DNA of 64,000 nt. It comes from Xiphias gladius (lineage: Eukaryota; Chordata; Actinopteri; Istiophoriformes; Xiphiidae). Below are positions 1 through 64,000 of the stretch, piece by piece. Numbering within the stretch: the stretch's first letter is position 1; each line of letters starts with the position of its first letter. The stretch covers positions 6,951,001 to 7,015,000 of the forward strand of contig NC_053411.1 in NCBI RefSeq assembly GCF_016859285.1, written 5' to 3'. The translations under genes were made by a program, and so were the position numbers. The notes below the pieces were generated by a model. That model searched no databases. It saw only the letters and a program-made list of their open reading frames with translations, and had not been told where the DNA came from.

Positions 1-818
1 TAGAATAACATATGCCAGTGTCGGTATGTGGAACTGCCGTTAGTGTAAATACATTTTTGTGGAGACACGGGACAGCCCAGTGCAGGAGAAGCGGGGCCAA
101 GGCCAGGGCCTCATGGACCGTAGAATTACTTCAAAGTTGACTTATTTTGGTTTTTGTGCATCTGAATTAGTGTATTCGTTCAGGAGCGGATGAATGTAAT
201 GTTTTCTTTTTCAATCACATTTTGTGATTTGAATGGCAGTGTGTGCCCATGCAACTCTCTCTCTTTTTTTAACACAATTTCTTTTTCAGTGCATTAAACG
301 ATATTGCAAACCAAAAAAAAAAAACTATGTTTCAAACTCTGATGCAAAAGCGTAGGGCTCCTTTTTTTCTGAAAGAGTTCAGGATGTCGTCTGAAACACC
401 TTTGCAGTCGTGCTTTGGATTGGGCGATATGGATCATCCTATCACAGTATATGTACTTGTATATTACCATATCAATATATTTGTATGTTGTATTATAATA
501 CTTTTTCTGGAAAATCAGTTGATAAACGATTTATGGCTAAAATAAACAAGACTGCCTGGTTGCTTTTGGTTAATCAGATGAGTTCAATTCCTGACAGATC
601 GAGGTCGTTCATCACATTGATGCAAAGCAATGTAAAGATGTAATAATAATGCAAAAGTGATATGCAGCTTTGCTCTAATTCAAATGGTCAGTATGGTAAA
701 AACTCTGACTATAGATAAATGAATAGTTTCCCATTAAATATACGGACATATATACGCACTCTCAACTAGGGTTGTGAGTGCATTCTTCTGATTGACTTTT
801 ATGTCTGTATGTTTCCAG
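1..818. other. Upstream flank of brms1, no gene recognised
   Basis: AT-rich sequence with no convincing coding exon. A polyadenylation-like ATTAAA at 293-298 is followed by a run of A at 313-324, so the left edge could be the 3' UTR of a plus-strand gene lying outside the window; this is inference only. The brms1 start codon sits two bases after a splice acceptor (AG at 817-818), so a non-coding first exon and promoter of brms1 should also lie here or further left, but I cannot place them. Confidence 0.3.
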
Positions 819-820
819 TT

Positions 821-2783
821 ATGCCTGCTCAACCCCCTGTGAGGGAGCCAGAGGAGGAGATGGAGGCAGAAGGAGAGTCACAACTCCCTGAGGCCAACGG
901 GGAGCTGGTGGAACCAAGAGCAAATGAAGGAAGAGGAGGCGGAGGTGGAGAGGAAACCATGGAGGAGAGCATGGAAGAGAGGGAGAGTGACTTAGAAGAG
1001 AGTGAAGAGGAGGAGGAGGAAGAGGAAGAAGAGGAGAGTTCAGGTAAAAACCCAAGTGCTCTGCTGACTTGCCACCTGCTTGTATGAAAGTATGCAAGAG
1101 GAGATGAAGAGACTGCCTGTATCACAGTTTTTCATTGTCTGTGTCCATCTCTCTGTCCCCTGCGAAGAGATGGATGATGAAGACTGTGAACGGAGGAGAG
1201 GAGAATGTCTCGATGAGATGTTGGATCTGGAAAAACAATTTCAGGAGCTGAAAGAGAAGTAAGTTGAGTTGTGGAGGGGGTCGGACGGACTCCTCACTCC
1301 GGTGTGATTTGAGGTCATCTCCGTTGTGTGAAGGATGGAAGAAGAAAGGAGGAGAGACTGACTTCAGCATGTGTTTGCAGGTTGTTTCGGGAGCGGCTGA
1401 ACCAGGTGAAAGTGAAGCTGGATGAGGTGTTGACAGGGAAGGCTGGAGAATACAGAGAACCACTGGCTGCACTACAGAATAGCATGCAGATACGAACACA
1501 AGTGGCTGGTATGTAAAACCGGTTTTCTTGAAGGTGGCAAAATCCACCTGCCAGCACGTCTCTAGCTCACTACTTAACACATTTTTTCTCATTTTGTTTA
1601 ATCCGAACAAAGTGTAAAAACCCAGAGTTTTGGTTTTACAGGGGTGTTATGTGCTGAAGTATTTCTTGTCAGAGGCAGTTAATGTTCAAATGTTATGTTA
1701 AAAATGTGAAATTGTAGGGAAGTAACAACGTATTCTGTGTATAACATGCACAAGTACTTATCATATCTGAGAGAGGCTTAATATAATTATCTAAATTTAA
1801 AATGAATTACAGTGAAATGATAACCTAGTGATGTCCAAAATAATTAACACAGCATAACAAATGTGGTAAAATATACAAAATTATTTTTTTATCACATCTA
1901 GCTTCTGTCAGCAAAATGTCATAAAAATGAACAAGATCAACAAAATGCCTGAAGGCTGTGACATAAGGATTGTAAATGAAATCCAGATCAGATGTGTGAT
2001 TTAGTGTTTATGGTGCGTAAAAGCAATAAGTCAGCTCTCCTCGATAGAATAGTAACACACGGCTGCAGCTCACCTCCCGTCTGTGTCCCCTGATGCTCCT
2101 AACGCTTTAAGTGGCTACAAACAAGGATGGTGTCGTGAAGTCACGAAGCGATATTAGGCCAAGCTCGGTCCTCTGTCTTGGTATAAATGAGTAATTTGCT
2201 TTCTAGCCAGTAACACAGTCTCACTGCAAATAAAAGCGCAAATAATTTTCATTCGTTTATGTAAGTTTTCCCCAAAGTATCTCGTGTGGGCTGTCAACCG
2301 TTGATCGTTATCTAGACCTCTGCGCAACCTAAAGGCTGGAGATGTAGTCCCTGATTATATTTCACTGAAATGATGGGTCAAATAAATACATTATTACTCT
2401 AAAGTTGCTGTATACAGAGAATCGAATGCTAGGTGTGCCGGTGAGTTTAATTCAGTCAGCGCACACCTAGCATTTGCCTGGTCTTTGAAAAGGCTGGAAC
2501 TTGTCCATACCAGCATGGTCATTTTGCAACAGAGTGAAATTACCAGTAGTTGTAGTGAATGATTAGGTTGTATGGTGTCACTGTCTGTTTCTGTCTGGTT
2601 CTGACAATAACTAAGGACCTGGGAATCTAAAAATACCCGCGGTGGCGTCTGTCTGTCTTTCACATTCTCTCTCTCTGTCTCCCTGTCTTTACCTACAGGA
2701 GTGTACAGAGAACTGTGTCTGCAGGTCATCAAACACAAACATGAGTGTGAATTACAAGGAGCAAGGCAGCACCTAGAGGTAAT

Positions 2784-2817
<34 letters not shown>

Positions 2818-2999
2818 TACTGTATACCACAAAGGGACACTAGAAAAAAATTATTAGAAAACTAAAACTCTGCATGTACGTGTGCATATGTGTGTTACAG
2901 AGTGAGAAGACGTTGCTGTTTGATGCCATGAAGACAGAGCTGCTGGAAAAGATAAGGAGACTGGAGGAGGACAGACAGAATATAGATCTCAACTCAGGT

Positions 3000-3031
<32 letters not shown>

Positions 3032-3924
3032 GGATATCATTCGGCAGTCGTTTTCAGGAAAAAATATATTAACATTTCCTCCCTTTGTCCTTATAGCCCA
3101 TTGTCAGAAGAGATAAACCTGCATGTAAATACTGACACATGTCGTGTAATGACTGTGGTATTTTCTTATCTCAGAGTGGAGTGATGAGATGAGGAGCAAG
3201 AAGTGTAAAAGAAAGAACCTGCTGGGTCGGTCGGAGAGAAAAAAGAAAGTAGCTCTGGTTTCAGGTAAATTATAATCTGCCCACCTCATCATCCCTCGCT
3301 GACCTTTCTTCACATTTTAACTGTTAGATGTCCATACGAGTCTGCCTTGTTGGGCAAGCTTGTCTTTTTCCAGCTGTCGCTCTGTGTATGTTTGAAATGT
3401 GCTGTAGTTTCTCTCTGTGTTTTTTTTTATTCTGCCACATATCTCACAAGTTATGGCGAGGATTTTGCTGGTAACAGACCAACAGATTCGTTGATAAGAC
3501 CCCCTTTTCTGTCTCACAGGACCTTTCATTGTCTACATGCTGAGAGACATCGACATCCTTGAAGACTGGACCGCTATAAAGAAAGTAATAAATCAGTAGC
3601 TACGTTTCCATTTCAGTTCCCAAATTTCTCAGCTGTTCAGAACACTAAAATGTCGTTTCAGTGTGTTTACATCAACTAAATTGAACTGATCAGGCTCTGT
3701 ACTGAGATTTATTTTGATCATTTGTCATCTTTTAAAACTTTCCTTGGTTACCGACGTTTTGGCAACTTTGTCTTTGTGTGCTTTTCAGGCAAAAGCAGCA
3801 CTGTCGCCACTAAAAAAGAAAGCTGAAAGTAAGTCTACCTCTGGCATACACATAGAGTATAAGCATACCATGCTGTGGCGGTTCCGTCTCTAACCCATCA
3901 TCAGTTTGTCTTTCAGAGCGGTGA
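821..3924 (+). CDS. brms1: Breast cancer metastasis suppressor 1 homolog (BRMS1), Sds3-like corepressor subunit
   Basis: Nine coding exons read in frame: 821-1043, 1168-1258, 1381-1508, 2699-2778, 2901-2997, 3175-3264, 3520-3584, 3789-3828, 3917-3924. All introns are GT-AG and the phases agree, giving about 273 residues (human BRMS1 about 246). The protein starts MPAQPP and has an acidic Glu-rich N-terminus with a Glu run near residues 60-72. The family core follows: [30 protein letters not shown], then coiled-coil segments and [20 protein letters not shown] near the C-terminus, all matching BRMS1. BRMS1 proteins belong to the Sds3 family and act in the nucleus in SIN3-HDAC corepressor complexes. 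The last exon adds only two residues and the stop codon. The start is the first ATG after the acceptor at 817-818 and matches the known N-terminus. AATAAA at 4112-4117 is the likely polyadenylation signal. Confidence 0.95.
1529..1676. repeat. Fragment of a dispersed teleost repeat in a brms1 intron
   Basis: This stretch of intron 3 aligns by eye with 60396-60540 and with 59960-60010. Shared blocks include AAAATCC, CCAGCAC, AGCTCA, TAACACATT, TTATGTG and TATTTCTTG. It is therefore one copy of an interspersed, probably non-autonomous element. I recall this sequence type as frequent in percomorph genomes but cannot give its class with certainty. Confidence 0.6.
2785..2815. repeat. (CA)n microsatellite
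   Basis: Uninterrupted CA dinucleotides just after the brms1 exon 4 donor. A second CA tract (3001-3027) begins directly at the exon 5 donor (GTACACAC), so that splice site is part of the repeat. Confidence 0.95.
3001..3027. repeat. (CA)n microsatellite at the brms1 exon 5 donor
   Basis: CA dinucleotides that start three bases after the end of brms1 exon 5. The donor GTACAC runs straight into the repeat. Confidence 0.95.
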
Positions 3925-6139
3925 TGATAGGAGGGGTCCCAGTGGCAAAGAAACCAAACTTAACACACACACATTCCCAGCTACTTCCGCTAACAGTTAC
4001 AGTTTTGTGTCCTCGACCGAAGCGCAGAAATCTGTTGTGTTATTTTTTCCAGGGCCTTTGATCCCAGCAACTATCCCCCGTAATGCTTGTTTGTTTTCTA
4101 TCACTATTTAAAATAAATTCTTAATGATATGACAACCATGTATTTATAGAATGATTTATAATGGTGATTAAAATTTTAATGTTTTGTGACACAAGGTTTG
4201 TGTGTTTGCCTCTGCTTCTCTTGTGGTCTGTGTGTGTGTGCATATAATAAATTCCTACTCCAGGGTTTATGACTACACACACAAAAATGTATGTTTTTGC
4301 AAAAAAGGTTAAGGACAAATCTTAAGGCAACTATAACCTTTTCAAAAATATTCTATTTGATTACATTTTACTTACAGTAAAATGGAGAATTAGGGCCACT
4401 GTTTGGAGAAAAAAATATTAAGATCTTGAGAATAAATCCTAATGAAATTAGTAAAAAGTTGTCATTGTCATTTCTTTAGGATGAAGAAATTTAATAAAAG
4501 AAAAAGTTGTGACATTTCGAGAAAAATGTCATAGTTCAAGAGCAGTGGCCCTAATACTACATATTTTTACTGCAATATTACTATGAATAGTTATTACTGC
4601 AGTATGCACGATTTTTCATTTTTATGGACCATCTATTTAGAACCACCAGCTGCTGAAGAGGGAACAATGAAAACAGGGAATCCACAGTAAAAACTAGACC
4701 ATAGTCAAGATTTTAAGAATATTGACATCATGAGTGTAAATTTACCCAGTGCAAAGATTCTCAAGGCACTAATGTGTGTTTGAACAGACACCAAAAAAAA
4801 CGGTCTCTAAATTACATTTTTTTTCAAATATTTACTCATTTAAAGAAACACAAGTAAGGAAATTCTCTTTCTTGCTGAGAGTTCCTATGGCTGTATGCTA
4901 AATATGAAACTTTTGTTTAATTCATGTTTTTAAAAAAGACATCTTGCTGCAGATACTTTAGTAAATATACTAAATATAACTCATCCATGAACATCATTAT
5001 GAATAATGGTCAGTCATTTAAATTGCACCGGATATTTAAAGCTGCTATTATCACTATTTTTATATTAATAAAGGATTGCATGGCTAGTTGTATGTAAAAG
5101 ACGTAGTAGTGTAAGTAGTGATTAACTCAATTACCACCTGCTTTATACTGTCTTTCAGCACATTGTTTTGGTTCTACTGTCTATAACTTAAAGGTACCTT
5201 GTGGAGTTTCCTTGTGTGTGAACAAACGCAGTTATATTTACATTCAGTGTTTATCACCACAACACTGTGTTGAATCCATTTCACTCATAAAACATTTCCA
5301 AAGCTGATTTTTTTTAATATTTTGAAACCTATTTACATACAAGTTTACTTGCTAGCAGTCTTCTTCTCCTCATTGCCGCCACCTGTAGATCAGTGGAATA
5401 GTGTGAAACTGTCGATCTTTGTCAGTCGTGTCTTTATTAACTGTGAAGTAAAAATGATCTGATTCTTCCCCTTCATACACCAGAATTACTTAATTACATT
5501 AACATTATAGAAACCAACACCTGACATAGTCCTAAAGTAATTTTACCAATAAAAGGAGGCGAACGAAAAGCAAACAAAAAGAAAATGCTACGAGTTGACT
5601 ACAGAATGGCCTTGACCACAGAATACCTCCAAAAGGGCGGTTAACCCAAAAGGCACTTTGGTTTTACGTCATTTGTCAAAGACCAATTCCCAGGGATGTG
5701 CACCGCGTCACCTGTGTGCTCAAGCATATGCACAAGAACACACAAAACAAGCTCCCACACTGCGCATAGCACTGTTAATGGTCAAAAACTCCAAAGGGGA
5801 CCTTTTAACTGTTTTCGTCACTCTCACCGCTCATATCAGTGCTGTTTTCAGCTTAAAAAACACCGAGAAACCCTGTACTCTACCTGCTCAGCAAAACAGC
5901 AGACAGAAAAATGTAGGTTTAAACAGACACATCAGAGTCAAATGATGGGTGACGAAAGCAGTTCACACACGAAACTGGCCGGCAAAAAAATGTGGGAACA
6001 GGATTTAATGCATAAACTTGATCAACTAGAAATAAAGCAGATTTGCTTCAGTATTTAGTATTTATTTACACCATACAGTTGAATGGGTAATCTAAGAGAA
6101 ACTGATTGTCTTGGCATATTGCCCACTTGTATAGAGTTC
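3925..6139. other. brms1 3' UTR and AT-rich intergenic DNA
   Basis: The first ~200 bases are the probable brms1 3' UTR, ending shortly after AATAAA at 4112-4117. The rest is AT-rich and I see no exon, RNA gene or recognisable element. ORFs at 5658-6058 have no family resemblance and no coding signature. Confidence 0.5.
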
Positions 6140-6640
6140 CTGATCTGTGCCAGTTTGTGTCTCTTCACTCCTCCTGACCGGCTAAAGCTCATCAGGCACA
6201 CTGGGCGGCAGCAGGATATATCTCAGCAGTGTGCGTGCAGAGATGGGTCTTCAGTATCCCTGACTGGCTGAATCACATCCCATGTTGTTCACAGTGGTAT
6301 GGTTTCTCTGCGGTGTGAAGACTCTGGTGCCTGCGGAGATATCCTCTCTCAGGGAAGCATTTCCAGCAGAACTCACCGCGGTACTATTTTTGTAGAACAG
6401 CCAAGCTTTTGCCACACTCAACTGAACTAATGAGGTTTCTCTTTAGAGTATGTTTGCTGGTGTTGTAAAAGGTGCTGAGACTGTAGAAAGCTTTCTCACA
6501 CAAGTTGCACTGGTATGGTTTCTCTCCAGTCTGTAAGCGCTGGTATGGCTTCGTTTGAGACAGCTGGTGGGAGCTCTTATTGCACTGGCTGCAGTGGTAG
6601 GGTTTCTCCCCTGTGTGGATGCTGGATGCTGAGGCTTGAA
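6140..6640 (-). pseudogene. C2H2 zinc-finger gene relic
   Basis: On the minus strand, reading from about 6635, the sequence translates to zinc-finger linkers and fingers: IHTGEKPYHCSQC, LQTGEKPYQCNLCEKAF, then an in-frame TAG. Beyond it in the same frame comes a finger with CWKCF and RRHQSLHTAEKPYHC. After a shift of frame come FSQSGILKTHLCTHT and then SFSRSGGVKRH, which has lost its last His. CxxC and HxxxH ligands and HTGEKP-type linkers identify tandem Kruppel-type fingers, which normally bind DNA. The in-frame stop, at least two frameshifts, lost His ligands and shortened fingers show that it is no longer functional. No N-terminal effector domain is visible, so only the finger array is preserved. 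Confidence 0.8.
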
Positions 6641-8227
6641 ACCGTTCCTTAAAAGGATCACTTGTCTGGGGATTAAATATTTTGTTTTGGCGTAGGTTTA
6701 AATCGTGTATGATGAATCCATCTCAAGCTGTTTATCAAAAGGTCACAATGAGAAAACCCCAAGATTTAAAGCAAAAAAAATTTAAAAATACTTTTTTTCG
6801 CTTGTAATTGCAGATGTAAGAAGAAAAGACATACACTAACTGATAGTGTAGCTGAAATACTTTTGCACCTTAGTATATTTTTGTCTGCACTGAAAAAATA
6901 AATAAATAAAAATGACTTACTGTATGTGTACTTTGTCTATACGAATTTCAAGTCCTGGACCTTGGAGCTTGATATAAAGTTGAGTGAACTTTTGTATTCA
7001 ATATTCATTTTGGTTAATGTTATGCCCTCTAGAATGATCTATTAACCTTGATGCTCATTCACAAAAATCTTTAAGCATATCCTGGATATTTGTTTATATT
7101 TCTAAATTATTTTGTAGCATATTACAGCTCCAAGTATGACAAGTCAAAATCTGGAGACAACTACTGTGTTTTTTTTAAATCACAAATTAATGTGAGCAGC
7201 TGTTTTTTTTCTCCTAACATCAAGGAATAAACCTCTTTATATAAATACATTATTTTCTCATTATTATGGGAAAATTTAATTTTATAACATAAATTTGGAA
7301 TTACAAGTTAGCAATACATGGTCAACAGTTTCTGGGATACCGCTTCCATGGCAACAGCGTTAGAGCCATGTGAGGTGTTCAGGTATATCAGAGTAAATGT
7401 GGGAAAATGTAGGCTTTTTCTTATTACTGGGCCTGTTAAGACCGATCAAAATATACATTGGTTGCTCTGGCTCATCTTTTTCACACTAAACCCACATGAA
7501 CAATTTACAAAAATTAGTGATGAGGGGGTGAAGATCTGCTTGAGAACAGCAAGAGACATACGGAGACAAGAATGTGTTTTGAAAGTGTTTATTAGACATG
7601 AAAGAGGAGAAAGAGGAGGGGGAACTTGTGTGTATTCATCTGTAGGTTTCACATGGCCCCAAAAGCCAAGAGGAATGAGAGAGAACTGTGAATGTTGAGA
7701 AAGTGCCCCCCCCCCTACTTTTCTCTTGGCGATTTTATTTTTGGACTCCTGATTTACCTTTTTCTTCAGAAACGTAATTTTCAGCCAAATATATTTGCTC
7801 TTCCAAACAATATTCTGTCCTAAACCACATTCAGGGATCTGTGGAATATTAGACCAACTTCTCAAGTGACCATTCTAAATTGGTGCTGGGATAAAATTGC
7901 ATTTTATTCATTCGCTCTTTCTCTTGACTCTCTTACCCATCACTTGACTTCTTTTTCCTCCCACCTTTCTGTTTTTATTCTGTCTGTACTCCTTTTCCTC
8001 TCTCAACCTTCCCTTTTCCTCCCTTGAACCATTTCTCTTCCTTCTCTCAGAGTCTCTAGAAATCAACTGCCCCCTTCCCACCTCTTCCTTGACCCCCTCA
8101 CCCTGCTTGCCTTCTTTTTACCTGGGTGCCAAACAGAGGGTTTTAGTGGGACCCAGCGTAACAGTTAATGACGTGTAGGATGCTGCTCCCCTCTTTCACA
8201 TCACGGTCTCCCCTCTTCCACATTTCC
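6641..8227. other. Intergenic DNA with 3' flank of the minus-strand coiled-coil gene
   Basis: AT-rich DNA without recognisable coding sequence. A minus-strand AATAAA (plus TTTATT at 7903-7908) lies 320 bases downstream of the stop codon at 8228 and is the best candidate polyadenylation signal for the coiled-coil gene. A pyrimidine-rich stretch occupies about 7910-8150. Confidence 0.4.
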
Positions 8228-9052
8228 TCACAGCTGTTTGCTGAGTTTACGCGCCTGCCTCTCCCTGGCTTCGAAGGCGGATTTGGTAGCCATCAGCTCG
8301 TCCAGCTGCCGGCGGATCCGGGCCATGTCGAGCTGGGTGGCCTCGCACTGCTCCCTCAGGGAGACCGACTCCACCCTCAGCTGCGTGGCGGCCATGGAGA
8401 GCTGCTCGCTCCGCTCACGGCACTGCATCTGCATCCTCTTGGCATCGCTCAGGAGAGACTCCACACTCACAGCCACTGAGTCACACTGATCTTGAGACAT
8501 GTCCTGGACAGAGATAAGGGGGATAGTTTGAGGTCAGATGTCCAAGCTGAAGCTTTGGATCTGGATGGGACACATCGGTCGGCTCAAGGACATTGACGCA
8601 GACAGATGCTTGGAAACAGAGACTTAAAGTATATTTGTCCAGTTGAAGAACTCTGTGATTTCAATTTGAGGTTTAAGGACTCTGCTCTGTTCTCCATAGT
8701 TACTGTACTGTCTGATTTGGCAGTAAACTAGAGCTCTCCTGCCAAAAAAGTAGATAAAGTGATTCAGTAGTTCACAGTCACAAGTCCAGCACAGATCAAC
8801 AGGTTTAAAACAGAACATTTGATCTGTGGAGAGCGAAGTAGCTTAAAGAGGCTTATGATGGCTTAGCTCAGTCTACATAGTCCACTGCTGTTTCTCTTTT
8901 ATTCCACTTCTACCAGCAGTCCCTATCTCTGACGCATTTTTTCACACTACTCCACTATTTGTCATTATATGGATTTTAATCCACGCATTACATTTTCCTA
9001 ACCAGAAGCCATAAAAATAACAGCCAAGCAAGGAATGGAAATGTCTTACCAT
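8228..9052 (-). CDS. Small coiled-coil protein of unknown function, two exons
   Basis: The main exon (8228-8503) carries an open frame of 91 codons plus stop, beginning DMSQDQCDSV and ending RKLSKQL. On the minus strand it is preceded by a clean acceptor (CTCTGTCCAG). An upstream ATG at 9050-9052 is followed directly by a consensus donor (GTAAGA). Joining ATG to GAC ATG gives MDMSQDQ..., 92 residues in all. The protein is almost entirely helical and charged, with heptad-like spacing of Leu, Met and Val (SVSLREQCEATQLDMARIRR), a predicted coiled coil. There is no signal peptide or membrane segment. A TATA box lies about 125 bases upstream of the ATG. I do not recognise the family; an adaptor or complex subunit is possible but is not shown by the sequence. 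Confidence 0.7.
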
Positions 9053-9190
9053 GGACTCCAGAGCCAAAATCTATCACGAGCCTTGTGTTGGCTTTCTTGA
9101 GACTCGAGGTTTATGTAGTCCTCAGTGTTCTCCTGAGGGCTCTCTCTTCTTGGTTGTCCTATACAGACTTTTCTGTTTATATAAAACAGC
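9053..9190 (-). promoter_or_regulatory. TATA promoter and 5' UTR of the coiled-coil gene
   Basis: On the minus strand GTTTTATATAAACAG (plus 9174-9188) is a strong TATA box. It lies about 125 bases before the ATG at 9052, which leaves room for a ~95-base 5' UTR. No in-frame ATG occurs between the two. Position and orientation are seen directly; promoter function is inferred. Confidence 0.5.
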
Positions 9191-10929
9191 ACGCGGCAAC
9201 TCCAGATGTGACTTCTACTTTCTAAACAGGAAGTCCGACGGGCACTTTCAAGTTGACTTACAGAACCGGTGAAGTTTTATGTCTTCTCTATATTCCTCTC
9301 CCTCTCTCCTGTCCCGTCTCTCCTTTCTTGCTCTCCTCCGTGAACATGATCATCTTCCTCCCAGCTTAAAGGCAGCCAGGTAATCCAAGGAGATTAGGCG
9401 GTCGGGGAAAGACAGAAGGAATCCCATTGGAATAGCAGGAGTGGGCTGTTCTATTTTGACTGTCAGACAACTGCTTCTAATTCATTCAGTGGCATTTTTC
9501 CGTTGCAGGTGTATCAGCCCTATCTATGGCAATCACAGAAGTTGGAAAGTGCAAGTATCTACTATTGAAATGCTGAGTTTTTCTCCACAGAAATAAGAAT
9601 AGACCGAAATGTTTCAAGTCGTGCTTCGTTCCCCTTCAAAATAATATATATATATATATATATTTTTTTTAGACATTTCTATTGTGTCTGGTTGCCACGT
9701 CATAAATCTACATTTCAGATTATGCAGCCATGTCTTAATGAATCTGTATTTTGTAATGTTTATTTCACATAACAGTAAAGATGTATTCATAAGGTCTGAG
9801 TTTTTGGGGTCAAGTAAACTTACTAAAATAGACTGATCTTACTGGGTTTCGTGAAACTTACTGGTTGCAAGTCAATAGTAAAACAGGTTTAGCACTCTGG
9901 GACACAATGAGTACATTTTACCAAACTGTTAGAAGCAGGTTAAGTCCTGTTGTTCGTGATCCTTTCTAATCCTCCACATTTCCAAAGTGGCTCATGTTGA
10001 GGGGGGAGTCTTTGCTCATAATCAACCACCAGAGGGAGACACAGCTCGGCATGTCCATTCCCCTGCCTCCATTCTCTCTAAGTAGACTCCTGTTGGAGAA
10101 GGCCTTTTAGGTAAGACAGTGGCGATACAAAGGTTTAGATAATTGTGTTTAAACTCTTTGGTTTATTGCTTTAAAAAGTAGCACATCATGGGTAGCACAT
10201 CAAATCGCCGTGTGTTTGACTGACTCCTACATCTGATGTAAGTAAGCCCCTGCGCAAACACAGACTACATATCAAGATGTCAAAGTTGGGGAGGGAACAG
10301 ATAAATCACGTCTAAAATTAAAAATCCACTTGAATTATTTGCAACATAGTGTGATATGATGTTATCCCTGTTGTTTCAGAATGAGGTGAGTGGTCCTTCA
10401 CGAACTGACACTGGACCGAGATCAAATGACAAATACTTTGAGACAAAATGAAAAGAAGAGAAATCTGCCTAAATGTCAATTGATGAAATAATTCATCATA
10501 AATAAAGGATAAAGACAACAAACAGTAATAAAACCACCGTACCAACTTTACAGAGGGTGTCAAAAGGTGACTTTAAGCTATTGAAGCTACTGAGGGGTGA
10601 GAATGTCTTACATAGGAAACGTCTGCCGGTCACATCAAAAGTACAAAATCTGAGCACACTGGTGAAGTATAAAATGCATACCTGCTTTAAAAGCATTCCC
10701 CTATTTCTCGGTCATGTAAACAAACTCAATGAACAAATCCACACTCCTGTGTGATCCAGTAGTTCGACATTTGAATGGCTTTGGTAAGTGAGATGAGGTA
10801 AATGTGGGAAACGGGTAAAATGCACGGATCAACAGTTCAGTCTTTGCATTATTTGGTGCACACATGCCCCGACGGACACACACAGGGGACCTGAAGGATT
10901 CTCGGTTTTATTGATATCTCTGTGTGCCT
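9191..10929. other. Intergenic DNA
   Basis: No coding or RNA gene recognised. Contains a short (TA)n tract at 9644-9662. TTTATT at 10907-10912 is a minus-strand AATAAA that could end the tmem179b transcript, but only if that transcript reads antisense through the tRNA-Ser gene. Confidence 0.4.
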
Positions 10930-11011
10930 GACGAGGTGGCCGAGTGGTTAAGGCGATGGACTGCTAATCCATTGTGCTCTGCACGCGTGGGTTCGAATCC
11001 CATCCTCGTCG
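10930..11011 (+). tRNA. tRNA-Ser (GCT)
   Basis: Complete 82-nt tRNA with the long variable arm of a class II tRNA. The acceptor stem pairs GACGAGG with CCTCGTC, followed by discriminator G. The anticodon loop CTGCTAA carries GCT at 10963-10965, flanked by the TGGA/TCCA stem. The T loop is GGGTTCGAATCCC. The A and B box promoter sequences (TGGCCGAGTGG, GGTTCGAATCC) are intact, so the gene looks functional for RNA polymerase III. It decodes AGC/AGU. Confidence 0.97.
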
Positions 11012-11242
11012 AGGGGTAATGCTTCTATTGTATCTATGTGCCGTAACACCCTAAAACAAACAAAATTAATCACAAATTGCTGTGATTAGTTTCCTATATT
11101 ATCTCAAAAAATGTATCCACTGGACTACCTGAATTACAAGGCAGTGTACACTGAATGTATTTACCCTTTTCCCACATCTACTCCCATATTATCATTTTGT
11201 GCTAACGTATGTGTTTTTGTAACTCCTCTGTGACACCCGTCC

Positions 11243-12460
11243 TCACTGTGGCCTCGGAGGACGGTTGAAAAATGGCTCCGTCTCTGCAGCCGTCACCCCC
11301 GGATCGCCGAAAAGCCCACCGGCCGGCCCGCCGTACCCTCCGAACCCTCCCACGATCAACTTCGACCCCGTACTCCGACGCCTCTGAACGATCACCAGAA
11401 CCCCAATGATGAGCCAGAAGAAGAAGTTGACCCACACTGCCGTCTGAGAGGGAGTCAGGGAGGAGACGACACACGACACACAGGAAGCATATGAAGCTCT
11501 TCTCATCTGAGAATCTAGGTGAAGAGCTAGCGACGGACACACGCTCTACATATACCCTCTGAAATGTGGTTTTAAATGGTCTAAACAATGATTAACAGCA
11601 GCTGCCAGTACATGAGGAAACTCTTTGAAGCACAAATGTGTTTTATAGCTAATGAAAGAATTAACAGTAATGCTGACTGAATCGGTTTCTCTACATTCAT
11701 TCACGTCCATCTTGTTAAAATCTTTATTCACTTCTCTTTTGAAACTCTAATTCCTTTGAATGTTAGTAAATTTTTTCATTTCTGAAACAGAAGAGGTGGT
11801 AAACTTAAGCATTACAGTACTGGTGTGTTGCACTGTAGCTGCTGTTTTTTGCTGAGTAAGTCAAAGATGAACTTTATTAATAAAAGGAATATTTGGGCTT
11901 TTCTGCTTGAGCGTGAGCCTTGAATCCTAAGGTGGGACTGGACTTGAGAGACTTGTGAATGCATTTAGTTGGTTCCTCTGTCAACATAATGCAAACGGTG
12001 AGGAGAACTGGTTGTAAAGATGGGATTCTAGACGTAGTAATAAAAAATACTGAATGAAATACCGACCTCAGCTTTGCGTAGACTGTTGTAGAACCTTTCT
12101 CCTTTCAGCGGACTGACCCATTTTCTAGTCTGGGCCTCCTCACATCTTGAGAGACAACAATAGATTGCGTGTTAGAAAGCTGATGGAAAAGAGATCATTA
12201 CGTTTCAACCCATCTTTCTTGGGTCTTCTAACCCATCTAGACGTGGCTAACAGGAGATCATTTTACCCCCAGAAATTCTCATGAAATATTAAACATAACA
12301 TAAGAAAACATAAATAACATTTATCTGCCTTCATGTTCCAAGAGACAAGAAAGCAGAGCTTTTATTGACAGAATGATAAAGGGTAAGTACCTTTGCTAGT
12401 TACCTTTACTAGTGATAATAGAGAGTATGAGAGAGATGACGGCAGAGAAAGTTTTGTGTA

Positions 12461-12504
<44 letters not shown>

Positions 12505-12645
12505 AACACGTTTGAAGAAATCCGAAAGCAAACATGGAGTAAAGCTCACTGAGTTTTAACAGTTTTAGTTTCATTTGTGATATGTTTGTGCGAGACTTTG
12601 GTTTTGCGGACATGTCTGTGCATGCCTGTGTCTGTATCCGTACTG

Positions 12646-12678
<33 letters not shown>

Positions 12679-14183
12679 ACGCCGTTGCCACCTGGTAATG
12701 TTGGGCACCGTGTGTACGACCGAGTTGCAGAGCGAGTCGCGTCCGATCTTCAACATGCACCCCGTGATGAGCAGGAAGAAGAGGAAGACGCCGCACAAAG
12801 CCACCATCAGGTTCATCCACACTTGCTCCCTGTGGAGAGCAGAATAGCGAGAGGAGCGTGAGAGCAGCCGTGGGCTTCTCTGGAGTTTCAACCTCGGACC
12901 AAATGAAGAAATGCTGCTATGACCTACAGCATGCCCTCTTGTGTTCATTCCCTAACTCCTGTCCCATGTTTTTTCCTTCCTCGCCAGTTCTACAGCCTGT
13001 GCTGTCAAACCGGCTTCAGGGATGTCACTCGGTAAAAGCTGTCGGTTCAGTCGGTTAAACCTCACCTAACCACCCTGCTCACCCGCCTCAAATAATGGCA
13101 TCGGTCTGGGCTTTAGTGTTTCACTGTGTCATGACAGCAAGAATATAATTCTGGGGGAAAGATGTGCAACATATCAGTTCACAACAGTTTTATCAAGCGA
13201 TATCAGTAGCAATCCAACGATCTTACTGTCACTGGTGTTTGGTCCGATCGTGGTACAAATGCTTTTCACACGCATTTGCACTAAAACCTTTTCACTCATG
13301 CATTCAATCGTGTCTGCTTTGGCAAAAATGAGTGGGGAAAGTACTCTTTGGGATATCGGTATTGTTTTTCAAATCATCTCATATTTTACGCTTTAAACAG
13401 AAAATATTAGCTTTTAGTTTCAATTTCCCTGTGTGATCAGTAAAGTCAGCAATCGGACGTTGGTGTCTGATAAAACTGGACGGCTGAATGATTGAATTCG
13501 AGCAGTCTACGAGCTGTTAAACAAATAGCAGAGTTATAAAGTAAGAACAGACCCATGTTGGTAGCTGCACTTTGTTCCCCAACTCAAACCTTTATCAGCC
13601 GACGCCACTGCACTTTGATTGGGGTTTGGAGCTGTGGAGGCTCCCAATTCCAGTGACAGCTACCAAACTCTGTTTACAGCCCACTTAAAAGCAATGAAAA
13701 ATACAGTGGTGACAGATTCAATCACAGAAAGCAGAAAAAAAAAAGAAAAAAAAGGCAGAAAGGGTCTGGGACTACTGCACTTGACAATAAGAGCCCCTGC
13801 TTTTTCCTGACAAATACGACAGCTAGTCACCTCCTGATGTCGCCATCGATGCAGAAAGTGTACAGCCAGTACAGGGACAGTGAGAAGCACACCACGGCCA
13901 CCATGACTGATATGGCTGACACAAAATAACACAGCGACGAGGGGCTGGACGACTGGACTCCGATAAGGCTCGCATTGTAGTTGACAAGTCCATATAGCAT
14001 GCACAGACCTCCAAAGTTTCCCTGAAAGAAACGAAAAGACAGAAAGATTTGGAATTTCTACTGTTTCTCTTCTGTTGTTTGGCTTCAGTGAATCAATTTA
14101 GTTTTGTTATACTGTTTCAATAACTTTATTTTTGTTACATTGTTGTAATTTCAACGAGAAAAGAGAAGAAAGAGCCTACTGAG

Positions 14184-14230
<47 letters not shown>

Positions 14231-15136
14231 ACATACACACACAGCATCTGACTTCTATAAAAAGGTGGCAGAATAATTGGGCACGAGAAGCATCTGGTCA
14301 CATGACGACAACAATATTTGTATCTGGACATATGACTGTTGTTAGCGCCCGCGCGCATCCGCGCGTATGCTCGCGCGCACTTTTTCCACGGGCTCCCGCA
14401 TTTCCTGATTAGTCCCGAGGAGAAAGCTTTGTTAAAGGGATTTCAAGCCCCAACACAAATGTTGTTTTTTCCACCGTGTCTCTAGCCGAATAGCGTAAAG
14501 CGAGTGCGGCTCGTGGAATGGGGGGGGGGGTGAATGGAGTGGGCGCTCGCTGACACCGTGCTGCTCCCGACGGCGACGGCTGCTGATGGAGGGCACAACT
14601 CCCACGAGAGAAAGTGAGCGCGCGGCTGGTTTGGGGTCCTCGCGCTCCGCTTTTGACAAATGCCGCTAACCGGCGATGACAATGTAAAACGCGCCGCTGC
14701 GTAAAAGCAATGCGTTTCTGATGCAAGCGAGCGTAACAAAAAAAAAAAAAAAAAAAAAAAACAACAACAAAAAAGCTGTAAAAACTGGTTAACACAGAAA
14801 AGTAGCCGATTGTAAGGTTCGTTTCAGGAAAACACTGCAGATGAACTGATGAAAGAGATTAAACGCGGAATTCAGAGGTCAAAAAGTGGCACAAATGAAA
14901 CTGTCTCTCCGGGGAACTTGAAACTTTTTTCTAGCATAGACACACACGCACTGAAAAAGCGAGTCTACCCGGAAGAGGATGGACAGAACAATAGCTTGTG
15001 GATTGGGCTGGTTAGTTGGTTTAGGGAGTAAAGTCACCTGGACGATGGTGATGGATGCGGCGGCGACAATCCCGCAGACGAAACAGCTGGCGTACAGACC
15101 CAGCTCCAGCAGCAGCAGCCCCGTCAACGCCATCAT
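11243..15136 (-). CDS. tmem179b: Transmembrane protein 179B
   Basis: Five minus-strand exons: 15038-15136, 13831-14021, 12692-12829, 12067-12145, 11243-11443. All have GT-AG junctions with matching phases, totalling about 235 residues. Exon 1 encodes MALTGLLLLELGLYASCFVC and the first membrane segment. Exon 2 has NFGGLCMLYGLV and a second hydrophobic segment. Exon 3 has VWMNLMVALCGVFLFF, then the hallmark GRDSLCNSV. Exon 4 has CEEAQTRKWVSPLKGERFYN. Exon 5 has the fourth segment (AVWVNFFFWLIIGVLVIVQ). This order and the LCNS and FYNSLRKAE motifs match TMEM179B, a four-pass membrane protein of poorly known role. The C-terminus is a Gly-rich tail unlike mammalian proteins. Two ATGs are adjacent (15136, 15133); the second has the better context and matches the human MAL start. 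An ETS-like CTTCCGG lies just upstream at 15198-15204. Confidence 0.93.
12463..12502. repeat. (CA)n microsatellite in a tmem179b intron
   Basis: About 20 CA units in intron 3. A (GT)n tract at 12649-12678 lies only 13 bases from the exon 3 donor in the same intron. Confidence 0.95.
12649..12678. repeat. (GT)n microsatellite close to a tmem179b donor
   Basis: GT dinucleotides on the plus strand (CA on the transcribed strand), starting 13 bases into tmem179b intron 3. Confidence 0.95.
14185..14243. repeat. (CA)n microsatellite
   Basis: CA repeat with occasional CATA interruptions, in tmem179b intron 1. A run of about 24 A bases follows at 14738-14761. Confidence 0.95.
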
Positions 15137-15600
15137 CCAGCCGCCCGGTGCCTGTCTGCAGAGACCAGCGTGAAGGCAGCCGCGATGAGCGAGAGAGCTT
15201 CCGGTAAAGTGTTTCAGAGTTAAATCCGTGGCGAAGTCTCGACTGGAATGTGGTCAGGTGAACATGATAAAACGTGGTAAAACAAACAAACAAACAAACA
15301 AACAAACAAACAAACCAGAATCAAATACAACTGGATAGATCAATTAAAAAAAAAAACCGGTGAAATTTTCATAATAATACATAAAATAGTCGATACGGTT
15401 GTTTTATATATTTCTAGGTCAAAGTTATAGCCAGTACAATGATATTTCCAGAAAATTTCCAGTCAAGAAAAATCTCCCTAACACCCTGTCGTATGTTGTA
15501 AAAATATGATTTCAAATCCTGCCATCAGAGCCAGATGCGACAATTCCGATCCCACAATGCTCAACTCACCCGCCTCTTCTTTATGCGACCTGACGAATGC
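15137..15600 (-). promoter_or_regulatory. Probable tmem179b promoter and 5' UTR
   Basis: Immediately upstream of the tmem179b start. Contains an ETS-type core (plus CTTCCGG at 15198-15204) and scattered CpGs within the first 120 bases, then a (CAAA)n tract at about 15280-15315. No TATA box is evident. Promoter function is inferred from position. Confidence 0.4.
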
Positions 15601-16229
15601 CACGCTTAAATTTTGAAAGCAAAAATACTTGATTTCCGGCGGTATTTCGGCTGGTCGTGTCGGCTTCCCTCGGTCCCCAGGCTGAAGTCCAGCTCCCCGT
15701 GGCGACAGTTGTGCGCTTCAGTGCGGTGCCTCCCGGTTTTTACGTTCGCTAAGCCGCTGCTTCTGTCGAGCTCCGCCAGATGTGCACCTCCGCTCATAAA
15801 TGCGTAAAGATCGTTTATTTTGTCACACTGACGGGTCGATTAACTCGGACACTGGCTGTCATACAGGCCGATTTTCTCGGGGTCAGGAGTCTCACCCGAT
15901 AACCCAGAAAGATAAACTACAAGCTGTGGGAAGCGGCAAAAGAAGGCAGGATGAATGGAAGCAATGGGCGATGAACGAGCTCTATGCTCAGACCCGCGCA
16001 AGTCTGCAAACTCCACGCGAAGCCCTACATCTACACACAAACCGCAGTGCGTGCAGATTTGCGAAACCTCACCTGGCAGGCCTACCGACCATTGATGCAG
16101 CTGTATTCAAAGTACATAACGCAGTAATAATAGGCAGTAGACCGTCAGGTGGCTGGACATAGGCAAAGGTTGAGCTGCTTGAGGGTTTTGAGGTATGTCA
16201 TCCTGGCATTAGTGGCGGCCATTGCGCGC

Positions 16230-16277
<48 letters not shown>

Positions 16278-16802
16278 CACGGATGCGAGTGGTACTCCAC
16301 TCCCAGAGTGCTTAATCAAACCTTGTGACTTATGTCATACGACCGTGCCATTTTGATATATGTAACGCAGTCAGTCCAGTCTGTTAAATTCGCTTCTGCA
16401 GTAGGGATACCAGACCCACTGAGAATGTGTTACATCATTTAGGTTTGCCTGAGAAATATGTGGAACATTAGATGGCACTACATTAAACAATGGTATCAGT
16501 GTGTTTCTGTGGGGTTTTTTTATTTTTTTTATTTTCAGTAGAGACACGTAATATAATGAAAAAAGGTTCTGCGTTTCTAATGGAGATCTAATCAGTACTG
16601 TAATCTTCAAGAGAGCCTGTTAACATAATTTACACAAATTGGCTTTGTACAGTCTATAGTTAGACTTTGAGTTAAAATTGCGTGTTAATTCTGTGCCAAG
16701 CCCTTGTAGACACATTTATATGTTCTGTGGTGTAAGGAATCTTGTAAAATAATCGAATTTTCACACTAATGTGAAAGAGAGGGAAAGGTACAGTGTGTGC
16801 AA

Positions 16803-16846
<44 letters not shown>

Positions 16847-17660
16847 TTAAGTTAGGAGAAGAAAGCTTGGGAAGTGGGAGCGGTTAGAGTAGAAGAACAA
16901 GATGCTTTTGGTAGAAGGGGGCTAATGGATGGATGGGGCAAACTAAATAGGGACAAACAGAACTGGGGCTAAATTTAGCATTTGAAAAGTATGAAAACCT
17001 ATGTCGCGCTGCACTCCCCCGCCAACAACGGTGGCTGACCTTTCTAAGTGATGTCACAATAATATTCAAAGAGGCCATTTTATTCTAAAGCTTTAGCAGC
17101 AGTAACAGCTGTAGAATTGAATTGTTGTCACCTAGCCTTTAAAGATCTTAACGTAATTTATGAAGCGATACCCACTTATGATAGCAAGAAAATGTCAATG
17201 ATATTGAATGGCTGAAATCTGACCTGGATTTTTGGACAAGAACAGTCTGAAAAGAAGTTATTTAGGGGAGATTTGTATTTATGTGTGTGTTTTGTGTCAG
17301 TTGTGCCCGTGTGGAACCTTTTCATTCCAAGCTAAAACTACTATGTGGAGCTAACATATAGGTTTAACCAGGTCCAATGTGAAAACACTCGTTCTCTACC
17401 TTGTTAGTCGAAAAAAGGAGGTTTTTTCTGCAAGACTCCTGTGGTTCGGATGCATTGCTAGCATACCAGAGAAACTGTGCGTGTGCTGTCTCAGGCGGTT
17501 AGACTTTGTCCCGGGCTGAGCCTCATACAAAGCCGTCATCCAAGTATTAGTATCCGTGAGAATGTGTGTAGCTTTGTGTGTTACGGTGGTAGCGTTGTTA
17601 GATTAAAGGCTTAACGTATGATGGCATTAGTGTTGGCTACCAGGAGCTGAACGCCTGAGA
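15601..17660. other. Intergenic DNA with a CpG-rich patch and microsatellites
   Basis: About 15600-16100 is richer in CpG than its surroundings and contains open frames on both strands (for example 15606-15797 minus), but none resembles a known protein or shows splice sites. (GT)n at 16225-16270 and (CA)n at 16805-16845 are simple repeats. No gene is assigned. Confidence 0.4.
16805..16845. repeat. (CA)n microsatellite
   Basis: About 20 CA units. A (GT)n tract of opposite polarity lies 550 bases to the left at 16225-16270. Confidence 0.95.
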
Positions 17661-19757
17661 TGATGTGTGTTTGATGTGTGTGTTCCTGGTGTGAATCCAG
17701 ACGTCACAACCCAAGCCTGGTATCACTTTAATTCACTGATAAGTTTAAACATCCAAATTCACCAAAGTTTGAATGAGGCACAGATATACATTAAAGAATA
17801 CAGTATGTACAATATAAAAGAGCGAGCAATAAAATCAATGAGAGAAAGATACGAGATTACAATGCAAAATTGAAATATAGGAAACATGCACTTGAAAACA
17901 CATCACAAATAGTTTACATGTGAGCTTGGTTTCACAGAGCCGTGATTAAGCAAGAGGAGGCCTGTATCTGGAGCAGTCAACCAACATTTTCATGAACAGA
18001 AACTCATTTGTCTTCAAGATAAAAGAGTCATGATGTACGGTAGATAGAGTGAACGTTTCCTCAATACCTTGTGGAAACAAATGTCGATATACTGTATACT
18101 AATTGTGAAGCCGGCCTATTTAGTTTAGTATCACATGAAAGGAATACAAAAACATAAGTATTTCAACAATAGGAGTACATCAAGGAAACAACAAAACATT
18201 AATTAATTTGACTATTTTAAATTCAATATACTGTCCCTCTTGAGAGAATTTTCATTACAATTTGATTACACTGTGTCATCATGTACAAAAGCTTTATAAT
18301 AATGTAATATTAAAATGAGAGATTGATACACAAGCAAAGGAAATCCACTGACTGAAACCACTGACCTGATAGTTCTATGAAACAAGGGTAACTTCATTTA
18401 TTATAAACTTACAATTGACCAAATTAACCAATATATTATGTAACATTAATCCCTATAAGTCCTAATGTTTTCTTTGAAGATTTTCAAGCCCGATTTCTGA
18501 AATGGATACAAGAATCTACATCAGATGTCTGCAAACACAACAGCCTCATGTCGTCGGAGACGAAGAAGGGGAAAGCATCCTCACAGCCTTGTAAAAATAT
18601 CTATCTAAAATGTAGGAGCTGTGCGGCACACTGAATGAAAATGGTAGTTCAGACACTCCAGAGAAGCATGCCTACAAGGCAACAAAAGGAGTTCACTTCT
18701 AGCAAACAACAATCATATTCGATGTTTTGACAAGTCTGTAATGTAAAACTGTGAACACCCCTGAGGGAGAGTAGCACTGAAATGTTAGGTGCGATTGTTA
18801 CGTACTGTTTGTGTTGTGATTTCGCACCAAAATGGTACTGCTTTCTCTTAAAAAAATATTAGAATTTTCAGAGTATGAACACTGCACTCTGCTCCAAGGG
18901 AAAGGGATGATGAGGGAAATGGAACCAATCACCTAATCTGAGAAACTTGTTATGTCCTCAGGTTGCGGACTCTTTGTCCGAAAGTCTTTGAATCACGTAT
19001 TCGTGTAGCACCCCTGTTTGGTAAACAGTTGTCAGCAGTCTATTTGATTACTTAATGGATGCATAAAAGGGCATTTTTCAGGAATTACAGTAATTTACAA
19101 GAGGTTGCCGGGGAATGCATATCATATTTTCATGTGTGATAATAATGTGAAGCCAAAGCATGGCTCACAAACGTGAACAACACATCTGAAAACTGTTGCC
19201 ACCTCATGGTGGCACAACATGTACAGTGACTATGCATATTTCCACGACATTGTTATGAAAACCTCTCTGTCCATTCCGTCTCTGCGGTTGCAGCAATCCT
19301 TATTTTCACAATAGTTTTATGGAGCCAGTGGAGCAGCACTGAGATTTCACAATTCAGCTGACTGGTGAGGGATGTTTGGAGAAGGAATTCCTGTTCTGTC
19401 CATTCTAATTCAATGGTATGGTCACGTTCTTTGATAAGTGCAGTCACAAGACTCTTTGTTCCAGTGTCCGTCTACCATTGACCCTGTGTGCCTGTCCATT
19501 TATGCATATCTGTGTCTTGCCCTACGCACTACTCCAAGCAAAAACATTTTTATTATCTTAAATGAACTTTTTCCTTCAAAATGAATGAATAATGAATACG
19601 AAAACTGATCTGAATGGATTTCTTCATACAAATTCTCACAGTCTGAGATGGTACAGGTCAAAGATGCTTGTATATTATTCCCTTCTTTCGGTAAGATTGC
19701 GTTTGTGCATGCATTTGTGCATTTGGATAAGTGTACCAGATCAAAGCAGTTCACTCC
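17661..19757 (-). other. 3' flank of the prox gene, probable long 3' UTR
   Basis: Lies directly downstream of the prox stop codon on its strand. AT-rich, without microsatellites or recognisable repeats, unlike the flanking DNA; this fits a long 3' UTR. A minus-strand AATAAA (plus TTTATT near 18396) is one possible end. The exact transcript end cannot be set from sequence alone. Confidence 0.35.
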
Positions 19758-22700
19758 TCAGCCGACGGGACAACCAGGCAGTCTGAAGGCATCTGGCACA
19801 GGACTATCAAGCTTACAGATAATTTTATAAATCCCTTTCTTCCAGCAGGGGTCGCTGTCTCTCCCAGTCCAAATGGCTGAATAAAACTCCCTCAGAGCCA
19901 CCTCTGACACTTCAATAAACCTCTCCGGGACCTGCAGAAAGAAATCGGAATGTCAAAGGACAAAATACTTGTAGGTCTACAGAATTAGGTCTTAAAGTTC
20001 TGGACAGACTTGGACATTGGTTTCACAAATTCACGTCACAAAAAGAAAAAAAATCCTAGATATAGTAAAATAATGTTGTTAAGAGAGGAAACCTTTGTCA
20101 TTATAATAATTAAGCCTCATACAGTTTGCTGCTACAGTGAGAAAAGGATTAAGTCAAAGCCTGAGGAAAACATTGTAGTCTGTTATACAGAGCAGTGTGT
20201 GTATGAGCGACTGGTTAGTAAATTCCAGGAAAGTAAAATGCACTTCAGCATCAAACCAGGTATTGGACTTGGACTAGGACTAGTCTCCATCCAGCCTTTT
20301 GTGCCTCCTTTAGCTGGTCAATGAGATATATCACGACTTCAGATTTCTTTATCCTCTACAGCCTCACACATTTAAAAATTCTTGTATGCATACTAAAGGC
20401 AATACGGTCTTATTCCGTTACCTATCTGTTGTAATGAGACGTTCACGCATGTACGTAAAATGTATGTAAAATGAACGATGTCGTTCCCGTCACGTACGGG
20501 AGCTTCGGTTGGATCTGAGAGCATATGGGGCGCGTGTGAGTGGCCGGTTAGCTCAGTTGGTTAGAGCGTGGTGCTAATAACGCCAAGGTCGCGGGTTCGA
20601 TCCCCGTACGGGCCAAGCTGTTTTTGACGTATTGTTCGGAGGCCTTGGCGGCGATATTATTTCACAGAAAGAATATGTCATATTCAATACACATACGTAT
20701 GTGTGTATGTGGAAATGTGCGGCGTCCCCATTGGTGCCTTGAAGAAACTCCAATGTTATTACAGTGCATGTGGATATTTTTATTATTAGCTTAAACTGGA
20801 TGAAATGAATAGGTCTGTCTGCTACGTTTGAAATGAACTGAGGTTTTGAGAAAACAGGAAGAGAATTAAAAAATTTAGCCTTTTTGGAAATGGTGGTTAA
20901 GGGAACAGTTACTCCAGACTTAATTTTCTATTTCCTCCAGCTCCAATTAAAAAAAAACTCGTTGAGAGTGTTAACACTAGGTAAATACTAACTAGCCACC
21001 TAAGCCATATTATGTAGAATAACACAGTTCCCCAGACAGCATACATGGGATTGCTAACAAGTTAATAATGATCTCTCCCATTCAGTAGACATGGCCGGTT
21101 AGCTCAGTTGGTTAGCTAATAACGCCAAGGTCGCGGGTTCGATCCCCGTACGGGCCATTATTCCTTTGGGGGGGGCGACAACATTCTGCATTAATCATTC
21201 ACGTTTGGAGCAGAGTGGCAGGCAGTATGCCAGAAACAAACAACGCCCTTGAACACGTACGTGTGATGCATCTGAGAGGATTCAGCGAGAACATAAATGC
21301 CTCCTGAATATAGTGTTCAACTAACATTAACAGGTGCATTCAACTCCCATGTTCAACTCCCACGCCCATGTTCATATGTAAGTCATCCTGCCTTGGACCA
21401 GCCAATGTCATGATATTATAAACAGGGGTTAGACTTTGAACATAAATCCTATCTGTATATTGTTATATACATTATACAAGATTGCTGACATAACATACAT
21501 GTAACCTTGAGATGCTCCTGTGTTCACAAATACAGTTCAGACACACTGCCATTAAAGAAAGCTTGGAGCTAATCAGACTCCCCAGTCCATAAAAAACAAA
21601 AATATAACATCTTGCTTTCACTGCACTGACAGCGCTACATGGTGTAAAAGCACCCATCCAAAGACTATATGCAGTTATACAGGTGGCAAGCAGAAAGTTA
21701 TGGCTGCAGCGGCAAATACACATGCTGCATATTGACACACACACACACTCCTTACCTGGTAGATGTTACTTTTATTGTAGTGCATGTTAAGAATGCGGTA
21801 AAGCTCTGTATCGCGGCCCACTCGCAGCTGACTCTCTCGGCCCAGACGAGGTGCACCGTCCCTGGGATACAAAAATAGACAGACTAATTTCAGTTTAGCT
21901 ATTTCAAAATGCATGGTGTTAATAGTACTTATTTGTATTATTTATAATTAATAAAAATGTGCAATGCATTCACTGTGACAATTTGTGACCCCTTGGATTG
22001 AAATAATAATGGGCAACGCATACTATACACATTTATGTTTTAAACTATTAAAGTACCTGCTAAATTTTTAAAATTAAATTAAAGTTATCTCCAATCAGTC
22101 TGTCGCAACTATCACTATCTCGACTATTCATCATTTCACACAACATGAAAACTAAATCAGATGAAATGGAGAATATGAACTATTTTCCAGTTGCAATTTG
22201 CTTGTTTGGTTATAGCAGAACTGCACGACTGTCAGGAAGTATACTATGATGCTTCACACTGTTGCATAAAGCAGGAAAGCCTGGAGCCTAAAACAACAAG
22301 ATTTTGTGATGATTCTGTATTTTGTAATTCTTTTCTTCTACTATTTACCAAATATGCAGGGCAACATATGCATAGCATCTGATGCATAAATCAGATTGAA
22401 CGGATGTCAATGTAAAAATTCAGTCCCGCCATGTTAGCATCTATAAAACCCAGTCAAACAGTGGAAATTATGCAGCAAATGAATTTAACATGAACCAGTG
22501 CCAACCGAAACCAACCGAGTGAGAGCCTCGCGGACAGCCTGTCGTGCAAAGCGCTCCATCTGGATGTAGAAGAACTCTCTGAAGTTACTGAACCATTTAA
22601 TCATCTGGGAGGTCACACAGCGGTTAAACTAGGCAGTGAATAGGAAAACAGTGGGAGGAGAAGTGAGCAGGTTAGGACTGCAAAAGAGGGGTTGTTCTTA

Positions 22701-25587
22701 TTAGACGAATCCATTTAGAAAGTTTCTCTTTTAAGAAAGACGTTCATCCAGTAATGTTCATAAAAATATGCTATATATTAGCAGCAATTGTTTTCTGTTG
22801 ATGAGAACACCCACATTGGATTGCAATTGATTCAAGAAATACAAACACCTTTGTGATAGTGTCTCCACCATACTACCATATTATTTATGCTTCAAAATTA
22901 GAGAAACAGTATCAGCTGGCTGATACCATCAGCTGACATTGGCTTATTGGAGATACATTGGTATCAAGATGTATTTTTAAAAATTACAGTACACAAATAT
23001 TTTTAATAATATAGGCTAATACAGGCTGCACTTTCTTTATTGACCATAATTTTTTGTGTGTTTTGTTGCTAGCATTTCACTGATTGCTATTATTTATAAT
23101 AATGTTATCACCAGAAAGGTTTACTGGATTATCACATTCACAGATAGTAAAGTTTACTGTTCAACTGTAAAATATCCTCCCTCAATTTATTTTCTGTTCT
23201 AGCAGTATTCCAGTCACTGCATTTCAGTGGATGCAGTGACTGGAAAAATGCATCCACTTCCAGTCAATTGCTTATTGAGACTGTCAGTAAAATGGTTATG
23301 GAAGAAAATATAATGATATCAAAACACATGATTTGCGACTACTTTCAGTGTTGATGTAATTTAAGTAAGCCAAGAAGAAAGCACTGGACATGCATGTCTA
23401 GCCTTTTGTAATAGTAAAAGGTAAAACATGGCTTCGACGTAAATGTTGCTGGATAGTATACAAAATCTTGATCCATCATGGTGACAGGGTACACACACCT
23501 TGACATCAGGGAAGTACGTCTTGAGTGTGTTGGAGCTGGGATAGCGTGTGTAGAAGAACATGAGCTTGGCTTTCTTCAGGTGACAGGGAGACAAGCCCTC
23601 CTGGGTGTATACATGAGGCCAGTCAAGGAGATACACGTCCTTTTAAACACACACATAAACACACACACCCCTCTCCCTTAGTCTTTCCACCTTAAAGACA
23701 AAAGGATATTCCCCCAGCGGTCAGGTAGAGCTCTCCTCCGTCCATGCCTCCCCCTCCTCTCATCCCTCCGTCTCCTCTCATCCCTCTCTCCCTCTCTCTG
23801 CCTCCATGAGCATGACGAGCAAGGGAGGAGGGGTCCAGGTGACCGAGCAAGGGGAGCGGGGGGAAGGAGGGGTGAGATGAGGGGTGAGACGAGAACTCCA
23901 AGAAAGGGTCATTGTTCAAATAGTCCTTGCGGGATGGGGGAAGGTGGGGTAGCTGAGGGTGGTGAAGAGAGCGAGAGAAGAGCTGCTGCATGGAGTAGTG
24001 CAACAGCGGGAGAGGGAGAGTGGGAGGAGGAGGAGGGGGAGGCGCGGGGAAGGAGGAGGAGGAAGAAGAAGAGGAGGATGAAGATGGATGGAAAGAGGAG
24101 GAGGAGGGGTCCTTGGGTTGTGAAGCTGGCGGTAAGAGGGGAGGGTGAGAAAGAGGAGGAGGGCGAGGTAGAGAAGGGTGATGCAGGGAGAGGTTTGGGT
24201 GAGAGGGATTTAGGTGAGTAGAGAGAGGTGGGCCGAGGAGTGGGTGGGCCTTTCGTATGTCAGGTGACCTTTGAACAGCCAGTGGCATCGTCAGATCTGA
24301 TGGTTCAGTGCGATGTGGCTGTCCCGGATGCATGATGCTCCCATTGCTCATCTTTTGGAGCTGCTTCTCTCTTTCTCCATCCTGCCCTCCCATCTTTTCC
24401 TCCTTACCTCTAACCTTTTCCTCCCCTCTTCCTCTTGTTAATAATCCCATCCACACTCCCCTCTCCTTCCCTCCATCATTTCTGACATCAGATGGGAGAA
24501 AAGAGATGGCGGCAGGGGGAGAGGAAGGAGTGAAATCTGTTGTTTCAGTGTAAAGGCGGAGAACTCGGTCGATGACTCGGGCCACAGCGCTGCCCAGCTC
24601 CAGCTTCAGTGCCTGAGCAAACTTCTGCCCTCCCTCCTCGCCCTCGTCTTCTATCCCTCCATCCCAGTCTCCTCTTACCAGTCCTCCACAATCCAACCAC
24701 AGCCCTGCTCCCTCCATCATGCCCTCCAAGTGCAATCCTCCTCCTCTTCCTCCCTCCATCCTCCCTTCTCTCTCTTTTGGCCTCTCTTCTCTCCGCTTGT
24801 GAGTGTGGAAGTTATCAAAAGGGGAAGCTGAAAGAAGGGAAAAGGCTTCCTTTTCCATCTCTCCACCATCAATGTCCTCTTCATCATACATGCCTTCTGT
24901 AATGTCCTCCTCTTCTATCATCCCCACATCTCCGTCTCCCCCATCTGCTACTTCTCCGTTTCCATTTCTGCACTTCCTTTTCTTCTCCTCGTCTACCATG
25001 TGCTTTTCCCCAAAAGCCCTCCATACTTTCTCCTGCAGGGCCTGCAGTCTCTCTCTTGCCTCCTCCAGCTGCTCTTTCAGCTCTTCCTTCTCTCGTCTCT
25101 TACCCTCCCTCCCTCCCTCACGCCTCCTACCTCCCTCATCGGCCTCTCCATCTCTTTGTCTGCTCTCCAGCTTCATCCTCTTCAATTTCAAGACGTCTTG
25201 ACTCCACTCTGCTGCAAGGGCAGCATCACTGTGCCTCTTCTTAACTTCCAACAAGCTGTCCTCTCGCTCAAGGATTCCCTCCTCCCCTCCTTCCATCCCT
25301 TGCTCCACCTGTCCATCCCTCACTCCTCCATCTTCCTCCAAATTTCCATCTTCCAGGTTCCTGTGTGTGCTCAGGTTTGTGTTGTGTTGCCCGCCAATCC
25401 TCCTGGATGCTCCACCTCCCTGGAGGAGGTGATGGATAAGGGGAAAGCCAGGAGATCTAAAGGCAGGAGGAGGGCGACCTGCACTGGGCTGAGAATGAAC
25501 TCCAGGGAGATCTGTAGAGCTGAGAGTGGGAGCAAATGCATGTATCTGGGGAGCAGAGTCACGGAAATGATCTGTGGGGGAATCCAT
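19758..25587 (-). CDS. prox3: Prospero-homeobox transcription factor (Prox family, probably Prox3)
   Basis: Five coding exons: 23710-25587, 23499-23606, 22516-22628, 21756-21861, 19758-19931, giving about 792 residues (human PROX1 737). Exon 1 encodes the divergent N-terminal half. It has an [10 protein letters not shown] element near residue 54, a basic stretch KLKRMKLE near 134, a coiled coil at about 166-192, an LAETLK-like helix at about 321-346, a Ser run near 503-512 and a Pro run near 516-522. Exons 2-5 encode the homeo-Prospero domain, with [58 protein letters not shown] and [18 protein letters not shown]. Prox proteins are nuclear DNA-binding factors for lymphatic, liver, lens and neural fates. 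The exon 1/2 intron is U12-type. The start follows an acceptor at 25590-25591, so a non-coding 5' exon exists. Membership in the Prox family is certain; the choice of prox3 over prox1/prox2 rests on linkage and divergence. Confidence 0.9.
20542..20615 (+). tRNA. tRNA-Ile (AAT)
   Basis: Complete 74-nt tRNA. The acceptor stem GGCCGGT pairs with ACGGGCC (one G-U) and the gene ends in A. The D arm is AGCTCAGTTGGTTAGAGC, the anticodon loop CTAATAA gives AAT, and the T arm is GCGGGTTCGATCCCCGT. The A and B boxes are intact. It lies in the last intron of the prox gene, antisense to it. Confidence 0.97.
21093..21157 (+). pseudogene. tRNA-Ile pseudogene with 9-nt deletion
   Basis: Identical to the tRNA-Ile(AAT) at 20542-20615 over its 65 nt, except that nine bases (AGCGTGGTG) are missing between the D loop and the anticodon loop. 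This removes the 3' side of the D stem and the 5' side of the anticodon stem, so a normal cloverleaf cannot form. The flanks differ from those of the intact copy. It is a recent broken duplicate, because everything else is unchanged. Confidence 0.9.
23210..23243. repeat. Short perfect inverted repeat
   Basis: Arms CCAGTCACTGCAT and ATGCAGTGACTGG (13 bp each) flank an 8-nt spacer, in prox intron 2. The adjacent sequence repeats parts of the arms (TGCATCCACTTCCAGTCA), so the patch has been rearranged locally. Confidence 0.7.
23607..23709 (-). other. U12-type AT-AC intron in the prox gene
   Basis: On the minus strand exon 1 ends at a codon boundary (GGA) followed by ATATCCTTTT, the consensus donor of U12-dependent AT-AC introns. 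Near the other end, CTCCTTGACT (23621-23630) matches the U12 branch-site consensus, with the branch A at 23623. Sixteen bases later lies the acceptor GTATAC, and exon 2 starts with ACC CAG GAG at 23606. The intron is only 103 nt. No in-frame GT-AG alternative exists, because the frame meets TAA at 23692-23694. The minor spliceosome removes such introns, usually slowly, which could limit expression. Confidence 0.8.
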
Positions 25588-26903
25588 CACTGGGGAGAGA
25601 CAGAGAGAGGGAGAAAAATGATTATTGTTGCTGAAATTTATGTTGTTTTGAGTGCTTTGCAAGTTATATGTATAACTCTCATACAGGTCTATGAGGTGAC
25701 TGGAACTTTGTTTGTAGTACCCAAAGCTCATTATTATTAAAAAAGCAATGGCAATGTGTCTTTACAAAAACCTTGTCCCTCTTACTCTGGATAATCCAGA
25801 GACCTCGTTGTGAACAGTTTTCATTTGAATCACTCGGAAGAAATAGCCCTTAATAAAACTGTTGATAGTGTGTTCTGTGGATTATCAAGGAAAAAAGGAA
25901 CCAAAGTGATGCTGCTTTTGAATTTTTTCAATGTCATTTTCGGTGCTGTGAAATATTAATAATGCCATATAATGATTCTGTATGGCATTTGTGACAAAAC
26001 CATGTTGGCAAATGAATAAATGTACATCAGGATGTGACTGGTGCATGACCTCTGCTTACCTGGACAACAAAACAGGTCACCGTTCTATCAAAGGACACGG
26101 CCTTGGCCTTTCGCTATAATAGTAATAAGAATGTGCTGCAATGTCCTTGTGTAGAGCTGAAAAATATAAGCATACATTGTGAGAGTGTAGAAAGTAAGAG
26201 TAAATTAAGCAAAGAATTCCTGTATGCATCTAACAGTTCAAAGGGTTGATATTCTCCTCTGTAGCCTACAAACATGTAGTAGGAAGAAACAGCGTGCTGC
26301 ATCCCTGACCAAAACCCGATGGTAGACAAGGACAAAGAAGGTGTCAATGCAGGTCAACAGACTGTGGACCAGGTTATGTGATGGTGGTGGAGTAGGTTAA
26401 CATCTGGCTCATGATCTTCGTCAAATATCACCCTCCTCTCTTAACGCTATCTGGCCTGTTTCTCTCAAGAGTGTGATGTCTAGGAAAGTACCAGCATCAT
26501 CACAGTACATGTAATAAAATGGAGGGAGATAACTGTGTTTGGATGTGGATCTTGGCACTGAGCACAGTAAAAAAAAACACATTTTTCCTAGAACATTGTT
26601 TTCTTCCCATTTTACTGGAAAATCTGGTTACTTAAAACACTGACAGTGTGTAATTCTGCATGGCTTCCCTAAAATACCTGGAAAAGCATGTAAAATGGAA
26701 AATAGTACATTTCACTATTAAGTCAAGATCAAAAACACACATCGCCGTTCCTTCTTTTTTCAGTACGTAACCTCCTTTCCCTCCGGATGCCCCATTCCCC
26801 CTTTTCCTTCCTCTCTATTCCTCTCTCATCCTCTCTTCCTCTCCTCTCTCCGTTATCAGTTCAGGCAGCTTGTTAAGCACTGTTTGATCAGAGTGTTTAC
26901 CAT

Positions 26904-26906
<3 letters not shown>

Positions 26907-26938
<32 letters not shown>
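26907..26938. repeat. (CA)n microsatellite
   Basis: Sixteen CA units in the presumed 5' intron of the prox gene. Confidence 0.95.
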
Positions 26939-26941
<3 letters not shown>

Positions 26942-27608
26942 CACACAAAAGCAAAAGAGGCTTGAGAGAGGGCTAACAATGGTCAATGGTCCTTGGGGAG
27001 CGAAATGGAGTGAGAGCAGCATGTATGCATGTGTCTGTGTGTTTGTGCATATATGAGAGTGTGTGTTAACAGTAGTCCTACTTAGCTTTGATAACACCCC
27101 TAATCCACTTCAGATGGATACACTACCACTCACCCAACAGAAAGATGGACGGATGATAAATGGACAGATGTAAGGACAGACTGAGAGAGGTACAGTAGGT
27201 AGTCAAAAATACAGAAAATGTGAGCACACACACAAAAGACTATTTAAAATTTCAGGCCAGTTGAGATACTGGATTGTCACTGGCGTCCATTAAAACTGAT
27301 TAGATATATAGGTAGATAGATAGACTAGTGCATAGGTCCCCTGGCACAACATGAAGAGAATAATCCTCCTATAAATAGCTAAATATCAATTATTCAAATG
27401 CCCTCTCCTCTCTGCTATAATACAGCCCAGATGGCAAGCCAGCCAATGCGCTTATATCAGGGACAGATTAGCTTTTCAAAGCCAGTGGAAAGCTGCACAA
27501 AATACAAACATTGAGCAATGAAAATGAAAGCTATTAACCACTAGATTAGATTTAAGAATGGTGCTGGACTGCTGTGCTGTCACTGGGAAGACTGACAGGA
27601 GAGGGAAC

Positions 27609-27634
27609 GCACACTGAATTTTTATTCAGTGTGC
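27609..27634. repeat. Short perfect palindrome
   Basis: Arms GCACACTGAAT and ATTCAGTGTGC (11 bp) with a TTTT spacer. A second perfect palindrome lies 100 bases to the right. Confidence 0.75.
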
Positions 27635-27708
27635 ACACACACACAACTTACTAGTACTAAATAATGTATGTCAGTAAATTATATTTGGAAATGCTAATCT
27701 GGGTTTAT

Positions 27709-27734
27709 GTGCTGATAGCACATGCTATCAGCAC
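27709..27734. repeat. Short perfect palindrome
   Basis: Arms GTGCTGATAGCA and TGCTATCAGCAC (12 bp) with a 2-nt spacer, in AT-rich DNA upstream of the prox gene. Confidence 0.75.
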
Positions 27735-28149
27735 GTTGTCCAACAGGGAGAAAAAGGCCGACAGGTTACCCCTCTAATCTCAAATCCTGGCAAAACTGTG
27801 ACACGGTTTTTGGTGGCAAAACTGTATCACATAAAGCTAGACAGAAATCAACCTGCCAGTAATGGAAGTAGGCTGCGTGTTAGTGTTTCTAAAATATACA
27901 GTATTTCAAATAACTTTCATTAGCGGGCAACATTTGGGTCACTTACTTTTGTTTTGTCTGGGCTGGCCTGGGCCTATAATACCTACAGGCTATCTAACCA
28001 CAGGCTATGTAGATAGTACCTACAGGTACCCAGAGGCTATCTATCAATAACTTTAAATGATTTTGACTGCATTGTTCATATATTTTGCCTATATATCATT
28101 CTATCTATCTATCCATTTGTACTGGAGTAACTAACGTTACTTTGAATCA

Positions 28150-28880
28150 TTTATATAATGTTTGAAGCCTCCGCGTGGCCAGCATCTGCTGGTTCCGCCG
28201 CGCGAGAGGAATCCGCTTTGGCTGGTCGCAAGCACGAGCTGTCAGTCTGTATGTGTGCGCGCGCGCCCGCGCTGCGCCCTGTGACTAATTGGCAGCGGGG
28301 GACTCATGTCGCAGTATGAGAGGAAAAAAATAAACACACGGAGAGACCGCTAGAGCAGACACTGACCCTCGCAGCTTATTGAACGTGGGGGATTTCAGAT
28401 GAATGGTTGGGTTTGAAGTTTAAAAAAAAAAAAAGAACTCACTCTCAGTCACGGGCAAGGGCTCCAGCGGCGTCCGTCCCCCGAAGCGTTCCACTCCAGT
28501 GGCCGCTCCTGTGCGCTCCGCCTCGGTCGACTGTCTTCAGATGGCACCGGACGGGCCTCGGACATCAGTACGGGCAGAGAGGAACCGGCCAGCAGGGGGT
28601 GTCCGTCTATTTCCCGTCCCCCTTTCCGCTTTATTTGTTCTTTGTTCCGCAACTCTCTCAGTTTTACTCTCACCTTCAGCCGCCTCCTCTTCTCCCTAGT
28701 TGTGTCCCCGTGCAGGCTCTTTCCCTCCCTCGCCAACCCATCTATCTGTGGCTGGCATCATCCTCGCGCGCTGCTGCCGGTATGGAGTGTCGCGCGGTGG
28801 GCGGGCGGGCGGGCGCGAGAGCTGTCCACTTGACGGTCCGGTCCCTCCCATGTTGGCATGACCCCCAGTATGTGCGCACA
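28150..28880 (-). promoter_or_regulatory. CpG-rich region, probable prox promoter and 5' exon
   Basis: A sharp rise in G+C and CpG over about 700 bases, with GCGCGCGCCCGCGC near 28260 and GGGCGGGCGGGCGC near 28800, in otherwise AT-rich DNA. It lies 2.5-3.3 kb upstream of the prox start exon, which needs a non-coding first exon. Prox genes typically have CpG-island promoters, so this is the best candidate. Open frames inside it are byproducts of high G+C. The transcription start cannot be fixed. Confidence 0.5.
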
Positions 28881-31800
28881 CACACAGACACACACACACA
28901 CACACCCACCCACACAGACAAACACAGACATACGCATAAAAGATGCTGGTTTAAAGAGTCTGAAGTAATGCTATCGGATTTCAAATTAAAGCGATTGCCT
29001 CTTTTGATAATTCATGATAGCAACAGTTTGTTACAGATGGCTCCTTGTTCGCCACAGACACACCCACAGGTATGTAGCCTAGATTCAGTGCGTGTGATAT
29101 ACTCTACCTTGACCTGGGCGTAGGGGCGTTTTTTTTTTTAAGGCCCAGCAGGGTCTGTTAACTGTTAAAACCAGATTACAGTGGTGGAGTCACAGAGCTT
29201 TAAGCGGCATTTTCTCCAATCCTGTAAAGCCCGTAGTCACCATTGAATGTCAGGTGGTCATTCATTAACCCGTTTTATCTCACCACAAGAATTTTTGTTG
29301 GGAAACGGCACAGAAACTGGGCATGGGAAAAAAAAAACCCACAGAATTACAGTATCTTCATGCAATTTGTTAAAATTGTTCTGTAAAAACTGTAATTTCT
29401 AACAAATTATACTGATACATACAGTAGATCTAATAAATCTAACTCTATTAAATGTTATAAATCTAAAACGGGTGATGTAAATGTAAACATTTTGTGAAAT
29501 GATGAGTGCAAATATGTTTAAATGATCTGCCATCAAATTTAAATATAGCTTTTGAGGACTTTAACACAACTAAAATTTCACAGTCCTTAAAAGGTAGTCT
29601 GCTGTATTTAGGGATTTTATAGTTTTGAAATATAGCCAGGATGGTGCAGTAACCCATTTGATGACTACAGTATGAAGGTAAATAGCAATCTATGGCACAT
29701 TTTGAGAGTAAATGGACCAAAATTGGAATAAACGCTGTTCTTCGCGCCGTTTCAGGTGCACCATTATGTTTTTAGCGAAGTCTCCATTAAACTGTACCTA
29801 ATGATTTACACGGAAACACACTGTGTCCAGGAAAACAGAGTAGATGCTTGACCTTGAGCAGCACTTTGTTACCTGTTGCTGGAAATGTTGCCCTTATAAG
29901 CCCGCTTCCAAACTGTTAACAAGGTCTCATGATGAGACCAGGGCCAGTTTCCATCCCTCAGTTTATGTTGTTGCTCTCTCTTCTTATCTCTTTTTGAGGC
30001 TCATTTGTTTTTTCAACCATCCAATGCATCACCTGAGTAACCTCCCCCTCCCCATTCCACCCCCACCCCCCCCTCTCTCTTTCTGTCTCAACACATCTGT
30101 CTTTCTCTACTTCTGATTAAAAATGGTTAGGCACTAACTGAAAGGTCGCAGTTGTTATGGAAACAGGGCTGGTAACAAAAGCTGGACACATGGGTACAGA
30201 GGGAGAGAAAGGGGGGAGAGACAGAGAGAAAAAGGGAGATGTGTCTGAATAAACATAAACATACGGGGAGGAGGAGAGGGCAGGAAAGAGAGAAAGTGAG
30301 AGAGGTCTGAATAAATAAAAACATACGCAGTGGGAGAAGGGCAAGAGACGGCGAGGTCATGAAATGATGGCTCCATCTGCAATAATAAATAACAGAAGAT
30401 AATACCAGGCTTTTGTCATTCTAGGAAGACAGTTGAGCCAAAAAGGTGTGTGTGTGTGTGTGTGAGTGGGAGAATGCAATTGATACATAATACATGGATC
30501 TGCTGCACAAGCTACTAAAATACTAAAAAGCACAAATTGTTCACAGAAAAGCCGACCAAAAAGCCTAAAATTGTGTGTGAGTGTGTGTGTGAGTGTGGGA
30601 ACGTCATCTCTCTAAGGGCTGATATTATGTTAACCACTTAGACCAACATCAAACACTCTCTCTCTCACTCATACACACACATAGACACACTTCAGTAGAA
30701 GCATGAAGGTGCCAACCATATAAATAGGACATCCCAGTGCGAGAGATAGAAAGAGAAAGGGACTGAGAGAGAGAGAGAAAGAGAGGGAAAAGAGATTATA
30801 AATTCAAAGGGGAGACAGAAAGGGGTGAGAAAAAGGATGGGGGAAAGAGTAGAGTGAAAAACTGAGAGAAACACAGAGGGCAAGAACGGGATGGGGGTGA
30901 GGACAGATAGATATGAAACGATCAATAAATGGCATAAAGTGTATGTTCATTGATTTACTTACATGGAGAGGATGATGGGGTAGAAAGAGGGATGGGTGGC
31001 GGGGGGTGGAGAAAGCAGGGAATACACAAAGGAGCAGAAAGAGGGAGAGCAATGCAGACAGGAAGAGTTGAGTAAAGAGAAGGCAAGCACAATCCTGAGA
31101 AAGACATATCAGACATAATAAAGAGGAAAAAACAAACAAGTCAGACCAACACTATGGAGTGAGGGAGGATGTGAGGTATAAAGACCTAGTTAAAGCTGCA
31201 ACAATCAATATTTTTATATTAACAATGGTTCAGATGCATATTGTGAAAGGGGTCACTCATAGTGATGAACACAGAGAATTATTACCAACACTGCAGTTCC
31301 TCTCAGCTCTGCAGACCATTTTATCCTCCTTTAACTCATTGTTTCAGTTCTTTAGCCTGCAAACTGCGCTCTTATCTCCAAATGCAGCAGATAGCTATCT
31401 TTTATACACTCTCTGCCCAGCACCAACAGCCGTCAGACAAAGTTAACAACTAGCTGGTGAGTATAGTGGAGCATTTAGCAGCTACCTTTGATTAGAAGAG
31501 TAGTTTTTGGATTACATTGTCAACCCTGTGTACATGGTAATCTTTTCATTTATTTCCTAGAGTTCCTAGAGTAGGTTATAAAGGGTCCGATTATGTGTAC
31601 AATGCGATTGTTTCATTACACAATAATACTGTATCTCTGGAGCTTCTGATCAACTTCCCTATATTACCCGTTTTGATTTGTTCTCCAAACTGACAGGCAA
31701 GCCTAATGAAATACACATAAAACGCATCGTTTGGTCTCAATGGGAACTCAAAAGAGACAGACTTTTAAAAAGAACAGCCAGAAATGAAGCTGCAGAGTCC

Positions 31801-32428
31801 AAGATATCCCTACTTTGAATCCCTTGTATGGGTTAAGCACCAAAAACACTGCCTAACACTGCCCTTTCTGCCTAAATGTCCACTTCTTTCAAATCCCACA
31901 CACCCAGTTATACCATCAAATCCTGATGATGTATTATTTTTCTAAACTTTGGAAATGTCTCTCCAGAAACCATACAACTGTTTTCACAGGCTATGTAGTA
32001 CTCCTTGTGATGCAGAAGCTGAATTTTATGTGTTAAAATGGTCTTTTGAACTCAACTGAACTGTAATGTTTAGCGGGGGATTTCTGATTATCGCCCTATA
32101 TTACATGTTGATTTTATTATTTGTATTCAGTTGTATTAAAGATGCCCCCGACAGTACTTCTCATCTAACAATCAGGCCCTAGGTCGAAGTGAAACAGGCA
32201 CTGAGAGACACAAAACATATGTCAAGGCAGGCAGAAAACAGGCAGAGAGAAAAACAGGCTGGACTACAGCATGAGGTTGATGCAGACAGAAAGAGAATGA
32301 GTGTGTTTATGCGTGTGTGAGAGAGATGGGAGTCCGAGAGAGCGACAGAAGTATACTCAAATAGCTGAGGGCAAGGTGACAGAGAGAAACAAACGGACAG
32401 AGAGGGATAACAAGCTCATAGAGGGGGC

Positions 32429-32429
<1 letters not shown>

Positions 32430-32491
<62 letters not shown>
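32430..32491. repeat. (TG)n microsatellite
   Basis: About 31 uninterrupted TG units, among the longest simple repeats in the window. Confidence 0.97.
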
Positions 32492-32493
<2 letters not shown>

Positions 32494-32985
32494 GAGAATG
32501 AGAGAAAAAAGGAAGAGACATAGGGCGGAAGGGGAAAGGGATAGAGGAAGTTGAGGGAACAAAAACAAAAACCGTGAGAGTGTGTGTGAGTGTGTGTGTA
32601 CAGCCAAAGGTGTCAGAGTGTGCTATATGGCTTAATGATGACCCACTGGGCATGTAGGTCATAACGGTTTGTGTCTCAAAGCCATGACTGTATGCCTGTG
32701 TGCATCCATTAGTGTGTGTGAGTGTATGTGTGTGTAAATAGAAACTCGCCAGGCACACATGTCTCTTTGCAAGTGGGTCTCTCAGCATGCGTTTAAGAGT
32801 GATTTTGGTCAAAGGTTGGAGAAGCAGTTTTTCTAGCTGGTAGGACTCAAAAGATACTTACACACACACTCTCATGTGCACCCACACATGCAGTGAATCC
32901 AGTTTTGGCGTCCACACTCACGCCAACAGCTGCCCTTCATGTCATACATGCACACGTAATGCACCATGTATGGTACTAAATTATG

Positions 32986-33024
<39 letters not shown>

Positions 33025-33060
33025 CGCTTTCTTTTGATCTCTCATGATAACACACATGTA

Positions 33061-33078
33061 CACACAGACACAGACACA

Positions 33079-33138
<60 letters not shown>
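33061..33138. repeat. (CA)n microsatellite
   Basis: About 39 CA units with CACAGA variants at its left end; a second CA tract lies at 32993-33023. Confidence 0.97.
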
Positions 33139-33140
<2 letters not shown>

Positions 33141-34964
33141 GGGAAGCTATTATGCTCTCAGGCTGGAGTGTTTTGATGGTATAATTGCAGTGACCAGTGA
33201 GGAAAAAGAGACAGAGGGAGGGATGGAAAGAGGGATGGGGATGGAGGGAGAGAAAAAGAGGAGAGTGCTGACACTCTCAGCATGCTAATGTTGTGAGGCT
33301 CTATCCCCCCTCTGGTTTCATCCCTCTCTTCCTCCCTCCCTCCATCTCTTTGTCTCTCCATCTTCCTCTCTATCTCACATCCTCTGCATTGCACAGGTGC
33401 AGCACTAGAGAGAGAGATGGATAGAAAGGTAGAGAGGTGGAGAGATGACAGGAAAAGAGGAATATATAACAGGATGGAGCAATGTTATCTCTCGCTTTTT
33501 GCCATCCCTCCATCCTCTTCAAGCTCCCCACCATACTCAAAACAAAGCATGTAAAAAAAAAGAAAAAGAAAAAAAGAGGTACGAGGGGCTGAAAATAGAG
33601 GAAGAGGGAGGGTCAGTTTTTTCCATCCCTTTAACAATGGAGGGATGATCTCTGCTTATCCTCTAATCACATCCCTCCTTTTTTCCTCTCCTCCATCCTC
33701 TCTGTTATCTCTCCCTCCCCGCAACCCCTTTTTTTCATCTGGTGAGAGAAAGGGTAGCCTTTTCCTCTCGCCGGCCTCCCTTTTTTGTCGCCTCTCCATC
33801 TGTTTGTCCTTCCAGTCCTGCCTCCATCCCTCTCTCCTCTCCAGAGAAGGGATTCTGCTGTATGGCACTGATCTCCTTCCTCTTTACCCTCTCTTTTGCA
33901 TCCCATTCCCCCCTCATTTAGCTGCCGAGCAACCCCTCTCCTTTTTTGTTACGACAGTTGAAAATTCCAAAACTTTAACCTTAAAAGTGAGGTTGGTCTA
34001 AATCTTTAAGATATCATCAAACAGGTGCATTGAAACTACTTTAAAATAATTAATTCTGTTTACACTCTAAAGGTGAATAGTTAATAAGACAAAATATGTG
34101 TTTATTAGCACAATATGGTCCATTACCAGGAATACTGTATTCATGTAAAAATATCAGATATGTTATCAAAACACATCCGTTATTGTTCTAATGCATCTTG
34201 TAACTATTCATTAACCAGGTACAGAATGAGGAAACATGGCTTGTGACAGAGAACTGGGGGAAGTAAAGTAGCAGAAGCATATACTGCCGTACGTACAGAT
34301 AGATGATGGACCTGCATAACATACACAACTACCATCAGTAATGGTAGACAAATTAGCAGCAGCTTGATGGAGATGTTCATGTTGTTATTTTGCTAACAAA
34401 GTGAGTTATGAGTACTATTTACATTAACTCTTTAACTGCCCACGTAGCAGCGCTGACGGAGGTTGATCTGTATGTATGATACATTTAACGCAAGAAAAAG
34501 CAGAAATAGTAGCAGTTGTTTTTCATTTGATTACTGTAGCTAAACACAGAGTTGAAGTCAAAATTGCTCAGCGTAGGTAAACTAATATGAGATTTTGATG
34601 ATTTTTAAGTGTTAACACAGAGGATGAGGAGTTTCTGCACTAGAGGAGGTGTAATCGTTTTAATATCTAACAGCCAACAGCGCCTCTCAGAGGTAATGCT
34701 TTGCTACTGCTAACATGCAAACCTGCAAAAGCCTCAAGAACTACTGAATTCTGCTGAGCAGCCGTTGTGTACGTCACCACAGTAACACAGCATTGTTGGC
34801 AGACTACTCTGAAATGAGGAAATGATGAAAATACTACTGACTACAATACAAACGATACACCCGTAGGCCAAATAGTTTCAAATCAGTCGTTTTTACAGCT
34901 GATCAGCACCTCCAAACACCTCATATTGGTAGTTTCTTTTCCCTTGTAAACAGAAAACTGTAAA

Positions 34965-34997
34965 ACTATTTAACCCAGAAAGTCTGGGTTAAATAGT
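34965..34997. repeat. Perfect 15-bp inverted repeat
   Basis: Arms ACTATTTAACCCAGA and TCTGGGTTAAATAGT flank a 3-nt spacer. It is isolated, with no neighbouring transposase or target-site duplication that I can see. Confidence 0.8.
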
Positions 34998-35846
34998 ACA
35001 ATGTTAGAGTTTGCGATCAAAGGAAATTATGTCCATTGTAGATGGTGAGTGATTCTGACTTTCGGCTGGCTTCTGACGGGGTTAGACCTCCTAAAATATC
35101 CTGGCCTGTTGACAGTTATTTTGACCACCTGCTTATGTAACAGATCTTGTAACAGTCTTTCCAAGCACTGTTTGTTGCAGCAAAACAACTGCTCTTTCGA
35201 CCTTAACCAAGAGAACAGATATGTTATTGACTTAAATTAAAATCATATTTATTAACAAAACATTTTTTGTGCAAAATTCAAATTACTTAAAATATAGACA
35301 CATGGCAGTATTCAACAAGAGAACTTTGTAAAAGGAAAGTAATAATTAAACAAGAGAAAGAAAGAGAAAGCGAGATGAAGGATTATTTATCCATGAATCC
35401 ATTAATTTTACAGTTACTTTCAGCTTCCGGATATTTCGATTTTGCAAATCACATATTTTTCACTAAACAAAGACACCTAAAGAAACGGTCTGCAGTGTAG
35501 CGTGCACCTCGGGAGTGTGTGTCTATATTTGTGTGAGTGTGTGTGTGTGTGTATGTGTGTGTGCTTGTATGTGTGTGTGCTGTAGTTTTGCACCTGAAAT
35601 GAGCTGTTATTTGTGAATGTTGTGGTCCAAATGAGCATGCCTTGTCACTGTATGTATGTGAGTCAGCATGCTGTATCTAACTGTGTAAGTATCCCTATCA
35701 GTATCTGTATCAAGACAAAAGGAGTATGTGTGTGTGTCTGCATGTGTGACATGTACTTGTGCATATGTATGTCACAACCCTGAGCTTTGTCTTGACTCTT
35801 GGATTTGTAGGAAAAGTGTATATACTGTAAATACATCTGTGTGCAT

Positions 35847-38800
35847 CTATGGGTCCTGTGCCTGTGTGTGTGTAGATGTGTGAGTGTGTGTGGGCGAGGA
35901 GTGCCTGTCGACCAACATCTCAGCGTGTTTCAGATACTGGGCAGTCCTCCTCATCACAGACTCCCTGCGTACTGGATCTGGGTCACCTGGACAGAAAGAG
36001 ACACATAGACAGGAAGACAAAGATGATTATTTTCATTATTATTGTCCAGAAATGGCACTAGTGTCCCTTCTGCTGCTGCTCCCGTGGAGGGATAGAGAGG
36101 ACATTGAGAGCAGAGAAGCAAAGGTAGAAAAAGAAGAAAAAAAGCAAAGAGCATGTCAAAGGCTTCCCTAAACCCAATGCAATGTAGTTTCTTTAACAAA
36201 TTAAAAAGCACTGCTAAAAAAGGTTAATAGAATTCATAGAATTATCAAGATTAACAGAATTTTAGACATTTCATCAATCTATGTTGTCACTTAAATTGTC
36301 ATTGTTATTTCCTATTAATCATAGCTGGTGCATTTATGTTTAATCTTAACTGAGCAATGTTACTAAAGAAAAAATCTCTTCAATCAACTCAAAAACCCTT
36401 CTTGAATTATGTGCTTTACCTTCAAGTAGTAGTAAATGTAGTGACTGAAATTACTCACTTGAGAGCAAACAGCGGGACTCTCAGACCAGACTTAGTTCCT
36501 TTAACTCCAATTTTAAGTTTTAAATTACCAGAAAGCAAACATAAGGAGGATAGACTTCCTGGCAGCGGTGGGATTTGAACCCACGCCCCCAAAGAGACTG
36601 GAGCCTTAATCCAGCGCCTTAGACCGCTCGGCCACGCTACCACACAACACCAGTACAAAAATACCGGTGAACGTACGGTCAACTCTGACCCCACTGAGGA
36701 CATACCTGAACAGGGTAAAAAATAAGAATAAAAAACAGAGCGGGGAAAGCACAAAGTAACCATAGAGAAAATATTAGAGTGCTGTTACATAGTAGCAGAT
36801 GACACACATGCAGACTAAGTTTTTTTTTTTTGATGGCATCTTAAATGCCAGTTACTGTCACAACTTGATATATGCACATAAACTGCTTGTACTGTTTATC
36901 TGTTTGTGCCGTATGTGGGACAAATATATTTTTACAAGCCCCATCCAATATTAGTTCTCAGATAAGTAATAGTTCCTTATGACTCACAGCTCATTTCTAA
37001 ATGTTATTTTACTTATTCCATAAGAATAATTCATTGAGTTTAAAATTACATTCAACTTTATCTTCCACTTTTAATGTAATCTATTATTATATGAATATAA
37101 AATGACTTATTACTATTAAAATAAGTTGGGAATCTAGTGCTGGGATTTAGTTTGAATTATTCAACTGCAATCTAAAATTTAGAGCTGGAATAAAAACAAA
37201 CAACCTATCTTCCTTTATAGATTAAAATTTTAATTTTAATGATGAAATTAAATGAATGTAATAGTTCTCAGATATGTATGAAACGGAAAACAAGGTGAGG
37301 TGTTTCTTTTGTCAAGATGACGTAAAACTGTCTCCTTCAGCTCTATACTGTACCATTCTTCGCTTTTCTGAGTTTAAGAGAGAATAATCTCATTGGCAGT
37401 GGTGGGATTTGAACCCACGCCTCCAGAGAGACTGGAGCCTAAATCCAGCGCCTTAGACCACTCGGCCACACTACCAGGTGGAGGACTCAGCTCAGTCTAA
37501 CCTTTACCAAACGTAATAATAATCACTAGTATACCTAAGACTGGAAGGGAAAAAAATAATCTGATAATGCACTACTCATAAAATCTGCTCTATGTTTTCT
37601 TGATAAACATATTTATATCAGTTAATTAAAGTAAGCATTTTGTCTTGATATCTGCACATAGAGTGCTGTTCTGTCTATGTCTATTTAAGTCGCCTCTTAT
37701 GGCACCTTTTAGATCTTGTGACAAAAAAAGGCCATTAAAAAGCCTCGTTGTCAGCTTATGTGGTTCTGGTGTCAGCTTGTGATAATGTGTACAAGCCCTA
37801 TGCAGCATCCAATTTCATGGGTGAAACGTTTTCCCACTAGCTCTTGAAGCTTTCACTTTGGAGGGCAACCTCAAACAGAATATGACTCTAACTCTAATGT
37901 GCCTTTCTGATTAGAAGTCACTGTTTAGCAAAATTCATGCATAATTTGGGTAAGGGAAATTCTCTGGCAGTGATGGAATCTCATATGAGCTTAGAAAAAA
38001 ACAAAACATTGGCAGCGGTGGGATTCGAACCCACGCCCCCGAAGAGACTGGAGCCTTAATCCAGCGCCTTAGACCGCTCGGCCACGCTACCCTGTGTCAG
38101 AACAATCCCATAGTCGTTTCAAAAACGCTTAGCTTCGCACTTCGTATTCATCTTCGCTGCCTTTGCATGGTGGGTGTTATGTTTGGCAAATTTTAAGAAA
38201 GACGCTGGAGTCTTAACCCAGCACCTTAGACCACTCGGCCACACTATGAATACACAGAACACAATAAGAAGATATTAGAGTAGACTGACCTAGTAAGTCA
38301 TCATAAGATGATACAACAGATTTTTATGGCACAGCAACATGTAGTTTCTTTGATGAGTATTATGGAAACATACATTACTCTATTATTGCTGAACTGAATA
38401 CTTTACCACATCCCGTCCTCTCTCCTTCTTTCTCCCCCCTTTTCCACCAACCCATGTTTCTCAATCCCTCATCTTCTCACCCTGCACTCCAGTGATCAAT
38501 ATGTCCACCGCTGTCCTGTATCCACAAATGGCAGAACTAAATTCTCCCTCTTTCTCCCTCTCCATAGCAGCTGTTAGCTCAGTGGCTGCTTGGTTCAGAT
38601 AACCCATGTCCCCTCCATCTAGACTGGTTGGCGGCAGTGAGAACAACTCTGAGTGGTCACTGGAGGCACTGGATGTTTCTGAAATAGAAAAGGAAGGAAC
38701 AAGAGAAAATTTTTAAAGATAAAGAAATAAAGACACTGAAAATGCTGCCCAAAGGCTATATATAGCTCTACAGTCCAAATAAAATTGAGGAAAATCTTAA

Positions 38801-41800
38801 TTGGGCACATTCTTTCATTTATTTTACCATTGTAACTATCATTAACCATTAATCAATGAGAGAAATACAGCACATTTTACATTAATTTCAGAGTTTTCTC
38901 CATTGTATATTGATAGCTTGATTCAAACCCACGCCCCCAAATAGACTAGAGCCTTAAGCCAGCATTGTAAACCACTCGGCAACACTACCCCACGACAATA
39001 TTGTTGCAAAAACGCTTAGCTTCAAGACTTCAGATTCATCTTCGCTGCCTTTGCATGGTGGGTGTTATGTTTGGCAAATTTTAAGAAAGACGCTGGAGTC
39101 TTAACCCAGCACCTTAGACCACTCGGCCACACTATGAATACACAGAACACAATAAGAAGATATTAGAGTAGACTGACCTAGTAAGTCATCATAAGATGAT
39201 ACAACAGATTTTTATGGCACAGCAACATGTAGTTTCTTTGATGAGTATTATGGAAACATACATTACTCTATTATTGCTGAACTGAATACTTTACCACATC
39301 CCGTCCTCTCTCCTTCTTTCTCCCCCCTTTTCCACCAACCCATGTTTCTCAATCCCTCATCTTCTCACCCTGCACTCCAGTGATCAATATGTCCACCGCT
39401 GTCCTGTATCCACAAATGGCAGAACTAAATTCTCCCTCTTTCTCCCTCTCCATAGCAGCTGTTAGCTCAGTGGCTGCTTGGTTCAGATAACCCATGTCCC
39501 CTCCATCTAGACTGGTTGGCGGCAGTGAGAACAACTCTGAGTGGTCACTGGAGGCACTGGATGTTTCTGAAATAGAAAAGGAAGGAACAAGAGAAAATTT
39601 TTAAAGATAAAGAAATAAAGACACTGAAAATGCTGCCCAAAGGCTATATATAGCTCTACAGTCCAAATAAAATTGAGGAAAATCTTAATTGGGCACATTC
39701 TTTCATTTATTTTACCATTGTAACTATCATTAACCATTAATCAATGAGAGAAATACAGCACATTTTACATTAATTTCAGAGTTTTCTCCATTGTATATTG
39801 ATAGCTTGATTCAAACCCACGCCCCCAAATAGACTAGAGCCTTAAGCCAGCATTGTAAACCACTCGGCAACACTACCCCACGACAATATTGTTGCAAAAA
39901 CGCTTAGCTTCGTACTTCTACTGGCTGCCTTTGCATGGTGGCTGTTCAATTAAGAAACTGAAGAAGTATTTTGGTAGAGAGGCAAAATGTCTTCAAAAGT
40001 GTAGAGAAAGACTTTGGACTGTTTGGCCAAGCTATCGATACACAGAATACACAACATGCTATTTGACATTCTTTTCCACAGTTTAAGATGAAGCACAGTC
40101 TGCTTTAGAACTTCCTGGCAGTGGTGGGATTTGAACCCACGCCTCCGAAGAGACTGGAGCCTTAATCCAGCGCCTTAGACCGCTCGGCCACACTACCCTA
40201 TACCATTGTTACCACGCTATCAGCTTTTCTTGGTCAGCTTTAGACACACCTGCTAGTTTGATCAGTGCTTAACTTTACATATTTATTGATAGTGTATATA
40301 CAGTGGTTGTTTGATATCATAGAAGCGTCAGTGATTAACTTAAATGTTTAATTTGATCCAGACTGCAAGTTATCTTGTTTGAACAGCTGATGAAAAACTT
40401 ACTATTTTAAATGCTTGTTATTTTTCCACATTACTCATTTATTAAACTCCAGGAATGGACATTAGTTACATCAGCAAATTATACAGTATGTTATTACTAC
40501 AGTCCAATCAGGAAGGATAATATGACATTTGCATATCACATTTACACTCCCCCAGGAACTTTGGCAGGAAGGTCTGTAAACAAATATTCAACATATGAAA
40601 TTATTACTTGGAATAAGAAAATCAAAAGCAAAATTTACAGAATCTGAACAAGACATAAATTTCCAGAAAAAAATCACCAAAGACTGAAAAAACAGATTGT
40701 AATTAGATGAAGAGAGAGATTTGAGATGACTGAAAGCAATGGTATTGGTTTATATGTATTCATTCACCTTTATTTTCACCTTGTTTAGAGCAGGGATCAA
40801 AGACAGCCAAGTCAATATCAGACAGTGGAGGTGGACCTCCTTCCTTTGGGGATGGGGCATGCTCTTCTGCCACAGAGTCAAACAGTGAATCAAACTCTTC
40901 CTGGGACTCTTGTGATTGGTGGTTTCTAGCTGGGGATGGGTCAGGAGACAGGACTGGAGGTGAAACATGGACCAAAAGGTAAGAGCAAGGATAGGAATGA
41001 AACAGAGCCAAAGAAAAGGAAATAACAGACCTTGATTAATTCTGGCAGATTTTTTCCCACCGCGTACCTCTGTCATCCAGCTCTGTATCACTGAGCCTCT
41101 CTCTTTCTTCTTCTCTTGGAGAGCCTCCCATCTCACTGTAAGCCTCAGCCGCCACCTCAGGTTCTCCCACGTCTAAGCCCAGGTTGGTGCCCAGGTCCTG
41201 GGGTAAGGTGGGAGCCTCCCTTCCCTCCTCCTCTTCTGCGGGCTCACAGTCTGAGGCCCTCCGCTTGGGGAGGGGGATGAGAGGGGGAGGCAGAGGCCCA
41301 GCAGAGGACAGAGGGGTTGGGTCTAGAGGTCTTGTGACCTCGCCACCCTGAGAGAAGGGAGGGAGAAAGAAAGATGCAACGAGAACAGAGGGGGGGAAGG
41401 GACAAGCAGAGACAAAGTCAGGAGTCCAATAACATTACACATGTTTTTTGTGTGCAGATATCCATGGCTACTACATCTCAGTTTCACTTCTCGTATGTGT
41501 GTGCGAGTGCATCTTACTCTGAAGAAGTCCTTGAGTTGTGGGCTATTGTAGAGTGCGGGTATGCTGGTAGTAAACAAAAGCATGGCTTCTGCTGCCTTCC
41601 TCCGATCCTCAATCACAGCCTGATCAAACCTTCCTACAGAAATACATCATATAGGAACAAATTTAATGACAATTCAGATGATGGTGCTAAAAAATTACGG
41701 GAAAAATTAAGGAGACAAAAAGCAGAAATGTAAGCCAGACTGGTTTTGTGTGGATACTTTCAGGTGTGTTTGTTAAAAAAGGTTGGTCATTGTTTTAAGG

Positions 41801-43193
41801 CTGTAGCTTACCCTTGTGCATTCAACCTATCCAGCAAGACAGCAACTATATGTTGCCTTAAAAACTCAATGTAAATTGTGACTGTCCATTAGTATTGACA
41901 GTTTGTCTGTAACCACTGAAGAATAACATCATCGACCGAAGGGAAATGTCACAAGTAACATTACAAAACGTTAAAAAAAGGCACAATGGAACAAGTATAT
42001 CCCAACTAGAAAATGACTCAAAGACACTCAACCGTATGATTGCATGAAAAAGCAACAAGCAATGGCCTCAAATATGATAACTGAGCTGAATTACCATCTT
42101 TGACACTGTAAAACCTTCTGTAGTTCATTATGATTTATTTCTCTTATTTATCTAGCCCCTGCAGCACACCAAACAACTCAGTTAGTTGGTGACCTTAGCA
42201 CTTGGCGACCATGCCGGAATTGCGTGTACGTAGAGTGCATCACAATCTTTGCATCATTTTACCAAAAACTTGTGCACGGGGAAAAGGTGGAAACTCCTCC
42301 TGTCTTCTGAACAAGTTCCTGTGAGTGTAGGCCAACTCCCCGTGGAGCTTCTTCAGCTCTGAGAACCTCCTCCACACGAGCACCTCCTTCACATCTTCTG
42401 GATGACGCTTGGACACAAACTACAAACCACATAGGAGAGGAGGAGAGATTATTTCAGTAACTCCATGTTTAACATTAAGCCTCAGACCAGCTTTTTTTCA
42501 CACTGGCAAAGAGCAAAGGACAGCATGTTGAAATTATGAACGATTGTATATATTGAAATAGATGAACCGGACAGAGAGGTAAGATAGGCAGATCAGTGTG
42601 CAACAAATATATGATGTTCTTTGATTTTGTATGCATGCCTGACTAGACCACGGGGCATTAGTGTGGTCATGGGGTCAGTGCTGGAGCTCATGAAATGAAT
42701 CACAAGTTCTCTCTGTTTCACTTGAGTGCTCACTGTGCACCACTGCCTCAAATAAAAGGCCCATTGTGTATAACTCTACCCGTCTGAGCTAGCACCAGGG
42801 CCTTTGTGTCATAAAAACACAAAGGCCCTGGTTATCACAATGTGATTTCATTGTGTCATAAGGGAATAATAATACAAAGTCACTCACTTTTCATTGATGT
42901 AACTGACCAAAGAGTGTAGTGCAACATAAGGAACAAATTGTTTTTTTCAGGTAGTTACGAGAAGTAACAAACATGTACAGAAGTAACAACATTTCACTCA
43001 TGTAGGCTGACCATGAATAAAAAACAGCATAACAGCAAAAAAGGTTTCTATTGTTGACGTTGTAGCTAAAGAGAGATAAAGAGTGTAAACCAACCCTTGC
43101 TGTCACTTTGTACTCCGTGTGTCCCTTCTCGTGAGTGCGTGGGTCGGTAACGGTAAAGAACCGGTAATATTCCTCCTTGGGTTTTCGTGACAT
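35847..43193 (-). CDS. snx15: Sorting nexin 15 (PX and MIT domains), with a duplicated MIT exon
   Basis: Minus-strand exons: 43095-43193, 42263-42419, 41518-41633, 41068-41347, 40780-40953, MIT exon copies 39369-39566 and 38481-38678, and 35847-35986. Phases match throughout: about 387 residues with one MIT exon, 453 with both (human SNX15 342). The PX domain, which binds endosomal phosphoinositides, spans exons 1-3 (YYRFFTVTDPRTHEKGHTEY, KEVLVWRRFSELKKLHGELA, HRNLFRRQEEFPPFPRAQVF, IPALYNSPQLKDFF). The acidic linker has LSDIDLAVFDPCSKQ, matching the human LTEAELALFDPF. The MIT exon has YLNQAATELTAAMEREKEGE and GYRTAVDILITGVQG. The last exon has VMRRTAQYLKHAEMLVDRH. SNX15 acts in endosomal trafficking. 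The C-terminal tail is translated from a CA repeat. tRNA-Leu genes lie in the introns on the same strand. Minus-strand AATAAA (plus 35248-35253) probably ends the transcript. Confidence 0.93.
36560..36641 (-). tRNA. tRNA-Leu (AAG)
   Basis: 82-nt class II tRNA on the minus strand, starting GGTAGCGTGGCCGAGCGGTC. The anticodon arm CTGGATTAAGGCTCCAG places AAG in the loop. It ends in CACCGCTGCCA, which pairs with the acceptor start. The T loop reads TTCAAAT rather than TTCGAAT, a small B-box change seen also in two other members of this cluster. It lies in the last snx15 intron. Confidence 0.95.
37394..37475 (-). tRNA. tRNA-Leu (TAG)
   Basis: 82-nt class II tRNA on the minus strand, starting GGTAGTGTGGCCGAGTGGTC. 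The anticodon arm CTGGATTTAGGCTCCAG gives TAG. It ends in CACCACTGCCA, complementary to the acceptor start. The T loop is TTCAAAT. It sits in the last snx15 intron, between two tRNA-Leu(AAG) genes. Confidence 0.95.
38010..38091 (-). tRNA. tRNA-Leu (AAG)
   Basis: 82-nt class II tRNA on the minus strand with the canonical T loop TTCGAAT, anticodon AAG and acceptor GGTAGCG paired with CGCTGCC. It is the most canonical member of the cluster. Its right flank (CAAAAACGCTTAGCTTC at 38120-38136) recurs next to every relic in the repeat array to its right, so it resembles the founder of that array. Confidence 0.96.
38201..38247 (-). pseudogene. tRNA-Leu fragment
   Basis: On the minus strand ATAGTGTGGCCGAGTGGTC followed by a D arm and an anticodon arm with AAG; the variable arm, T arm and 3' acceptor strand are missing. 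The identical fragment lies in the second duplicate at 39089-39135. Confidence 0.85.
38481..38678 (-). CDS. snx15: snx15 MIT exon, downstream copy
   Basis: A 198-bp exon that starts and ends in phase 1, so it can be included once, twice or skipped without changing frame. It encodes ETSSASSDHSELFSLPPTSL, then the first part of the MIT helix bundle (YLNQAATELTAAMEREKEGE, GYRTAVDILITGVQ). The acceptor is CTATTTCAG and the donor GTGAGA. It is identical to the copy at 39369-39566. MIT domains bind C-terminal helices of ESCRT-III-type proteins. Confidence 0.9.
38911..38989 (-). pseudogene. Degraded tRNA-Leu
   Basis: On the minus strand a full-length but decayed tRNA-Leu: GGTAGTGTTGCCGAGTGGTT, an anticodon arm with mismatches (CTGGCTTAAGGCTCTAG) and T arm GTGGGTTTGAATC, with the 3' acceptor strand lost. 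The second copy lies at 39799-39877. Confidence 0.85.
39089..39135 (-). pseudogene. tRNA-Leu fragment, second copy
   Basis: Identical to 38201-38247 and part of the duplicated block. Confidence 0.85.
39369..39566 (-). CDS. snx15: snx15 MIT exon, upstream copy
   Basis: Identical to the exon at 38481-38678 with the same splice sites. In transcript order it follows the exon at 40780-40953, whose last base G joins AA to make Glu. Joining this copy to the next also creates Glu, so a protein with two tandem MIT segments would stay in frame. Confidence 0.88.
39799..39877 (-). pseudogene. Degraded tRNA-Leu, second copy
   Basis: Identical to 38911-38989 and part of the duplicated block. Confidence 0.85.
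40116..40197 (-). tRNA. tRNA-Leu (AAG)
   Basis: 82-nt class II tRNA on the minus strand with anticodon AAG, but with the acceptor stem GGTAGTG/CACTGCC that the TAG isoacceptor at 37394 has. All stems pair and the T loop is TTCAAAT. The mixture suggests gene conversion or an anticodon change within the cluster. It lies in the snx15 intron before the MIT exons. Confidence 0.95.
42794..42832. repeat. Perfect 16-bp inverted repeat in snx15 intron 1
   Basis: Arms ACCAGGGCCTTTGTGT and ACACAAAGGCCCTGGT flank a 7-nt loop (CATAAAA). The RNA would form a stable hairpin, but the stem is too short for a typical microRNA precursor. Confidence 0.8.
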
Positions 43194-43340
43194 GTTGGCT
43201 GTTGGTAACAACAGAGAAAAGCAGCGTGTTTCAGCTGTCAATGGCTGTGGCGGCTCTGTTGTGATTCTTCGGTCCCTCCTCGCTGCTCACTTCCTGGTTG
43301 GTGACGTATGCGAGTGCGCGTTACGTTCGGTGGATGCCTC
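43194..43340 (-). promoter_or_regulatory. Probable snx15 promoter and 5' UTR
   Basis: Directly upstream of the snx15 ATG, with several CpGs and no TATA box (GTGACGTATGCGAGTGCGCG at 43301-43320 contains a CRE-like TGACGT). The function is inferred from position. Confidence 0.4.
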
Positions 43341-46300
43341 AAGTTCAGTGTCAAAATATTTTCATTTTCTCCCCTTTTTGAAGTATTTCTCTACTCATTG
43401 TTATCCCTTGTAGTAAAAGCAATTTTTATATAATTTAATTTTTGATAAGTGCCGTACGAAATAGAAGGTTACCACTGTCTCAGTATGAAAGGAATTACAT
43501 TTAGGCTTAACCCTCCATTACATCCAGAATTGACTTGAGAAACCATCCTGATATGGTAACGATGGTCAAATAAAATGGAAATAAGTGTAATGCAAATTCA
43601 GATGCGTCATGGTATCTGTAATAAGCAGTATTGTCTTCGCTATAGTGGTTTATAAATGTAAAGAACATTGGAATACTCCAGGGGTCGCTAAAGGCTTATG
43701 TAAGTTGCCCAGCCAAATACACAGGATTGGACGAGGGACTGATGGATGACTTGGTCAAATGCAGTTTTATGAATTTTGTTGAATGAGAGCTTTCTGATAT
43801 AACCAATGGAAATCCATATTCAGATTGCCTGTGGCTAAACTAACATGACTGTCTGTGTCTCTGTGTCAAATGTGCTAAAATAAGAAAAGCACATACAAGT
43901 CTTGGACATACCCTGTCTGAGACAATACATCAAAGAGGGAAACGACAGACATTACTGACATGCTGAGGAAGTTCCAGCTGCGCATAAATATTGTTTTACA
44001 ATGCTTTCCACCTCTCTTCCATGCTCGTATTCATTTCACAGCTTCTCTCTGTAATCTTACAATGTTAATTTTACTTTATTCTATTTTATTACTTTTTACA
44101 GACTCACAGGGACATTGGAAAAGCCAAATTATTCCGAAAAACTGGAGTCAAGGCTTTAAACGGTACAGTCAAAACCTTCCCAATGCCTTGAACAGCAGGT
44201 GGTTAGAGTTTAATATTCAACAGGCTGTAGCTCAAAGGTCCATCTTCCCTGGTGCTACTTTCCTATCTGGCAATTGCCTGTTAAATTGAAGGGAAAATGT
44301 TTGCAGAAACAAATGAGGTAAATATTTAATTGAAGATTACTTGTGCATCTGGATTGGCTTTGCTGACAAAAAACAGACAGCCTCAGGTACAGACAGCAGT
44401 CAAAAAGGTTTTGTTCAGGCTATAGTGCTAATGTCTATTTATGAGATCTTTCTGTGCTTTCATACAGACGTATATAGATGGCTTTTTGAGGAAATATTGG
44501 TGGACAGCGAATAGGTACAATCTGCTGAGACTTATTTGTGACAATGAGAGGATGTTCTGTACAACATAGCAGAGAACAGTTTCAATCCACCAACTTCTGG
44601 GTTACGGGACAAGCACGCTTGTGCTGGGCCAATCTGCTCTCCTGAAGGAGAAGAGAGAGAGAGAGAGAGCACTGCATCAGTGAATTGAACTGTTTGAAAT
44701 TCTTATCACAGAAGGGAGCATTCTTACACAACGTGCAACCATTTTATCGTGATTACCGAAAGCGGAAGTTATCGGAGGAGAGAAAGGGGCTGAGAGGAGG
44801 GAACAAAGTTCAGAGAATGAAAAGCAGAGGATAAAATGAACAATAGAGCAGGCCAGTACACCAAGGGGAGAGCACATGAATGAGAAAGAGATGGATGTGG
44901 TCTGTGAGAGAGGGAGATGTGAAATACAGAGAGAGATCATTACAATGTGCCTATTCTAAGACAAATATTATCATCAAACTTCAAAAAATCTACTTTAATT
45001 TGTCATGAAACTTAGCACTTGAAGTGGCAAAGAATGTCAGTTGTGAAGTTTATCCTTGCATGCCGTAATATTAACCATTTACTTTGATTTAAACTGTTAT
45101 TGTCTATACATGTCATAAGTCAGCATAATGGGTTGCTGTTGGTTCTATGTTCCTTTTAATTTCTGAAGTTTGCACCACATATAGTTTTGTATTCAGTGTT
45201 TTATTTATTTATTTATTTATTTTTTTGGATGAATTTCTGTGGTGAGTGTACTGATGTGATGAACTAATCAGTGTTTCCTGTGGTCATGTTAGCTCTCCAT
45301 TCATGCCAGTTAAAGAGTTGGGGAGGAAAGCTTTCCATGGTGAACAGTCCCCCCTTTGTCTGTGAGAGAAAACCAGGCCACACATTCTAGTAGAAAGAGA
45401 GGGAGGGGAACAGAAAAAGACAAAAAACAGGAGAAAGCAGAAAGACAGAAATGGAAGAGGAAGAGAGGTTAGAAGTAGAAAAGCTATTTAAATGCACAAT
45501 CAGCAAAGCATAGGAATGTGTGAATTCAATTTATCACTGCTATACTTACATAAAACCTTGTGGGTTAATGTACAACTACAATATTACCAATGATATTATT
45601 GGAACAGAACATAAGGCAATAACATTACACAATATGACAAAGTCTCCACTGTATTTCATTGAATGTGTGTCTTTTGCATAAACTTATGAAATGTTTCACC
45701 TTCAACTTTCTACGTAAGTTTTTTTCTAAATATCTTTGCAACTGAGTGATCTTAACAATTTTACACTGTATCCAGGACACAAAATAAATATAGTATCACA
45801 TATATTTCCTGCTGACATGACATTTGAGAAGAAGACAAGTTCAAGCTGAACAAATCAGTCTGTGAACCCTTGACCACGATGCCTTTTTTTTTTTTAATTA
45901 TTATTACATTAAATGAAAGCCAGTCAGTCTAAACTGTATGAGTGCACATTATAGTGGAACAATGAGATGAAAGCACAAGACCTCAGTCAGACTGGTCTAA
46001 ACTGGTCTGGGTCTGTCCTGCTGTGCTTTTTTTTTTTTTCAAGCTCATGCTGTCTTGCAAAATAAACTTTCTCAGAGGAATCAGACGAGGATTTATAGTG
46101 AGGCTCAGTGTGTGTATTCATGTGTGTGTCCCCAGCCCTAACTCAGAGATACTAAACTATACTTCTAAAATAAACATTTTCTGAGCACAATCTAAAGTTG
46201 TGTTCTGTGGAATAACCTTGATTATTTAAAAGCCAAATCTAAATCACAGAATCAGATGTGAATTCTCATTTTTAAATACCACAGTTTTCTCTTACTTGTT

Positions 46301-49300
46301 TAACCTGCTTGTGGATGATCATACAACACTCTTTATCTCCTGTAAATTGCAGTGTCCCTGAGCCACCAGTTTAAAATAATGTACAGTAATTGCTGCCATG
46401 TTTCCCCTCCTGCCTCAGAGAAAACAGACAAAACTATGCAGCAACTTCCCCTTTCTCCTTTCTATTCGTGAGTGTGTGTTCACGCTTGAGGATGGATTTA
46501 CTGGATACCCTCCCCTCCTCCCCTGCCAAAGGCATAAACAAAGCACAGAGGCTCTACAATAGGACAAGGCTTGGAGGGTTTTTTCTTTTAATTATTGTCC
46601 TCTATGAACTTGTAGTCTCCCTTTATGGTGGCTGACAATGCAGCCAGTTTGCAAAACATGTGAATCCGTGTCATTTGAAGCTTGATATGCTGCTTGGACG
46701 TCAGTTTATCCTGCTTTTTTTGGTTGTCAGAGATGTGAAGACCGAGCAGGACTCAGACAACATGTGGGACTTTTCCCACATGTCGTCTTCTGAAGAGACA
46801 CAAACAGTTTTGCTTTAGCTCAGTGCTATGTTTCCATTAATTACTGTGGTCATGTTCCTTTACAAATTTTGATCCAAATTTTGCTACACCCTAAACACAT
46901 AAACATGTTTACACATCCCTGCACCCTTCTCTCTTTCTGTCTGACCTTTCCCCTGTTTATTTTTGGACCTCCCCCTTTCTTGGCCACTCCTCTTTACTCT
47001 TGTTTCCTCATGTAACCACTCATCTTCTTTCCCTGTTTTATTTATTTATTTATTTTCAGATCTTGACAGCAATGTCTGTCAAGCCTTTCTGGATCAAATG
47101 CACAGTGTGTTCACCTGACGCTGCTAAACACACATGCGATCAACACGCTGAGATAAAAACAGAAACAGATGGCGTGTGTTTGAGTTTGTCTAACAGAGAA
47201 ATATATTTAGCATGTTCATGAGCGTGAATGTGCCTGTTGAGATGGTTTTACTAAGATGACCATTTCTACTTTATGACATACAGCTCAGATGAAGTTTTCA
47301 AAGTTTCGAGGTCTGAATTTCTGAAGCAACGCTGGGAGCCTCATGTTGCTACGCTTTCCAAAACCTGGCACAGTAACAGAAGTTAAATAACGGTAATGTT
47401 TTGACGGGTTATAATGTCACAGATCTACAAATAGACACACGGCAGCCCCCCTCTAATTAAGATTTTATCCAAGACCCAAATAAGACAACATATAGAAAGA
47501 TAGACCTCTCTGCACTACATGTGGCAAGGTAGCAGGAGTGAGAATGGAATCTGAATAATAAATAAACCTGCATTTTCACATTCGCATTACTCCTTCTAAA
47601 TGGAATAGTTGCCGGAGGCCCCCACTCCACACATTGAAAACCGCTTGGATAAAGTACAATAAGCTGGGATATGATTTTCCTGAATAACTATATTATGATA
47701 TGATGAAAAGAAAAATGAGTGAAATCTCGTTTTCTGTGGTTTTTGGTTTGTCTGACAAGACAAACACCAAAGTACCTCCATTGGAATGGGACAGAGGCAG
47801 AACAAAAACATATAAGTGGTGTTCCTAAAGTTACCGTTACTACATAAAGATGTTTACCTTTCTTTACATATTAGAGAGAGGAAGATGCAGTATAGATATG
47901 GGAGCAGTACGGGAAGTAACAACAAAGTGGGAAAAGATAGAAGATGGTATTAGAAATACAGTTATTAATAAATCATGAAAAGCTTTTGTCTTTGTCTTCT
48001 TTCATTAGTGACCCTGTCGGCCAGCAAATTCAATCAGTCATTGCTATGTAAGTGCATACTGGTACTTTGAAAACTGAGAAAAAAATGAAAATGTGTTCAC
48101 CAAAAAACCATATCCTCCAGACCATTACAAAATATGGAAATAACAGCATTGTGATTATTTCATAATCATATTTACGAACAGATCTAATAATGGATCCAAG
48201 CATTTGATTGACTCACAGGTTGCATACTCTCCCTTACTGAGATAAACATCAACACTCTTATTCTCCTACTGTTTACTGTCATGATTACAAAAAATGTCAA
48301 CTGTGACAGATGACAATCAGTGCATGGTGTAACCTGTACAAATACAGCCTGAAACATAACGCAGCTTTTAAGTAGATGACATTAAGATTTCATGGGCGCC
48401 TTTCCTAGAACCCTGCTGTTACTGTAACTCAATGAAGGTCAACAACAGCTGGGGAGGGCTTGAGAGCACAAGCTCGGCCACGAGGAGATTGGTTGTTAGA
48501 TTAACTGCTCACAAATATTCTCTCTAATTTAATATAGACCATATTGCATATAATTACATTATTACTTAATAACAACTAATTACATAATCATTGATCAACA
48601 ACATTAATTTGGTCAATGTTTATTAAATGAAATAGCAGCAATATCAACAACAACCTGGCATTTTAAAATAGGGATCAACAAGCTATTTTTATACCCTTAC
48701 ACAGAAAAGATGTTTGCTGCAGGTTTGTATTTGTGTAAAGTTTGTACCACAGATTCTGTTTAAAAAGCTTTACAGTATATGCTGTCTCTGGAACTGGTTT
48801 GGGAGACAGAGCACGCTCTGAATTCCATCAAGTACTCCGGTCACTTGCTAATGCAAACCATCCAATGCATCCATTTTTGTGTCAAGACTGAATACATATG
48901 TATCAATTATAAAAAGACATGTCTTTTGTTTGTTTGTTTTTTATCATTTGCTTACTACAGCAGCACTGTTGCTAAACTATAGATACAACTGAAAAGCCAT
49001 GCCAGTCCAGTTCAGCCTAGAGGGAATCTTTCCTTTACTTTGTTTTTTGGTTAGCAATATAATGTGAGCCTGATCGTATCAGAGAGAATAGATTGATCAC
49101 TGAATGTGTAGTTACTCAGTTGTTTGTGGAAGAAAGAAAACGGTTCAAGGTCTGTATAAGCAGAAAAAAAGGGGGGGGGGCATCTCCACTAATCAAAAGA
49201 TTAAAGGCCTCACCAGGAGCCTGGATAGTATGCAATCAACCCATCTCTCAGGTGGTCAACAGATGGCTTATGTAACTGATCACATTATCCTCAGGAATAG

Positions 49301-49506
49301 CTTGCAGAACCAAACTGGATTTGTTAGTTGGTGCTAACAATTCTAACAATACATTTTCAGCCTAACCCGTGTTGCTCTGTCAGGAGGATCTTGGTGCAAA
49401 ATAACCTTCCATGTTAAAACTCACGACGGCTGCTTTCCACCTCCATGCCATCCCCTTAAGCCCCTATTTATGCTCTGAGTGGGTGACGACAGTTTTACTT
49501 CAGCTT
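43341..49506. other. Intergenic DNA between divergent snx15 and slc3a2
   Basis: Mostly AT-rich. No exon is assigned. ORFs at 43960-44289 and 46390-46635 show no family resemblance. Around 44580-44640 the minus strand has a weak tRNA-like pattern that could be a decayed SINE. A short (TTTA)n tract lies near 45199-45222 and an imperfect hairpin at 46755-46787. Confidence 0.4.
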
Positions 49507-49677
49507 TCAATTAAAACGCGAGAGAAACCGAAATAACTTTGGAGTTATGCGTTTTCCTGTCTTCTGAACAAACTGGGGGGCAAAGGCCCGAAACTGTGTA
49601 AAGACAGAGCCAATAAACATGAGCGTGTACTGGACATAGGCGGCCGGACTGATACCCACATCAATAAGTGAGGTCAT
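49507..49677 (-). CDS. Possible 56-residue membrane microprotein, divergent from slc3a2
   Basis: Minus-strand ORF starting MTSLIDVGISPAAYVQYTLM and ending KLFRFLSRFN. It has one moderately hydrophobic stretch (about residues 12-30) followed by a basic C-terminus. Codon choice is varied and the composition looks protein-like rather than low complexity. The ATG is about 150-200 bases from the presumed slc3a2 transcription start, on the opposite strand, as expected for a bidirectional promoter. I do not recognise the family and cannot exclude a chance ORF or a first coding exon of a larger gene. Confidence 0.3.
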   Translation of the reverse strand: MTSLIDVGISPAAYVQYTLMFIGSVFTQFRAFAPQFVQKTGKRITPKLFRFLSRFN

Positions 49678-49799
49678 GGAGCAGAATAGATTTTGGCAAA
49701 AAAAAAACAACTGGTCCAAGCATTAAAACAGTATCAGGTCTAGAGCATGGGTTGTATTCGTGTAGTAATGTTGGTCTCTCTGGTGATTTGTTTGCTTTC

Positions 49800-49978
49800 C
49801 TGGAGAGAGAGGGGGGGGGGGTCGTTCCTCAGTGGGCGGAGAAACCGGGGCAAGTACAAATACAGACCGAGCCTCCTCTGTAATAGGATTAGCAGAGACT
49901 CGAGGATAAACGACTGGGGAAGAGAAGAGAAAAGAAAAGTGGACAGACTATACGTCGTTTTTAAAAAACAAAAAACAG
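49800..49978 (+). promoter_or_regulatory. slc3a2: Probable slc3a2 promoter and non-coding first exon
   Basis: A GC box (GTGGGCGGAG, about 49835-49844) is followed by a purine-rich stretch ending in a consensus donor, AAAACAG followed by GTAATT at 49979. The slc3a2 coding exon has an acceptor-like pyrimidine tract before 51191, so a non-coding first exon here would splice to it. Inferred from position and splice sites. Confidence 0.45.
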
Positions 49979-51205
49979 GTAATTTTTCATTTACTTCACC
50001 GAGTTTTCTTCCATAAAACTTGTCTAAGTGTGAGCTGAAGAACGGGAGGGAGGCGGCAGTGTTGTTACAAGGCCTCGTGGCTCGATTTCATCATCTGCGA
50101 AGGAAGATAAATGACACTGTATCCAACATTTCAAACCGCTCGAAAGTTTCCTACTTATTTCCACCACTGGGACTTATTTGACAAAACGAGTGGGATCGAT
50201 ATTCGAATTTACGAGATTTCGTTTTATTAACTATTACTATTTTAAACGTAATTGAAGAACCGGGACAAACCAGCCAGCAAAGAATAGAACTCCCGTACAA
50301 CAAAAAAACAGAACTCATTTGGTGTATATGCAAAACAGTTGTGCCTTAACTACTAAAATGTTATAGTCACTGTTATTAATGTTAGAGTACACACGAATTT
50401 TCTTTCATGTTAGGCTCTGTTATTGATATATTCTGTATTTTTTTTAATCAAAAACACACAGCTCAATACAAAAAACAAAACAAAAACAAATACAGAAGGA
50501 ATTAACGTGTCAAATGTGGTATGTGTGAGGGATTTACTTATTGCAACAAGGGATAGAAATTGTAGTTAACGATTAGCTAACAATCCACTCTTATTTTGAA
50601 GGTTACATTGTTTCCGTTGACAGAGCTGTTTCTAGCTGAATTTATCCTGTAACGTATAGCTACTCTTTCATCAGACAACTGTTGAACGCATCCCCAGCAC
50701 TACTGCACCTTTTTGGAGAGTTGTCTGTCCAGTGTTATTCTTGTTGCAGCAACAGATGATAAAAATACGAAGCGTGGTTTAAGTAGGTAACGTCTCTTTT
50801 CCAGCAGGTTATTCCCCCCCCCCTAAGCTATTTGTCTGTTACTTGCGCGAAAAGCTGAGCTAACAGAGGCTGTTAGGCTAACGTTAGCTAGAATTCATCA
50901 CTGACGAACGCGTTAACTGGCAACAACCCTTTCATTTCTGCCTCTAGTAACTAGCTAACTAGTCAGTTTTATGAGGCTAGCACTTGTTTTCACGTCTCAA
51001 CTATGAGGTACTGTAAATAAAAGGAATCCGTGTGGTGGGTCTCAGAAATTATTGAACATATGTTTGGTTAAGTACAATTTACCAGTGACACAAGACAGGG
51101 CCAACACCTTTTCGGTCAATTAACTTGACAATCTGTTATTTCTCTGTTTCTCCTACTGTTGCCCGCCCCTCTGTGCCCCCATCTCTAAAGAAAGCCGATT
51201 TAACC

Positions 51206-54200
51206 ATGAATAAGGACACCGAGATAGACATGAAGGAAGTGGAGCTCAATGAACTGGATCCCGAGAAGCAGCCCATGACAGGTGATGGCCAGGCGGCAGG
51301 CGGAGAAAAAAATGGCAGCGTCAAGCTGAAGGTCCCAGAGGACGAGGTTACATTCACCGGCTTGTCAAAAGAGGAGCTGATGAAGGTCGCTGGCACTCCC
51401 GGGTAAGAGCTACTGGGCAACAGTTGCTATAAATACTTTGTAAATTCTGATCTTTTATTTGCATGTGGAAAAAAATAAATGGTTATCTTACCACCCCCCC
51501 CCACACTCTCATCCTTTTCTGTAGATGGGTGCGAACCCGTTGGGTGCTTCTTGTCCTGTTTTGGCTGGGCTGGCTAGGCATGCTGGCTGGAGCAATTGTA
51601 ATCATAGTCCAGGCCCCTCGCTGCAAACCCATCCCTGAGATGAACTGGTGGAATGAAGGACCTCTGTACCAGATCTCTGACCTCGTGGCTTTCGCTAACG
51701 GAATGGCAGGTAGAGAATCTTACGATTTCAAATAAATATGTATTTTTCATTGTAAATATACAGTGTTTTTTTTTATGCCACGCAGAATTTTTTATATTAA
51801 AGTTGATGCCCTTTCTTGCTGCAGTTTGCATGTTCTTGTTTGCTCATTGTGCCATCCTTATTCAAATAATTTAGAGATTATTTACGAAGTGCTCTAGTCT
51901 TGATGTGCTAACCCGCTCTAATTCACGTGGGATAAGTCTTGTGAGAATGTCTTGGGTTTCCTAAGTTCTGCATGGCTTACGTCAGCTGGCCAGATACCAA
52001 ACTGCTGACTAGGCTGACACTGAGTGACTCAAGGTCTAAAGGACATAAAAACCCACAAGTCATTTCTTTCATATCTCTCCTACTCAGATTTGAGGTTATG
52101 GTTGAGCAACCAGGTACTTTTTTTTTTTTTTTTTTTTTTTTTAAGTGCTGTGCAGATTTGACTTTTTAGATCTCTTTTAGACTTCATTTCAGATCCCAAT
52201 GATGAAACTATTCTTGTTCTGAACAAAGCTTAAAAGCCAGGAAAAAGTTATGAGCTTTCATTTTCCAATTTTGATTTTTAACCACATAAGTGTTTTTAAA
52301 GAGGCAGGAAGGAAGGACAGATTTTGGCTACTGTTCTTAAAGTGAATCACTCAGTAGCGCTCGGTTTTCCAACGAGCCTTGAGTAGAATTCCAAGAACCA
52401 CACGTGACTCTGTTTTCACATAAAGACATCCTTGTACACAGACTTCACATGGCCAGCAGATGGTGTGGAGGGAGCCATTCACATGCTCCTGCCTTAAGTC
52501 TATACTAGCTATAAGAACAGCAGTATTTACCCTTAACTTTTCTATTTTGTTTTTACTTTGCATTCTCTCTTGTCTTCTAGCCTTCTGCCCTCTTCCCCTA
52601 ATCTTCTGACTCTGCTACCTTTCACACATCAGCGCTCTGTTGTCCAATGTGAAATTCACACTGACGCGACATTACATTCTCCCTCCCTGTCCCTCTATCT
52701 GTCTGTAGGTGTTGAGGCAAAGTTGGACGATATGAACCAGTTGAAAGTGAAAGGTCTGGTTCTCGGCCCTCTTCACACCGTCCAGGCTGATATGCAAAAC
52801 ACCCTGGATCTTCAGGCAATTGACCCAGTCCAGGGAAATGAGAAAGAACTGATTACCCTGCTGGAAAAGGCCCACAAAAAAGGTTAGATGATCATTATGA
52901 ATCACGAATGTTGGGCTCATTCATAGTCAATAGTAATAGCTTATGTTTGCAAGTTTTACATGGATTTGGACTGCTCAAGTCCAGGTGTTGTAAGCAAACT
53001 TATGCTTTTTGTTTTTCTCAGGCATTTCTGTGGTGCTTGACCTGACTCCAAACTACCTTGGCGGTGCTGCCTGGTTCAGCACTGGCGATACTGGTGATGT
53101 GATAGAGAAAGTCATGGTAGGACACACACGCTATGGTCTGGGATCCCTCATTCACTGAATCCATGACACTGAACGGTTCTTGCTTCTGAAGTTAAAGTGC
53201 TCGTGTTCTCTTCCAGGCTGCAGCACAGCACTGGCTGGGTTTGGGTGTTGACGGCATCAAGATATCTGACTTCACCGTTGCCTCCAACTCCCCTGAATGG
53301 TCAAAATTGCAGGCTGTTGTCCAGGGCAACCGCACTGAGGGCACCAAGAAGAGGTAACTATGCCAACCACTTTCTGACTTCCTTCTGTTCATCATTAGTA
53401 GACAGTCTATGTAGGAACACGCAATATTTAATTTGCAAGACTTTCCAAGTAATTTTCAAATCATCGGTAAAATGTCAGGTGACAGGGTTGTTTTTTGAGT
53501 AAGCTTGGAGATTAAATGCATTCCAGTGCTACAGGGGACTGTGGGTGGGGGTCAAAGAGAGCTGGATCAACAAGAGAGGCATCCGCAGGCCAGTTGTGCT
53601 CTACACACTCATGTTAAAGCAACAACTTGTGGAGGATTTGAGGAATGACAAATTTGACTTTTAAAATCAGATTCCACCATTCAAGGAGGCATTTCAAGAT
53701 GCTAAATTCTAGGCTTTTCTTAAAACAAGTTAGGATATAACTCAAAATTTTCTACTTTCAACTGACTGAAACCGAAGCCGACCATTGGCCCCCGTGCTCG
53801 GTTGCTCTGTAAGGTGACTAATTTGACCCTGTTCTTCTTCCCTCAGGGCCTTGATGGGTGTAGTTGAAGAGATTTCGCCTGCGGAGGTGTCTCAGCTTGT
53901 CAATACCTCTGGTGTAGATCTCATCCTGTCTGACCTGCTCAGCAGCAAAAATGGAGGTTGGTTCGAGTTTTCTTTTTGTTTGGCCATACTTGAACCTATA
54001 TCAAGTGTGTATCTTCTCCAATTTTTGGCTGGTTTTGGTTATTTGGAACAAAATATTGCAATAGTTTGGATAGATTATTTATTCATTTAAATATTTCCTT
54101 CATTTCTCTTTATTTACATTTAATCACCCATCATCGTCCTCATCATCATTTTTTTGTGTGTGTGAAAACCAACCAGTTGTTGTAAAATGGTACATCGCAG

Positions 54201-55221
54201 GTGATTATTATACCTGAATATCTGCAGGTGTGGAGCGCATCAAGGCCATGGACACTCTACACTCTCAGCAGAGAAGTCTGGGCTGGGGTCTAGGTGCCAC
54301 CAAATGGGACCAGCTGTCTAATATAGCGAAAACTCCGTCCCTGATCCGTCTCTACCAGCTCCTGTTGTTCACCATGCCTGGAACCCCAGTGTTTACCTAT
54401 GGAGACGAGATTGGCCTTCGGGCAGCAACAGTAAGCAATAAAACAGACCAGATAAGTTCAAATTTTTTAACAACCTTACAGGTGTCACAGAGTGTAACCT
54501 TTGTTTTTTCCCCTTTGTTTCTTTATCAGGGTGAAAAATCTCCTCAGATGGTTTGGGATATAGAGAAGGAACCCGCTGAAGAAGAAGTGGTTTATCTGGC
54601 TGCTGAGGTAAGATTGTGTTTTCATTGAATGTCAGTGTGGAAAAGGAGACCTTTAGCAAACTAGTTAGCGCATGATCAAAAACATTAATTTGCTTTCAGT
54701 GTTTTTAAAAAAAATGTCCTCAATTCTCACATTTACAGGCTGAGCGGAAGGAACGCGTTGCTCTAAGGAAGTGGTTCAAATCCCTCAGCGACCTGCGAGG
54801 CAAAGAGCGATCTCTCCTCCACGGCGACTACTACCCTCTCTACTCCTCTAACTCCTCCCTCTCTTTCCTCCGTCTGTGGGACCAGAGCGAGAGATATATA
54901 ACGGCTGTTAACTGGGGAGGAGAACCTGAGACACTCACACTCTCACTAGCACCTACAGGCAAGTTTGAATTCAACAGTAAGATACATTGGCGGTAGTTAG
55001 TCATTGTGTCTATGTTTTTTGTATTTGTTTTGTTTTTCTGTTTTTACACCGTGATATTTGTTCCTGCAGAGGGAGTAGAGCTGCCAAAGACAGCCAAGGT
55101 GAAGCTGTCAGCTGGCATAAACTCCACAGCAGACGCCACAGTAGACTCCACGGTCAGCCTGGACAAAATCACTCTAGGACCCGGACAAGCCATCTTGCTG
55201 CAGTTCCCCTATACAGGCTAA
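51206..55221 (+). CDS. slc3a2: 4F2 cell-surface antigen heavy chain (CD98hc)
   Basis: Ten exons: 51206-51402, 51525-51709, 52709-52882, 53022-53116, 53217-53353, 53847-53956, 54228-54430, 54530-54607, 54739-54958, 55070-55221, about 516 residues. The cytoplasmic N-terminus has EIDMKEVELNELDPEKQPM and FTGLSKEELMKVAG, nearly identical to human SLC3A2. A single membrane anchor (about residues 73-94) follows WVRTRW. Then comes QAPRCKPIP, whose Cys (about residue 99) corresponds to the one disulfide-linked to SLC7 light chains. The ectodomain is a glycosidase-like fold: VKGLVLGPLH, VVLDLTPNY, LYQLLLFTMPGTPVFTYGDE, ERSLLHGDY, and ends ILLQFPYTG. CD98hc carries LAT1-type amino-acid transporters to the plasma membrane and binds integrins. 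Intron 9 uses a GC donor (GCAAGT at 54959). AATAAA occurs at 55296-55301 and 55875-55880. Confidence 0.97.
52118..52142. repeat. Poly(T) tract
   Basis: About 25 consecutive T in slc3a2 intron 2. Confidence 0.95.
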
Positions 55222-55900
55222 AGATGGCACCAAACTGTCAGAAAGCTACCTACTGATTAGCCTTCTTAAAAGATATGAAAGTCCTAATCCTTAGGAATAA
55301 AATGGCATATACAAAAGAAACAGGATATTTCTCTTTACCATAATAAGTCAGACTTTCTATCAGTTTATTTCGTAAGAACGTACACAAATTGGGTCAAAGA
55401 AAATCTGCCATACAATTGCAGAATGTTGACAAGTATAAACTCTTGGATTTTTAGTGGGGTTTTATAAAGTTAAGTTTTTTTCTTTTTTTCTTTTTTTTTT
55501 TTTTTAATGTGCTAGGAAAAGATACAGCCACCTCAGCCATGCACTCATCAATTGACCATTTTGTACCCTTTTATTGTTGATTATCTGTACATTATCCAGA
55601 TGTGTGAAAGACATTCCATTCTTCTTCTTTGGGCATTTCTTTAGCAGTCCTTCTGAGTTTTTTATACATTTTTAAGAGATTCTGTTTTTGTGACAGTTTT
55701 ACTTTCTTTGTGGATTTTATTATTTTTTTTTCCTCAGTGGAAGATGCATAGTATAAACAAGTTAACTTAACTTTGAGCATGTGTGGTGACTTAGTTTGAA
55801 GCATTTTAAGAGTGCTGGTAAACAAAACTGTAGGAAATGGCTTCAAGTCTGTCAAGTGAACTGAATTGGAAATGAATAAACAGAAAGTTCTGTGCCAACC
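55222..55900 (+). other. slc3a2: slc3a2 3' UTR
   Basis: AT-rich sequence after the TAA stop, with two AATAAA signals (55296-55301 and 55875-55880). The second has a GT-rich element downstream (TGTGCATTCATGTTTTTGTG) and is the likelier main end. Confidence 0.6.
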
Positions 55901-57069
55901 CGTGTGCATTCATGTTTTTGTGACATTCTTATAAGAGTAAGTGCTATGTTTAAGCCTTTATGTCGGAGATAATATCAGATAAGACGTTCACTGTTGTCAG
56001 TACATACAGGTGTGTGAAAGTGTGTCACAGATGTCAACAGAGGAAGCACGCCTATATTTTATCACCATCCTGAGATAGGTTTTATAGGCACATTTATACT
56101 AGACTCTAAAATGTACCTTGTACACATACCTAAGAGTTTCACTAAATGGGTCATACACTGGCGGTCTTAAAGTAACTACTGTCATAAACCCCCTCCATAA
56201 AATGTCACATTTTCCAATTTGCAGAAAAATTGTTTTCAGTTTTCATAATCTGTAAAAACACCTGTTAGAAATAGAAAAGAATTCAGAGTCTCTTATTACA
56301 GCCTGTTCAATGGTGTTCTCTGAAACTATTCTCCTACACTTAATGATTTTGTGAGCAATATAAACTTCCTGAAAAATGAATCAGCATTGACAAAATCAGG
56401 TAGATAAATGAGGAATTTTAGAGATATTAATACTCTCTTAAGAATTATAGTTCCCACTGTTGCTTTCTACATATGTATAATTTAAAAGGACGGAGTTCAG
56501 TGGGACATTTTTTTGAGAGAAAATGTATAATTGTTTTTGTAAACATGGCATTGTTTTCTTTTAATAAGCATTTGTGCTTAAATTATCTCTCTAGGGTGCT
56601 TTAGATGATGATAGACGATGGCTGAAAAGTCAGGTTCATATACAGCAGTCCTACTTAGACTGAAACACTACCCACAGGGTGAAAACCTATGCATACTGTA
56701 TATTTCATGATACAATGATAAAGGAGGGGTTTTTTGTTACCCATACAACGATTTTCTGTAGTAAGTACTTGACATGTTCAGTGACAATGGCACAGAGGGA
56801 GAGCAAAAGAAGGACCACGAAGAGCGCTTACTTTAAACGATCATGGTTTTGTATCTCTATCAACAAACAAAGTTTCTTTGTATGAATTGATTTTACATTT
56901 TCACTTGTTAGTTTAGAAAAACGCCGGATTACTAGGTAACTATCCCTTTAACCCTGTACAAACCAGAGCCCGGCCTGAAGTCTTTACCAAGCTTGATATT
57001 AACCTGCAGTCTAATTTTGATACTGTATTTATGTATATCTATATTTATGTATGTTGTGCAGGAAGTGTT
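55901..57069. other. Intergenic DNA
   Basis: AT-rich, no coding or RNA gene and no clear repeat recognised. Confidence 0.4.
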
Positions 57070-57720
57070 CAAATTTTATAATATTATAATACCAAAACTC
57101 TGTTGCAAGTAAAAATCCTGCATTGAAAATGTGTTTTAAGTTAAAGCATGTAAGTTTTATTAGCAAAATGTCTTAAAGTATCAAAAGTAGAAGTACTCAG
57201 TGCAGAGGAATTCCCCTTTCGGTGTTATACAATTATATATTATATTACTACGGTATATTATTAATGCTAGTGCATTAATGTGTAGGTTTACATTTCACTG
57301 TAAGTGAGGTGGAGCTCATTTTAACGACAATATATTGTTAAGTAGTTTAATCTATAACAAACCATCATATTTTTATAAGCTTGTCATATACTTTGTATGT
57401 AAAAATCTTAATTTAGGAGGTAACTAGTTACTAAAGCTGTCAGATAAAAGAAGCGGAGAAAAAATTGCAAATTTTTCCTCTGAAATGTAGGAGAAGTATA
57501 AAGTAGCATAAAACTGAAATACTCAAATGCAAGTACCTCAAATTTGTACTGAAGTATGGTACATTAATATATGTACTCCGCAACATTCCACCTCATAATG
57601 CATCTATACTTTTATTTAAGCATAGATTTTGAACTTTTGCCCTTTTGCTTGCAACAGAGTGTTCTTGTGCTTCGGTATATTTACTTAAATTAAGGTTCTG
57701 GATACTTCCTCCACCACTGC
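57070..57720. mobile_element. Interspersed teleost repeat, probably a non-autonomous DNA transposon
   Basis: Contains a run of phrases I recall from a very abundant acanthomorph repeat: GTAACTAGTTACTAAAGCTG, CCTCTGAAATGTAG, GAAGTATAAAGTAGCATAAA, AAATACTCAA, AAGTACCTCAAA, and a CCACCACTG end at 57709-57717. No protein is encoded. Boundaries are approximate and the class (hAT-like MITE) is inferred from memory rather than from visible terminal repeats. Confidence 0.5.
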
Positions 57721-59892
57721 TTTTAATACGAGATCATTTAGACTTTGTGACAACCCACCGTAGGCAGAGAAACACTGTCTTCTTTTCAGTCAAAAAGCAC
57801 TTTTCTGTTATGTACTTATTTTTATGTATTGTAACTGTATGCCAGTGCAATTTTTAGCCTTAACTTTGTTGTAATCCTAGCTACGGCGTTTATGATGGGC
57901 ATAGAATGTTATACCATACTGCAATGTTTTGATTTTTATGTTTTTAATGGTTTGTTTTGATTTTAAAAATGTGGTACTTTTACTTATTTTGTAAATTTGG
58001 ATGTTTAATCTTTACTGGTGTCTTTTAAACCCATACGGCACGGTTATAAGTTTTTCAAATAAAAATCAACAAGCTTAAAGTAATGTAACTAACTACACCA
58101 GCAGTCTAACCTAAGAAAAGTGGATTAATCAACTGCAGAAATCCTATACTGTATCTTTTAAGTTTAAAAATGTTAATATATGACCAGTTTCGTTATTAGC
58201 TTATATATAATGTAATGTCATAAAAACGTGACCCTTTCTCTTTCAAAAATGTAGATTTAAAACCATTCCTTTGATAAAAATGTCAGACAGTCCATGTAAC
58301 ACCCGAAACTTGAGTTGGCTCTCAGCAGACTTTCAGGGTCTTGGGACAATACAGTGCCGCCGTGTTGCTGTGGTATCACAGGGGGAGGTTTGAAGTTGAT
58401 GATACCGGGAATCAGAGCCCGTCTCAGCACCTCTCTGCGCACCCCACGCCGCTGCGAAACCCAACCACCATCTCACCCACCACCATGCACACTCATGACT
58501 GGCTCTCAGTCTGAGTCTGACACACACACTTACATCATTTACATCACAAAGTTACATGACCTTTCATTGGCTTTCATGGAGCACTACAGATAGTCAAGTG
58601 ATGTTTTACACTGAAATACAACAAAATAATACCACAGTTACCGGTCACTTAAGAATGGATAGCCTTCTGCTCTGAAAACCTGAAAACTGTGAGTGAAAAC
58701 AAGATATTGCAGACTAAAAAAGCAATCCTAAAGCGAGTCACTTCACTCAATATACTGGCACTAACTTAACTATTTAATATACCACTAGGTTTTTATATAC
58801 ATAAGAAAATGCTTGTTTTCAAAGGTTCCCCTTCATGCAGTTATTTTGATGCATTTCTATTTCCCTGAGATCAGCGGTTACAAACGGAGTCAGGGAAACA
58901 CAGCTCCGTTGATAATGAATGAATATCTCACTTTGGGCTGAATATTTGAACTTGTACTTTTCCTCATACAGTGCACAACATTCACAACGTTGTGAGCTGA
59001 TGGCGAATGTGTAGCTCTTCTGGAACAGTTCGAGGCTCAGTGCCTTGCTCAAGGGTATCTCATAGTTAAACAGAGGGGAAGGAAGTACTCAACTACCTTG
59101 TTTCGAACGTGTAGCCCTCTCCTCTGCCTTTTAGCAAAGACTGTCAGAATGTTGGACTGTTGAATGTCAGTGCCTGACTCCTGTTCAGTCTTACGAGGGC
59201 TGAATTGATCGTGCCGGGGGACGTATTAACCCCTCGTTCTTCTACGGGCCTAATAACAGCAAAGAAAATTTTACTGCAAAACGCCAGCACCAACCTCTGT
59301 ACAGCTCTGGCTAAATGACTCAGGGGAACCTTCCACCTTAGAAGAATTTTTTGCTCCTCTGGAAACAGTACATGTCTTTACAAATGACAAGTCTCACTCT
59401 TCAGCAGAGGGTTCTTAGAGGGTCGTGTACAGTGGCCTCTGGGTAGAGTTGTTTTCTTGTCCTGAATTAATGTATGAGCTTTTCTTTTGGTTTTCTGTTA
59501 GTTCTGTCAGCTTGAACACTATTCACTATGTTCGTAATGTGTTCTTGTGGCGTCACCACGCTCTATTTTATGGAAAACTGAAGCATGCAACGGTACAAAC
59601 TGTGTGAACAATAACAGATACCTGCTAACCCTGAACCTGTATCTCCCTATATGTGCATTGTGCTCAGCTTTAGTATGACTGAATACTACCTGGCCATGGC
59701 TTAGCTGTGTAGTAATTTGATTAAATGTAAATTAAGGTGTAAATTAAATGTAATTTAGGATTATACAAAATATAAGCGCAAACCTGAAACATTGTAATGC
59801 CTTGACACTAGATCTTGACACAAGGACTTTTTTCAGAACAGGGCCTCAAGATTAGATGACGTGATAAAGAGAAAACCCATCCTAATAGTAGC
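57721..59892. other. Intergenic DNA with one exon-like open stretch
   Basis: Mainly AT-rich. A local GC-rich patch at about 58310-58460 encodes on the minus strand RRALIPGIINFKPPPVIPQQ and further residues after an acceptor-like GGTTTCGCAG-type site. It has no family I recognise and no matching neighbouring exons, so it is left unannotated as a gene. Confidence 0.35.
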
Positions 59893-60018
59893 TGTTTGAC
59901 ATTTTGGGAAAAGTACTTATTAACTTAGAAACGGGGGAATAGCCAGCCTGGGCTCTGTCCAAAAGCGGGGGGGAAAAAAAACTACCTGCCAACTCTAAAG
60001 CTGACTAATTAATACATT
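59893..60018. repeat. Truncated copy of the dispersed repeat
   Basis: Begins TTTGACATTTTGGGAAAAGT and contains AGCCAGCCTGGGCTCTGTCC and CTCTAAAGCTGACTAATTAA, which align with the start of the fuller copy at 60278-60770, in the same orientation. The middle is deleted. Confidence 0.65.
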
Positions 60019-60277
60019 AGTAACAGTAGCCATTAGAATCTTCACAACTCCAATCCACCTTCCTTCCATGCCTCCCTTTCTCAAACCCTTCCTCTTTTCC
60101 TCTTTCTGTTCCCTCAGTCCTTCTCACAATCCAAACCTCTACTCCTGCTACCTCCTTCTCCGTTAGCCAAGCGTGGAGCCTGTACTCAAGGTATGTTCGG
60201 CTTAAAATGAAATAAAAGTGTATTTAATTTTTTGTATGTCATTTTTCAATCGGACAAAACTTCAAACTAAGGAGACT

Positions 60278-60770
60278 TCATGGAATATTTTGACATTTTG
60301 GTTGGGAGATAGATGAGAAGCTCTACATGAGAAGCAGATATCTTTAGCTTAGCTTAACGACTGGAAAACAGCTAGCCTATCTCTGTCTGAATGTAACAAA
60401 ATCCCCTAATAGCACCTCTGAAGCTCAGTTATTAACACATTATATCTTCGCCCAAACCGTACAAAAACTGAAGTGACAAGTAAAATGAAAATGACAAGTT
60501 ACGGTTTCATGGGAGGTTATGTGGCAGACTATTTCTTGGCCCGGCGCAGTGAGTTCCTAAAACTCAAACTGTGCTATTTCGTACAGATTAAACAAATTAG
60601 ATTGGTAGGCAGATTTTGTTACCTTTGGACAGCACAGGGCTAGCTGACTCCTTTATGCTTTCAGTGTTTGTGCTAAGCTAAGATAACCGGCGGCTGGAGT
60701 GTAGCTTCATATTTACCATCCAGAAATGGGGGTGGTATTTGTCTTCTCCTCTAACTCTCAGCAAGAAACT
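60278..60770. repeat. Near full-length copy of the dispersed teleost repeat
   Basis: Starts GAATATTTTGACATTTTGG, contains TTTAGCTTAGCTTAACGAC, CAGCTAGCCTATCTCTGTCT, AACACATTATATC, GACTATTTCTTGGCC and TGTGCTAAGCTAAGATAACC, and ends near CTCTCAGCAAGAAACTC. Non-coding. Related copies lie at 59893-60018 and 1529-1676. I recall it as a common percomorph element of uncertain class. Confidence 0.65.
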
Positions 60771-61240
60771 CTTTTTTAACTTCCATCAAAAATAGAACAC
60801 GATTCCACAATGACAGTGATGAGGACTTGGTTTTTAGAGGGTGAAAAGACAAAAGTGCGAATATCTAGCCAGAAACTGAATTTATATATAGCCATACTGA
60901 CATCAGACCTCGACTGTCTACAAATGTACATGTACTGGACAAAGTACTTTCCAAATTTTCAGCGGGACGTGCTGTGAGATGAGCATGTACTGAATGCATT
61001 TCTCCGGGCTTCTGTGTGTGTGTGTGTATAACATTAGGGTGTGTGTGTGTGGCTCTTCAAAAACATAGAGACCAAAAGAGACCGTACGAGAAAATGAGGG
61101 ATGAGAGGGTAAAAAAAAAAAAATCCCACTCAAACTGAAAGTGTGTGTATGTGTGCATGTATGTGTGTGTGAGGTTGAAGCCGCACACTAGGGTGTTTTT
61201 CTCTTGTTTCCAGCATCACTATGACACAGCTTGACACATA

Positions 61241-61285
<45 letters not shown>

Positions 61286-62980
61286 ACGGTGGTGTTATGA
61301 CAAGCTGGATGAAAGGCTGAAAGATCAACTGAAAGAGTGACAGCGGCCGATCAGCTTTGGTGAAACTACATCTCCTCTTCTCTCTCGTTCGCTGTCTCTC
61401 CTCCCCCATTCTCACACGTGTACTTACCAGGAGACCATACACACATGCATTTCACTGTCACAGACACATCTCTCCTCGTAATGACAAATTAACAGGTAAG
61501 AATACATTTTTATTCAAGTTCCAATTTTTTTTGTTTTTGTTTGTTTGTTTAAGCCGGACACTATAAGGTTGGAGTTTTACAAAATTACCTTCGAGAGAGT
61601 TTAACTTAACCCCGGGACCCAACAGTAGCATTATTAGCATACTCACAAAATTCTAAAACGCACGTTCTCCCCCCTGAGTGTTGTTTATCTGGCATCATTT
61701 AAGTTTTATCCAAGGGAGCCATTTTTTCCAAACTTCAGCCAGTAATATTTAGATTAAAGGTGCATATTTTTAGGGATTTTGTGGGTTAAATAATTCGATT
61801 TGTACGTTGCTTTGGATAAATCCATATGCTAAATTACGGATTTAGATAAATCCATGTAGAATTCCGGGATGTCATAAAAAGAGTGATAATATTTGATACA
61901 TTTATTGCACTTTCAAATATCTCTGTTGATTTACACTAATTTTGTTACATTACCTGGAGTGAAATTTCAAATCATTCCAATGAGTTTTGATCTTCCAAAA
62001 TGTTTTGGAAACATGGGTTTTGCACAAGTAGCTACAAAATCATGTTTTTTTCTTAGCCGCAGCATTATTTGTAGAACTTCAGTGTTGCTACCAGTAACAT
62101 GTTGGTGTTTATGGTAATCATGAGTCTAAAAACCACAAGCTTGATGTTCTTCGTTGTGAAAACTTTGTAAAGGTATAACGATATGACAAAACAGGAGTTC
62201 GGTTTAATCCTGACCTGAGTACAGTTAAAAATATTAAGGTTATTATCTTGCTGGGATATGTCAGGAAAAGGCCCACTCGATATTTGAAGTCTTGGATGTA
62301 ACCATAGAAGCCATTAATTTGCTAAGCTGTGATAATAGTGTGACTCTATACTCAGGTAGCAGATCATGTGAAACACCTAACTAAAACTCATATACCATCC
62401 CTGTAATAACTCCTCCCGTAATGAAGGCTGTAATGGTCCATCTTTGTTGAAACTTTTTACAGGCTGCAGTACGTGGTGCAGTTGTACTCCCTTACAGAGG
62501 TGTTTCAAAGTTGTATCTATCCCAACTGATTTAAATAAGGTGGGCAAAACATAGAAGAAGGGTTTGTACTGTTGTTGCTATTTTTGTCCTCCCTCGATTC
62601 TGTGACCTCCTTTCACATCTGGAGACAGAACGGGGCCAACAACCGCTTTCGTGTCTTAGACCATGAAGTAAAATTTAAGCATCTGTGCCAGCAAAGGCCC
62701 GAATCGAAGGCATTTATACCTAACATTACCAGATTTTTGCCGCTCAACATGAAAATCAAAGATAAAGAATCAGAAATTTCAACTGTGTTCATCTTTAAAA
62801 GACTTTTGTAACATTGTCATAGGTTTTCACCGTCTCTATCTGGAAGAAGGGGTTAAATGAGGAAACGGAAGATTGCAATGGGTTACAGTGCATTTCAGTC
62901 TTATCCAGAGACATATAACGATCCGCGAGAATACAAAGAAATATTCCACTGTTCATTGTTATATTGGGCACCTGATATAC
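60771..62980. other. Intergenic DNA
   Basis: AT-rich, with microsatellites at 61012-61284. No gene recognised; the ORFs here lack family resemblance. Confidence 0.4.
61242..61284. repeat. (CA)n microsatellite
   Basis: About 20 CA units; GT-rich tracts at 61012-61050 and 61140-61172 lie nearby. Confidence 0.95.
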
Positions 62981-62984
62981 AATG

Positions 62985-63810
62985 TCTATAAGAAGTATTC
63001 AACACGCCCCAACAGAGTAAACACAAACTAAATGAATACATAAGAATCAACCTCTTCAAGTACTGCTGCACGCAGTTTAGCTTCCTTTGACAGCAGTAAT
63101 AGACTTAAGTCTTCTTGGATAGTTTTGTATTAGGTTTAAACGTCTTGACGCTTCAACTTTTCCCTCTTCTTCTTTGCAAAAGTGCTCAAGCTCTGCTCAG
63201 TAGCATTGGTACCGTGAGTGAACAGCCATTTCTGCCACATATCCTTGATTGGACTGAGGACTGAATTCTGAATTGGCCACTGCACAACATTAACGTGTTG
63301 TTTTCCATCTTTTTCTGTGTAGCTTTGGCTTTATGTTTCACAAGCTTTCCAGGGCTCGCTGCAGAGAGGCATCACCACCGCATGATGCTGCAACACCATG
63401 CCTCAGAGTGGATATTGTGTGTTTCTGCTTATGTGCAGTGTTTGGCATCTGGTATGGTGGCCAGAAAGCAAAAAATTAGCCCCATCAGGCCATAAAGCCC
63501 TCTTCCACTTTGTTCCCACATGTGTTGTGACAAACGCTAACCTCAGATGTCATGTGACGTTTTTTGAACCGTGGTTTTCTCTTTGCCATAAGGCTGGGGC
63601 TGGTAAAGCATCCGGAAAGCAGTTTTTGGATCCAGTGTCTCCCTTGGAAACGTATAGCTCCCTGGCAGTTGCTAGCCTCTCGAAGGCCTCCCTCACTGGT
63701 TAGCTTTTCACACAGATCTCAGTATTTGAGGACAATCAGTCAGGGCATACTTAACGCCTCTAAAATATTTTTGTGTTCTTCCCCCTGACTGGTATTTCTT
63801 AATCACAGGT
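62985..63810 (-). mobile_element. Decayed Tc1/mariner-like transposon relic
   Basis: Ordered phrases match the reverse complement of a widespread fish Tc1-like element as I recall it: AAGTATTCAACACGCC at the left, then TTGGCCACTGCACAAC, CATGATGCTGCAACACCATG, GTTTGGCATCTGG, CCATCAGGCCATAAAGC, CTTCCACTTTGTTCCCACAT and GGATTTCTTAATCAC-like sequence at the right. The transposase would lie on the minus strand but no intact frame remains. No terminal inverted repeats are identified, so the ends are approximate. Confidence 0.45.
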
Positions 63811-64000
63811 TAACCTACAATGTTCCTTTATCTTAATGTTGTTGTTTTTGCAAGGAAATGGAGTGTGGGCAGCCTAGAATTACTTGTCACAACTTGAATG
63901 CACACAAATTATCTCCAACTCTAATCAGGCAGCTGCACCAATGATTTAGGTAAATAATCGTACAACCCATTACGTTGTGCTTTATATTTGCACTTAAATT

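Follow-up and report, generated by a model that had tools for sequence, protein, structure and literature searches.

What does an exact second copy of an exon, lying beside the first, mean for the gene that holds it? We consider this question for a 64,000-nucleotide stretch of the Xiphias gladius genome, referred to here as the window, in which two identical blocks each contain one exon of the sorting nexin gene snx15. The answer depends on whether the repeat exists in the animal, on how it arose, and on what the exon encodes.

The repeat is perfect. The first-pass annotation described two 878-bp blocks, identical at an offset of 888 bp, and a direct comparison of the letters bears this out, with agreement at 878 of 878 bases:

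38146..39023, no strand: copy 1 of the exact 878-bp repeat, on the genomic left.
39034..39911, no strand: copy 2 of the exact 878-bp repeat, on the genomic right and upstream in the snx15 transcript.

This pair is all that a megablast comparison of the window with itself returns (word size 28, matches of at least 100 bp); there the alignment extends to 1046 bp at 95.8% identity, because the tRNA-like flanks align as well. The genome searched comprises 690,834,319 bases in 1298 contigs, and repeat counts from it are at-least values. Full-length matches to the unit account for two of the 17 listed, both at this locus. The other 15, of 40–80 bases, correspond to two tRNA-like segments within the unit (query positions 53–101 and 774–852), and no third full copy is found among the matches listed. 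Near-identical tandem repeats of 150 bp or more are absent from all 20 of the 10-kb stretches sampled from this genome (200 kb in total: five stretches on contig C12, two of them adjoining the window, and 15 on other contigs). The repeat is genuine in the sequence as given and unusual relative to this 200-kb sample. One of the 20 stretches holds a satellite of 80–82% identity; it follows a 500-N gap (L047, positions 2558–3057), the sole gap in the 200 kb.

The blocks lie within a gene whose coding exons are on the minus strand and whose introns are all GT–AG. In this model, exon borders were placed by hand from reading frame and splice consensus, and it covers coding exons only:

43095..43193, minus strand: snx15 exon 1, coding part from the ATG.
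42263..42419, minus strand: snx15 exon 2 (PX).
41518..41633, minus strand: snx15 exon 3 (end of PX).
41068..41347, minus strand: snx15 exon 4.
40780..40929, minus strand: snx15 exon 5, phase 1-1, acceptor picked by frame.
39369..39566, minus strand: snx15 exon 6a, identical copy of 6b, first in transcript order.
38481..38678, minus strand: snx15 exon 6b, 198 bp, phase 1-1, MIT helices 1-2, approximately positions 1–39 of the 66 in the Pfam MIT profile.
35847..35986, minus strand: snx15 last exon (exon 7), MIT helix 3, C-terminus and stop.

The name snx15, given from the letters alone, holds: residues 1–126 of the predicted protein match PDB 6ecm, Sorting nexin-15, with an E-value of 2.9e-60. 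Both the PX part and a C-terminal MIT domain (PF04212, residues 295–358, 42.9 bits against a cut-off of 30) exceed their Pfam cut-offs. Searching the genome with the protein, with the best 27 candidates scored, lists 12 matches, eight of which are the exons in the window (six single exons and the two copies). The remainder are three weak PX matches on contig C4 (44–54% identity) and one weak match on contig C9. No second snx15 gene is seen among these 12, and snx15 looks single-copy from this search. The PX matches on C4 adjoin two MIT matches, so that contig probably carries another PX–MIT gene, perhaps one such as RPS6KC1. Beside snx15, at 51089–55256 on the plus strand, open frames resemble in translation a gene for a 4F2 heavy chain (slc3a2).

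Each block contains one 198-bp exon of phase 1 at both ends, with the same acceptor (ctatttcag|AAACAT) and the same donor (TGCAGG|gtgaga); the two exons are 690 bp apart. The first-pass annotation had read the exons in just this way, as having functional-looking splice sites and as being joinable in frame singly or together, and the gene model agrees. With one exon 6 the predicted protein has 379 residues, and with both it has 445, the additional 66 being in frame. Skipping both copies also preserves the frame. As in other tandem exon duplications, these are homologous neighboring exons in one gene on the same strand, and their phase is compatible with splicing either or both into the mRNA. 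If the copies served as redundant mutually exclusive exons, another possibility raised in the first-pass annotation, the choice between them would alter no protein, since they are identical. With equal splice signals 690 bp apart, the default mRNA would therefore be expected to include both exons, while mRNAs with a single exon would give the ordinary 379-residue protein. A decayed third copy of the exon was also sought in the window, using blastn with the exon and its splice sites and tblastn with the exon peptide, and none was seen; the best other blastn match is 24 bp at 52673 (E 0.16), and the next tblastn match spans nine residues (E 1.8).

What would a second exon 6 add? The first-pass annotation called it a complete MIT exon, and here its description is in error. 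The open frame of exon 6 scores 26.5 bits against the Pfam MIT profile, below the cut-off of 30, and reaches only positions 1–42 of 66, the last three residues of this match being intron translation. By contrast, the MIT match in the spliced single-exon form covers profile positions 1–64. From the exon lengths, exon 6 ends at residue 333; if the match is taken as ungapped, exon 6 would supply about positions 1–39 of the profile, leaving the remainder to exon 7. AlphaFold2, given the 66 exon residues with no alignment, yields a low-confidence model (mean pLDDT 63) in which a disordered start is followed by helices at 24–43 and 49–63. Judged from these predictions, the exon holds MIT helices 1 and 2 only, and helix 3 is in the next exon, 35847–35986, which is present once. 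Pfam coverage and this separate helix 3 exon together rule out a complete MIT domain in each exon. The tandem form scores 68 bits, with one match to positions 1–64 and one further stretch, so on paper a partial second MIT-like segment appears real. With a single helix 3 exon, the gene does not encode two complete three-helix MIT domains of the CAPN7, LIP5, or ULK3 type.

A division of the MIT domain between exons may be common. A genome search lists 23 MIT matches (E up to 10), of which 14 form seven pairs split near the boundary between helices 2 and 3. In each pair, the first match ends at profile position 39–46 and the second starts at 34–42, from 95 to 660 bp further on. The pairs lie on contigs C8, C6, C14 (twice), C4, C10, and C16, and are defined by match ends rather than by gene models. 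Several of the second-half matches are weak (E up to 0.7), and one first half on C14 contains stops. The other matches are the two snx15 exon copies and seven unpaired ones, one of which, on C7, runs unbroken from profile position 2 to 58; the snx15 helix 3 exon itself is absent from the list of 23. The recurrence of the split suggests that the break between helices 2 and 3 is an old intron position.

The missing helix matters for what the tandem form could bind. A survey of MIT domains in human proteins describes seven binding types, of which six use the groove between helices 2 and 3 or that between helices 1 and 3, while the remaining one encircles the domain almost completely (PMC9477494). 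Human SNX15 binds IST1 through two elements; both contribute, and the authors infer that both grooves are filled (PMC9477494). The default mRNA would be expected to give a 445-residue SNX15 in which one complete MIT domain is preceded by an extra helix 1–2 hairpin, together with a repeated linker of ~27 residues. Lacking its own helix 3, this hairpin would lack both grooves, and because the described binding types need the grooves of helix 3 or the whole domain, a doubling of the canonical sites is not expected. The proposal that tandem MIT segments could double the ESCRT-III sites is thus not upheld: the exon encodes helices 1 and 2, and joint inclusion would yield one complete MIT domain and, as far as the predicted protein indicates, no new canonical ESCRT-III site. 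We infer that the effect is neutral or mildly disruptive.

Might the tandem form nevertheless be functional? The extra linker and hairpin could add a property of another kind, for instance a short linear motif now present twice, or an exchange of helix 3 between hairpins that leads to dimers. The reading frame and splice sites are intact, and tandem MIT arrangements are known in LIP5, CAPN7, and ULK3 (PMC9477494). However, those proteins have two MIT domains each, while the first copy here would lack helix 3, and identical copies carry no trace of selection. We regard a functional tandem form as very improbable. The accessible portions of the SNX15 and clathrin literature, including PMC8280035, report no motif in the repeated linker. 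A fuller scenario is about as improbable: the duplication is genuine and has reached fixation, snx15 mRNA mostly contains both exons, and the hairpin of the 445-residue protein competes for or exchanges helix 3, altering SNX15 oligomerization or the holding of IST1. This would be a case of young domain remodeling seeded by tRNA gene repeats, and we give it little credence.

The sequences at the edges of the repeat indicate how it may have formed. Four tRNA-Leu genes, called by ARAGORN and Rfam, lie in two snx15 introns (36559–40197) on the same strand as the gene. Three have the anticodon AAG and one TAG, and several tRNA-Leu-like relics occur besides. The relevant features are the following:

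36559..36642, minus strand: tRNA-Leu (AAG), intron between exons 6b and 7.
37393..37476, minus strand: tRNA-Leu (TAG), intron between exons 6b and 7.
38010..38091, minus strand: tRNA-Leu (AAG), intron between exons 6b and 7, adjoining R1.
40116..40197, minus strand: tRNA-Leu (AAG), intron between exons 5 and 6a.
38894..38990, minus strand: tRNA-Leu-like relic in copy 1, 64% identical to the reference unit, with no ARAGORN call and no Rfam call at E 0.1.
39782..39878, minus strand: tRNA-Leu-like relic in copy 2, the same relic as in copy 1.
38116..38143, no strand: left parental repeat R1, beside the tRNA-Leu at 38010–38091.
39891..39918, no strand: right parental repeat R2, beside a tRNA-Leu-like relic.
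39024..39033, no strand: 10-bp junction between the copies.

R1 and R2 have 93% identity across 28 nt and share a perfect core of 17 bp. Both ends of the repeat lie in these diverged direct repeats next to tRNA-Leu units, which indicates an origin by unequal recombination or by template switching. Before the event, R1 and R2 would have stood ~887 bp apart, one on each side of a single exon 6, and would have misaligned. A single extra copy of the exon, with its flanks, would then have resulted from unequal recombination or from template switching during replication, with a small patch of error-prone synthesis. If R1 and R2 paired unequally, the junction should be R2-like on its left and R1-like on its right, and the alignment of R1, junction, and R2 has this form (mean column identity 80%, a value inflated because the junction copies both). 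A clean crossover fits less well. At five of its 10 aligned positions the junction agrees with neither parental flank, and a 17-bp perfect core is short for efficient homologous recombination. No donor of the junction bases emerged from a genome search with a 111-bp junction query, which matched only itself and the two parents, and 12-mers drawn from the 17 bases around the junction do not recur within the window.

These five foreign bases bear on the age of the duplication. Were five changes scattered evenly along the 888-bp unit, all would land in the 10 junction bases with a probability of ~2e-10; therefore, the differences at the junction are not the product of changes accumulating evenly since a single recent copying. 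Probably they were made in the event itself by an error-prone patch, or else were left unlevelled by gene conversion. Under the latter account, the duplication is older and has been held identical by conversion, which reaches the junction poorly and left it to diverge. The same ~2e-10 speaks for this account, but conversion would need to have erased every difference across the 878 bp, in introns as well and as far as each edge, and the surrounding tRNA-like units, which are 64–88% like their reference copy, have not been levelled. Given that an error-prone patch is also the simpler explanation of the junction, we consider conversion improbable. For a recent duplication, zero differences in 878 bp give an upper bound on divergence, and a bound only, of 0.34% at 95%. 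With the average mutation rate for fish of 5.97e-9 per site per generation (PMC9995274), this corresponds to an age under roughly 285,000 generations, assuming that the fish average applies, that sites are neutral, and that there has been no conversion.

A repeat this perfect could also be an error of assembly, in which a single copy in the animal was written twice by the assembler as a homotype false duplication. The lack of any difference over 878 bp is what such an error would produce; false duplications are widespread, with a homotype class that carries no haplotype differences (PMC9516828); and tRNA-like repeats nearby may hinder assembly. The marks of false duplication are gaps between the paired copies (a primary mark), lowered depth, and discordant reads, although in some false pairs a stretch that no reads support takes the place of the gap (PMC9516828). 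The window contains no N, and therefore no gap between or beside the copies, although the assembly does have 500-N gaps, one of them in the 200 kb sampled. The heterotype mark, differences between haplotypes, is likewise absent (0 of 878 bases). The junction includes bases foreign to both flanks and sits inside homologous repeats, as a biological junction would. No further copy appears among the assembly matches listed, where a removed haplotype would be invisible. We judge an artefact unlikely, but to be taken seriously. The three causes listed in the first-pass annotation (recent duplication, conversion, or artefact) are the right ones to weigh, and we favor, with moderate confidence, the first: a phase-symmetric snx15 exon was truly duplicated, head to tail, and recently. 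The duplicate exon may be unfixed in the species.

A genuine duplication of this kind belongs to a known type of event, tandem exon duplication, in a probably recent instance. Two studies of animal tandem exon duplications likewise describe single, internal, phase-symmetric coding exons copied head to tail within a gene (PMC9013439, PMC9741552). More than 90% of annotated human cases have bony fish orthologues, and the human events are therefore old (PMC9013439). In contrast to these, the snx15 copies are identical, and a choice between them changes nothing. If both exons are included, snx15 resembles CAPN7, LIP5, and ULK3 (PMC9477494) in having more than one MIT-derived segment per protein, but the tandem form would have one complete three-helix MIT domain plus helices 1 and 2 only. 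Assembly false duplications can also place identical copies covering an exon side by side (PMC9516828), whereas the snx15 copies have no gap between or near them, and their junction contains bases found in neither flank. If the duplication is real, it is a very young tandem exon duplication caught before divergence, with the probable causative repeats still in place, and the initial splicing of two identical exons could be tested before any mechanism of exclusion evolves. As a single locus it is a modest case, and it shows chiefly that an exon is not a domain.

Among intragenic duplications, those reported for PAFAH1B1, DMD, and PALB2 are likewise small head-to-tail copies within a gene. Their ends reportedly lie in short homologous stretches, as they do in snx15. 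Unlike in those genes, the homologous stretches in snx15 adjoin tRNA-Leu genes and relics. Elsewhere in the genome, at ~24.585 Mb on contig C23, a separate array contains three tRNA-Leu genes spaced exactly 316 bp apart (positions 831–1544 of L006, the same as 1463–2176 of L008).
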